This document shows positions 1-37,449 of a DNA stretch of 37,449 bases, one piece after another. The DNA is taken from positions 1 through 37,449 of IMG/VR virus record IMGVR_UViG_3300035703_000216, one strand, 5' to 3'. Positions within the stretch are counted from its first letter, which is position 1. Every line of letters starts with the position of its first letter. The position numbers and the translations under genes are program-made. Source of the DNA: a virus. The notes under the pieces are model-generated. The model was not told the origin of the DNA. It made no database searches and worked only from the letters and a program-made list of their open reading frames with translations.

Positions 1-183
1 GGTTAGAATCTGAGGCCAAGGACTACAACCAAGGCATCTTTCTTGCAAGCCAGGTGCTTACCAACAAAAACATGGTCTTCCGTTTGGCCAAGAAAGAAAC
101 GGTTGACAACCTCGATAAACTCGTTTACGAGCTCTCGGCATTTTATGGAGTAGAGTATAAGCCGCATGCTGAAGCCAGCCGTG
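1..183. repeat. Terminal direct repeat, left copy
   Basis: Positions 1-183 match 37267-37449 with one difference: G at 56 against C at 37322. The difference turns a GTG valine codon into GTC, so the protein is unchanged. The reading frame runs intact through the overlap. This is the pattern of an assembly overlap on a circular or circularly permuted molecule. Confidence 0.97.
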
Positions 184-806
184 CCGCTTACATCGAACCA
201 GTTGTTCCAACACAGCAGGCAGAAGAAGCCCCAGCTCCGAAATTTGCTATCGGGGAATTCGACCGGGAATTGTTGAGCGAAACCATCAATCCTGCCGAAG
301 AAGGCCAGGAAGAAGAAGCCACCATTGCCGAGCGCCGGGAGCAGCGCAACACCATGCTTAAGTCGCTCCCTGGTGAAGTGCAGGATCTTTTCTTCCGGAA
401 AGACAACCTGTACAACGAGCGCAACAAAGTAAGCCAGGCCCTGCAGGACCTGGGCGAAAATCCGGATCCCGATTCGGCTGCCGAGCTTACCAAGCAAGCC
501 CTCGAACTGGATGAGCAGATAAAAGCGGTTGACACCCAGATCCAGTACTTCTACCGCAATGGCACCATTGCCCCAAAGAACGAAGGCAAGGCCCCAAAGC
601 CAGAGCTGAGCGAGGAGGTAAAGGCTGAATTGGGCGTATTAAAGAAAAGCATTTCCAACAAACGCAGCGAAATCAGCCGCCAGCAAAGTAAGGTTGATGC
701 CAACCCGGAAAATGTGCAGTATGCCGAAAAGTTGGCGAAGCTGAATGCCGAGTTGAAGGAATTGATTTTCAAAAGAGATACCCTGAAAGGGGCAGCAGTT
801 GAGTAA
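3..806 (+). CDS. Coiled-coil phage protein (3' part; gene starts at 37236)
   Basis: This is the main body of a gene cut by the window edge. Joined across the circle with its true ATG at 37236, the product is 278 aa. An ATG at 54 is internal. The sequence has a short N-terminal domain, an acidic Pro/Glu-rich linker around residues 85-120, and a long charged helical C-terminal half with heptad-like Leu/Lys/Glu patterns suggesting a coiled coil. It has no signal peptide or membrane segment. It follows the tail tube gene after a terminator and is itself followed by a strong terminator at 835-863, so it is a single transcription unit. I do not recognise a characterised family; a head, tail or assembly role is inferred from position only. 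Confidence 0.8.
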   Translation, partial: LESEAKDYNQGIFLASQVLTNKNMVFRLAKKETVDNLDKLVYELSAFYGVEYKPHAEASRAAYIEPVVPTQQAEEAPAPKFAIGEFDRELLSETINPAEEGQEEEATIAERREQRNTMLKSLPGEVQDLFFRKDNLYNERNKVSQALQDLGENPDPDSAAELTKQALELDEQIKAVDTQIQYFYRNGTIAPKNEGKAPKPELSEEVKAELGVLKKSISNKRSEISRQQSKVDANPENVQYAEKLAKLNAELKELIFKRDTLKGAAVE

Positions 807-834
807 GTAGAATGAACGTTGAATAGGGAATCGG

Positions 835-863
835 AAAACCCCGGGGTGTTGCCTCGGGGTTTT
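835..863 (+). terminator. Rho-independent terminator after the coiled-coil gene
   Basis: A 9-bp stem (AAAACCCCG at 835-843, CGGGGTTTT at 855-863) with an 11-nt loop runs into a T tract. It separates the structural block from the ParB-glycosyltransferase cassette. The motif GTCCTACTCC follows at 867-876. Confidence 0.9.
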
Positions 864-916
864 TTTGTCCTACTCCTACTCATTTCGCACTGTCCAGTTT
901 TGTAGAAATCAAACTT

Positions 917-1537
917 ATGGAAGCACTCAGCTGGAAAGTAGTTACTCTGCCAATGGCAGAGCTAAGGCCATTGGACAAAAACCCATTCGGCAAAATCACG
1001 GAAGAAAAGAAGCAGCGCCTCAGAGAGAAGCTCAAACGCCTGGGAAACTTCGAGGTGCCAACTGTTGACACAGATAAGGTTCTACTCACATTCAACAAGC
1101 GTTACCACTTGCTCAAGGAAATGGGTGTAGAGGAGCTTGAGGTAAAAGTTCCCAGTCGTGCGCTTACCGATCAGGAGCGGAAGGAAATTATCATTGCCTC
1201 CAATGTTCACGAGGGCGAGTGGATTAGCGAAATCCTTCAGCAAGAGTTCGCCAGTATCGACCTGGCATCCATCGGGGTAGAGCTGGATTCGTTGATGCAG
1301 GATGTTGCCAAGCGCAACACAGTTGGCGAACAGGAGGCTCCGGAAATGCCAATCGTGGCCCGGTTTTCCGAAAAGTATTCAGCCGTGATTTTGGTCGTGG
1401 AAAACGAAATCGACCTTACCCACTTGCAGGAGATCCTGGACCTGGGCACAGAAAAGAGTTACAAGTCGAATGACTCGGGGCAGACATTCGTAATCTCATT
1501 CAGTAAATTCATTGAGCGATGGAAGTCAAAATCGTAA
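917..1537 (+). CDS. ParB-like (ParB/sulfiredoxin fold) protein
   Basis: This 206-aa protein has an N-terminal ParB-like domain at about residues 8-100. The segment LPMAELRPLDKNPFGKITEE resembles the first ParB strand and loop, and FNKRYHLLKEMG sits where ParB proteins carry their G-x-R nucleotide-binding element. The C-terminal half is unassigned. The family includes CTPases and nuclease-like proteins, and phage members often accompany DNA-modifying enzymes. The gene overlaps the downstream glycosyltransferase by 19 bp, so the two are translationally coupled. No partition partner (ParA) or parS-like repeat was seen nearby, which argues against a partition role. The ATG at 917 follows the 835-863 terminator, so a promoter should lie between about 865 and 916; I could not identify it by consensus. 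Confidence 0.8.
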   Translation: MEALSWKVVTLPMAELRPLDKNPFGKITEEKKQRLREKLKRLGNFEVPTVDTDKVLLTFNKRYHLLKEMGVEELEVKVPSRALTDQERKEIIIASNVHEGEWISEILQQEFASIDLASIGVELDSLMQDVAKRNTVGEQEAPEMPIVARFSEKYSAVILVVENEIDLTHLQEILDLGTEKSYKSNDSGQTFVISFSKFIERWKSKS

Positions 1538-2256
1538 TCCCAAGCCACAAGCGGCCAAACAACATCCAGACACTTCGGCTCATTCCTGGTGCCAGTGTTT
1601 GCGTCCCCGAATCGCAGCTGGATGAATACCAGAAAGCCAATCCATCAACTCACTTCATTACCCATCCCGACAGTGTGAAGGGCTTAACCCTCAAGCGCCA
1701 ATGGATTTACGAAAACGTGGGCGATGTATTCATGTTCGATGACGACATCATGGCTATTACCCGGCTATATGTGGAACCTGGTGAGGAGCGCAATCTCACG
1801 GAGTACGAAATTTACGAACTGATCAACCGTACTGCCTGGTGTGCTAAGCAGGCAGGGGCTTTCCTTTTCGGTTTCAACAATCGGCCAAACCCTACCATGT
1901 ATCGGGCTCAGCAGCCCATCCAGCTTACGGGCTACATTACCGGTTGCGCAACCGGATTGTTGAAGGGTTCCAAACTCTGGTATAATGGGTCTATCCTGTG
2001 CAATGAAGATTACTGGATTTCCTTGCTGAATGCCTACTACCATCGGATTATCTACCGTGATAACCGTTTTGCGGTTCTACAAAAGGACACCTTCACCAGT
2101 AAGGGAGGGCTTTCTGAGATCCGAAATATCGAGGCAGAGAAGGCCGACTTCGAGTTACTCAGGAAAGTGTTTGGCGATGCCGTGGAGCTTAAGGAAGATA
2201 CCAAGCTGGCCAAGCGAAAACACCCTTACCAGAAGACGATGAAGCTGCCTTTCTAG
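1519..2256 (+). CDS. TET-associated-type glycosyltransferase (TAGT-like, GT-A fold)
   Basis: A 245-aa protein predicted to transfer a sugar onto a hydroxylated DNA base. It begins with KIVIPSHKRP, typical of the first GT-A strand, and carries a metal/nucleotide-sugar binding DDD at residues 74-76 in VFMFDDDIMAITRLYVEPG. It continues with GAFLFGF, the TGYITGCATGLLKGS segment and NEDYWISLLNAYYH, all as expected for TAGT proteins. These were described by Iyer, Aravind and colleagues beside base-oxidising enzymes in phages and other elements. Here it overlaps the ParB-like gene. No TET/JBP hydroxylase or dUMP/dCMP hydroxymethylase homologue was recognised in the window, so the acceptor base is unknown. 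Family assignment is fairly sure; substrate is inferred. Confidence 0.82.
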   Translation: MEVKIVIPSHKRPNNIQTLRLIPGASVCVPESQLDEYQKANPSTHFITHPDSVKGLTLKRQWIYENVGDVFMFDDDIMAITRLYVEPGEERNLTEYEIYELINRTAWCAKQAGAFLFGFNNRPNPTMYRAQQPIQLTGYITGCATGLLKGSKLWYNGSILCNEDYWISLLNAYYHRIIYRDNRFAVLQKDTFTSKGGLSEIRNIEAEKADFELLRKVFGDAVELKEDTKLAKRKHPYQKTMKLPF

Positions 2257-2343
2257 TGTAATACGTGAGTAGTATTTTGAGTTGAAATCATTGTTCTATA
2301 TCGTCTGTCTGCCAGATAGTTACAGTATCATTCAACACAAGCA

Positions 2344-3021
2344 ATGACTACTAGAGAACAAATTTTCCAAGTACCGGTGCCGGGGGCTACCGCTACTTAC
2401 TCGCCTCTTTCTCACGAGAATCTGGTAAATGCAGTCCTGGAGCAACTCGACAAAAAGGGTCTCCAGGTAATCGACGAGCGCTACTCCATTGCTCGTTCAG
2501 GTCAGCAGATGTTTGGAGCCTTTACCATTAACGGGGGCAACGATGAGCAAAACATTCAAATCGGTTTCCGAAACAGTTACGACAAGTCGCTGCAGGTCGG
2601 AATGGTTGGAGGTTCCCGTGTGATCGTGTGCTCCAACCTCATGTTCAAGGGCGACATCAAAACGATGATGATGCACAAGGGCGATGTGGTCAAGGAAGTA
2701 AACACCACCGTTGAAATGGTAGTGGCCACTTTGGAGAAAAACTTCAAGTCAATCCAGAAAGACACCGCCAAACTCAAGGAGGTGAAGGTTGACCCAACGG
2801 CAGTCGCCCACGTGCTCGGAGAGCTTTTCTTTCAAGAGAGTCTGGTAACCAGTACCCAGTTGCAGGTAATCAAGAACGAGCTGGTAGAGCTTCGGAACTT
2901 CGGGAAAGAAACCATGTGGGACATCTACAACCACACTACCGAAGCTCTCAAGAAGTGCCCTGCCGGTGAGATTCTGCCGGCTCACCTTAAGGTTCACGAC
3001 TTCTACCTGGCACGGGTGTAA
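2344..3021 (+). CDS. DUF932-family phage/plasmid protein
   Basis: This 225-aa soluble protein resembles the DUF932 family, which is common in phages and plasmids and has no settled biochemical role. Recognisable parts are the opening Y-S-P-L-S-H-E-N-L-V segment, an F-x-I-x-G central region ending in IQIGFRNSYDKSLQVGMVGG, and VIVCSNLMFKGD, a typical DUF932 core motif. The C-terminal half is helical. The gene sits 87 bp after the glycosyltransferase and is closed by a terminator at 3043-3076. The intergenic 2257-2343 may carry its own promoter. An 'early-DNA protection' role is only a guess. Confidence 0.78.
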   Translation: MTTREQIFQVPVPGATATYSPLSHENLVNAVLEQLDKKGLQVIDERYSIARSGQQMFGAFTINGGNDEQNIQIGFRNSYDKSLQVGMVGGSRVIVCSNLMFKGDIKTMMMHKGDVVKEVNTTVEMVVATLEKNFKSIQKDTAKLKEVKVDPTAVAHVLGELFFQESLVTSTQLQVIKNELVELRNFGKETMWDIYNHTTEALKKCPAGEILPAHLKVHDFYLARV

Positions 3022-3042
3022 CAAGGGAGTAACTTTTTCTTC

Positions 3043-3076
3043 AAAAATGCCGGTCCAAAATAGGCCCGGCATTTTT
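3043..3076 (+). terminator. Rho-independent terminator after the DUF932 gene
   Basis: An 11-bp stem (AAAAATGCCGG at 3043-3053, CCGGCATTTTT at 3066-3076) has a 12-nt loop and a run of T to 3079. It divides the modification cassette into two transcription units. Confidence 0.9.
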
Positions 3077-3122
3077 TTTAATCGACTGTGTGAGAGAAAG
3101 TTACAGTACAAACGTTTATCAA

Positions 3123-3695
3123 ATGTCAAAGTATCAACAGTTTACGCAGAAGGGTTACGACCTCGGAGAGGTGGCCTCTGCATTGCAGAAATCCGTCAGG
3201 CGTGGCCTCGAGCAAGAGGCGATGTACTGGGCGGTAGAACTATTCAACAGCAACTTCGATGAGTACTGTTGGAAGCGACTCCGGATCATGTCGTGCGAAG
3301 ATGTCGGGCTTGCCAATCCAATGGCAGCGGTCCAGATTCAGTCCTTGTATAACATGTACCTGGATTTGAAAAAGAAGAAGGAAGACGCCCAACAACCATG
3401 GCGCCTCATGCTTACTCAGGCCGTCCTCGTGCTGTGTCGGTCGGAGAAGTCCAGAGTGGTAGATCATGCGCTCATTCATTTTTGGAATACCCATCCAAAC
3501 ACAGGGAAGGACATTCCAGAGTATGCCTTGGATAAGCACACGGCCAGAGGGAAGCACAACGGCCGTGGCTGGAAGCATTTTTTCGAGGAGGGCACCTTGT
3601 TAAACCCATTGGGCGAAGTTGCAGGGGAAGATGAGTACAAGAAAATGGCTGTAAATGCCATCAAGAAACCCGTAACTCTTTTCGGCGATGAGTAG
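3123..3695 (+). CDS. Stand-alone MgsA/RarA C-terminal-domain-like protein
   Basis: The 190-aa product matches the C-terminal half of the replication-associated recombination ATPase RarA/MgsA, without the AAA+ ATPase part. The segment SALQKSVRRGLEQEAMYWAV followed by WKRLRIMSCEDVGLANP is the hallmark (R-G-S-D-x-x-A-x-Y-W and R-R-L-x-x-x-x-S-E-D-I-G-L-A in RarA). The tail HTARGKHNGRGWKHFFEEG is not standard RarA and may define a phage subfamily. I chose ATG 3123 over an upstream in-frame start at 3090 because the latter lies almost on the terminator. It overlaps the next gene by 8 bp. It may bind forks or single-strand binding protein, or interfere with host RarA; both are inferences. Confidence 0.72.
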   Translation: MSKYQQFTQKGYDLGEVASALQKSVRRGLEQEAMYWAVELFNSNFDEYCWKRLRIMSCEDVGLANPMAAVQIQSLYNMYLDLKKKKEDAQQPWRLMLTQAVLVLCRSEKSRVVDHALIHFWNTHPNTGKDIPEYALDKHTARGKHNGRGWKHFFEEGTLLNPLGEVAGEDEYKKMAVNAIKKPVTLFGDE

Positions 3696-4335
3696 CAAGA
3701 AGAAGTATCTGGAAAAGGGCCACACAGAAGAGCAGTATAAGCGCTGGGCTTCCAAGGTTGGCAAAGAGATTGACTTTCAGAAGAAGCTCCGGAAGCTGGT
3801 AGATGCCTGTCAATCTCCCTGGTCAATAATCAAGCGGATGACGGATCTGGTAGATAGAGCCATCGGTCCAAGCGATTTCGAAAGGACCATAAATACAACC
3901 AATCCCATGCAGTTGTACGGCAATTATTTGATGTACAGGAATTTCGCACAAAGTACTGGTGATCATTTGGGCGCTCTTGCCAACACGTTGACAACAGTAA
4001 AGGAGTCCTGTTTTGTGAGATGGGGAGACCGAAACCATATAACTCCAGAGATTCGGAAAAACTGGTTTTCGGAAAATTCAATCGAAATGGATGTGATTGC
4101 TCAGGAAGCAACGGGCCTTGTTGGCATCCCTGTTTGGCCAGAAGATATTGTTGAGTTTATCCTGATGCATCCTGGCGGGGTTAAAACCTACCTTCATTTT
4201 GAGCGATGCGAAATGTTGGCAGATGCGTTTTACAAGCTCACCGGCTTTCGTCTTACGAATTCATTTATTGACAGATTCAATCATGAATATCTTAAGAGAG
4301 AGCCAATTGAGCCCTGGGAAGATGTTCCCTTTTAA
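3688..4335 (+). CDS. Protein of unknown function in the modification cassette
   Basis: A 215-aa soluble protein that I do not recognise. It has a basic N-terminus, a helical segment around LVDACQSPWSIIKRMTDLVD, then conserved-looking aromatic and acidic positions (SCFVRWGDRNHITPEIRKNW, and GGVKTYLHFERCEMLADAFY). It starts within the last codons of the MgsA_C-like gene (8-bp overlap), so the two are co-translated. The position after the ParB-glycosyltransferase pair makes a DNA-modification or replication role possible, for example one of the amino acid:DNA transferase or thymine-pyrophosphorylase type families, but no motif proves this. A profile search would decide. Confidence 0.6.
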   Translation: MSSKKKYLEKGHTEEQYKRWASKVGKEIDFQKKLRKLVDACQSPWSIIKRMTDLVDRAIGPSDFERTINTTNPMQLYGNYLMYRNFAQSTGDHLGALANTLTTVKESCFVRWGDRNHITPEIRKNWFSENSIEMDVIAQEATGLVGIPVWPEDIVEFILMHPGGVKTYLHFERCEMLADAFYKLTGFRLTNSFIDRFNHEYLKREPIEPWEDVPF

Positions 4336-4350
4336 ACTGTCGTAACCCGT

Positions 4351-4382
4351 AGGCACTTGCAACCAATACCATTGCAGTGCCT
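4351..4382 (+). promoter_or_regulatory. Hairpin abutting the small terminase start codon
   Basis: AGGCACTTGCAA (4351-4362) pairs with TTGCAGTGCCT (4372-4382) with one bulged base; the ATG of the small terminase follows at once at 4383. It could control translation, act as a weak processing signal, or be part of a packaging (cos/pac) site, which often lies by the small terminase gene. Confidence 0.45.
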
Positions 4383-4937
4383 ATGCAGCAAAAGCCTGAT
4401 AAAATAGACCGGTTTAAGGAAATTGTAATCGGTCGCCGAAACGGAACCCAGAAGCAACTTGAGCAGTTGGCAAGGTTCCGTTTTGCGTTTTCCCTTGCTT
4501 GCGAAGGGTATTCCAGTTGGACGGTTGCCAATGCGCTCGAAGAAAAGTACCTCATTTCCAAAGCGCAGGCTTATCGGCTGATAACCGATGCCAAGTACAT
4601 CTTCGGCGATGCTACCCAGTTCGTGAAGGCAGGCGAACGCCGTGCCATGTACGAGTATCTGATGAAGCTGGCCAAGAAAGCGGAATCGGCCGGTGATTTC
4701 ACCACAGCCAGGAACTGCATTAAAGATGCCATCGAGCTAATGGGCTTCGATAAAGAATCCGAATCCGGTGTCGAAGATCCAATGGCCTACATGCAACCGC
4801 AGGCCTTCCTTGTCAGCGATGACTCCCGATTGCTTGATAAAGCGATTGACAAGCTGGTTGATATTGAAGATGTTGAATTTGAGATAGTTCCACTCCAAGA
4901 CGCCCATGTTGGTAAAAGCGGTTTATCTGAACAGTAA
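4383..4937 (+). CDS. terS: Probable small terminase subunit (TerS)
   Basis: The 184-aa product is called from position, directly upstream of and overlapping the large terminase by 32 bp, and from its make-up. A helix-turn-helix-like region at about residues 25-65 (RFAFSLACEGYSSWTVANAL, then KAQAYRLITDAKYIFGD) is followed by helices suited to oligomerisation. TerS recognises the packaging site on phage DNA and loads TerL. ATG 4383 is preferred to the in-frame GTG at 4377, which lies inside the hairpin described at 4351-4382. The acidic C-terminus may contact TerL. The sequence itself is not a clear match to a known TerS family. Confidence 0.68.
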   Translation: MQQKPDKIDRFKEIVIGRRNGTQKQLEQLARFRFAFSLACEGYSSWTVANALEEKYLISKAQAYRLITDAKYIFGDATQFVKAGERRAMYEYLMKLAKKAESAGDFTTARNCIKDAIELMGFDKESESGVEDPMAYMQPQAFLVSDDSRLLDKAIDKLVDIEDVEFEIVPLQDAHVGKSGLSEQ

Positions 4938-6435
4938 GCAGAAGCAATTCGTGGCCGCCAGACAGAAGCGTAAAACCTTCAAGGCTGGGCGTGGTACTGG
5001 CAAAACTCACGTTATGGGCGCACACGAGTACTGGCTTTACCGCAATCTTCCAACCGGAAAGAGCCTGATCGCATCCATAACCTTTGAGCAGTTATTGACA
5101 AAGACAATGCCGGAGATCGAGGCGAGCTGGCGGTCGTGGAACTGTTTCGAATGGGATCCTAAGCAAAGAACCGGGCATTGGGTTTTCGGCAAGAAGCCGC
5201 CGTCTCACTGGGTTAAGCCTTACAAAATGCCGAAGAACCCCGAGCGGTGCTACTTCTTTCTCAACGGGCATGTAAAAGAGCTGGCCAGTCTGGAAGTCAA
5301 TAACCGATTCCGTGGAGGCAGTTATGATTCGCTTTCCGGCGATGAGTCGGCCCTTTTCAAGAAGGAGGTCTGGGATAAAATCTTTTGTATTTCGGTTCGT
5401 GGCCGGACACGTGGCCCCCATGCATGGAAAACCGAAAACCACATGGCCGGAATGATATGTGATTTCACATCTGCGCCATGGAGACCAGAAGGCCAGTGGA
5501 TTAATGATACCAGGGAATTGGCAAAGCAGCACCCGGATAAATACTTCTGGTTGGAGGCCAGTACCTTGGACAATATTGAGTACCTGGGCGCAGAATACAT
5601 TCAGCGACTGAAAGAGACATTAAGCCCGGAAGAGTACATGGTCGAGGTGCTCAATCAGGATCTCACCAGGCCCAGCGGCGGCGGCTATTACCCGGCTTTT
5701 CGTGAAGACATCCACACGACAATTGACACCTGGGAGTATGCATACGGAGATAATGGCCGAATGACTGTTCGTCGTGATGCCTTCATTCAAGGTAATCTGC
5801 CCTTCATGGTTTCCATAGATTTCAACGTGGCGTTTACCAGTATGATAGTGGCTCAGGAGTTGCAATCGGGGGCAAAGTACCAGATCCGGATTTGCGATAA
5901 CCTATTTGTAAAGCCAGACCCAACCAAGGATCCAGACGGCCTTTTGCTTATAGATACCCTCATTGACAACTTCTGCAATAAGTATCGTTACCACCATATC
6001 AAGACAGTAGAGGTGTATGGTGATGCAACCGCAAACAACAAGAGGGTAGGGGCTCGCCCAATGTTCGACCAAGTTGTAGACAGATTCCGTAAGCATGGAT
6101 GGCTTGCAATCAATCGCAGCTCTGGCCGTTTGCCGCTGCATGAAAACCGCTTCTTCCTTATCAATAACCTGCTTGGAAAGAAAGAAACTCGTTTCCCGGA
6201 TTTGATTATCAATGCCAACACCTGCAAGGCACTGATATTGAGTATTATCAATGCGCCCATCAAGCCCGACTTCAGTAAAGACAAGCGAAGCGAATCCAGG
6301 CAAATGCCGCAAGAGTTGGCAACTCACCTTTCCGATGTGTTCGACTATCTGATCATGTCAAAGTATGGCTCACTGGTCCTCAGTTCGAGCGATAACATCT
6401 GGACTTCGTTGATCCCAAGTCGAAAGGACAGGTAG
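4906..6435 (+). CDS. terL: Large terminase subunit (ATPase-nuclease)
   Basis: A 509-aa motor that pumps DNA into the procapsid and cuts it. The N-terminal ATPase shows a Walker A P-loop AGRGTGKT at residues 27-34 and a Walker B-like stretch ending in GDESALF near residue 145. The C-terminal RNase H-like nuclease shows three acidic motifs: the D of MVSIDFNVAF near 303, the D of VYGDATANN near 372, and the D of HLSDVFDYL near 477. Length is normal for the family. The start overlaps TerS, as is usual for this pair. The 224 bp downstream (6436-6659) contain no gene. Confidence 0.95.
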   Translation: MLVKAVYLNSKQKQFVAARQKRKTFKAGRGTGKTHVMGAHEYWLYRNLPTGKSLIASITFEQLLTKTMPEIEASWRSWNCFEWDPKQRTGHWVFGKKPPSHWVKPYKMPKNPERCYFFLNGHVKELASLEVNNRFRGGSYDSLSGDESALFKKEVWDKIFCISVRGRTRGPHAWKTENHMAGMICDFTSAPWRPEGQWINDTRELAKQHPDKYFWLEASTLDNIEYLGAEYIQRLKETLSPEEYMVEVLNQDLTRPSGGGYYPAFREDIHTTIDTWEYAYGDNGRMTVRRDAFIQGNLPFMVSIDFNVAFTSMIVAQELQSGAKYQIRICDNLFVKPDPTKDPDGLLLIDTLIDNFCNKYRYHHIKTVEVYGDATANNKRVGARPMFDQVVDRFRKHGWLAINRSSGRLPLHENRFFLINNLLGKKETRFPDLIINANTCKALILSIINAPIKPDFSKDKRSESRQMPQELATHLSDVFDYLIMSKYGSLVLSSSDNIWTSLIPSRKDR

Positions 6436-6633
6436 GACAGCGGTTTCAAAAATTCATATTTTCCAAAACGCGAAAGTGTCAACATCTGATTGCTAAAGGG
6501 CGCCCGTGCCGTCAAGCCTTTGGAAAGTGAAAATATACTGCCCGGCTTTTTGGCTTTTTCGGCTGAAAATCAGAACCGAGCAAAGAGAAAAATGAGAAAA
6601 CAAGGTCCGGAAATTGTCCTAACGAAAGGAAGT

Positions 6634-6659
6634 GGGTAGCCCTGACTTTTGGGGCACCC
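6634..6659 (+). promoter_or_regulatory. Hairpin abutting the start codon of the gene at 6660
   Basis: GGGT-a-GCCC (6634-6642) pairs with GGGGC-ACCC (6651-6659) across an 8-nt loop; the ATG follows at 6660. This is the same layout as at the small terminase. The rest of 6436-6633 shows no gene and no clear repeat; it has only GGC/TTTTT runs around 6540-6563. Confidence 0.4.
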
Positions 6660-6995
6660 ATGGAACACAGCGGAAATACAGAAATTCGGATACAGCAGGC
6701 ACTGACAGCCATCCGAACCTCGATGCAGCCGTTTTCGATTGAGTTTTTCCGAGTCGATGGCTCCGGAAGGACCAGAAAAGAAAATGTTTGTCTTGGTGTG
6801 CCGCCAAAACCTCGAACTGCAAAGCCTTCAGCCGAAGGCGCTGGTTCGCCTTCAAAGGTTTGGAATCACCAGATCAATCAATCCCATAACCTCTTGCTTT
6901 TCGATATGAATGCAATGCGGCCTTTCGAAGTAAAAATCTGCCTGTTAATGGCCTTTAACGATTACAAAATCCGTTGGCATGTCGCAAAAAAATGA
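6660..6995 (+). CDS. Small hypothetical protein between terminase and portal
   Basis: A 111-aa soluble protein that I do not recognise. It has a Pro/Lys/Ala-rich low-complexity middle (about residues 48-66) and a C-terminus with KICLLMAFNDYKIRWHVAKK. It overlaps the portal start by 17 bp, suggesting co-translation and a role in head or connector assembly. The first ATG at 6660 sits directly behind a hairpin; an internal ATG at 6723 is an alternative. Confidence 0.6.
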   Translation: MEHSGNTEIRIQQALTAIRTSMQPFSIEFFRVDGSGRTRKENVCLGVPPKPRTAKPSAEGAGSPSKVWNHQINQSHNLLLFDMNAMRPFEVKICLLMAFNDYKIRWHVAKK

Positions 6996-8283
6996 TTACT
7001 CGGGCTATGTAGCCTTTCTCCCAAAAAGCAGGGCTGTCGTTTCGGTAACCGAATCGAAGAACACGCCCGCAAGCAAGGGGAAAAAGAAAATTGAAGGGGT
7101 TGATTATGCGCCCTGGGGCTCCGACGACAAACTTCCGGACCGGATATTGCAAGCTGTTTGGGAGAATAGCTTCATGCCCCAATTGCTGGAAACCAGTACT
7201 CAGTTTCTTCATGGTCAGGGCCTTGGCGTTTTCCGGAAAAGGATAGTACCTGGAACTGATACCCGACCAGGAACCGTATTGCTGGATCCAATTGATGCAG
7301 CAACGCAGGCCCCGGACGTTCAGCGGTGGATGGAATTGGTTGATTTGCAGTCGTATTGGTTAGCTGCATGTAACCAATATCCAGTTTCCTACAATGTGTT
7401 CACTGGTTACCAGCTAAACATTGAAGGTAAAGTCGTGAAAATGAAAGTACACGACTGGGCAATCTCACGGACTGCGCTCCGCGACTTGCGTACTGGGCAA
7501 ATTGAATCCATCCTTCTTTTTTCCGAATACATCGACGACGATGGAACAAAGAAAAAAGCCAGAGTAGTGCCACGGTATTACGCTGGCATTGAAAAGGTGA
7601 AGCCAGACTTCATCTACCACGCCAGAAACTTAACAAGTGGCCAAAGTTCTTACGCTTTGCCCAGTTGGTTTGGGGCTTTGGAGACCATCGAGGTGCTAAA
7701 CCGGATCCCACGGTTCCACGCATCGGGAATTGACAACGGGTACAACGTGAAGTACCACGTGAAAGTACCTGCGGTGTATTTCGACCAGTTCAGTACGCAG
7801 GAGGCAAAGGATAAAGCCTGGGGAGAGCTGCAAGACCAGATGGACGAACAGCTCTGCGGCACTGACAATGTGAACAAAGCGGTACTGACAAAGTTCTTCC
7901 TTGACCCTATCACCAATAAGCCCCTTCCTGGATTCGACATCGTCCCCCTGCAATCGGTCCAGGTGGACGAGCAGTACTTGAAACTGCATGAGAGCTTCCG
8001 CTCTGCGGCTGCCAGTGGGGTAGGACTTCACCCGGGCCTAGCCAATGTGGACACCGGAGGGAAACTCGGAGGCACGGCCTCGGAAATGCGGGTGGCAGCA
8101 CAGCTTCACCAGGAGCTCAAAACCCCGATCCCCCGCATGCTATTGCTTCGCCCGATTCAGTTGGCGATGAAAATCAATGGATTCGATCCTTCCCTGGTGA
8201 TTGCACCCAAAGACTTCACCCTTCAGACCTTGGACACCAACCCGACCGGATCTTCAAAAGTTGTAAGCAATGCCACTACTTAA
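6979..8283 (+). CDS. Phage portal protein
   Basis: The 434-aa product fits the dodecameric portal through which DNA enters and leaves the head. Support comes from size, place after the large terminase, the early segment GSDDKLPDRILQAVWENSFM, and the C-terminal LHPGLANVDTGGKLGGTASE, a pattern typical of portal proteins of Bacteroidetes phages (SGVxP-like loop followed by a G-T-x-S-E-M helix). It has no membrane segments. The gene ends inside the next gene (14-bp overlap). Confidence 0.82.
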   Translation: MSQKNDYSGYVAFLPKSRAVVSVTESKNTPASKGKKKIEGVDYAPWGSDDKLPDRILQAVWENSFMPQLLETSTQFLHGQGLGVFRKRIVPGTDTRPGTVLLDPIDAATQAPDVQRWMELVDLQSYWLAACNQYPVSYNVFTGYQLNIEGKVVKMKVHDWAISRTALRDLRTGQIESILLFSEYIDDDGTKKKARVVPRYYAGIEKVKPDFIYHARNLTSGQSSYALPSWFGALETIEVLNRIPRFHASGIDNGYNVKYHVKVPAVYFDQFSTQEAKDKAWGELQDQMDEQLCGTDNVNKAVLTKFFLDPITNKPLPGFDIVPLQSVQVDEQYLKLHESFRSAAASGVGLHPGLANVDTGGKLGGTASEMRVAAQLHQELKTPIPRMLLLRPIQLAMKINGFDPSLVIAPKDFTLQTLDTNPTGSSKVVSNATT

Positions 8284-9271
8284 GACCACACTCGAAATGA
8301 AGGCCGGTTATTCCCGGCTTTCTGTAAGCACCAGCATTGAAGGGCTGCGTTCGTTTATTGAAGATGCGCAAACCCGGATACTTACGCCATTGGTTGGCTC
8401 TGAGATGGTTACAGCATTGCAGACTTGGTACGATAGCCGCACTTCGAGTTCTCCAGGTTGGCCAACTTCCGAAGACACTGCCTACTCAAAGCTATTGCCG
8501 CAGGTACAGAAGGTGTTGACGTTGTACACCCTCTACCTGGCTTCTCCTCACATGGTGCTGGATGTTGGAGACAAGGGTTTGATGGAGCCTTCGGTTGATG
8601 GCAACACGCAAGCGCGGATGGGAGTGTTGGATGGATACGCTTCCGGTTTACTTTCTTCGGCTGATGCCTCCGCCGAGAACTTGCTTGAGTTCCTGGAAGT
8701 GAATAAATCCAGCTACTCAGTTTGGGATTCGTCCGAAAGCAGGAAACTGGCCCGCAGCCTGTTTGTAGATTCTGGAACTCGCATGGCGGCCACCATTCGC
8801 CTGGTTCAGCCTCGACGGTTCTTCCTTGCCTGCCTTCCTTCTATTACCCGGGTGGAGGAATTGGTTGTTTCCGGATTTCTGGGGGCTACTCTTTTTGAAA
8901 CTTTGAAAACAGCGCTCAAAAATGCGACTGCAAGCGAAAAGCAATTGGCCCTCATCGCACGGATCCGGCCTTGGGTCGCTTGCCTGGCTGCGGCCGACTG
9001 CCTTCCGGAAATGAGCATCCAGATAGATGTAGAGGGTGTTCGGGTTATCTCGGTAAATGATTCGGTAAAAAACCGGATGCCCGCTTCCATAGAGCAGGTG
9101 GCAGGCCTTGCCGCCAAATACAACAGCCTGGCCACTCAGTACCAGGGCAAGGTGTTGGAATACCTCAACGCTAACGCAGCGGACTTTGGTTGGACATCAA
9201 CTGAAACCGAAACCGGGCTTTCGTCCGGTGTACTTCCTGATAACGCTAACAAGAGATCATTCAGACTATGA
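8270..9271 (+). CDS. DUF6712-like head-tail protein
   Basis: A 333-aa soluble, mostly helical protein right after the portal. The opening (SVSTSIEGLRSFIEDAQTRI, then LTPLVGSEMV) resembles DUF6712, a family confined largely to Bacteroidota prophages and taken to be a head-completion or connector component. The C-terminal 40 residues are Ser/Thr/Gly-rich and probably flexible. The stop overlaps the start of the next gene by 4 bp (ATGA). Function is inferred from position and family. Confidence 0.65.
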   Translation: MPLLKTTLEMKAGYSRLSVSTSIEGLRSFIEDAQTRILTPLVGSEMVTALQTWYDSRTSSSPGWPTSEDTAYSKLLPQVQKVLTLYTLYLASPHMVLDVGDKGLMEPSVDGNTQARMGVLDGYASGLLSSADASAENLLEFLEVNKSSYSVWDSSESRKLARSLFVDSGTRMAATIRLVQPRRFFLACLPSITRVEELVVSGFLGATLFETLKTALKNATASEKQLALIARIRPWVACLAAADCLPEMSIQIDVEGVRVISVNDSVKNRMPASIEQVAGLAAKYNSLATQYQGKVLEYLNANAADFGWTSTETETGLSSGVLPDNANKRSFRL

Positions 9272-9531
9272 GTATTGATATGTGGATTGGCCTTGGGGTA
9301 GGCCTGGTGCCGTCGAGCATTACCATTCTGGGCTTCTTCATGGGGCACAATAGCCGGATCCATGTGCTGGAAACCCAGATCATTACCCTGAATCAGCGAA
9401 TCGATCAGGAGTCGAGCGACCGGAAGGAGCTCAGTAAGGCACTCACCTCGCTGAGCAACTCCATCAGCAACCTGGAAGGCTATCTCGAAAAGTTGAACAC
9501 CAGAAAAGCCCGAGCCCATGCCGTCTCTTAA
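9268..9531 (+). CDS. Small membrane-anchored coiled-coil protein (lysis group)
   Basis: An 87-aa protein with one N-terminal membrane segment at about residues 5-26 (IGLGVGLVPSSITILGFFMG) and a heptad-patterned tail from about residue 30 (I-H-V-L-E-T-Q-I-I-T-L-N-Q-R-I). Such a one-membrane-span plus coiled-coil layout occurs in phage lysis accessory and hemolysin XhlA-like proteins. It starts in the stop codon of the DUF6712-like gene and overlaps the next gene by 14 bp. A holin or holin-partner role is plausible but not shown. Confidence 0.7.
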   Translation: MSIDMWIGLGVGLVPSSITILGFFMGHNSRIHVLETQIITLNQRIDQESSDRKELSKALTSLSNSISNLEGYLEKLNTRKARAHAVS

Positions 9532-10150
9532 GCAGATTGGGTTTGGCCTGGTTACCATACTGGTACTTTTCTTCGGAATGCTAATTCGGAATTGGTACAG
9601 CGCAAAGCTCCGGGCGGCCAAGCAAGAAACCGCCGCCGTTGTTTCCTTCCACCAGTCCGAACTAAAGCGGGAAACCGGCAAACAGGGCCAGCAACTGGCC
9701 ACCCAGCCAAAGGTGGAAGTCGGGAAAAACACATTCCGGAATCTGACCGAAAAGCGCATCCGGGCAATGGAGAAAGAGTCGGGGCTGGACATGGGCAACG
9801 TCAGCACGCTAACGGAGACAACCGTAACAACGCAGCGGGAAATCAAAGCCCCGCTCACAACCGATACGCTGAACGGCAAAACCGGAGCCACCGACTCTTT
9901 CCCCATCCTGGTGCGCCGGTTCCACATCCGGACCCGGTTTGGTACCATGGCTGGGCAAATAAGGGGCGACAGCATCACGATTCGCGACAGTGTCGCAAAT
10001 CCCATAACCCTACTCGAAACCCGGCCAAAGTGGAAACTGCGCCACCTATGGCCTTGGAACTGGGGCACACGAAAGCGGGAGGTTAAGCTCCTGATCCATA
10101 ACCCGGATTCAAGAATCGATACGCTAACCAATATCTCAGTAATACCATGA
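9518..10150 (+). CDS. Rz-like inner-membrane protein (DUF6549-type)
   Basis: The 210-aa product has an N-terminal membrane anchor (residues about 6-22, IGFGVTI-type hydrophobic run GLVTILVLFFGML) followed by a long charged region, likely in the periplasm. The C-terminal sequence R-E-V-K-L-L-I-H-N-P-D-S-R-I-D-T-L-T-N-I matches the N-P-N-T-x-I ending of Bacteroidetes phage proteins annotated as DUF6549, which occupy the spanin position. It would help disrupt the outer membrane during lysis. It is flanked by other membrane proteins and shares ATGA with the next gene. Confidence 0.68.
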   Translation: MPSLKQIGFGLVTILVLFFGMLIRNWYSAKLRAAKQETAAVVSFHQSELKRETGKQGQQLATQPKVEVGKNTFRNLTEKRIRAMEKESGLDMGNVSTLTETTVTTQREIKAPLTTDTLNGKTGATDSFPILVRRFHIRTRFGTMAGQIRGDSITIRDSVANPITLLETRPKWKLRHLWPWNWGTRKREVKLLIHNPDSRIDTLTNISVIP

Positions 10151-10488
10151 AAAAATTCCTCGCAAAGTTTAACGAACTTCTTTTCTCACCTATTGCCATC
10201 CTGGTTTTTGGTTTGGCTTACTACGGAGTTTATAAATACTTCGGTCCCGAAGCCGGGCTTATCCCGCCTGGTTACTTTACCAATGTGCTTGCAGGTGCAG
10301 CCATCTTCTACATCGCTGGGTTTATGTCCACGTTTGCAATTTGGATAACGTTCCGCGAGTTATACCTGATTCTTTTTGACCCAGAAAAAATAGAGGGTGT
10401 AGTTTATGAATACCAAAAAACACTTGCCACATGCGTGTACTTTGCTTTCTATGCCTTGTCTATCTGGGCATTAACCTCCATGCTGTAG
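10147..10488 (+). CDS. Multi-span membrane protein, holin candidate
   Basis: A 113-aa protein with three likely membrane spans: FSPIAILVFGLAYYGVYKYF, VLAGAAIFYIAGFMSTFAIW and ATCVYFAFYALSIWALTSML. It lies directly upstream of, and overlaps by 58 bp, the CHAP endolysin gene, which is the usual place for a holin. No family match was recognised, so holin is a positional call. Confidence 0.7.
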   Translation: MKKFLAKFNELLFSPIAILVFGLAYYGVYKYFGPEAGLIPPGYFTNVLAGAAIFYIAGFMSTFAIWITFRELYLILFDPEKIEGVVYEYQKTLATCVYFAFYALSIWALTSML

Positions 10489-10946
10489 CCGATGCCCCCG
10501 TCTGCGTTCTCAAAGAAGCCCGCTCGCTTATTGGCGTGCGAGAAACCCCTGGCCGAAACAACCGAGGCCCAGAAGTGGACCGAATCGTTACCTACGCGGC
10601 TGGGACAACTCGCTGGCTCGGTACTGCCTGGTGCGGGTGGTTCGCTACGTATTGCCATCGTAGGTGCGGGCAACCATTCGCCGGAGGTATGGCAGCGGCA
10701 TGGTTTACGCGGGCTCGGCTTATTGCCAGCGATAGATCCAGGCCTGGTGATGTCTTCTCCGTCTGGAACAAGTACATCAAACGAATCGGCCATGTCGGAA
10801 TCGTCGAACAGGTTCTGCCCTCCGGGAAGTTCATTGTTACCATTGAAGGCAATACCAACGGCCGAGGAAGCCGGGACGGTGGAGGAGTCTGCCGATTGAC
10901 CCGCCCGATCAAACAAATTCACTCATTCGCCCGCTGGGCTCAGTAA
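10431..10946 (+). CDS. CHAP-domain endolysin with signal peptide
   Basis: A 171-aa peptidoglycan hydrolase. Residues 1-22 form a signal peptide (hydrophobic MRVLCFLCLVYLGI). The CHAP core carries the catalytic Cys in TAWCGWFATYCHRRCG, the His in RIGHVGIVEQ and the polar third residue in VTIEGNTNG. It cleaves amide bonds in peptidoglycan stem peptides or between sugar and peptide. A signal peptide suggests export through Sec, with the membrane proteins around it triggering or assisting lysis. It is embedded in the head-tail gene run instead of forming a distal lysis cassette. Confidence 0.88.
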   Translation: MRVLCFLCLVYLGINLHAVADAPVCVLKEARSLIGVRETPGRNNRGPEVDRIVTYAAGTTRWLGTAWCGWFATYCHRRCGQPFAGGMAAAWFTRARLIASDRSRPGDVFSVWNKYIKRIGHVGIVEQVLPSGKFIVTIEGNTNGRGSRDGGGVCRLTRPIKQIHSFARWAQ

Positions 10947-10947
10947 C

Positions 10948-11190
10948 ATGAAAAACCCGCTTTCCCCTTTCCGGAATATCATTGCCGATGGTGCCCTGGT
11001 CTTCATCGGTACCAATATCACCTTCTGCCTGTGGCGTTACTTCGTTACTGGTGTGTGGGGTATTCCAGATTCTGCCGACGCCCAGTGGGTGCTTTACCGC
11101 AGCATTCCTGTCCTAATTGCCTACCTGGCTCTATACCGAATTTTCGGAAAAATAGAGCGGGATGGTACAGATCGAACTCAACGGCCATAA
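10948..11190 (+). CDS. Two-span membrane protein, second holin candidate
   Basis: An 80-aa protein with two likely spans (IIADGALVFIGTNITFCLWR and VLYRSIPVLIAYLALYRIFG) and a charged tail. It begins one base after the endolysin stop and overlaps the next gene by 29 bp. Size and layout suit a small class II holin; the neighbouring 10147 gene is the competing candidate. Confidence 0.68.
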   Translation: MKNPLSPFRNIIADGALVFIGTNITFCLWRYFVTGVWGIPDSADAQWVLYRSIPVLIAYLALYRIFGKIERDGTDRTQRP

Positions 11191-11947
11191 GGCACAGCTC
11201 CCCACCAGCTGGGGAGAAATGACGGTAGAGCATTTCCGCCGTACGGCCTTCGTGCTGGCATTGCCGCAGACACCTGCCAATCAATACCAGATCCTTCGCC
11301 TACTCACGCCTACCATCCCGCCACAACTTTACCTCAACCTCGAAGACGACCAGCTCACTGAGCTGGTCGCTTTGTTGGATTGGATGAAAACGCCCGGCAC
11401 CATCCGCCGAATTCCGCTTTTCCGCCGCTGGTTCCGCAACTATTGGCTACCCGACAGAGAAACCCTGGTACACGCCGAAATGGCCATTGGCGAGAAGTAC
11501 CTCAAGGCTTTCATTCAGACAGGTGAGGAGAAGTACCTCAACCTGCTTACCGCCTGCCTGGTGCGCCCTACCAAGTGGTGGATTGTCCTCTTTCCCTTTG
11601 TCCGCTGGTTCAACCTCGGTTGGAATGGCGACATCCGGGAGCGCTTCCATTCCCAGATCCAGGAGCGCCGGGCCCGGCAGTTCCGCAACCTGCCGGTACA
11701 CATCCGCCTGGCTACGGTCTGGTGGCTCATCCGGATCCGTTGGGAAATAATGCAGGCATACCCGGATCTTTTCCGGAGTTCCAAAAAAGACGGCAATTCC
11801 AAGTCCGATTTTATCGAAGTGGCCTTTGCCATTTCCGAATCGCAATTGTTCGGCGACTTCGAGTCCACCATGCGAACAAACGCCAATACTCTCCTTAAGT
11901 ACCTCAGTTACAAGAAACGCACTGCCGAAGCAGTACAGCAGCGATGA
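11162..11947 (+). CDS. Hypothetical tail-region protein
   Basis: A 261-aa protein with many Trp/Arg residues (FRRWFRNYWLPDR, VWWLIRIRWEIMQAYPDLF). The hydrophobic stretches are broken by charges, so membrane insertion is unlikely. Its C-terminal helix region ISESQLFGDFESTMRTNAN and the start VQIELNGHKAQLPTSWGEM resemble uncharacterised proteins of Bacteroidota prophages in the same place. It overlaps its neighbours on both sides. A head-tail joining or tail assembly role is inferred. Confidence 0.7.
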   Translation: MVQIELNGHKAQLPTSWGEMTVEHFRRTAFVLALPQTPANQYQILRLLTPTIPPQLYLNLEDDQLTELVALLDWMKTPGTIRRIPLFRRWFRNYWLPDRETLVHAEMAIGEKYLKAFIQTGEEKYLNLLTACLVRPTKWWIVLFPFVRWFNLGWNGDIRERFHSQIQERRARQFRNLPVHIRLATVWWLIRIRWEIMQAYPDLFRSSKKDGNSKSDFIEVAFAISESQLFGDFESTMRTNANTLLKYLSYKKRTAEAVQQR

Positions 11948-12414
11948 CCTCTTTCAAACTTTTACGCGATTACTTCAAGTCCATCCAACAGAAGCACAAG
12001 AAGCTGAACGGCTTTGTTACCGGAACATCTTCCAAGGTTCGGCAGCGGGTCGCCAACGAGCAGCTCTCACCGTTGCTTTGGCTGGAAGTCCCCTTCATAG
12101 ACCTGCGAGACAGTGGCAGCTCCATAACTGCCGGCAAGTCTTCGTCCTTCGTGGTGATGGCCCCGCTTAACGAGCGGGACAAAACCGAAGCCGAGCAGGA
12201 GCAGCTTTACGACGACCTGGAGGAAATCGCCCTCGACATTCTGTCACTTCTTCAGAAAGACGCCCTCAAACCGAAGGGCCATAAAATCACCATCGACGGT
12301 ACGCTGGAACCCATCGACCCCCTGCTTATTGACGGATGGGTCGGCTGGAGGTTCGAATTTGTGTTGAAGAACACGGCCGATGTAACCTACAAACCCGATA
12401 ACTGGAACGCCTGA
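11944..12414 (+). CDS. Putative tail completion/terminator-like protein
   Basis: A 156-aa soluble protein. It has an alpha/beta pattern with LLWLEVPFIDLRDSGSSI, a D-D-L-E-E-I-A-L-D-I helix and a C-terminal beta region ending GWRFEFVLKNTADVTYK. That ending resembles small tail terminator and completion proteins, which finish in a W-x-F-E-F strand. It overlaps both neighbours by 1-4 bp. The call rests on size, fold impression and position. Confidence 0.62.
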   Translation: MTSFKLLRDYFKSIQQKHKKLNGFVTGTSSKVRQRVANEQLSPLLWLEVPFIDLRDSGSSITAGKSSSFVVMAPLNERDKTEAEQEQLYDDLEEIALDILSLLQKDALKPKGHKITIDGTLEPIDPLLIDGWVGWRFEFVLKNTADVTYKPDNWNA

Positions 12415-13520
12415 TGCCTTACCATTCGCTTAATCCAATCCTGGCCAGCTTCACCACGCCAGACCCTTACCTGCCGGTAGAGCTGGAGGTTTACATCGAG
12501 AATGCCGATACCGACGATGTGTTCGATTCGCTGGGAACATTTTCCCTCATCTCCGATGCGGAGGGTGGTGTAGCCGAGCGAATCGAGTCTGCCTTGCATG
12601 CCGCACTAATGGAGAGGGTAGATTTGTCTATGCCTTCGGGTGCCATCACCGCGGCCATTGTCCTAGGCATTTCTAGGAAGTTCAAGTTTCGCCACCGGCA
12701 CTTCGTTTCTGATGCGTGGTCGTCATGGACAAATTCATCTACCGATTTCGTAGTCTTGGGCGGCCAGCCGTTCGAAGATTTTGCCAATACGTTCAACACG
12801 GTAGCGGCCAGTGCCCCGATCGTTTTACTGCCCGAGACCAGTGCTATCGGGTTGAAAATCGCCCAGGGCTACATCGATGTGTTGTGCCAAGCCGCTGGTA
12901 CAGCATCGGTAAGGCATTTGTATTTCAACAGCTCCGGCGCATCTATTCCAGACCACGAGGAAACGGTTTCGCTCGACAGGGAGTACCGTGTTGTGCGGGT
13001 GCCGGTTTTCCCGCCTGGTGATGGCAGGGAACAATATTTTTCCGTAGAAGTAACGGTTGATGGTGTTACCCGAACGGTTCAACTGGTGGTCGATCGGCAG
13101 TACCGGCACAAGAGCTATAACTTCTGTTGGCTCAGCAGCCGGGGCGGCTGGGCTTTCCTGGAAACGCAGACGGGCAAGGTGGCTACACTCGAGGTGAGCC
13201 AGAATGTAGCCGAGCGTTATGCACCGGCTCAATACTTCGACCAGGCCGATATTTCTACCGCCCGGGTCTGGAAAACAAAGGGGATGAAGCGCATCAAAAC
13301 CGCTACCGGATTTTGGCCAGCCGAGTACCTGGATATTACCATTCAGGACTTCATGCTTTCGCCTCTCCGCTTCGTGTGGGATCAAGACCGCAACCGCTGG
13401 ATTCCGATTCTGGTAAACTCCCGCAGCGCTACCTACCTGGATGAATCCGGAAGCAACATCCGCTCCTACATGTTCGAGTTCTCACCAGCCTTCGATACCA
13501 ACCTGCCTTCTTCGTTATGA
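12414..13520 (+). CDS. Tail/baseplate protein, hypothetical
   Basis: A 368-aa beta-rich protein with no signal peptide. The N-terminus (LASFTTPDPYLPVELEVYIE) and the end (YMFEFSPAFDTNLPSS) match the style of distal tail proteins in Bacteroidota prophages. Paired with the 819-aa protein next to it (4-bp overlap), it probably builds the tail tip. No enzymatic motif was seen. Confidence 0.65.
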   Translation: MPYHSLNPILASFTTPDPYLPVELEVYIENADTDDVFDSLGTFSLISDAEGGVAERIESALHAALMERVDLSMPSGAITAAIVLGISRKFKFRHRHFVSDAWSSWTNSSTDFVVLGGQPFEDFANTFNTVAASAPIVLLPETSAIGLKIAQGYIDVLCQAAGTASVRHLYFNSSGASIPDHEETVSLDREYRVVRVPVFPPGDGREQYFSVEVTVDGVTRTVQLVVDRQYRHKSYNFCWLSSRGGWAFLETQTGKVATLEVSQNVAERYAPAQYFDQADISTARVWKTKGMKRIKTATGFWPAEYLDITIQDFMLSPLRFVWDQDRNRWIPILVNSRSATYLDESGSNIRSYMFEFSPAFDTNLPSSL

Positions 13521-15976
13521 TGCCTTCGCTCATTGCTCCAGATGGCCAGGCGCTCGATCTGTTGCCCGGAACGGTAATTTCGTTAAACCTTAAGAATCCT
13601 GTCTTCAGTACCGATGTGCTCGAGGGTAGTTTCTCTTACGCCTTCAACCTGCCGCTAACCGACCGCAACCGTCTCCGGTTTGGTTTCCCCGAAAACATTT
13701 CCAGCCTGGCCGGGTACACAACCGAGTACCCAGGCTACAAGCTCAAGTTCGGCCTGGTTGAGTTTCAGTGTAAGCTGATTTTGCGGAAGGTCGTAACAGG
13801 TGGTATTTCGGTAAATGTGTACACTGCATCCGCATTGTTGGCGGATGTATTGAAGAATACGAAACTGAATGATGTGCCTACCGAAGTCTTCAACATTACC
13901 GATATCTTCTGGTATGGCAAGTACGAGTTCACAGTTGCCAGTTCCTCATCGGTTGGGGAAATAGCTTCAGCCACCATTGTGTGGAACCTACCCGGTCCAA
14001 CAGTTCGGAAGTACCGGTATGGTGTAAAATACACCGGGAGCTTACTGGCAATGCTGAATAACCTGGCCAACAAGATCAATACCACTACGCTCATTCCTAC
14101 CTGGTCGAACACCACAACGTACCAACTTGATCAGCTGGTCTTGAACACGGCCGGTACCATGATCTACCGATCGGGCGACAATGGCAATGTTGGTCACCCG
14201 GTTACAGATGTTGATTTTTGGGAATATGTATGCCTTAAGTCGGAGTGGAATACTCTCCGTGCAGAAGAGATTACCCCGCTCTGGTACGAGTACGATGAAT
14301 TCGACTACGTAAAACGGGAGCGGGCATTGGTGCCAGACGATTACAGTATCGTGCTTTACGACCCACTTTTGGGTGAAGGTGGGTACTTCGATCTAAACAG
14401 TTTCAACGACGAGCTTGATGTGACAGCTGCCGGATCATGGACACCTGCCGAGTACTCCGCAGCCGGTGTCAATGTCTGGAAAGAGAACTATTCGGCCGTA
14501 GCTATGTGGGTAAACCAGATAGTAAAAGAGGCGGGTGAGAATCCGGACTTCACCTTTTTCCCGATTCACAATCCGGATTTTATGCCAGACCAAGGCTTTG
14601 GTGGAATTATGAACTATTGGCGGAATGGGGCCTTCCCTTACAATCGGCCAGATGAAGGAGATCCACTTGGTCAAGTTTTTTCAGCTCAGGTAAACATGGG
14701 TTACGCCTTGCGGAAGGTAATGGCATTTCTCAATAAGGAAATTGTAGATGAAGGCGTTTTGTCGGATCCTTTTCTCCAAACCCTCTACCTGCTTAACAAC
14801 TTTTCAAACGACCGATTTATCCGGGTTATTTATGGAGGTAGGATTGTCTTTATAGACCCCGGTGCTAACACCTTCAACCTTAGCGAGAACCTTCCAACCA
14901 TATCCATTGCCGAGTTTATGAATGGCCTTAGGGGCTATTTCTTTTTCGGCATTTGGTTTGATGCCTCGAGTTCGAAGGTGATTTTCAGGAGATTCAAGGA
15001 TTTACTTTCTGATTACGAGAATGCAGTCGATCTATCTTCCCAAGTTGTCAATCTTACCGATATTGAGTACACAGACCCAGGCGGATTCTTCCTTCAGTAT
15101 TCGCATGATGGAGGCGATTCTAATATCGGGTCCAAGCTTTTGGATATTTACGAAAGTCAGTTCACGATTCTTGATCCGGTAGAGACAATCGAAGATTTGC
15201 CCGATCCTTCGGAGAATGTGCTTTGCCTGGTGAAGGATATTGATACCTACTACCTGGGCGTTCTTCTTTACGAAGGCGTGTTCGAGTGGCAATATTTCAG
15301 CCGCAATTTGCATGGCCTCAAAATTGGGAATGCAAAAACCACATATCAACCCAAGTGCAGTACGGTGATGATGTACAACGGACATGATTTTTTCCGGGGT
15401 CCGAAGTACGAAATCCCTTTTTTCTCAAAGGGTGTAGATATTCAGTATCGGGAAGGTGATTATGTGCAAGATCTGGACGGAAACATCTTCGAAGCCCTGG
15501 CCGATAATGAAGATGTCCCGCTTACCGATACGGCAAAGTGGTCACCGAGAACGCTGTACAAATGGCAGCTCCCAATGATCAGCCAGCCAAGGCGAAGCGT
15601 TAACCACAAGGAAAAATCCGGCTGCAGCCTCCGCGTGCTCAGTTACAAGGGCATTGCGGCCAACCCGCTTTCTACCGACCCTTCCGATGTTTACCCTCAG
15701 GCGACCAACGACCGCGGCACACTCGGAAGCCTCAAGTGGGAAGGGGAGTATGGCATTTACGAAAAGTATGGAAAGGAGTGGATCCGCTTCCTGAGCAAGG
15801 CCAAGAAGTCGGTCGCCACTTTCCCCATGACCGAGACGCTGCTTCAGCGCCTTAAGCCCTGGCGACTGGTGCGGATCCGGAATCAATACTTTGTCCAGGG
15901 CGAACTCAAAGTCTCTTTCCCGCTCGATGCCAACCTGGCCGAACTAACCCTCTATTCCATCAATGTCACTCCGTAA
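13517..15976 (+). CDS. Large tail-tip/baseplate hub protein
   Basis: An 819-aa protein. The N-terminus ([20 protein letters not shown], then [12 protein letters not shown]) is typical of large tail proteins in Bacteroidota prophages: a strand-rich opening with the phrase S-F-S-Y-x-F-x-L-P-x-T-x-x-N. A middle segment around residues 195-240 (W-S[11 protein letters not shown]) and another around 640-675 ([20 protein letters not shown]) look like chitin-binding-type surface modules with a Y-x-x-G-D-x-V pattern, possibly for receptor or glycan contact. It overlaps the collagen-like fibre gene by 14 bp. A hub or receptor-binding role is inferred. Confidence 0.68.
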
Positions 15977-16673
15977 GAAGATAGCCTCACTTTTTGGCCG
16001 AACTGGTTCGGTTCAATACGCCGACCTCAAGGCTTGGTTCGATGCCTCATTGCTCAGAGACGAAGCATCTGGAAGCGGAACGCCTGGGCCAACCGGGCCA
16101 GCAGGGCCAGCGGGACCGACAGGCCCGGCAGGACCAACCGGACCAACCGGACCAACAGGACCAACCGGACCGACCGGCCCCGCAGGCCCAGCCGGAACCG
16201 ATGCCGGCACAGCCGGAAAGTACCTGGCCAATACTACGCAGAGTATCCTTACGGGCACAGTATCAAATACCCGCCTGAGTTCCCTACTTATCCCGGCCAA
16301 TACCTTCACCACCGGGAGCCTATTCGATTTTCTGGTGCGAACAAGACGAAACGGTGCAGGCTCTGTTTATACCATTCGGGTGTACATCAACACCTCCGAC
16401 AGCATCTCCGGCGCTACCCTTCTGGCAACTCTAAGCATCGGAACTGGGGCCTCGGGCGGGCAGCTTACCCGTACCCTGGTGGTTATTGGCAGCACCAATA
16501 CGCAGCTCAACTTTAGTGCGTCCACTTCTGCCCTTACCGATGTGGCCACCTTCTCCGGAGGTTCGGTAAACATCAACTGGGCCGCCGATCAGTACCTTAT
16601 CCTGGCCATCCAGCCGGCCAACACAACCGAGATACACACCTCGCACTTTATTTCCATTCACCCCAGAAATTAA
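15963..16673 (+). CDS. Collagen-like tail fibre/head domain protein
   Basis: A 236-aa protein in three parts: a short basic N-terminus (1-38), fourteen uninterrupted Gly-X-Y triplets, mostly GPT and GPA, at residues 39-80, and a beta-rich C-terminal domain (about 90-236) full of Ser/Thr, resembling a trimeric jelly-roll head. Collagen-like triplets form trimeric rods in phage fibres. The gene follows the tail-tip gene, so it is likely a receptor-binding or decorative fibre. The repeat array may vary in number between isolates. Confidence 0.82.
16077..16202 (+). repeat. 9-bp-period tandem repeat coding Gly-X-Y triplets
   Basis: Fourteen Gly-X-Y codon triplets, built on the unit GGACCAACC and close variants, run through this interval. 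Such DNA is prone to slippage, so length changes in the fibre stalk are expected. Confidence 0.85.
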
Positions 16674-16679
16674 CATGCC

Positions 16680-16919
16680 ATGGCCATTATCATTAAAGAT
16701 GGGGCGCAAGTCCTTTTTGAAGATCTATACTACTCCGTAGCCTGGTGGGAGAGCCTCGGGCCCGGCATTATACACCTGTGCCTCGAAGGCAATGGTCAAC
16801 AGATTATCCAATGCTACAAGGCAGGTGAGACCACGGTAAACGAAACCAACTGCAGCACGGTAGAAGAAATACTGGCCGCCGTAGGCAACCCGCCGCATAA
16901 GCCAATTCCAGTTAATTAA
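16680..16919 (+). CDS. Small hypothetical protein after the fibre
   Basis: A 79-aa soluble protein (IIIKDGAQVLFEDLYYSVAW opening, three Cys). It follows the fibre by 6 bp and ends immediately before the moron gene. No family was recognised; a small tail or fibre accessory role is possible. Confidence 0.6.
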   Translation: MAIIIKDGAQVLFEDLYYSVAWWESLGPGIIHLCLEGNGQQIIQCYKAGETTVNETNCSTVEEILAAVGNPPHKPIPVN

Positions 16920-16961
16920 TTGAAAGTTGGTCTTATATTGGCAGCCACATTCAACTTTTAC

Positions 16962-17462
16962 ATGAAAAAAATACTGATTTTATTACTCAGTTTCCCTCTT
17001 TTGGGCATTGCGCAGCCTTCAGCTAAATCTAAACCTGACCCTTGTGCGAAAAGGTTTACACAAAAAATTGATAAGTTCAAGAAAACAAAGAGTAAATTCT
17101 TGACAAATCCAATCACTGTTTCCTCGAGTGCTGGTAATTTAATTTTAGACGTTTGTGAGCTTGGTTCTGGGGCTCGGGTAATTAGTTTGATGTTTTACAG
17201 TGGGATCCATTGCATTACGGAGAATTCAGATGTAGAGTTTTTGTTTGCCGATGACTTTACTCTTACCTTTCAAAATCGGGACGATACAAACTGCAAGGGT
17301 AATCTTTCGGTTGTTTTTATAGGTGATAATGAGTGTACTAAGTTTGCCAGAGATAAAGTTGTTTCAATTAGGTTTCAAACTACTGACGGGTCAGTCACAA
17401 TTGATCTGACTAAGAACCAAGCTCAAAAGCTTTTTGATGCTTTCTATTGCCTAATCGGGTAA
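16962..17462 (+). CDS. Secreted Cys-rich moron-type protein
   Basis: A 166-aa protein with a clear signal peptide (residues 1-17, KKILILLLSFPLLG, likely cut before Gln in IAQPS). The mature part has six Cys (DPC, VCE, HCI, NCK, ECT, YCL) that could pair as disulfides in the periplasm. ATG 16962 is preferred to an upstream TTG at 16920 because the signal peptide starts there. The gene is visibly richer in A and T than its neighbours. It sits alone between tail genes, with a possible -7-like element TATATTGG at 16934-16941 and its own terminator at 17482-17505. This is the layout of a moron expressed in lysogens. No family was recognised; superinfection exclusion or host fitness roles are guesses. 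Confidence 0.75.
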   Translation: MKKILILLLSFPLLGIAQPSAKSKPDPCAKRFTQKIDKFKKTKSKFLTNPITVSSSAGNLILDVCELGSGARVISLMFYSGIHCITENSDVEFLFADDFTLTFQNRDDTNCKGNLSVVFIGDNECTKFARDKVVSIRFQTTDGSVTIDLTKNQAQKLFDAFYCLIG

Positions 17463-17481
17463 TCCATAAAAAACAGATTGC

Positions 17482-17505
17482 AAGCCCCTCTCCGGGGCTT
17501 TTTTT
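17482..17505 (+). terminator. Rho-independent terminator after the moron
   Basis: A 7-bp stem (AAGCCCC at 17482-17488, GGGGCTT at 17494-17500) with a 5-nt loop leads into seven T. GTCCTAACCC follows at 17508-17517. Confidence 0.9.
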
Positions 17506-17547
17506 ATGTCCTAACCCCAAGCCCCATTCCCGCCGCTACTTCGTATT

Positions 17548-18087
17548 GTGAAGGAAGTAAGCGAGCAAATGGTAGAGCAGCTGGAAGAGGCTGCGGCCGC
17601 ATGGCTGGAAATGGCCGTGCGGGAGCTTATTGCATCTGCCAAGAAGAATAAGGTAGAGCTATCGGGCGAAACCATTGCCTCCATTGCTGGCTCCGTTTCG
17701 GCGTTTACGCCCCAGGCCGTTGGCACCATCCTGATCGAGTTCCAGAACTCTGGCCGATTCCAGGACTGGAAGTCGATGAACTACTCAAAGGTGCCTCCGG
17801 TAGATGTGCTGGCCGAGTGGGTGGAGAAGATTGGTGTTTCCAAATTCAAGTACGTGCCTGGATACCAGGGCAAAACCGAACGCAAAATTTCCGACAGCCA
17901 GGCAGCCCGGCGCATTGCCTGGGGCGTGGCCATGGCCAGGTACCGGAAAGGCCCGAAGCGTAAGAAGCGCTGGTTTGCAAAGTTGATGTATGGCCCGCTC
18001 CTGGCCCGGCTTATCGATGCTCAAATCGAAGTCCTCGGCACTTCCTCCCTCCAATTAGTTACCAACAATTTCAAAATCGAAGAATAA
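17548..18087 (+). CDS. Hypothetical protein upstream of the tape measure
   Basis: A 179-aa protein, helical at the N-terminus (VEQLEEAAAAWLEMAVRELI) with a strongly basic patch near residue 130-145 (RYRKGPKRKKRWFAKLMYGP). It lies just before the tape measure gene, where tail chaperones or tail completion proteins are usual. The first start is a GTG at 17548; an ATG at 17569 is equally possible. No known motif was seen. Confidence 0.62.
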   Translation: MKEVSEQMVEQLEEAAAAWLEMAVRELIASAKKNKVELSGETIASIAGSVSAFTPQAVGTILIEFQNSGRFQDWKSMNYSKVPPVDVLAEWVEKIGVSKFKYVPGYQGKTERKISDSQAARRIAWGVAMARYRKGPKRKKRWFAKLMYGPLLARLIDAQIEVLGTSSLQLVTNNFKIEE

Positions 18088-20550
18088 ATGGCAGGTCGCT
18101 CAACCGAAACCCAGGTAAGCCTCAAGATCAACGGGAAAGAGGCTTCCAACACCATTGCCGGGCTGCAATCTGATGTAAAGACACTGAGCCGTGAGCTCAG
18201 CAAATTACCCGAGGGTACAGAAGAATTCAACCAGAAGGCCAAGGAGCTGGCCCAGGCCCAGAACCGCTTGCAAGACATTCGGGACAAAGCACGGGAAGTC
18301 CGCGAACAAATGCGCTCCATGGGAGACGATGCAAAGAAAGCCCGTGCCGACCTGCTGCAGCTCAGCCCAACCGGGCAAATGTTGAGCGGCCTGGCGCAAG
18401 ACTTCGGCACGGTTCGCTCTGCCATCAATGCCAACATCGCTTCCATGGGCTTGCTCCGTGTGGCCATTATTGCCACCGGTATCGGTGCGCTCATTGTGGC
18501 ACTCGGCGCTCTCTATACCTATTTCACGCGGACAGACGACGGGGCTGTGAAGTTGGCAGGAGCAACCAAGGGGCTGCAAATCATTTTCAAATCGCTCACC
18601 GACCTGGTAGCCCAGTTGGGGGAGTGGTTGATCAACGCCTTTGAAAACCCGAAGCAAGCGATCAAAGAACTGGGCGATTTCATTCTTACCAACCTGATTA
18701 ACAGGGTTAAGGCCTTCGCCGTAATCTTCGAGGCCATTGCCGAAATGGACCTCAAGAAGCTGACGGACGGCACCATTCAACTTTCAACCGGAGTGGAAAA
18801 CGTAACCGACAAGGTGAAGGAGTTCGGGAAGGAAGTGGATGCCGCTGTACAGAAGGGGCTTGCATTTGCAGAACTGGCCGACCGAATAGACGAGGTCGAA
18901 ACCAAATCCATCGTAACCAATGCCAAGATCGAAGAGCAGGTAAGCCGCCTGCTTCTGCAGGCAAAAGACCGGACCAAAACCGAAGGAGAGCGCCTTGCAT
19001 TGCTCGACCGGGCCTCAGCGCTTGAGACCCAGCGCCTGCAGGAAACCATCAATCTGCAAGCCCTTAAGGTTCAGCTTGCCAAGGAAGACCTGGCCAGCGT
19101 TTCGAAGACCTCGGCTGAGTACGACGACAAAAACCGGGCACTGGCCGAAGCCGAAGCGAAACTCATTGAACTGCGCCGCTCCAGCCTAGACCTGCAGGAG
19201 AAGATCACCAACCGCCGCAACCAGTTGCTCGACGCCTCAGCTGAAAAAGCCAAGGCCATGCGTGAGGCAGAAGAGAAAGCCGAGGAAGACGCTGCGAAAG
19301 CAGCACTCGACTATGAGCGCCGGCTCACCGATCTCCGCATCGCCAACCTGGTAGATGAAGATGAGCGCAAGCGGGTAATCATTCTCAACAATTACAAGCG
19401 AGGCCTGGAAGATGCGCTCCTTAACGGCCAACTGACCAAAGAACTCGAGACCGAGTTGCTGAAAGCCCGAGACCAGCAGCTGCAGGCACTGGAAGACGAA
19501 ATCCAGGCCAGGAAAGAAAAGGCCCAGCAAGACAAAGAGGAGATGGCCCTCAAAGACGAGGACGCCAAAATGCAGGCAGAAACCGAGGCTCGCCTGTTGG
19601 CTGCCAATGCCGTGGTAGAAGCGGAAGCGAACAAAGAGCAACGCATTTACGATGTAATGCGAACCGGGCTACTGAACCGCCTGGAATTGCTCCGTACCGC
19701 TGGAAAGTTGGAGTCCGACGAAGCCAAGAAACTGGCAAACGAAATCACGAAGCTCGATCTCGACCACTCCAAGAAACGGCAGGAAATCGCCACCAAAACA
19801 GCCGAAACCGAAGACCGACTCCAGTCTGCCCGTCTTCAGCTTTTCGCCGATACAACCAAAGGCATCAGTGCTTTCCTTGGTGAAGACGCCAACAATCGCC
19901 GCCGATTTGCGGGCATAATCAAAGCCATGACGATTGCCGAAATCGTAACCATGGGGATTAAAGAAGTGCAAGGCATTTGGAGCAATGCCAACATGAACGC
20001 CCTGAATGCGATTATTCCCGGATGGGGTCCAGCCTTTGCCGCCGTTCAGTCGGCCATGGCCATAGGCCGCACCACATTTGCGGTAACCAATGCAGCTGGC
20101 ATCAACTTCTTCCAGGATGGTGGTATTCTCCGCACTGGATCCCGCCACCGCGATGGCGGTATCAAAATGATCGACGGCAAGAGTGGCCAGTACCTAGGCG
20201 AAGTGGAGCAAGGCGAAGCCCTCCACGTGTACAGCCGGAAGACCGTAGAGAATAACGGCGACATCATCAACGCCTTGCTCGATACCAGCATGTTTCGAGG
20301 AGGTGCCCGTTTGAAAAGCACTCGAGGCGGCTACTTCGAGAATGGGGGCACCGTACAGACAGGATCGGGCAACGCACCCCAGGCCCAGACGAACGAGGCA
20401 CTTGTGGCCATGCAGTTGGAGAAGCTAGACCGCATTGCAGCTATTCTGGAGAGCTGGCCTTCCAATGTCCGGGCCATACTGACCTATGAACAGGTGAAAG
20501 ACTTGTTGAACGATGCTGCCGATATCGAGAACGGAGCCAATGCGGCTTAG
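18088..20550 (+). CDS. Tail tape measure protein
   Basis: An 820-aa protein that sets tail length. It has a long N-terminal coiled coil (residues about 5-90, starting with the characteristic T-Q-V-S-L-K-I-N-G-K-E-A), then a hydrophobic segment LLRVAIIATGIGALIVALGA at about 112-131. A central region of extended charged coiled coil (about 220-570) follows, with a Gly-rich C-terminal part (AAGINFFQDGGILRTGSRHRDGG). This order is usual for siphophage tape measures. It converges with the integrase, sharing 4 bp at the stops, with no terminator between. Confidence 0.88.
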   Translation: MAGRSTETQVSLKINGKEASNTIAGLQSDVKTLSRELSKLPEGTEEFNQKAKELAQAQNRLQDIRDKAREVREQMRSMGDDAKKARADLLQLSPTGQMLSGLAQDFGTVRSAINANIASMGLLRVAIIATGIGALIVALGALYTYFTRTDDGAVKLAGATKGLQIIFKSLTDLVAQLGEWLINAFENPKQAIKELGDFILTNLINRVKAFAVIFEAIAEMDLKKLTDGTIQLSTGVENVTDKVKEFGKEVDAAVQKGLAFAELADRIDEVETKSIVTNAKIEEQVSRLLLQAKDRTKTEGERLALLDRASALETQRLQETINLQALKVQLAKEDLASVSKTSAEYDDKNRALAEAEAKLIELRRSSLDLQEKITNRRNQLLDASAEKAKAMREAEEKAEEDAAKAALDYERRLTDLRIANLVDEDERKRVIILNNYKRGLEDALLNGQLTKELETELLKARDQQLQALEDEIQARKEKAQQDKEEMALKDEDAKMQAETEARLLAANAVVEAEANKEQRIYDVMRTGLLNRLELLRTAGKLESDEAKKLANEITKLDLDHSKKRQEIATKTAETEDRLQSARLQLFADTTKGISAFLGEDANNRRRFAGIIKAMTIAEIVTMGIKEVQGIWSNANMNALNAIIPGWGPAFAAVQSAMAIGRTTFAVTNAAGINFFQDGGILRTGSRHRDGGIKMIDGKSGQYLGEVEQGEALHVYSRKTVENNGDIINALLDTSMFRGGARLKSTRGGYFENGGTVQTGSGNAPQAQTNEALVAMQLEKLDRIAAILESWPSNVRAILTYEQVKDLLNDAADIENGANAA

Positions 20551-21698
20551 TATTCCGGCCAGTCGCCCAGGTAAGAATCCAGCCGGGTAATCATTCCCAG
20601 ATTCACCAGGTAGGCCTCCGTCTGTGTGGGCGATTCGTGACCGCACAGTGCCTGGATAATGTGAATCGGGACATTGGCCTTGTAAGCCAGGCAGGCACCT
20701 GTGTGCTTAAATCCATACAGGGTATAGCCTGGCTTAAGCACTCCCGCACGTTTGGCATACTTCGCAAAAAAATCGTAGAAGTGAGTCGATGTAAACGGCT
20801 TAGGACCAGGCTGATATTTATTCCCAAATACAAACCAATTGGAAGGCAAATTCCGCAATCCCATTTCCTGAATCTTGCGCTCAAGCGGTGGAAGTATTGG
20901 GATGTGCCGGCCTCCGGTTTTGCCCCGTTCTTTGGGGATGAACAGCGTTTTTTCGCGGATGTCTTCCACCTGGAGCAAGTGGATTTCCTTCCGCGGTCGG
21001 CCGAGTGTGTAGATGAGAAAATCGACGAACGTACACCACTGCTCGTTTCCATCCTTGCGGGCTTCGGCCTTCATGGCCGCCACTTGGTCGGCAGAGTAGG
21101 GGAGGTTCTTTTCACCTTTTGGTACTATTTTCCGGGGCACGTTGAAAACCGGATCCTTCGCTGCCTCGCCCAGCAAAACCATCCGCTTCATTACCTGGCT
21201 GCAAATGGCCCGGTAGGCATTGAAGGTCTTCGGCCCGAACTGATGTTCCTTTTGGAACCATTCCAGAAAGTGTACGAAGTAGGGAGTATCAACTTTCGCG
21301 ACATCTGGCAGCCCGTTGGTTTCGCCCCATTTACGGAGGTTAGTTTCAATCCAGTCGAAGCTCTGCAGGTAGTTCTTGCTTGACCCTTTTAGGTTCTCTC
21401 TCGTGTTGATCAACGCATCCAGCACTTTCAACTTTTTTGGAGCCGGTTTCGTTTCCGGATCCGGTTTCCGTTTCCGGATAGTCGGGTCTTCGTGCAGGTA
21501 CACCCGGATTTGCTGCATCAATTTGGCCGCTTCCTGGTATCGCACCCGAGGCACTCTGGAATCGTTAAGGCCATCGAACACCCTTTTCCGGACCAGCTTT
21601 TGCCCGCTTTCGTCCAATCCGTAGAAAATGATGTACCACCTTTTCGAAGTGTCACCATCGTAATCTACGAGCCTGGGAGGTTTGAATTTTATTGCCAT
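20547..21698 (-). CDS. int: Tyrosine recombinase (phage integrase)
   Basis: A 383-aa site-specific recombinase for integration and excision. The N-terminal arm-binding and core-binding (SAM-like) domains occupy about residues 1-190. The catalytic domain shows the first Arg in LGRPRKEIHLL (234 or 236), Lys260 in the beta-hairpin, box II as YGFKHTG (Y328, K331, H332) where most members have H-x-x-R, His354 in CGHESP, and nucleophile Tyr363 in TEAYL. The Y-x-x-K-H-T form is seen in Bacteroidota phage integrases, so the enzyme is probably active. The attP lies directly upstream of its start. Confidence 0.92.
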   Translation of the reverse strand: MAIKFKPPRLVDYDGDTSKRWYIIFYGLDESGQKLVRKRVFDGLNDSRVPRVRYQEAAKLMQQIRVYLHEDPTIRKRKPDPETKPAPKKLKVLDALINTRENLKGSSKNYLQSFDWIETNLRKWGETNGLPDVAKVDTPYFVHFLEWFQKEHQFGPKTFNAYRAICSQVMKRMVLLGEAAKDPVFNVPRKIVPKGEKNLPYSADQVAAMKAEARKDGNEQWCTFVDFLIYTLGRPRKEIHLLQVEDIREKTLFIPKERGKTGGRHIPILPPLERKIQEMGLRNLPSNWFVFGNKYQPGPKPFTSTHFYDFFAKYAKRAGVLKPGYTLYGFKHTGACLAYKANVPIHIIQALCGHESPTQTEAYLVNLGMITRLDSYLGDWPEY

Positions 21699-21699
21699 T

Positions 21700-21945
21700 G
21701 TCTGCCACTCATTACTGCCACAAACCCGACAATCTTTTTCTAAGTGCCTGATAGAAAATCTATTAGGCTGTGAATCATACTGGATTCGAACCAGTCCCTC
21801 AACATTTATTCGGGTTTGTGGCGGTTAGGTTTTGGGGCTAACTGCCTTATGTTGAGGGCTCACCTGAGTGACTCATGTTGAACACCTTTCAGTGTTCGGG
21901 TGGCAGTGGGTGGCATTTACTGCCACCACAACTGCCACTTTCCAG
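21700..21945. other. attP region: tRNA 3'-end core with arm-type sites
   Basis: On the minus strand, 21795-21771 reads as a tRNA T arm and acceptor end: stem ACTGG, loop TTCGAAT, stem CCAGT, then ATGATTC and A. Only the 3' end is present, as in a phage attP that restores a tRNA gene on integration. Copies of ACTGCCAC lie on both sides: TCTGCCAC at 21701 and exact copies at 21714, 21919 and 21931, plus an inverted copy at 21900-21907 and weaker ones at 21818, 21841 and 21910. These look like integrase arm sites. Inverted repeats CCCTCAACAT (21796-21805)/ATGTTGAGGG (21849-21858) and GAACAC/GTGTTC (21880-21897) add structure. Confidence 0.78.
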
Positions 21946-21954
21946 AGCGCTGAT

Positions 21955-22440
21955 TCAGCTCTCTGAGGTTTTTTTTAATGCGGCTTTTAGGGTTTCGTTT
22001 TCCTTGATTAGATCCAGGTACTTCTTTTTCATGATGTGAAGCGCTTCATCTTTTGCGTTCATCTCCTTTCGCATTTCATTGATTTTAAGGTTTGCCAGAA
22101 ACAGGTCTTCCTCCTGTTGATCATCAATATTCATAAGGGGTAAAAGTGAGTTAGTGGTTTTCCCATAAGACTCTCCAGGCTCCCTTGCTACCTCCAGATT
22201 GCCAGTTTCTAAAATAGACTCCCAATCTTTAATTGGGGCATCCGTATAGAAGAACTCCATTGGAACGGAGTACAGCTCTGCCAGCAGCTTCAAATTTTCG
22301 GCTGATATGTTAAACATGCCACGCTCCATCCTTCCGTACGCAGCCTCAGTCATCTTCAAGTGCTGAGCAACGTGCCTCTTGGTGAACTTATGGCGTATCC
22401 TTAGCCATTCAACCGGCGAAACGTATAGATCCGTCGACAT
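21955..22440 (-). CDS. XRE-family repressor-like regulator
   Basis: A 161-aa protein with an N-terminal helix-turn-helix at about residues 8-65 (WLRIRHKFTKRHVAQHLKMT, then EAAYGRMERG and LKLLAELYSVPMEFFY) of the XRE/cI type. The C-terminal third is a charged coiled coil (about 105-155), in place of the S24 autoprotease of lambda-type repressors. That implies control by an antirepressor or partner and not by RecA-driven self-cleavage. It is divergent from the early operon across a 99-bp region with palindromes, fitting the lysogeny repressor. Confidence 0.82.
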   Translation of the reverse strand: MSTDLYVSPVEWLRIRHKFTKRHVAQHLKMTEAAYGRMERGMFNISAENLKLLAELYSVPMEFFYTDAPIKDWESILETGNLEVAREPGESYGKTTNSLLPLMNIDDQQEEDLFLANLKINEMRKEMNAKDEALHIMKKKYLDLIKENETLKAALKKTSES

Positions 22441-22539
22441 GTGTCTTGTGTTTGCAGATTTTGGACGGTAACTGTCCTGGTGGGTCAGCTTTATTTGTGA
22501 AGTCTTAACAAATCAAAAGAATTCACAATACAATTTCAA
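22441..22539. promoter_or_regulatory. Divergent operator/promoter region between repressor and early genes
   Basis: Two symmetric elements are visible. GGACGGTAACTGTCC at 22463-22477 is a 15-bp near-palindrome (6 of 7 arm positions match). TTGTGAA (22495-22501) and TTCACAA (22522-22528) form a spaced inverted repeat with 20 nt between. A -7-like TTTATTTG at 22490-22497 could serve the early operon. These are probable sites for the XRE regulator. Confidence 0.6.
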
Positions 22540-22806
22540 ATGGGAGTAAGCAAAAACGAACTACCGAAGTACCAGGCAGACTGGTTAGAGGTGCAAGGTT
22601 GCAGTACTTATCGCTACGGCTTGAAGGTGCTGGAAAGGCTTGGGTTGACTAATGACCCTGCGGGTAAGAACCTCCGAAAGGTGCACAATGTGTATTCTGG
22701 GATACTCAAAGATCGCGAGGTATTGGATGCCATCAGATCGGTGCTTTTGGCATCAAAGTCGATTGAGAAGGTCGGTTCGAAACGCCAAAACGTAATGGCA
22801 AAATGA
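22540..22806 (+). CDS. First early gene, small hypothetical protein
   Basis: An 88-aa basic protein with mostly helical content (a YQADWLEVQGCSTYRYGLKV segment and a helix LKDREVLDAIRSVLLA). Its place opposite the repressor is that of Cro or another early regulator, but I see no confident helix-turn-helix. The stop overlaps the next start (ATGA). Confidence 0.6.
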   Translation: MGVSKNELPKYQADWLEVQGCSTYRYGLKVLERLGLTNDPAGKNLRKVHNVYSGILKDREVLDAIRSVLLASKSIEKVGSKRQNVMAK

Positions 22807-23141
22807 AAAATCGATTTGCCGTCCAACGTTTACTACAGAAGGCAGAGTTTAGCTCGTCCGACTTGGTTATGGGGGTTATAGATCCTTTGGAAAACGAAGG
22901 TTTCTTGAAGCTCAAAGTGGGCTTTGAAGATGTCAAGATGAATTTTTACAGCCTGAATATCAGGACTTTCAGGGCAAATGCAGTTCATCAGCTCAGTACG
23001 TTGAAATCTGCCTGCGATGAAATGATAGCGTTCCTGGAATCGCTGCCAGCACCAGAGGGAGACGGGCTCCCCGCAATCGGATCCGGTAAAAAACCAAGAC
23101 TGAATACCGATGATAAGGATGCAGTACATAGCCCAGACTAA
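22803..23141 (+). CDS. Early hypothetical protein
   Basis: A 112-aa protein. The middle is alpha/beta (LENEGFLKLKVGFEDVKMNF) and the last 25 residues are Pro/Gly/Asp-rich and likely disordered. It overlaps both neighbours. No family was recognised. Confidence 0.6.
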   Translation: MKNRFAVQRLLQKAEFSSSDLVMGVIDPLENEGFLKLKVGFEDVKMNFYSLNIRTFRANAVHQLSTLKSACDEMIAFLESLPAPEGDGLPAIGSGKKPRLNTDDKDAVHSPD

Positions 23142-23343
23142 GCAGCTGGATGAGTCTTTCACTTTCACGCTCGTTACGGTTTCCGACCGCGAAAACTGGA
23201 CGGAAGGCGGAACCTTCGCTTCGCGGTATGTATGGCAGGAGCGCCCTATTCTCCGCGATGAATTTGAGCCTGCCCTCACTCAGCCGCTGGTACTCGATGG
23301 CTCCGACCAGATGCTAAACCTTACGTACCAAATTTTGCCATGA
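23110..23343 (+). CDS. Early hypothetical protein
   Basis: A 77-aa soluble protein with a beta-rich look (SFTFTLVTVSDRENWTEGGT, FASRYVWQERPI). Either ATG 23110 or 23119 may be used; both overlap the upstream gene. The stop shares ATGA with a 38-aa gene that follows. Confidence 0.6.
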   Translation: MIRMQYIAQTKQLDESFTFTLVTVSDRENWTEGGTFASRYVWQERPILRDEFEPALTQPLVLDGSDQMLNLTYQILP

Positions 23344-23456
23344 GCCACGAAATTAAGGTGTTTATCGCCCTCGCATTATCGGCTTTAGGGGCATTTCTGA
23401 TGTGGGTTATCCCACATATCAACTGGGATTTTTTCAAAAAACGGGTTAGAAAGTAA
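23340..23456 (+). CDS. 38-aa single-span membrane microprotein
   Basis: ATG at 23340 overlaps the previous stop, and TAA ends at 23456. The product starts MSHEIKV, has one membrane span of about 17 residues (FIALALSALGAFLMWVI) and ends in a basic tail (KKRVRK), so it would sit with the tail in the cytoplasm. Translational coupling supports it as a real gene. Its role is unknown. Confidence 0.6.
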   Translation: MSHEIKVFIALALSALGAFLMWVIPHINWDFFKKRVRK

Positions 23457-23479
23457 CCCAAAAACTAACCAATTAAGTT

Positions 23480-23758
23480 ATGGAACGATTTTTCCGCCAG
23501 CTAAACCGCTGGTCCTTCGCCATGCTTTGCGCAGTTCGAGCGCACAAGCTCCGCTGGAACGATTACAAGCTCCGGCAACTAACCCTGATGCATAACGACT
23601 GGGCGCTAACGCTCCAGCTCGTAGGGGAGCGGGAAAACCTTCTCCGCGATCAATTCAACCAGAGCCAGGATATGGCCGAAAAAGAGGCCATCAATCGTGA
23701 ACTGTCCAGCCTCCAAAGGATCCGCCACTCATTTTCAAAATCCATCGAGCTTTTATGA
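23480..23758 (+). CDS. Early hypothetical helical protein
   Basis: A 92-aa basic, helical protein (NRWSFAMLCAVRAHKLRWND, then a coiled-coil-like end with ELSSLQRIRHSF). It shares ATGA with the next gene. No family was recognised. Confidence 0.62.
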   Translation: MERFFRQLNRWSFAMLCAVRAHKLRWNDYKLRQLTLMHNDWALTLQLVGERENLLRDQFNQSQDMAEKEAINRELSSLQRIRHSFSKSIELL

Positions 23759-23967
23759 TAGCCATCAATGCAACCGAGGTGGTAGACACACTCCGCGAGG
23801 TGGTAACTCTCAAAACCCTCTGGGCTGAATTCTACAAAAAACCGGCCGCCGCTCGCACAGAAGCCAGGCGGAAGGAATTGAAAGAGCGTGAAGCCAAGCT
23901 CCTGGCCAAGTGCCAGCGGCATATACACGAGTACGAACGCATAGCCGGGGGAGAACATGGAGTATAG
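23755..23967 (+). CDS. Small helical protein upstream of the primase-helicase
   Basis: A 70-aa, strongly charged helical protein (EARRKELKEREAKLLAKC). It overlaps the primase-helicase start by 11 bp, so it is co-translated and may be a replication accessory factor. No known motif was seen. Confidence 0.6.
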   Translation: MIAINATEVVDTLREVVTLKTLWAEFYKKPAAARTEARRKELKEREAKLLAKCQRHIHEYERIAGGEHGV

Positions 23968-26884
23968 CCAGGCCACATTTACCTTCTTTCAGGGAGGGAT
24001 TACGAACATAAGCAAGGGGCAGGATGTAACCCTGGAGTTTGCACTCGATTACATCCGAACCGGAAAGGAATACGACCTTCTCCGGCAGGTGCGGGCCGAA
24101 AAGGACGAGGATAAGCGGAAGCAACTCAAGAAAGGGCTTTCCTACTTCCTCTTTTCCGGAACCTTCGCCAAGCGGGAAGCCAAGGGGCTCATTGAGCACT
24201 CAGGCCTTATCTGCCTCGATTTCGACCACGTAGAGCAAATGGATGCGCTCCGCGTTCAGTTGCAGACCGATCCGCACATTGTGGCCCTGTTTATCTCCCC
24301 TTCGGGAGACGGCATCAAAGTGCTTATCCCCATCCAGGGCAGCCAGCACAAAGAATCGTTCCTGGCACTGGAAACCTACTTTAAGGATACCTACAAACTG
24401 CAGGTAGATAAGTCGGGCAAGGATGTGAGCAGGGCTTGCTTCGTGAGCTACGACGACAATCTTTACTACAACCCCGAGGCGAAGCTCTTTACCTTAAGTG
24501 TGGAGCATGTAGATGAGGAAACGGGAGAGCTTACCATCGTGCCTCGTGCTAAGGCGCCGAAGCAGTACCAGTACCGCGACCCCTTGGCGCACCTGGAGCT
24601 AGTGGTTAGCCGGATTGAAGATGCCCGGCTCGATCTTACCACCACCTACGATGACTGGCAGTTGCTCGCCTTCTCCATGGCCACTTACGGCAACTCCGGA
24701 AGGGAGTATTTCCACCGGCTTAGCCAGTTCAACTCTGGCTACAATGCCAAGGAAGCCGATGCCAAGTTCGACAATGCGAAAGACTCCACCCGCTTTACCT
24801 CGCCCGCATGGTTTTTCCGCAAGGCCAAAGACGCCGGTATCGACGTTACCTTTCCTCGCGAGGCTCAGGAATCGGCAGCGCCAGCGGTAAAGAAAACCGT
24901 GAAGGCACCCAAGGCCAGCACCAAGCCCCCGGCCAACCTGGAAGACCGCGATACGGATATCAATTGGCCGAATTACATCCATTTTGAAACGACCGAGGAA
25001 GAGGAAGAAGCCGAGCGATCGGTCCGGAACCACTCTTTCTTCCAGTTCAAGAACCGGATTTTCACTGCCCGGTATAAGGATAACGAGATCACCTTTGGCC
25101 GTTCGGTTTCCAACTTCTCCATCCATCCGTATTACGAGGTTACAGATGAGGAAGGCAACGCCAGCCGGATTGTGGAGTTCTTAAACGTGCGGGGGCAGAA
25201 GCTTTTGGCCCGCGTTCCATCCGATGCTTTTACCTCGGTAAACGAGTTTTCCAAGTTCTGTTTCCGTGGCAACTTTCACCACGCCCTTAAGAATCCGGAG
25301 TTCGTAAACCTTCGGGGCAAAATCTTCGACGAGTGTAAGCCCGCTAAAGAGATTACCACCCTGGGCCAGCACGACGAGGGCTTCTACTCCTTCGCCAACG
25401 GGATTTTTGCCGATGGCAAGTTCTTGCCCATCAACAAGAACGGAATCGTGGAGTACCGCGATGTGCTTTACTTCCTCCCTGCCCTCAGCTCCATTTACAT
25501 CGACCGGAAGAAGCAGTTCCAGTTCGAGCGCACATTCCAGTACGTGGAGCGCAAGTCTGTTTCCTTCACCAACTGGGCAGAGCTATTCTGCAAGGTGTAT
25601 GGCGATAATGGGAAGATCGGGATGATGTTTTATGTGATGGCCCTTTTCTCCGACCTCATCTTTAAGGTCGAGGGCTCTTTTCCCATGCTTTTCCTGTACG
25701 GGAAGCCCGCATCTGGGAAAACCACCATGGCCATATCGCTCCTTTCCATGTTCCACCCAACGGGTGATAAGACAACCGGTGCCAACATCAACAATGTATC
25801 GCTTCCGGCCCTTTTTCGCCTACTGGCCCAGGTGCGTAATGGATTGGTTTTGATCGAGGAGTATCAGAACGACCTTGAGAAGATCCGGGTCGAAAACCTC
25901 AAATCCATCTGGAACCGCCAGCCGCCCAGCAAGACCGATACCACCCAGAGCAACACCAGTAACCGGACGGTTCAGACCAACCCAGAGTCCGCCGCTGTGA
26001 TTACCGGCCAGCAGCTGCCCAACCAGGACGTTGCGCTCTTTACCCGTTGCTGGGTTCTTTACTTTTTTAAAATTACCGACTACACCCAGGAGCAACGCGA
26101 TGTGTACCGGCAGCTCAAGGAAATGCAGAGCCATAGCCTTACGCAGATCACCACCCGGATCCTGGCGCACCGTAGCCTGATGGAAGACCACTTCGCGGAG
26201 GCGTACCACAAAGAGCGGGGTAACTTCTCCGGCATTTTCCCCGGCAGCAACCAGAGCCGGATCGGCCAGCACTGCGCCATGATGATGGCCACGTACAACG
26301 TCCTCTCCGAAGTGCTGAAACTGCCTTTTACCGAGAAGGAACTGCGGGATGTCGTCCTCAAATCGGCAACCGAGCAGGCGGGCACCATGCAGGTGTCGGA
26401 AGAGAGCAATACGTTCTGGGAGATTGTGCAGACCCTCGTCTTCACCAAGCAAATCGAAGAAGATAAGGACTACACTTTCCGCCAGCTTACCAGCATTACC
26501 GCCCGGCCACTGGGCGAAAAGGAGGAAATGGCCATCAAGTTCGAAGATTCTACCGAAGTGCTTTTCCTCCGGCTCAACTCTGTGCATGCTGCCTACATGA
26601 AGGAAATGCGCATGCAGGGCCGGAAGGGTGCCATGGATAAGGCCAGCCTAGAGCAGTACCTCCAGAACTCCACGCAGTACATCGGCTGGAAGCGGCAGTT
26701 CCGCTTTCCAGACCAGGCCCCGACATCGGTATTCGTGTTCAACTACACCGTATTGCAGGAAATGTTCAGCTTCCGGAAGGTAGTAGGTGGCGGAGGCACC
26801 ACAGATGCAGAACTGTTGGCCCCTGTGGTAGATGGTAAGATTGATACTGCCCTTAAAAAGGGAGACGACGATTTGCCCTTCTAA
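23957..26884 (+). CDS. VirE/BT4734-type primase-helicase replication protein
   Basis: A 975-aa multidomain protein, probably the phage replication initiator and fork enzyme. Residues 1-200 form the VirE N-terminal/BT4734 domain, related to archaeo-eukaryotic-type primases (acidic LICLDFDHVEQ and SPSGDGIKVLIPI motifs). Residues about 208-298 resemble a PriCT-2 helical domain (YDDWQLLAFSMATYGNSGRE). The C-terminal half holds a superfamily 3-like or DUF927-like ATPase with Walker A LYGKPASGKTT near residue 581 and Walker B NGLVLIEEYQND near 628. Such fusions are common in Bacteroidota mobile elements. No separate DNA polymerase was found, so host polymerase is presumably used. Confidence 0.85.
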   Translation: MEYSQATFTFFQGGITNISKGQDVTLEFALDYIRTGKEYDLLRQVRAEKDEDKRKQLKKGLSYFLFSGTFAKREAKGLIEHSGLICLDFDHVEQMDALRVQLQTDPHIVALFISPSGDGIKVLIPIQGSQHKESFLALETYFKDTYKLQVDKSGKDVSRACFVSYDDNLYYNPEAKLFTLSVEHVDEETGELTIVPRAKAPKQYQYRDPLAHLELVVSRIEDARLDLTTTYDDWQLLAFSMATYGNSGREYFHRLSQFNSGYNAKEADAKFDNAKDSTRFTSPAWFFRKAKDAGIDVTFPREAQESAAPAVKKTVKAPKASTKPPANLEDRDTDINWPNYIHFETTEEEEEAERSVRNHSFFQFKNRIFTARYKDNEITFGRSVSNFSIHPYYEVTDEEGNASRIVEFLNVRGQKLLARVPSDAFTSVNEFSKFCFRGNFHHALKNPEFVNLRGKIFDECKPAKEITTLGQHDEGFYSFANGIFADGKFLPINKNGIVEYRDVLYFLPALSSIYIDRKKQFQFERTFQYVERKSVSFTNWAELFCKVYGDNGKIGMMFYVMALFSDLIFKVEGSFPMLFLYGKPASGKTTMAISLLSMFHPTGDKTTGANINNVSLPALFRLLAQVRNGLVLIEEYQNDLEKIRVENLKSIWNRQPPSKTDTTQSNTSNRTVQTNPESAAVITGQQLPNQDVALFTRCWVLYFFKITDYTQEQRDVYRQLKEMQSHSLTQITTRILAHRSLMEDHFAEAYHKERGNFSGIFPGSNQSRIGQHCAMMMATYNVLSEVLKLPFTEKELRDVVLKSATEQAGTMQVSEESNTFWEIVQTLVFTKQIEEDKDYTFRQLTSITARPLGEKEEMAIKFEDSTEVLFLRLNSVHAAYMKEMRMQGRKGAMDKASLEQYLQNSTQYIGWKRQFRFPDQAPTSVFVFNYTVLQEMFSFRKVVGGGGTTDAELLAPVVDGKIDTALKKGDDDLPF

Positions 26885-26887
26885 ACC

Positions 26888-27214
26888 ATGTGGGTAATCG
26901 ATTGCTACATGTGCCCGGAGAAGCACCAGACCTTCACCCGGGCGCCACTGGAGCGGCAGGGCTGGAAGGTTTCCAGCTTCATTACCTGCCCCCAGTGCCG
27001 AACCCGAGCCGTAAGCTGCCGGGAGCCGCCCGGCATACAAGACCGGCACGATATGGTAACGCTCGAGTGGTTTATCCCCGCCAACGAAGACCAGTACCGC
27101 CATGCCTTGGGAGAGGCATCTCTCGAACTCCCAACAATAGGCCATGCCAGGCGCCTGTTTGAAAGCTTGGTGATTTTCAAAAAAATGATGTACAGACCAT
27201 GTCAAAAAAAGTAA
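26888..27214 (+). CDS. Zinc-ribbon-like small protein
   Basis: A 108-aa protein with two Cys pairs, C6-x2-C9 and C34-x2-C37, spaced as in zinc ribbons. It begins 3 bp after the primase-helicase stop and overlaps the next gene by 16 bp. It may bind nucleic acid or zinc; the family was not identified. Confidence 0.66.
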   Translation: MWVIDCYMCPEKHQTFTRAPLERQGWKVSSFITCPQCRTRAVSCREPPGIQDRHDMVTLEWFIPANEDQYRHALGEASLELPTIGHARRLFESLVIFKKMMYRPCQKK

Positions 27215-27612
27215 CGCTAATGGATATCGAGCAGATAGCCATGCACATGCTAAAGGTTAAGCACCAGGGCAACGTAGAAGATGCCGTGATAGATACCTAT
27301 GGTATTGATTTAGAAACCTACGGGGAAATCATTCGCCCAATCTTGGAAAAGCTGACCATAGCAATTTCGCCAATAAGCAAAGAGGCTCTTATCGGAATTT
27401 CTGATCCCGGTTTTTGGATTTACAAACACCATGCAAAGCAGCAGTTTATCGACGCCATGATTCAGTGGCTTACCGAGTGTGAAGATATGCCCCCCACTGG
27501 CCAAGGTTTTGTTCGAGGAATCCTTGTAGATGGTAAAGTGAAGTACCAAATAGGTATCTGCAACGGAGATACGAAACTAACAGTGAAGAAAAAGGAAGAA
27601 TCAAAATCATAA
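27199..27612 (+). CDS. Hypothetical early protein
   Basis: A 137-aa soluble protein (VTLMDIEQIAMHMLKVKHQG opening, central SPISKEALIGISDPGFWIYK, basic end). No motif was recognised. It is part of the same tightly packed operon. Confidence 0.62.
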   Translation: MSKKVTLMDIEQIAMHMLKVKHQGNVEDAVIDTYGIDLETYGEIIRPILEKLTIAISPISKEALIGISDPGFWIYKHHAKQQFIDAMIQWLTECEDMPPTGQGFVRGILVDGKVKYQIGICNGDTKLTVKKKEESKS

Positions 27613-27616
27613 GACC

Positions 27617-27994
27617 ATGCAAACCGATGTAAGATACTTCCTCCTCCGGCTCAGCACAGCGCTGATGCGCCGGGGACTTTCCGGAATAAGCGCCGGAGAC
27701 CTTGGCAAAAAAGCCGAAGAGCTTTGCCGATATGTAAATGTGGGCATCCCAAAGCTCAGAGCCTTCCAGGGCAGCGCCGAAGCGCAGAAGGCCATCCTGC
27801 AAACCACCGATTCAATCGAAGCCCTTGCCGCCAAACTCTCAGAAGGCGACTGGGAGAAACTCAGCACCATGCTTAACCTACTCGACCAGGTAACTGCCGG
27901 GCAAGTATTGGTGGTAGAGAAACAGCAATACGACCAGCTGGAGCGCCAGTATGAAGCCGAAAACGAATCCCTTAGCAACATCCCCCAACTGTAA
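27617..27994 (+). CDS. Hypothetical helical protein
   Basis: A 125-aa, mainly helical protein ending in a coiled-coil-like stretch (VVEKQQYDQLERQYEAENES). It lies 4 bp after one gene and 3 bp before the exonuclease. No family was recognised. Confidence 0.64.
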   Translation: MQTDVRYFLLRLSTALMRRGLSGISAGDLGKKAEELCRYVNVGIPKLRAFQGSAEAQKAILQTTDSIEALAAKLSEGDWEKLSTMLNLLDQVTAGQVLVVEKQQYDQLERQYEAENESLSNIPQL

Positions 27995-27997
27995 GCC

Positions 27998-28609
27998 ATG
28001 AATAACACTCACGTAATGATTGACCTGGAGACCCTCGGCACCCGAGACTCTGCCGTAATCCTAACCATTGCCGCTGTGAAGTTTGACCTCTATACCGGCG
28101 AGGTATTGGACCAATTCATGTGGTTTCCTGATGTTGATGAGCAACTCCAAAAAGGACGAACCTTAAATGCCAGTACCATCAATTTTCACCTTTTAGACCC
28201 AGAAAGAAACACTGCCTTTGGGCAGATTATGGCAAGAACAAACCGAGAGTGGCCAGTAGAAAAGGGTCTTCATTTTTTAGGCAACTTCATTCAGAATGGA
28301 GAAGGTGGAGCGCCATGCGGTTTTTGGTGCAGGGGAGCCAGTTTCGACTTTGCGATCTTAAAAAACCTTTACGAAAGCTACCGATCGGATAAGCTACAGT
28401 ATCCTATCAATCACCGCATGGAGTTCTGTCTCCGCCCCCTGCTTATGCTTTCTCCGACGAGTGAAGACAGAACTCCAAATGTACTGCCAGCCCACGATGC
28501 AATGAACGACTCCCTGTACCAGATTGACCTACTGCGCAATATCCTGATGGACCTCAACTTGTTGGAACGGTTTAAGCCAGTGGCTGGAAATGAGGAGGGC
28601 AATGCCTAA
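27998..28609 (+). CDS. DEDDh 3'-5' exonuclease (Rv2179c-like)
   Basis: A 203-aa nuclease of the DnaQ-like fold. Motif I is the D9 and E11 pair in MIDLETLGT, motif II the Asp in GASFDFAIL near residue 114, and motif III the His and Asp of AHDAMNDS near 165-171, giving the DEDDh set. The lead sequence and length match Rv2179c-type enzymes, which trim 3' ends of RNA or DNA. It may serve repair, recombination or host nucleic acid turnover. The stop overlaps the following gene. Confidence 0.88.
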   Translation: MNNTHVMIDLETLGTRDSAVILTIAAVKFDLYTGEVLDQFMWFPDVDEQLQKGRTLNASTINFHLLDPERNTAFGQIMARTNREWPVEKGLHFLGNFIQNGEGGAPCGFWCRGASFDFAILKNLYESYRSDKLQYPINHRMEFCLRPLLMLSPTSEDRTPNVLPAHDAMNDSLYQIDLLRNILMDLNLLERFKPVAGNEEGNA

Positions 28610-28802
28610 GTACAAAATCACCCTCACCACTGAGTGCAGAGATGCCAAAGAAGCGGAGCAGCTTAGCCTGGGGCTTAAAGCCTTATTAAACATTAGCAAG
28701 GAAAGGGTATTGGAAGCCGGGGCACTGCAAGATTTGGTGGATTCCGTTGAAAAGTTCGGCCAACTTTTTGCCCAAATGGGCAGGAATGAGGGGAAAAAGT
28801 GA
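28602..28802 (+). CDS. Small hypothetical protein
   Basis: A 66-aa soluble protein (MPKYKITLTTECRDAKEAEQ). ATG 28602 is preferred to an in-frame ATG at 28590 because a purine-rich GAGGAGGG lies just upstream of it and the product starts with a clean beta strand. The stop overlaps the GTG start of the next gene. Confidence 0.6.
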   Translation: MPKYKITLTTECRDAKEAEQLSLGLKALLNISKERVLEAGALQDLVDSVEKFGQLFAQMGRNEGKK

Positions 28803-29104
28803 ACAGTTTAAAAAGGGGTTCTGAATTGTTTGGAACCGAGGAAATGGGAACAGAGGAGGTTCTTTTATTCCATAAGGCAGCTAGTGAAAATGGCTGCCAT
28901 GTTGAGCAAACCCAAGAAGACATTGAGTTTATCGACTCCTTGTTATGGTACAAGAAGCGTGAGCTTTTCCTCAACAAAGAATCAAGGAGAACCGCTTCGG
29001 GAAATTACAGGAGGGATTCGGGTTACATGCATTTTATGGATAAAGGCCTTGATGCATTGGTCCAATCGGCTCAGGCCAGAAATGAGGCGAGCCATGCCCT
29101 TTAA
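28799..29104 (+). CDS. Small hypothetical protein with GTG start
   Basis: A 101-aa acidic to mixed-charge protein starting at GTG 28799, which overlaps the previous stop (GTGA). GAGGGGAAAAA precedes it. No motif was recognised. It overlaps the HNH gene by 11 bp. Confidence 0.58.
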   Translation: MNSLKRGSELFGTEEMGTEEVLLFHKAASENGCHVEQTQEDIEFIDSLLWYKKRELFLNKESRRTASGNYRRDSGYMHFMDKGLDALVQSAQARNEASHAL

Positions 29105-29336
29105 TCCAAAGAACTATCCAGCCAACTGGAAAACCGAGATCCGGCCCAGTATCCTAAGAAGGGCAGAAAATAAGTGCGAAGAGTGCGGGGTGGCTAATGG
29201 CTCCCCGCTTCCATCGGGCAAGTTCAGTGTCGTGCTTACTGTGCACCACATAGACGGAAAGCTGGTAGATCACTCAGAGGGCAATCTGATTGCTCTCTGT
29301 CAAAAGTGCCACCTCGATAAACACAGGAACCGATGA
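29094..29336 (+). CDS. Small HNH endonuclease
   Basis: An 80-aa protein with the full HNH layout: C28-x2-C31, the HH pair at 51-52 with HHIDG, N64 in EGNLIALC, and C69-x2-C72 with H73 and H77. The two Cys pairs bind structural zinc, and H/N/H act on DNA. I chose ATG 29094, since longer in-frame extensions upstream overlap another gene and add no domain. Small stand-alone HNH enzymes often act in packaging or recombination, but this one is in the early block. Confidence 0.82.
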   Translation: MPFNPKNYPANWKTEIRPSILRRAENKCEECGVANGSPLPSGKFSVVLTVHHIDGKLVDHSEGNLIALCQKCHLDKHRNR

Positions 29337-29713
29337 GCCAACTATCCCTCGACTTCCGAAGCCCAGACGATATGCTGGTAAGTATCATTTTCCAGTCTAA
29401 GAATGGCATCCTGGAAGTACTTCATAAGGTAGTAATTCAGTTTCAGGTACATAAGCCTGGCTATCCACCAGCTTGTGCCTTTACGGGAATACCAGAAAAC
29501 TGGTTCCGGATTTTTGGCTACCAATCCATTCAGGAAGCCATTCCCGGCCTCGCTTCATCCAGCCGAATGCAGGTCGAGTGCCGGTATTCGCCCAAACAAT
29601 CGGGCATCGAGATTTTCCATGTCTTACATGCCTGGGCAAAGGCCAGCGGCTACCGAATAGAGCCAGCAGCGGGCACCCTCCGTCAATACAATTTAATCGG
29701 TTTAACCCCATGA
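29333..29713 (+). CDS. Hypothetical early protein
   Basis: A 126-aa alpha/beta protein without recognised motifs (central PGYPPACAFTGIPENWFRIF). It overlaps the HNH stop (ATGA) and the ASCH start (ATGA) by 4 bp each. Confidence 0.62.
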   Translation: MSQLSLDFRSPDDMLVSIIFQSKNGILEVLHKVVIQFQVHKPGYPPACAFTGIPENWFRIFGYQSIQEAIPGLASSSRMQVECRYSPKQSGIEIFHVLHAWAKASGYRIEPAAGTLRQYNLIGLTP

Positions 29714-30345
29714 AATTCATTCCAATCTTATTCAGCACGGCCATGGTGCAAGCTATTCTCGATGGCCGCAAAACCCAGACCCGCAGGCTGATAAAGCAAG
29801 CAGTGGCCTGGGATCCGGTTTGGAGACCTACCGCAATTCAGGAACAGCACCCTGATGGGATACCGCGATTTGTAATGCGTGCAGGGCATCAATATTCTTT
29901 GCCTTGGTTCAAATGCCCATACGGCCAGCCCGGAGATATTCTCTGGGTAAGGGAAACGTGGGCACCTGCACTTGGCAAATACGCTTACAAGGCAGACTAT
30001 TCCGAAGCGGTTTTGTCGGAGGAAAGAAACAAAGGTTTGTGGAAACCATCCATTCACATGCCGAAGGATGCCTGCCGTACCTGGCTTCGGGTAAAGTCGG
30101 TAAGGGTGGATCCGCTTAAGGGAATCTCAGAAGCAGATGCTATCGCTGAGGGCATCGAAGTTCACCAACGGGGAGGTATTACCTGGTACAACGACTATCT
30201 AATCCCTGGCTCCCCCTGCGACAAAGCATATCAAAGCTTCCGCACGTTGTGGTGTTCTATCAACGGGTTTGAATCCTGGTCCTCAAACCCATGGGTATGG
30301 GTTGTAGAGTTCGAAAAGTTGGATGGTAAACCGGAAGGATTCTGA
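29710..30345 (+). CDS. ASCH-domain (PUA-like) phage protein
   Basis: A 211-aa protein with the ASCH opening FIPILFSTAMVQAILDGRKT followed by QTRR, the PGDILWVRETWAP core, and WLRVKSVRVDPLKGISEADA. ASCH domains have a PUA-like fold and bind RNA or modified nucleobases; phage members are frequent and mostly uncharacterised. ATG 29710 overlaps the upstream stop; the longer frame from 29473 runs through another gene and is not used. A reader or processor of modified DNA or RNA is possible, given the ParB-glycosyltransferase cassette, but this is inference. Confidence 0.84.
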   Translation: MKFIPILFSTAMVQAILDGRKTQTRRLIKQAVAWDPVWRPTAIQEQHPDGIPRFVMRAGHQYSLPWFKCPYGQPGDILWVRETWAPALGKYAYKADYSEAVLSEERNKGLWKPSIHMPKDACRTWLRVKSVRVDPLKGISEADAIAEGIEVHQRGGITWYNDYLIPGSPCDKAYQSFRTLWCSINGFESWSSNPWVWVVEFEKLDGKPEGF

Positions 30346-30533
30346 TGCGAGCCCAAGCAGTAATCTACATCTACGGACGCAATAAATTTACCGGCAAAAC
30401 CCAGAAGAAGTGGATGGTTACCGACCTGGCCGAGATAGAGCGTATTCAGAAACTCTGCCGGAAAGAAGGCCTCTACCCTCATCTACACCTTCGAAGCCGA
30501 ACCAGAACATACAGCCAACGAAGCCCGGACTAA
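30345..30533 (+). CDS. Small basic protein ending the early operon
   Basis: A 62-aa basic protein (GRNKFTGKTQKKW) sharing ATGA with the ASCH gene. A terminator overlaps its last codons and follows it, closing the long early transcription unit. No family was recognised. Confidence 0.6.
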   Translation: MRAQAVIYIYGRNKFTGKTQKKWMVTDLAEIERIQKLCRKEGLYPHLHLRSRTRTYSQRSPD

Positions 30534-30548
30534 CCTCCGGGCTTTTTT
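30521..30548 (+). terminator. Rho-independent terminator of the early operon
   Basis: A 9-bp stem (AAGCCCGGA at 30521-30529, TCCGGGCTT at 30536-30544), 6-nt loop and T tract. The same stem arms recur at 31006-31030. GTCCTACTCC follows at 30552-30561. Confidence 0.92.
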
Positions 30549-30632
30549 CATGTCCTACTCCCAGCCATGCGGAAGCGTGTAGAATTGGCTTTCGTTTTAC
30601 AAAACCATCTTTCAACAAAAACAAAAAGAACC

Positions 30633-30968
30633 ATGAGAATTTTCATCGGATTGCTTCTCGGCCTGGCGTTCTGCCTCTCTGTGCCCTCCTTCGCAACCTC
30701 CCCATTGCCAGACGGCGACCGCCTTGTGGTGGTAGATCACCAGGATGTTGACCTTATTGCCGACATCCTCCAGCTGGCCAGTGTGCAGTACCAGTACCAG
30801 GCTGGGCGTGGTGTAGACTTTGTGCCGGTCTGCATCTACGGGAGTTACCACTTCGACACCGCCACTACCTGGGCGCCGGAGTTTGGCTCAGTACGAATGG
30901 CCCTGCAATACACGGGGCACCAGGCCAAGGTGTACCGAGGCGAAAGAGCTTACCTCCTTAAAATATAG
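30633..30968 (+). CDS. Small secreted protein between twin terminators
   Basis: A 111-aa protein with a signal peptide (IFIGLLLGLAFCLSVPSFA, residues 3-21). The mature part is beta-rich with many Tyr/Gln. ATG 30633 is chosen because it begins the signal peptide; the in-frame ATG at 30567 would add a polar leader. It has a terminator on each side with almost identical stems, so it is an independent accessory unit, probably expressed in its own right. Function is unknown. Confidence 0.7.
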   Translation: MRIFIGLLLGLAFCLSVPSFATSPLPDGDRLVVVDHQDVDLIADILQLASVQYQYQAGRGVDFVPVCIYGSYHFDTATTWAPEFGSVRMALQYTGHQAKVYRGERAYLLKI

Positions 30969-31005
30969 GTTAAGGGTAAAGCCACTCATCGTTTCACGCA
31001 AGAAG

Positions 31006-31034
31006 AAGCCCGGACTGTAAATCCGGGCTTTTTT
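31006..31034 (+). terminator. Rho-independent terminator after the small secreted protein
   Basis: A 9-bp stem (AAGCCCGGA at 31006-31014, TCCGGGCTT at 31022-31030), 7-nt loop and T tract to 31034. The arms are identical to those at 30521-30544. Confidence 0.92.
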
Positions 31035-31090
31035 GTTCCTAACCCTCAACACCAGGCGGAGAGCACCTTGCCGAAAAAAACGCTACCACC

Positions 31091-32314
31091 ATGCTAATCT
31101 TCGACTGGCTCATCTTCCTTTGGAAGAAACTCCGTGGCATTACCACGAACCCCTACATTCCCGAAAGCTGCGAAATAGAGGCCCCCGCCGCCCCCAAGCC
31201 GGCGCTCCGTATTTCGAGCGAACCAGACTTTTGGGATCCCAACTACCGAAGCTACCGCATCGTGCGGCTGTACGTTGAGGTGGACTCCATCTATGCCGGG
31301 TTCTACGGAACCCAGACCGAAAGCGTAGTGCGAGACCGATGGGCCAGGATCAGCCGGAATGCCGAGCGACTGTACGGAATCCGGTTCGAGATCCAGACGC
31401 TTAAGATCAACACCACGCCCGACAGCCTGGAGAGCATCACCAGCGCCGGCACATTGCTTGCCACCTGGGCCAACCAGGCCAGCATTAACACCAGGCCGGA
31501 GCCGTTCAAGTTCCGGATCTCTGGCCGAAATATGGGAGGCATTGCTTACATCTCTCGCGGAGCGGTAACCAGTGCGAAGTACGCAGTGTGTGGATTCGGC
31601 CGCGTATCGGCCGGGACCGACGAGCGCCCCGGCCTGGACGAGTACGGATGGCTACACGAGGTAATGCATAACCTGGGCATCTCTCACTCACACAATTGCT
31701 GCGCCTGGCAGGATAAAGCAGGCACTCCCCTGGGCAAGCTGGACGACTGTTTTGCGGGCGAACGAACCTGCACCCCTGTGCCCAGCAATTGCAGCACCAG
31801 CCAGCGCCGTATGGAAGGCGGCATAAACAGCTACGCCCATATCTGGGGAACCCAAAACTGGTGGATGCATCCCAGCTGCGTAGCCACATTGCACCGGGCG
31901 CTCTTCAACTCCGATCTGCCGAGCTATACGCCAGCCGCAGCCGAAGGGCCAATCCCTTACGGCATCCAACCCCTGGGCACCACATTCGCGGGAGTTGCTT
32001 CCAACGTAATGGACGGCAGCGGAGATACACGCTGGGTAACCAGCGGCCCGGCCTCGATCCGTTGCATGTTTAGCGCTACCCGGCGGGTGCGCCGCATCCG
32101 GATACTTACCGGCTTCTTCTCCGGTGGCGTATGGAGTAGCCCGGTAGCGAGCCTGAGAGTGCAGACCACAACAGGAGAAACGCTCTTTACCATTACCGGC
32201 AACACACGCACAGAGCTGGAACTCACGCTCGACAGGGAGCTAAATGGCCTGGTATTCTGGTTCGACGATTTGCAATACAACCGGATCCGGGAGATCCAGC
32301 CAATCGGGCTATAA
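31091..32314 (+). CDS. Metzincin-type zinc metalloprotease with discoidin-like C-terminus
   Basis: A 407-aa protein. The zinc motif HEVMHNLGISHSH gives His189, Glu190, His193, Gly196 and His199, the full HExxHxxGxxH of metzincins. A Met at 241 (RRMEGG) could be the Met-turn. About eight Cys at 174-265 suggest disulfides. From about residue 290 to the end, a beta-rich region (SNVMDGSGDTRWVTSGPAS, then RRVRRIRILTGFFSGG) resembles an F5/8 type C (discoidin) carbohydrate-binding domain. The first 12 residues are hydrophobic (LIFDWLIFLWKKL), perhaps an anchor or poor signal. It stands alone between a terminator and the non-coding region. It could be a secreted enzyme for the host or a virion depolymerase. 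Confidence 0.83.
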   Translation: MLIFDWLIFLWKKLRGITTNPYIPESCEIEAPAAPKPALRISSEPDFWDPNYRSYRIVRLYVEVDSIYAGFYGTQTESVVRDRWARISRNAERLYGIRFEIQTLKINTTPDSLESITSAGTLLATWANQASINTRPEPFKFRISGRNMGGIAYISRGAVTSAKYAVCGFGRVSAGTDERPGLDEYGWLHEVMHNLGISHSHNCCAWQDKAGTPLGKLDDCFAGERTCTPVPSNCSTSQRRMEGGINSYAHIWGTQNWWMHPSCVATLHRALFNSDLPSYTPAAAEGPIPYGIQPLGTTFAGVASNVMDGSGDTRWVTSGPASIRCMFSATRRVRRIRILTGFFSGGVWSSPVASLRVQTTTGETLFTITGNTRTELELTLDRELNGLVFWFDDLQYNRIREIQPIGL

Positions 32315-32725
32315 CACCGTGCTATCAAAAAGGCGCTGAAAATGCCACGGCCAGGGCCACACTACATGCCGCAACCGTACAGGCGATTCTCAGCGCCTTC
32401 GTTTCGCCCTTCCCCGCACCCCAACCCATTGAGGCCTTCGGTTTTTACCCTTTTACGTTTTATGATTCTACCTATATATAAAAAGTTAGGTCAAAAAGTG
32501 GAAGAGGAATTCGGCGTTCGTCAATCCGGGGTTGGTAGTATCGGTTTGATTTCGGCCCCAACCCGGATTTCCTCACTTAGTGAGTCAATAAAATTAAAGC
32601 AGTGGTGTAGCCGTCCTACTTATACTACGGATCCTACATATCTTTTTTTCTTTATAAGATTTTTCAGAAATATATAATAATGAGGGGCCTAGGGGTTTTG
32701 GTCGGCAAGGGAGGCAACTAAAACC

Positions 32726-32755
32726 GTGTAGTATGGTGTAGGATGGTGTAGTATC
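32726..32755 (+). repeat. Three tandem 10-bp iteron-like repeats
   Basis: GTGTAGTATG, GTGTAGGATG and GTGTAGTATC follow one another without spacing. More TGTAG(T/G)A copies occur at 32791, 32813, 32879 and 32887 and, inverted, at 32632 and 32836. The 10-bp period places every copy on the same face of the helix. Confidence 0.85.
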
Positions 32756-32812
32756 GGCAGGGCTTGGATCTGGGAGCGACCGGATCCGGATGTAGTACGG
32801 TTGGCGGAAAAA

Positions 32813-32842
32813 TGTAGTACGAACCGGGAAACCCGTACTACA
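32813..32842. repeat. Hairpin-forming inverted repeat within the iteron cluster
   Basis: TGTAGTACG (32813-32821) and CGTACTACA (32834-32842) are perfect 9-bp inverted arms with a 12-nt loop. They are built from the same motif as the tandem repeats. No T tract follows, so it is not a terminator. Confidence 0.75.
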
Positions 32843-32986
32843 CGCTAAACGGTTGGGCTTCATTTGGTTACGGTCATTTGTAGTATTGTAGGACGTGTAG
32901 GCCATTTTTTTAGCCACTACCTGAAATACATATACACCGCCCGCCTCAGAAAAAGCCCTGTCACTGGCAGTATAGGATTATACCTA

Positions 32987-33067
32987 TATTTTGTTCTCAT
33001 ATTGTCGCAACCCTAAAAAGTGCCTATACTCTTTAATTTCCTGTATTTTATTCTCATTTTGTCGCAA
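32987..33067 (+). repeat. Pair of 24-bp direct repeats upstream of the capsid operon
   Basis: Positions 32987-33010 and 33044-33067 match at 22 of 24 bases; both end in TTGTCGCAA and start with TATTTT. The copies are 57 bp apart and end 32 bp before the first capsid-operon start codon. They are probable binding sites for a late-gene activator or form the promoter itself. A -7-like TATTTTTC lies at 33088-33095. Confidence 0.6.
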
Positions 33068-33099
33068 TAAATTCGGGCAGAATTTTGTATTTTTCCGAT

Positions 33100-33576
33100 A
33101 TGAAGCGACACGTAATCTACGTTCGGCCATACGTGAAGAGATTCATTCAAAATGAGCTGGACGAAAATGGGGTGTACTACGTCCCCAACCGACTGGTGGT
33201 AACAAAGCGGAACACTGCCGCCGTTCGTAGCATCAAGGAACCGGGCAAGGTAAACTCTGAGCGCCTGGTGGTGGAGGCTGCCGTGAGTTCGGAGTATGTG
33301 ATCTACTCCCTCCAGGCCCAGCTTGCGGCCGATTTCCGGAAGCAAATGTTCTCCAGTATGGCTATGGCTGTGCAAATGGGGCGGCCAGCTCTGGAGGCTT
33401 GCAAAAAGTTTCTGGCGCTGTATGGAATAGAACCAGGCGAATACGACTGGGCCAGCGCCTACCGTACCTGGGAGCGCAAGAAAGAAGAGTATCTGCGCCC
33501 GCAAGAGGTAGTCCGCATCCGGAAACGGAAAACTGCGCCTGTTTTACAATCTCGCCAACTCTCGATTTTCACATGA
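33100..33576 (+). CDS. Hypothetical protein at the head of the capsid operon
   Basis: A 158-aa basic protein (MKRHVIYVRPYVKRFIQNEL, RKKEEYLRPQEVVRIRKRKT). It has no signal or membrane segment. ATG 33100 is preferred to an in-frame TTG at 33085, which overlaps the likely promoter. Basic charge and position suggest DNA or RNA binding or late regulation; the family was not recognised. It overlaps the next gene by ATGA. Confidence 0.7.
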   Translation: MKRHVIYVRPYVKRFIQNELDENGVYYVPNRLVVTKRNTAAVRSIKEPGKVNSERLVVEAAVSSEYVIYSLQAQLAADFRKQMFSSMAMAVQMGRPALEACKKFLALYGIEPGEYDWASAYRTWERKKEEYLRPQEVVRIRKRKTAPVLQSRQLSIFT

Positions 33577-34109
33577 CGCTCCAAGAATTTATCGATACAT
33601 CCGAAACCGTAGGCAGCCAGGAAGCGCTCTGTGCCGGCATTGACGAAATCTATCTCGTGCCCCTGGGCGATTCGTTTTCCACCTTCCTTAAGCCGGAGGT
33701 GTTCAACGTATTGCCTACGCTCGATGCTATACCGAAGCGCCTGGAGATGGAGATTTACAAGTCCCAGTTTACCAGCCGCAAGCGGAGCGGCGAGCAGGGC
33801 ACGTATTACGAGAATGCCCTCGGGCTTTCGCTCATTTCCGATACGTCTTCCTGGCTCAAGGAAAACGAAGAGCGCCGCTTCTGGATCATTGCCCTTATGG
33901 GTGGCCGCTGGATCATTACCGGCGATGAGTCTATGCCTTATTGGATAGAGAACGATTACGAGCTGGGGAATGCACCAGGGCAGCGCCAGGGCTGGGATGT
34001 AACGCTTCGGTCGGATCAGCTCCGGCCTTACTTCGTTTACATAGAACCACCTTCGGAAGGTGGCGAAGGTGGCGGTGGCATTGGTGGCGGTGGCGAATCG
34101 CCCCTATAA
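33573..34109 (+). CDS. Hypothetical head-operon protein with Gly-rich tail
   Basis: A 178-aa protein starting at ATG 33573 (a longer frame from 33399 lies inside the upstream gene and is not used). It is mixed alpha/beta with conserved-looking aromatic content (FWIIALMGGRWIITGDESMP) and ends in a Gly-rich tail (GGEGGGGIGGGG), likely a flexible linker or disordered end. It precedes the protease-scaffold gene by 27 bp. A head accessory role is inferred. Confidence 0.66.
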   Translation: MTLQEFIDTSETVGSQEALCAGIDEIYLVPLGDSFSTFLKPEVFNVLPTLDAIPKRLEMEIYKSQFTSRKRSGEQGTYYENALGLSLISDTSSWLKENEERRFWIIALMGGRWIITGDESMPYWIENDYELGNAPGQRQGWDVTLRSDQLRPYFVYIEPPSEGGEGGGGIGGGGESPL

Positions 34110-34136
34110 TAGTCGTAATTCCGTAGGGAAGAAGGC

Positions 34137-35591
34137 ATGGATGTTTGTACCATGCCAAACCGCAAGACACATCCATTTGCTAACGCCCGAGGCCACGTAG
34201 AGATACGGGGAGCTGCAGGCGTAACAGCCAACCAGGTAGATGTAGAAGCTGGCATCCTTCGCGATGTTGTGCTTTGCCAGGCTATGCAACCTCGGGGCAT
34301 GGCGGGCGAGTATGTGGTTTACGATTCGGATGGATGGGAATTCTGGGAGCGGATGCGCCTGCGGGTAGAAACCCCTCAGGAGTTTATTGATCGGCTGGCC
34401 GAAATTGGCCAAACCCAATTCGAAAAGCAGGGCATGCAGGCCCGGTTCGGGCACCCGAACGAGTGCAACCCCGCTTTGGGATCTGCAGCCGGGCGGATCC
34501 GGAATTTCCGCGTTCGTGGCGATCAGGTAATCGGCGACATTACCTTGCTCAAGGCGGCCAGCAATGCACCAGGGAAAGGAGACCTCCGCAGCTACATTAT
34601 GGATATGGCGCTCGAGGCACCGGATGCGCTGATGATGTCCATCGTGTTTATGCCCGATGATATGTACTTCATCAATGCAGATGGAGAGCGTGAGGTATTC
34701 GACGGAAGTGAGGAACAGCTTGCCTACTTCGAGACCCTTCCAGAAGGCGACCGGGTGTTATACGAGACTTGCCGCGACTGGCTTTTTACCGATTTCGTAG
34801 ACCAGGGCGCCAACACCCTGGATATGTTCCGTGGTACTTCGGGCGAGATGGCCGCCCGGGTAACCCAGTTTTTGGACGAAAACCCGGAAGTAATGCGGGC
34901 AATCGTGCAAGACCCTGCCATCATCGGCCAGTTTATCGAGCGCTACAACCGCAGCGCTAAGGCTCTCAAATCCAGCAACTTTCTTACCATGAATAAAAAT
35001 CAGAAGGAAACCCGAGATATTCTGGGTGGCTTTAAGAAAAGCTTCGCCCGGCTTATGCAAAGCCTGGCGGGTAGCGAAGGCAATGATCCGGATAACCAAG
35101 ACCGCTCCATTGAAACCACCACCTCAGAAGGTGTGGCTATTACCATCGAAACCGATGCCGAAGTTCCGGCAGAAGGCGACCAGGTGTACATCGCAGGCGG
35201 TACCGAAGTGCCCCCAGCTGGCGACCACGTGCTTACCGGTAACCTGGAAGGCTACACCATCACCACGGACGATGCCGGTATCATTACCGCCGTTCAGGCA
35301 CCAGCAGCCGACCCGGCAGCCGATCCAGCCATGAGCAGCATCGATACCGAAGAAGGCACCCGCCAGATTGCCGAACTCGCCCGCAGTGTGCAGTCGGTAG
35401 TAAGTGCCGTGGAGAAGCTCTCCCTGCGCATGGCTTCCATGGATGCCAAGCTCCGCAAAATTGAAGAAGCGCCTTTCGGCCAGCGCATTTTCTCTGACTC
35501 GGGAAACCGGGTGAGTGACCGCAGCAAGAAGCGCAGCACAGAAAACAACCCTACCGAAGAGTCCATCCGCAAGGCATTGGGCGATAAGTAG
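34137..35591 (+). CDS. Prohead protease fused to scaffold
   Basis: A 484-aa protein. The N-terminal part (about 1-250) carries a likely Ser protease pair of the S78/U35 prohead-protease type: His106 in RFGHPNECN and Ser168 in ALMMSIVFMP. The C-terminal part, from about residue 285, is acidic, low-complexity and ends in a coiled coil (LARSVQSVVSAVEKLSLRMA), as in scaffolds that are cleaved after capsid assembly. An internal ATG at 34989 (MNKNQKETRD) could make the scaffold alone, as in phage lambda gpC/Nu3. ATG 34152 is an alternative overall start. Confidence 0.8.
   Translation: MDVCTMPNRKTHPFANARGHVEIRGAAGVTANQVDVEAGILRDVVLCQAMQPRGMAGEYVVYDSDGWEFWERMRLRVETPQEFIDRLAEIGQTQFEKQGMQARFGHPNECNPALGSAAGRIRNFRVRGDQVIGDITLLKAASNAPGKGDLRSYIMDMALEAPDALMMSIVFMPDDMYFINADGEREVFDGSEEQLAYFETLPEGDRVLYETCRDWLFTDFVDQGANTLDMFRGTSGEMAARVTQFLDENPEVMRAIVQDPAIIGQFIERYNRSAKALKSSNFLTMNKNQKETRDILGGFKKSFARLMQSLAGSEGNDPDNQDRSIETTTSEGVAITIETDAEVPAEGDQVYIAGGTEVPPAGDHVLTGNLEGYTITTDDAGIITAVQAPAADPAADPAMSSIDTEEGTRQIAELARSVQSVVSAVEKLSLRMASMDAKLRKIEEAPFGQRIFSDSGNRVSDRSKKRSTENNPTEESIRKALGDK
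34989..35591 (+). CDS. Possible nested scaffold product (internal start)
   Basis: The in-frame ATG at 34989 would give a 200-aa protein beginning MNKNQKETRDILGGFKKS, exactly where the protease domain ends and the scaffold begins. The start is in an A-rich context, as usual for genes here. It is inferred from domain layout and lambda precedent only. Confidence 0.4.
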   Translation: MNKNQKETRDILGGFKKSFARLMQSLAGSEGNDPDNQDRSIETTTSEGVAITIETDAEVPAEGDQVYIAGGTEVPPAGDHVLTGNLEGYTITTDDAGIITAVQAPAADPAADPAMSSIDTEEGTRQIAELARSVQSVVSAVEKLSLRMASMDAKLRKIEEAPFGQRIFSDSGNRVSDRSKKRSTENNPTEESIRKALGDK

Positions 35592-35630
35592 TAAACTCTT
35601 TTTCAATCACTTAAAACTCTTTTTCAAAAA

Positions 35631-36617
35631 ATGGCGATTGACATTTCCGGCCTACCCTCCTTGCTTAAGGATCAGTACCGGCAAATCAAACCCGAGTTCC
35701 TCAGCAACCTGTTGATTGAGGATATGCCGTTCAAAAAATACATGCAGGTAGAGCCTGGTGTAAGCGATGAACTGACCTTCCCCAAGATGGTAGTAAACAA
35801 TGTGTTGCAGCCAGGGGCAAAGGATACCACCAACTTTACCACTTTGGCCGCTGCCAAGGCCCGTACTGGAAAAGTACGTCCGGTAAAAGTTGATCTTCGT
35901 TGGACTCCAACCCAGATGCAGGCATTGGTGAAATCATTCATGTCGCACCTTAAGCGGGAGAAGCTTACCTACGACGATCTTCCATTTGCAGAGTGGTTCT
36001 TGCCAATGGTGAGCGCCGCCGCCAAGAACGACCTGGCACGTACATTGGTCTGGAAAGGCGTCTACAACAATTCCAACTCTGGAACTGTGGATTGCTTCGA
36101 TGGTCTTATCACCATCGCATCTCGTTCGGCCACTTACAACGCCAGCACCAATCCAAACCCTGGTCTTCCAACGGGGCAGATTGTTGACTCCATTGTTGGA
36201 GGGATCACCCTTGCTGCAGCTGTAGCAGAGGTGGAGAAGTTGATCGATAAAGTGCCGATGGCTGACCTTGCCGCTTACGAGTGGGCGTTGGTTTGCGATC
36301 CGCAAATCGAGAAACTGTACGCTCGTGGATACCGTGCCGATTTCGGTACCGTAATCTACAACGACAGCTTCGAGAAGAAGTCGCCAGACGGTGCTCCTAC
36401 CGTTGAGTTTGTTGGAGAAGTAGGGTTGGCAGGCACTGGCCATGCATTCCTCCTTCCAAAGAACACCGCCCGATTCATTGCAGACGATGAGTCGCAGGTC
36501 GATGCACTTACCGTTGAGGTGGCCGACCGAAACGTTAAGGTGTTCCTCGACTTCCAGGCTGGAGTTGAGTTTGCCGAGATCGATAACGTGTACTGGTACA
36601 AATTCCGGGCATCCTAA
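35631..36617 (+). CDS. Major capsid protein (HK97-like)
   Basis: A 328-aa protein making the head shell. It follows the protease-scaffold, as is standard, and shows typical features of the Bacteroidota-phage capsid group: an N-terminal helix and arm region (DQYRQIKPEFLSNLLIEDMP), then a long central alpha/beta core, and an ending (VFLDFQAGVEFAEIDNVYWY) that resembles HK97-fold major capsid C-termini. No long N-terminal pro-region is seen, since the scaffold is separate. It has the expected size and no membrane or signal features. Confidence 0.85.
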   Translation: MAIDISGLPSLLKDQYRQIKPEFLSNLLIEDMPFKKYMQVEPGVSDELTFPKMVVNNVLQPGAKDTTNFTTLAAAKARTGKVRPVKVDLRWTPTQMQALVKSFMSHLKREKLTYDDLPFAEWFLPMVSAAAKNDLARTLVWKGVYNNSNSGTVDCFDGLITIASRSATYNASTNPNPGLPTGQIVDSIVGGITLAAAVAEVEKLIDKVPMADLAAYEWALVCDPQIEKLYARGYRADFGTVIYNDSFEKKSPDGAPTVEFVGEVGLAGTGHAFLLPKNTARFIADDESQVDALTVEVADRNVKVFLDFQAGVEFAEIDNVYWYKFRAS

Positions 36618-36633
36618 ACCAAGGTAGCGAAAG

Positions 36634-37176
36634 ATGGCTCTGGTACTCGCCGATTTCGATATGCCCGAGGGTTCAGCCTCTGGAGGTCTTGATGAGTTGT
36701 ATCTCATCAAGGCCTCTGACCTGACATCCATTGCGCCTATCGATGGCACCTCCAAAAAAATCCCTGCCAATGGCATTGTCAAGAAGACAGGGAAGAAGTT
36801 CTACCGGTTCGATTTTCTCAAGAACTCCGAGAAAGTAAAAGCCGGCACCACCACCAACGACATTGGCACTCCGCAAGCCCCTGCTTACGAGACCATTGTA
36901 AAGGTGCGGATCAAGGGGCACGATGCCGCAGCGACCGATTACCTGCGAAACATTCGCTCGCTTGGTCGCCTGGTTATTGCCCAGGTTACCCAGGAAGGCC
37001 CCATCCGGATTATTGGTGATGTGAAGGCTCCGGCCATCATGCACAAGCTGACGGATATGCAGGGCGAAGACCTGGAAGAGTTTGCCGGTTTCGAGTGTGA
37101 GTTTTACCACAAATCGAAAAATGGCCCGCAGCACTACGACGGAGACGTTGACGATCTCACAACCGTAGGCTCATAA
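36634..37176 (+). CDS. Probable tail tube protein
   Basis: A 180-aa protein directly after the capsid gene. It is beta-rich (KKFYRFDFLKNSEKVKAGTT, ETIVKVRIKGHDAAATDYLR, LVIAQVTQEGPIRIIGDVKA), has about the usual length for tail tube subunits, and ends with a short acidic extension. It is placed between capsid and a terminator. A decoration protein or connector is possible, but the beta-sandwich pattern favours the tube. Confidence 0.66.
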   Translation: MALVLADFDMPEGSASGGLDELYLIKASDLTSIAPIDGTSKKIPANGIVKKTGKKFYRFDFLKNSEKVKAGTTTNDIGTPQAPAYETIVKVRIKGHDAAATDYLRNIRSLGRLVIAQVTQEGPIRIIGDVKAPAIMHKLTDMQGEDLEEFAGFECEFYHKSKNGPQHYDGDVDDLTTVGS

Positions 37177-37195
37177 CCCTCAATTATTGTCACAC

Positions 37196-37223
37196 AAACC
37201 ACGGCGCAAGTCGTGGTTTTTTT
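37196..37223 (+). terminator. Rho-independent terminator after the tail tube gene
   Basis: An 8-bp stem (AAACCACG at 37196-37203, CGTGGTTT at 37212-37219) with an 8-nt loop and T tract. It ends the capsid transcription unit just before the coiled-coil gene that crosses the window edge. Confidence 0.9.
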
Positions 37224-37235
37224 ATTCAAAAATTT

Positions 37236-37449
37236 ATGGAAGAGATCAAAAGCAGAGTCCTCGCCTGGTTAGAATCTGAGGCCAAGGACTACAACCAAGG
37301 CATCTTTCTTGCAAGCCAGGTCCTTACCAACAAAAACATGGTCTTCCGTTTGGCCAAGAAAGAAACGGTTGACAACCTCGATAAACTCGTTTACGAGCTC
37401 TCGGCATTTTATGGAGTAGAGTATAAGCCGCATGCTGAAGCCAGCCGTG
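37236..37449 (+). CDS. Coiled-coil phage protein, 5' part
   Basis: ATG 37236 opens MEEIKSRVLAWLESEAKDYN, and the frame continues without a break at position 3 of the window. This is the same gene as the one ending at 806. The start follows the 37196-37223 terminator by 12 bp, so transcription must read through the terminator or start very close to the gene. Confidence 0.85.
   Translation, partial: MEEIKSRVLAWLESEAKDYNQGIFLASQVLTNKNMVFRLAKKETVDNLDKLVYELSAFYGVEYKPHAEASR
37267..37449. repeat. Terminal direct repeat, right copy
   Basis: This is the second copy of the first 183 bases. It lies inside the 5' part of the coiled-coil gene that begins at 37236 and continues from position 3 onward at the left end. 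Confidence 0.97.

Follow-up and report, generated by a model that had tools for sequence, protein, structure and literature searches.

A ParB-like protein paired with a TAGT-family glycosyltransferase as a possible DNA-glycosylation module of phages

Main finding

The window analysed here is the whole 37,449-nucleotide stretch of a virus record (IMGVR_UViG_3300035703_000216:1-37449), in which a ParB-like gene (917–1537) and a TAGT gene (1519–2256) are proposed to form a two-protein DNA-glycosylation module, a reading held with moderate confidence (probability about 0.58) and with its chemistry inferred. DNA was inferred as the substrate because of the enzyme family, the genomic slot and the exchange in that slot with TET and Mom, and the ParB-like protein was inferred as a steering partner because the pairing is obligate and its C-terminal domain tracks the type of TAGT. 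Against the module, cell-surface enzymes such as TarP have a GT-A fold too. A sequence-only reading of the window had interpreted the region as a DNA-modification cassette without a hydroxylase, which gene context supports, with DNA as substrate remaining an inference.

In the proposed mechanism, the TAGT would act as a metal-dependent GT-A enzyme, transferring sugar from a host nucleotide-sugar onto phage DNA, and the ParB-like protein would be its dedicated DNA-side partner, holding or steering it on DNA, with the ParB C-terminal domain as the likely contact. The pair, beside the terminase genes, would probably be expressed late, the DNA would be marked after replication and before packaging, and the marking would let phage DNA escape restriction. 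The DNA substrate, the targeting role of ParB, the late timing and the anti-restriction function are all inferred.

Source genome and gene order

The window carries a direct terminal repeat of 183 bp with one mismatch, and was therefore treated as a near-complete phage genome. An integrase is encoded (Pfam), on which basis the phage is temperate, and its relatives are Cytophagales prophages.

On the plus strand, the gene for the ParB-like partner (917–1537, 206 aa; ParB/sulfiredoxin-type N-domain at about residues 1–105, C-terminal beta-alpha-beta-alpha domain at about 150–206) overlaps by 19 bp the gene for the TAGT-family GT-A glycosyltransferase (1519–2256, 245 aa; conserved D74-D75-D76, E163-D164 and G196-G197). 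These are followed on the same strand by a DUF932 gene (2344–3021; Pfam E 1.5e-8), accessory and restricted to Hymenobacter-type relatives, a lone MgsA/RarA C-terminal domain (3123–3695, longest form from 3090; MgsA_C, Pfam E 8e-11), found between TAGT and terminase in about half of ParB–TAGT loci, and a conserved unknown of Cytophagales prophages (3688–4335), whose profile differs from TET/JBP and which overlaps the MgsA/RarA gene by 8 bp. Next, again on the plus strand, are a putative small terminase subunit (4377–4937), assigned by position and synteny only, the large terminase subunit (4906–6435; PHROG 2, E 5.8e-16) and the portal protein (6979–8283; PHROG 12, E 9.8e-7), so that by PHROGs both large terminase and portal lie downstream of the pair. 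In relatives, a head-maturation protease lies upstream of it (PHROG 53, E 9.8e-55). For a gene at 35631–36617, perhaps encoding a capsid protein, PDB profile search was uninformative. The sequence-only reading had listed the same five ORFs from 917 to 4335 with both overlaps, and had placed the cassette within the late structural region; all of these claims held, the last by the protease 5′ in relatives and terminase and portal 3′.

The TAGT-family glycosyltransferase

The product of 1519–2256 matched PF20691 (TAGT) in Pfam (E 6.8e-22; score 78.9 bits, cut-off 27.5; profile positions 2–205 of 205) and PHROG 842 (beta-glucosyl-HMC-alpha-glucosyltransferase; E 6.7e-27); phmmer against PDB sequences gave no match, and no NCBIfam family was found for it. 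The AF2 model (pLDDT 93, pTM 0.90) has a GT-A fold, for which the nearest solved structures by Foldseek were TarP, WrtF and B4GALNT1, and the nearest viral models were named TAGTs and a Klebsiella phage beta-glucosyl-HMC-alpha-glucosyltransferase (TM 0.74–0.78); the match to phage TAGTs is closer than that to surface enzymes. The earlier TAGT-type assignment held by Pfam, PHROGs and fold, and lack of a GT-A fold, which would have refuted it, was checked and not borne out, a GT-A fold being predicted. The catalytic GT-A core is predicted by the model to be intact, with activity inferred.

Residues R12, G55, D75-D76, E163-D164 and G196-G197 are common to hydroxylase-linked and hydroxylase-free TAGTs, with D75-D76 invariant, whereas 96–97% of hydroxylase-free TAGTs, but 0 of 12 others, have P133 and R176. 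In a tree, most TET- and hydroxymethylase-linked TAGTs were separate from the 62 hydroxylase-free rows, with uncertain placement of a small number of long branches (e.g. L187); since these linked enzymes lie mostly outside the window's group, their substrate may not carry over to it.

The ParB-like protein

The ParB-like protein (917–1537) was missed by Pfam and matched PHROG 620 (E 8.9e-14). A profile of its family found 4umk (E 3.2e-12) and 6sdk (7.8e-12) among PDB sequences, and Foldseek matched the predicted model to 5k5d (6e-7). In this model (pLDDT 81), an N-domain like those of ParB, Noc, PadC and sulfiredoxin is followed by a helical linker and a C-terminal beta-alpha-beta-alpha unit; the earlier ParB-like assignment held by PHROG 620, PDB profile and fold. 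The ParB profile alignment spans positions 3–128, which is the N-domain and little beyond. The family retains a G-x-x-R motif and an Asn, with Phe59 in place of the Gly and Ser-Asn in place of Glu/Asp-Asn in the window, and because the motif Gly is replaced by Phe, nucleotide-dependent DNA clamping is doubtful there; the family as such could form a nucleotide-driven clamp like that of chromosomal ParB. Canonical partition ParBs also have a helix-turn-helix domain that binds parS, and a ParA partner; Pfam scans of the window, which did not include a dedicated ParA search, showed no ParA.

The C-terminal domain was present in 84/84 ParBs paired with hydroxylase-free TAGTs, against 0/78 ParBs beside Mom, TET and other genes, with the caveat that the profile had been trained on a subset of the 84 and that a pattern inside the domain had served to find some of them. 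A stricter profile, trained on 15 window-side sequences and tested on loci found by TAGT, detected the domain in 29/29 distant ParBs (one of which, L071, was also in training) and in 0/83 controls (0/3 and 0/80).

Distribution of the pair

The window TAGT, used as query, hit 15 viral contigs together with 20 loci in bacteria, among them Hymenobacter, Runella, Arundinibacter, Larkinella and Dyadobacter, and a TAGT alignment scan yielded 68 viral loci at identities down to 24%. Of these 68, 10 were duplicates, 2 lacked upstream sequence and 1 yielded no TAGT ORF; the other 55, all distinct and found by TAGT alone, have ParB adjacent upstream in 41, one gene away in 14 and absent in none. The two ORFs overlap in 36 of the 41 adjacent loci, and a reverse scan with ParB found TAGT in all loci except one (L142). 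Terminase genes come after the pair in most loci, and among the neighbours ParB is the most constant. The pair is carried by phages of Bacteroidota, Streptococcus and Microbacterium as well as by numerous uncultured ones; examples are the annotated genome of Streptococcus phage Javan291, whose TAGT as a query against viral contigs gave only one further locus, and the cultivated Microbacterium phage KaiHaiDragon (order ParB, small ORF, TAGT, UDP-glucose dehydrogenase).

Inserts in ParB–TAGT loci were sugar or small-molecule enzymes, including class I and FkbM methyltransferases and PIG-L deacetylase, and relatives have sugar-tailoring genes close to the pair, namely FkbM, PIG-L, WbqC, epimerases, UDP-glucose dehydrogenase and a second TAGT; such neighbours are compatible with any glycan. 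An N6-methyltransferase, common in Cytophagales relatives, was considered as a missing partner and rejected, being absent from the window. The pair was not described in the open-access literature searched; that search excluded Iyer 2013, reportedly the founding TAGT paper, and Lee 2025, which reportedly concerns glycosylated 5-hydroxycytosine, so earlier notice is possible.

It could be supposed that ParB serves in plasmid-type partition or as a nuclease and that its link to TAGT is functionless, as public records and PHROGs annotate the ParB-like gene as partition protein or nuclease. Against this, the pair is conserved, with overlapping ORFs, across the phage groups named above, and the C-terminal domain tracks TAGT type; this explanation is considered very unlikely.

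Genes in the slot after ParB

For a wider ParB survey, the ParB of L142, in which Mom lies directly after ParB (PF25680, E 8.8e-35), was used as query, and the 80 best of about 600 loci were kept. Pfam was run on 68 genes downstream of ParB (11 of 79 picked ORFs were dropped, being short or terminase genes), giving Mom in 31, TAGT in 13, TET/JBP in 7, an ABC-type ATPase in 6 (3 with GNAT domains), C5-methyltransferase in 3 and FkbM in 3. TET/JBP occurred in 25 loci, in 12 of them together with TAGT, and in L102–L104 the genes follow in the order ParB, TET/JBP and a related TAGT. Since Mom, TAGT, TET/JBP and C5-methyltransferase share one slot, members of this ParB family go together with DNA base modifiers.

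In a rival explanation, the sugar acceptor of TAGT is a protein of the virion or a glycan on the host surface (lysogenic or serotype conversion, compare prophage TarP), with ParB a mere neighbour or regulator. In its favour, the closest solved structures are TarP, WrtF and other GT-A enzymes, some relatives have sugar-tailoring genes nearby, and the phage is temperate by its integrase. Against it, the ParB pairing is obligate, the location is between head genes and terminase, Mom, TET and C5-methyltransferase occupy the same slot, phage TAGTs match its structure better than surface enzymes do, and the pair is also found in lytic phages, KaiHaiDragon belonging to the Quhwah group, which is described as lytic without integrase (PMC7302621). 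This explanation is considered improbable.

Absence of known hydroxylases

No TET/JBP, Mom or thymidylate-synthase/hydroxymethylase was found in the window, with Mom and TET sought in any frame, and because the window is near-complete, the missing hydroxylase counts as a true absence. Company of TET/JBP or a pyrimidine hydroxymethylase is typical of PF20691 members, but the profile does not demand it. The search was extended to 76 records, comprising 72 ParB–TAGT records of the window's kind, two TET/JBP records (L102 and L103 type), the ParB–Mom locus L142, and L018, in which TAGT lies beside a hydroxymethylase (PF00303) without ParB. Neither TET/JBP nor a thymidylate-synthase-type hydroxymethylase (Tet_JBP, PF00303) was found in any of the 72, which include the window, complete Javan291 and KaiHaiDragon; 39 of them exceed 30 kb, the others being clearly fragments. 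PF12851 gave no match in one record batch, but the same profile matched in another. The 5-hydroxycytosine route falls under PF00303 as well, its synthase being of the same superfamily (PMC13390438). For these known families (TET/JBP and PF00303), absence of a hydroxylase is a trait of the whole ParB–TAGT subgroup.

The sequence-only reading had likewise claimed no recognisable TET/JBP or hydroxymethylase in this genome, which held and applies subgroup-wide; its two candidate sources of the acceptor fared less well. The 3688–4335 product, suggested to make an oxidised base, had no confident family match in Pfam, PHROGs or NCBIfam, and as a hidden TET oxygenase it was rejected (profile comparison probability 0.2%, no convincing PDB match), leaving that suggestion unsupported. 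A distant ASCH protein, suggested to make or read the base, was not confirmed, as Pfam reported no ASCH domain for the main ORFs scanned, and ORF 30567–30968, compared with PHROGs only, had no match there.

Sugars of the described route in phage DNA are carried on hydroxymethylated or hydroxylated cytosine from a thymidylate-synthase-type enzyme (PMC13390438), and gene context suggests the TET/JBP product as an alternative acceptor. Since the known sources of such bases are absent, the acceptor in the window's subgroup is probably made or chosen otherwise. A conservative rival holds that it is nevertheless an ordinary hydroxylated or hydroxymethylated base, supplied by a host enzyme or an unrecognised phage oxygenase or synthase, with TAGT and ParB acting as in TET–TAGT systems. 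This is supported by the related ParB–TET–TAGT operons (12 loci), by the hydroxymethylase adjoining TAGT in L018, by the TAGT of known reaction, which acts on such a base (PMC13216743), and by Krischvirus, which has modified cytidine without a recognised synthase (PMC13390438). Against it, TET/JBP and PF00303 are absent from all subgroup records, near-complete ones, Javan291 and KaiHaiDragon included, ParB is the most constant neighbour, 3688–4335 is unlike TET and the window is near-complete; this rival is regarded as unlikely.

Within the favoured module, a bolder reading is that ParB guides direct attachment of sugar to a base that has undergone neither hydroxylation nor hydroxymethylation, by a route that would span temperate and lytic phages whose hosts belong to three or more bacterial phyla. 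Both parts of this reading are possibilities only; direct sugar attachment to a non-hydroxylated DNA base is not known to occur.

Significance and comparison with known systems

A large TAGT subgroup lacks known hydroxylases and has ParB as its sole constant companion; if the DNA of this subgroup is glycosylated, then either its base chemistry or the way in which its acceptor is made must be new. The results also suggest a function for many phage 'ParB' genes, as partners of DNA base modifiers beside terminase. Early testing is feasible, as there are cultivated Microbacterium phages such as KaiHaiDragon and Quhwah, and cultured Hymenobacter, Runella and Arundinibacter carry closely related prophages.

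In published work, solitary TAGT homologues were reported in 288/753 phage genomes (PMC13216743); like the window TAGT, these are without alpha- or beta-GT, and ParB, the slot and the C-terminal domain are not mentioned there. In the passages of PMC7302621 consulted, no DNA-modification reading is offered. Krischvirus, with modified cytidines though no recognised synthase or glucosyltransferase, is a precedent for unknown routes (PMC13390438).

The T2/T6 beta-glucosyl-HMC-alpha-glucosyltransferase shares with the window TAGT the PF20691/PHROG family, the GT-A fold, the acidic metal motif and the ED pair. The T6 TAGT-family enzyme glucosylates DNA (PMC13216743, PMC13390438), and in T6-like phages TAGT adds a second glucose (PMC13390438); the T6 enzyme thus extends a sugar already on hydroxymethylcytosine, whereas the window has no hydroxymethylase and no alpha/beta-GT and has an obligate ParB partner. 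TarP, a prophage wall-teichoic-acid glycosyltransferase, is likewise phage-encoded with a GT-A fold, but it acts on a cell-wall substrate, is a weaker structural match than phage TAGTs and is not known to be paired with ParB.

On the ParB side, Mom (PF25680) lies directly after the ParB-like gene in relatives, in the slot of TAGT, but is an unrelated acyltransferase-type enzyme modifying adenine rather than a glycosyltransferase. ParB–DNA methyltransferase proteins (PHROG 498) also tie a ParB N-domain to a DNA base modifier, although this is a methyltransferase family, and the window ParB is a separate protein paired with a glycosyltransferase. The TET/JBP–TAGT operons (including L102–L104 and L155–L209) share with the window an upstream ParB-like gene and a TAGT-family enzyme; they differ in that TET/JBP is included, ParB is without the C-terminal domain and their TAGTs lie mostly outside the window's group.

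Gene neighbourhood of the ParB-TAGT pair

Roughly 40 of 81 loci, distant phages included, encode a stand-alone MgsA/RarA C-terminal domain downstream of ParB-TAGT (3123-3695 in the window; further examples are L061, L070, L128 and L138), and its gene is one of the most conserved neighbours of the pair. Most relatives carry an N6-DNA-methyltransferase gene between TAGT and terminase (L003:11122-11943 and about 20 Cytophagales loci), which is absent from the window. The site directly after TAGT is a variable cargo slot, with an AbiEii-like ATPase in one locus (L030:8920-10908), a trypsin-like protease in another (L032:8760-9542) and an S74 protein in a third (L012:8762-10471). Farther along than this slot, L002:11062-11922 encodes an ArdC-type anti-restriction protein.

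In L128-L140, PIG-L deacetylase and WbqC genes adjoin ParB-TAGT, suggesting a tailored amino sugar in these phages. Five separate ParB-TAGT prophage loci were observed in the single genome of Arundinibacter roseus (L025-L029).

Window ends and gene 29473-30345

Positions 1-183 and 37267-37449 form a 183-bp direct terminal repeat with one mismatch. The contig likely closes into a circle at this repeat, with the first ORF running on over the join in an open frame of 306 residues. The gene at 29473-30345 strongly matched a phage family without a known function, PHROG 874 (E 8.3e-66).

Other occupants of the ParB slot

The position after ParB, which elsewhere holds Mom, TAGT, TET/JBP or a C5-methyltransferase, is occupied in L161 (444-1499), L163, L166 and L198 by an ABC-type ATPase gene, some apparently with a GNAT domain, and this ATPase is possibly an additional base modifier of the slot.

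What the first reader, a model, noticed from the sequence alone, without database searches (positions are those of the whole stretch)
31091..32314. Phage-encoded metzincin protease with a discoidin-like domain
The HExxHxxGxxH zinc site, a plausible Met-turn, a Cys-rich middle and a C-terminal F5/8-type module make a secreted or surface protease with a carbohydrate-binding end. Such an enzyme is unusual in a 37-kb temperate phage. It stands as its own unit next to another secreted protein gene and the long regulatory region, which fits lysogenic conversion or virion-borne depolymerisation.
Basis: partly seen in the sequence, partly recalled or inferred. Interest (0 to 1): 0.7.

Follow-up and report, generated by a model that had tools for sequence, protein, structure and literature searches.

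The report
Phage accessory metzincin lacking Met-turn methionine
A phage of Bacteroidota-type bacteria carries, in an exchangeable accessory slot, a zinc protease of the adamalysin kind with a sugar-binding-like tail; its family has an asparagine where this class of enzymes normally has a methionine under the zinc.

Summary
The ORF is real (31091-32314, 407 aa) and is a reprolysin/adamalysin-type metzincin. Pfam PF13688 scores above cut-off (9e-8), all three zinc His and the Glu are present, and an AlphaFold2 model matches ADAM and snake-venom protease domains (TM-score to target up to 0.71). Fold matches and weak sequence hits support an F5/8-type C-terminal domain. Two parts of the finding fail. 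The Met-turn methionine is replaced by Asn246 in this protein and its close phage relatives, while every other reprolysin aligned has Met. The N-terminus has no convincing signal peptide, although sister proteins look like lipoproteins. The gene is accessory: in related phages the same slot is empty, holds a different reprolysin, or holds another gene. Ten phages with a closer terminase show no reprolysin catalytic domain, whereas a more distant one has a 74% identical copy; unrelated phages share only this gene. Purifying selection (dN/dS about 0.2) and DNA-level conservation together with the lysis cassette and tail fibre point to a host-surface role. Most likely it is an exchangeable envelope or egress protease; lysogenic conversion and a non-catalytic binding protein remain open. 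No relative was found in 50,697 annotated phages.

The parts
31091..32314 (+). Metzincin gene, 407 aa
   Evidence: ORF; Pfam PF13688 E=9.1e-8; relatives in phage contigs
31091..31249 (+). N-terminal 53 residues: no prodomain, no lipobox, no convincing signal peptide
   Evidence: Hydropathy and comparison with L002, L003, L006, L007, L026
31250..31936 (+). Adamalysin-type catalytic domain (residues about 54-282)
   Evidence: Model pLDDT mostly 80-96 over residues 51-170; Foldseek to ADAM and SVMP domains
31655..31687 (+). Zinc motif HEVMHNLGISH (residues 189-199)
   Evidence: Invariant ligands in 20-sequence alignment
31826..31828 (+). Codon of Asn246, at the Met-turn position
   Evidence: Alignment: Met in 15 outside members, Asn in 5 of the window's group
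31958..32311 (+). F5/8-type (discoidin-like) C-terminal domain, residues 290-407
31003..31033 (+). Terminator-like hairpin upstream of the gene
   Evidence: 12-nt arms, 92% complementary, 7-nt loop, T-run
32330..32399 (+). Structured inverted repeat downstream, shared only with L002
   Evidence: Fold z-scores -3.8 and -5.4

Best explanation
This is an exchangeable accessory gene of phages that probably infect Bacteroidota. Its product is an adamalysin-type metzincin without prodomain, joined to an F5/8-type binding domain. Shown by sequence or model: the fold, the intact zinc ligands and catalytic Glu, Asn in place of the Met-turn Met, purifying selection, patchy presence in one genomic slot, and sharing between otherwise unrelated phages. 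Inferred: the F5/8 domain tethers the protein to a cell-surface glycan and the protease cuts host-envelope or surface proteins late in infection or as cells open, helping virion release or clearing surface barriers. In sister phages it looks like an envelope lipoprotein. Here no export signal is visible, so it uses an unrecognised route or is released by lysis.
For: Family and fold. Purifying selection: dN/dS 0.23 and 0.10. Accessory slot; whole-contig absence in phages with closer terminases. Sharing with unrelated phages. DNA-level conservation grouped with the lysis cassette and tail fibre: CHAP endolysin. Sister proteins with lipobox. Functional precedent: Listeria Mtz-Tim sensitises cells to phage lysis (PMC8235301).
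Against: No expression, localisation or activity data. Asn at the Met-turn may impair catalysis: PrtC M226N could not be isolated (PMC1266349). No signal peptide in window or L002. In this phage the lysis cassette lies elsewhere (9518-10946), so proximity to lysis genes holds only in some relatives.
Confidence: 0.45

Rival explanations
1. Lysogenic conversion: the protease is made from the prophage and modifies the host surface or its surroundings, giving superinfection exclusion or a nutritional benefit to the lysogen.
For: The phage has an integrase and a repressor-like gene. The gene is patchy, exchangeable and bracketed by hairpins. A C10 protease sits on a prophage-like element of Bacteroides fragilis (PMC2873492).
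Against: No promoter identified. The gene is on the strand of the lytic genes at the early/late border. No export signal in this protein.
Confidence: 0.25
2. Pseudoprotease: the loss of the Met-turn methionine made the domain a zinc-binding or protein-binding scaffold, and the protein works by binding through its metzincin and F5/8 domains.
For: Asn at the Met-turn in the whole group; Met to Asn in PrtC gave no isolable protein (PMC1266349).
Against: All zinc ligands and the catalytic Glu are kept under purifying selection, whereas known ADAM pseudopeptidases lose those residues and keep the Met (PMC11266112). MMP-2 tolerated Leu or Ser at this position (PMC1266349).
Confidence: 0.2
3. Virion-borne depolymerase: the protein is a particle component that digests surface material during entry.
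For: F5/8-type domains occur in phage tail proteins (Foldseek hits). No signal peptide in window and L002.
Against: Absent from related phages that keep the structural genes. It lies outside the structural cluster. Sister proteins carry lipoprotein-like signals.
Confidence: 0.08

Closest known systems
Pfam PF13688 Reprolysin_5 (M12B-like bacterial metallopeptidases)
   Same: Catalytic fold, HExxHxxGxxH motif, Cys pattern
   Different: No prodomain; Asn instead of Met in the Met-turn; phage-borne
ADAM / snake-venom adamalysins (for example ADAM8 4dd8, trimerelysin 1wni)
   Same: Predicted fold, TM-score to target 0.69-0.71
   Different: 14-18% identity; no disintegrin domain; Met-turn altered
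F5/8 type C domain (PF00754)
   Same: C-terminal domain by fold search and collinear weak hits
   Different: Below Pfam cut-off; no match to the clear F5/8 domain of L047 by hhalign
Listeria phage-type Mtz-Tim pair (PMC8235301)
   Same: Phage-associated metzincin with an effect on the envelope and lysis
   Different: Gram-positive host, paired TIMP-like lipoprotein; no such partner seen here; sequence relation not tested
Bacteroides fragilis C10 protease on a prophage-like element (PMC2873492)
   Same: Protease gene carried by a prophage-like element in Bacteroidota
   Different: Unrelated cysteine protease family

Membership tests
Metzincin clan | Extended zinc motif HExxHxxGxxH with catalytic Glu | tested here: met
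   HEVMHNLGISH, invariant in alignment
Metzincin clan | Met-turn methionine below the zinc | tested here: not met
   Asn246 at the aligned position; Met in 15 of 15 outside members
Metzincin clan | Metzincin fold | tested here: met
   Foldseek to ADAM, ADAMTS and SVMP chains, E to 8e-10
Reprolysin/adamalysin (M12B-like) | Score above the Pfam cut-off | tested here: met
   33 bits against 27 for PF13688; L003 itself is below the cut-off, 22 bits
Reprolysin/adamalysin (M12B-like) | N-terminal prodomain | tested here: not met
   Only about 50 residues before the catalytic domain; present in L028, L035, L054
F5/8 type C domain | Discoidin-like beta fold | tested here: met
   Model all-beta, pLDDT about 70-88 in parts; Foldseek to proteins named F5/8 type C
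F5/8 type C domain | Score above the Pfam cut-off | tested here: not met
   13.2 bits against 28.2
Active peptidase | Zinc-dependent peptide cleavage | not testable with these tools
   Needs recombinant protein
Phage accessory gene (moron-like) | Present or absent at one site among related phages | tested here: met
   Slot empty in L067, L068, L069, L071, L072, L073; other gene in L076; reprolysins in L054, L075
Phage accessory gene (moron-like) | Own promoter and terminator | tested here: inconclusive
   Hairpins on both sides; no promoter shown

The most novel reading that the evidence does not exclude
A phage-borne lineage of metzincins is catalytically active with a natural Asn in the Met-turn, showing that the 'invariant' methionine can be dispensed with, and serves as an exchangeable host-surface protease in Bacteroidota phages.
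Probability: 0.4. Interest if true: 0.72.

Novelty: new variant of a known kind. Interest (0 to 1): 0.52.

Why it matters
The Met-turn methionine is described as invariant across metzincins (PMC1266349), and even pseudo-ADAMs usually keep it (PMC11266112). A natural lineage with a complete zinc motif but Asn at that position is a direct test of what the methionine does. Separately, reprolysins in an exchangeable slot of Bacteroidota-type phages, with none found in 50,697 annotated phages, point to an unstudied class of phage surface proteases.

Tried and rejected
Met241 as the Met-turn residue: rejected, since L026 has both KRM and FMSYCH and L003 has Gln at 241. Essential virion protein: disfavoured by absence in related phages. 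Cys27 as a lipobox Cys: rejected, it has no lipobox around it and does not align with the L003 lipid Cys. A first pattern scan was mis-spaced and redone. The first AlphaFold2 model (5 sequences) had pLDDT 51 and was replaced by a 20-sequence run, pLDDT 72. Two scans of cellular genomes gave no relative, so host and cellular ancestor are not placed; those patterns were narrow, so more distant cellular relatives are not excluded. Rfam gave nothing in the region and there are no tRNAs. hhalign of the C-terminal domain against the L047 F5/8 domain was negative. Tallant 2010 on the Met-turn was not held.

Full report
OBSERVATION. The ORF 31091-32314 encodes 407 aa. Pfam Reprolysin_5 matches above cut-off (E=9.1e-8), and the pattern for HEVMHNLGISHSHNC occurs once in the window and never in 100 shuffles. 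There is no match in 50,697 annotated phage records or 72,556 plasmids. One IMG/VR contig (L002) carries a 74% identical protein at the same place in a syntenic phage.

RELATIVES. A pattern scan for the extended motif found a second group, about 41% identical (L003, L006/L015, L007, L008/L013, L010/L014). A looser scan gave many further reprolysin-like proteins in contigs classed as viral, some of which may be host-derived. In a maximum-likelihood tree of 23 catalytic domains the window, L002, L003, L006 and L007 form one group (100/98), with L026 next to it (100/100).

MET-TURN. In the alignment of 20 catalytic domains the three zinc His, the Glu and a Ser-Tyr pair are invariant. The residue just before Ser-Tyr is Met in all 15 outside members (for example GTIMSYCH, and DFMSYCH in L026) and Asn in the five members of the window's group (GGINSYAH, AGINSYGH, GGWNSYAH). 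The literature calls this Met invariant in metzincins; Met to Asn in PrtC gave no isolable protein, whereas MMP-2 tolerated Leu or Ser (PMC1266349). ADAM pseudopeptidases typically keep the Met while losing zinc ligands or the Glu (PMC11266112), the reverse of this case.

STRUCTURE. AlphaFold2 with 20 sequences gave mean pLDDT 72, with most of residues 51-170 at 80-96 and low confidence around the Met-turn. Foldseek against the PDB returns adamalysins, ADAMs and ADAMTS (E down to 8e-10, TM-score to target up to 0.71); a profile search of PDB sequences agrees. The C-terminal domain matches viral proteins named F5/8 type C, has sub-threshold Pfam F5/8 hits, and is related to the C-terminal ends of L028/L048 (hhalign probability 91).

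N-TERMINUS. L003, L006, L007 and L026 start with a hydrophobic segment and a lipobox-like Cys. L002 has none, and the window only a short mixed hydrophobic stretch. The large prodomain of L028, L035 and L054 is missing in the window group and in L026. The conserved Cys residues suggest an oxidising compartment (inference), so the export route of this protein is unresolved.

AN ACCESSORY GENE. The gene lies between the early module (an ASCH-like gene, judged from sequence only; Pfam gave no hit) and a noncoding region followed by late genes. Using the downstream gene 34137-35591 as bait, I compared the slot in related phages. A different, prodomain-bearing reprolysin fills it in L054 and L075, and in G010 (found through its reprolysin, so a biased case). 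L066 holds what looks like the tail end of one at its contig edge. L067, L068, L069, L071, L072 and L073 have none, and L076 has another ORF with a signal-like start. L065, L070 and L074 begin past or near the slot and are uninformative. Ten phages whose terminase is closer to the window (57-68%) than that of L002 (54%) show no reprolysin catalytic domain in the held contig; some of these contigs are fragments, and one of the ten (L066) carries the truncated end just mentioned. The otherwise unrelated phages G002 and G003 share only the metzincin with the window, apart from a partial primase match in G003.

SELECTION AND COMPANY. dN/dS is 0.23 between window and L002 and 0.10 between L003 and L007. 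The four longest or strongest DNA-similarity blocks between window and L002 are the metzincin with its downstream hairpin (31169-32426), the lysis cassette with a CHAP endolysin (9686-10937), a tail-fibre stretch (16082-16858) and 29331-29797 (CHAP). That grouping suggests a role at the host surface, but it is correlative. The downstream hairpin folds better than shuffles (z -3.8 and -5.4) and was found only in these two phages.

MECHANISM. Most likely an exchangeable surface or egress protease tethered by its F5/8 domain. The Listeria Mtz-Tim system, where a phage-type metzincin sensitises the cell envelope to lysins (PMC8235301), is the nearest functional precedent. Lysogenic conversion and a non-catalytic binding role are serious rivals; a virion role is less likely. 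Activity, substrate, timing and localisation are not shown.

HOST. Terminase and portal are closest to phages of Polaribacter, Flavobacterium, Cellulophaga, Bacteroides and, for terminase, also Microcystis, all below 60% identity, so a Bacteroidota host is inferred, not shown.

Noticed in passing
1-183 and 37267-37449: The window ends overlap by 183 bp with one mismatch, so the record is probably a complete circular genome of about 37.27 kb although classed as linear.
   Followed up: partly
32700-32950; L002:2280-2570; L073:8690-8830: The noncoding region before gene 33085-33576 holds short repeats that differ from phage to phage (TGTAGTA, GAGGTAGTTG with CAACTACCT, AGTTGGAA); possibly binding sites of a regulator, perhaps the adjacent gene product.
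   Followed up: no
32983-33010 and 33040-33067: A 28-nt direct repeat, 89% identical, 57 bp apart, just upstream of gene 33085-33576.
   Followed up: no
29331-29797: 468 bp that are 90.6% identical to L002, far above the rest of the genome.
   Followed up: no
32330-32399: Structured inverted repeat after the metzincin, shared with L002 only, no Rfam match.
   Followed up: partly
30633-30968: Small ORF with a strongly hydrophobic signal-like N-terminus and no Pfam match; no counterpart in L002.
   Followed up: partly
L026, L030, L035, L054, L066: These phage reprolysins end in a different, Cys-containing domain with related sequence in place of the F5/8 domain, so the accessory domain appears to be swapped between relatives.
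   Followed up: no
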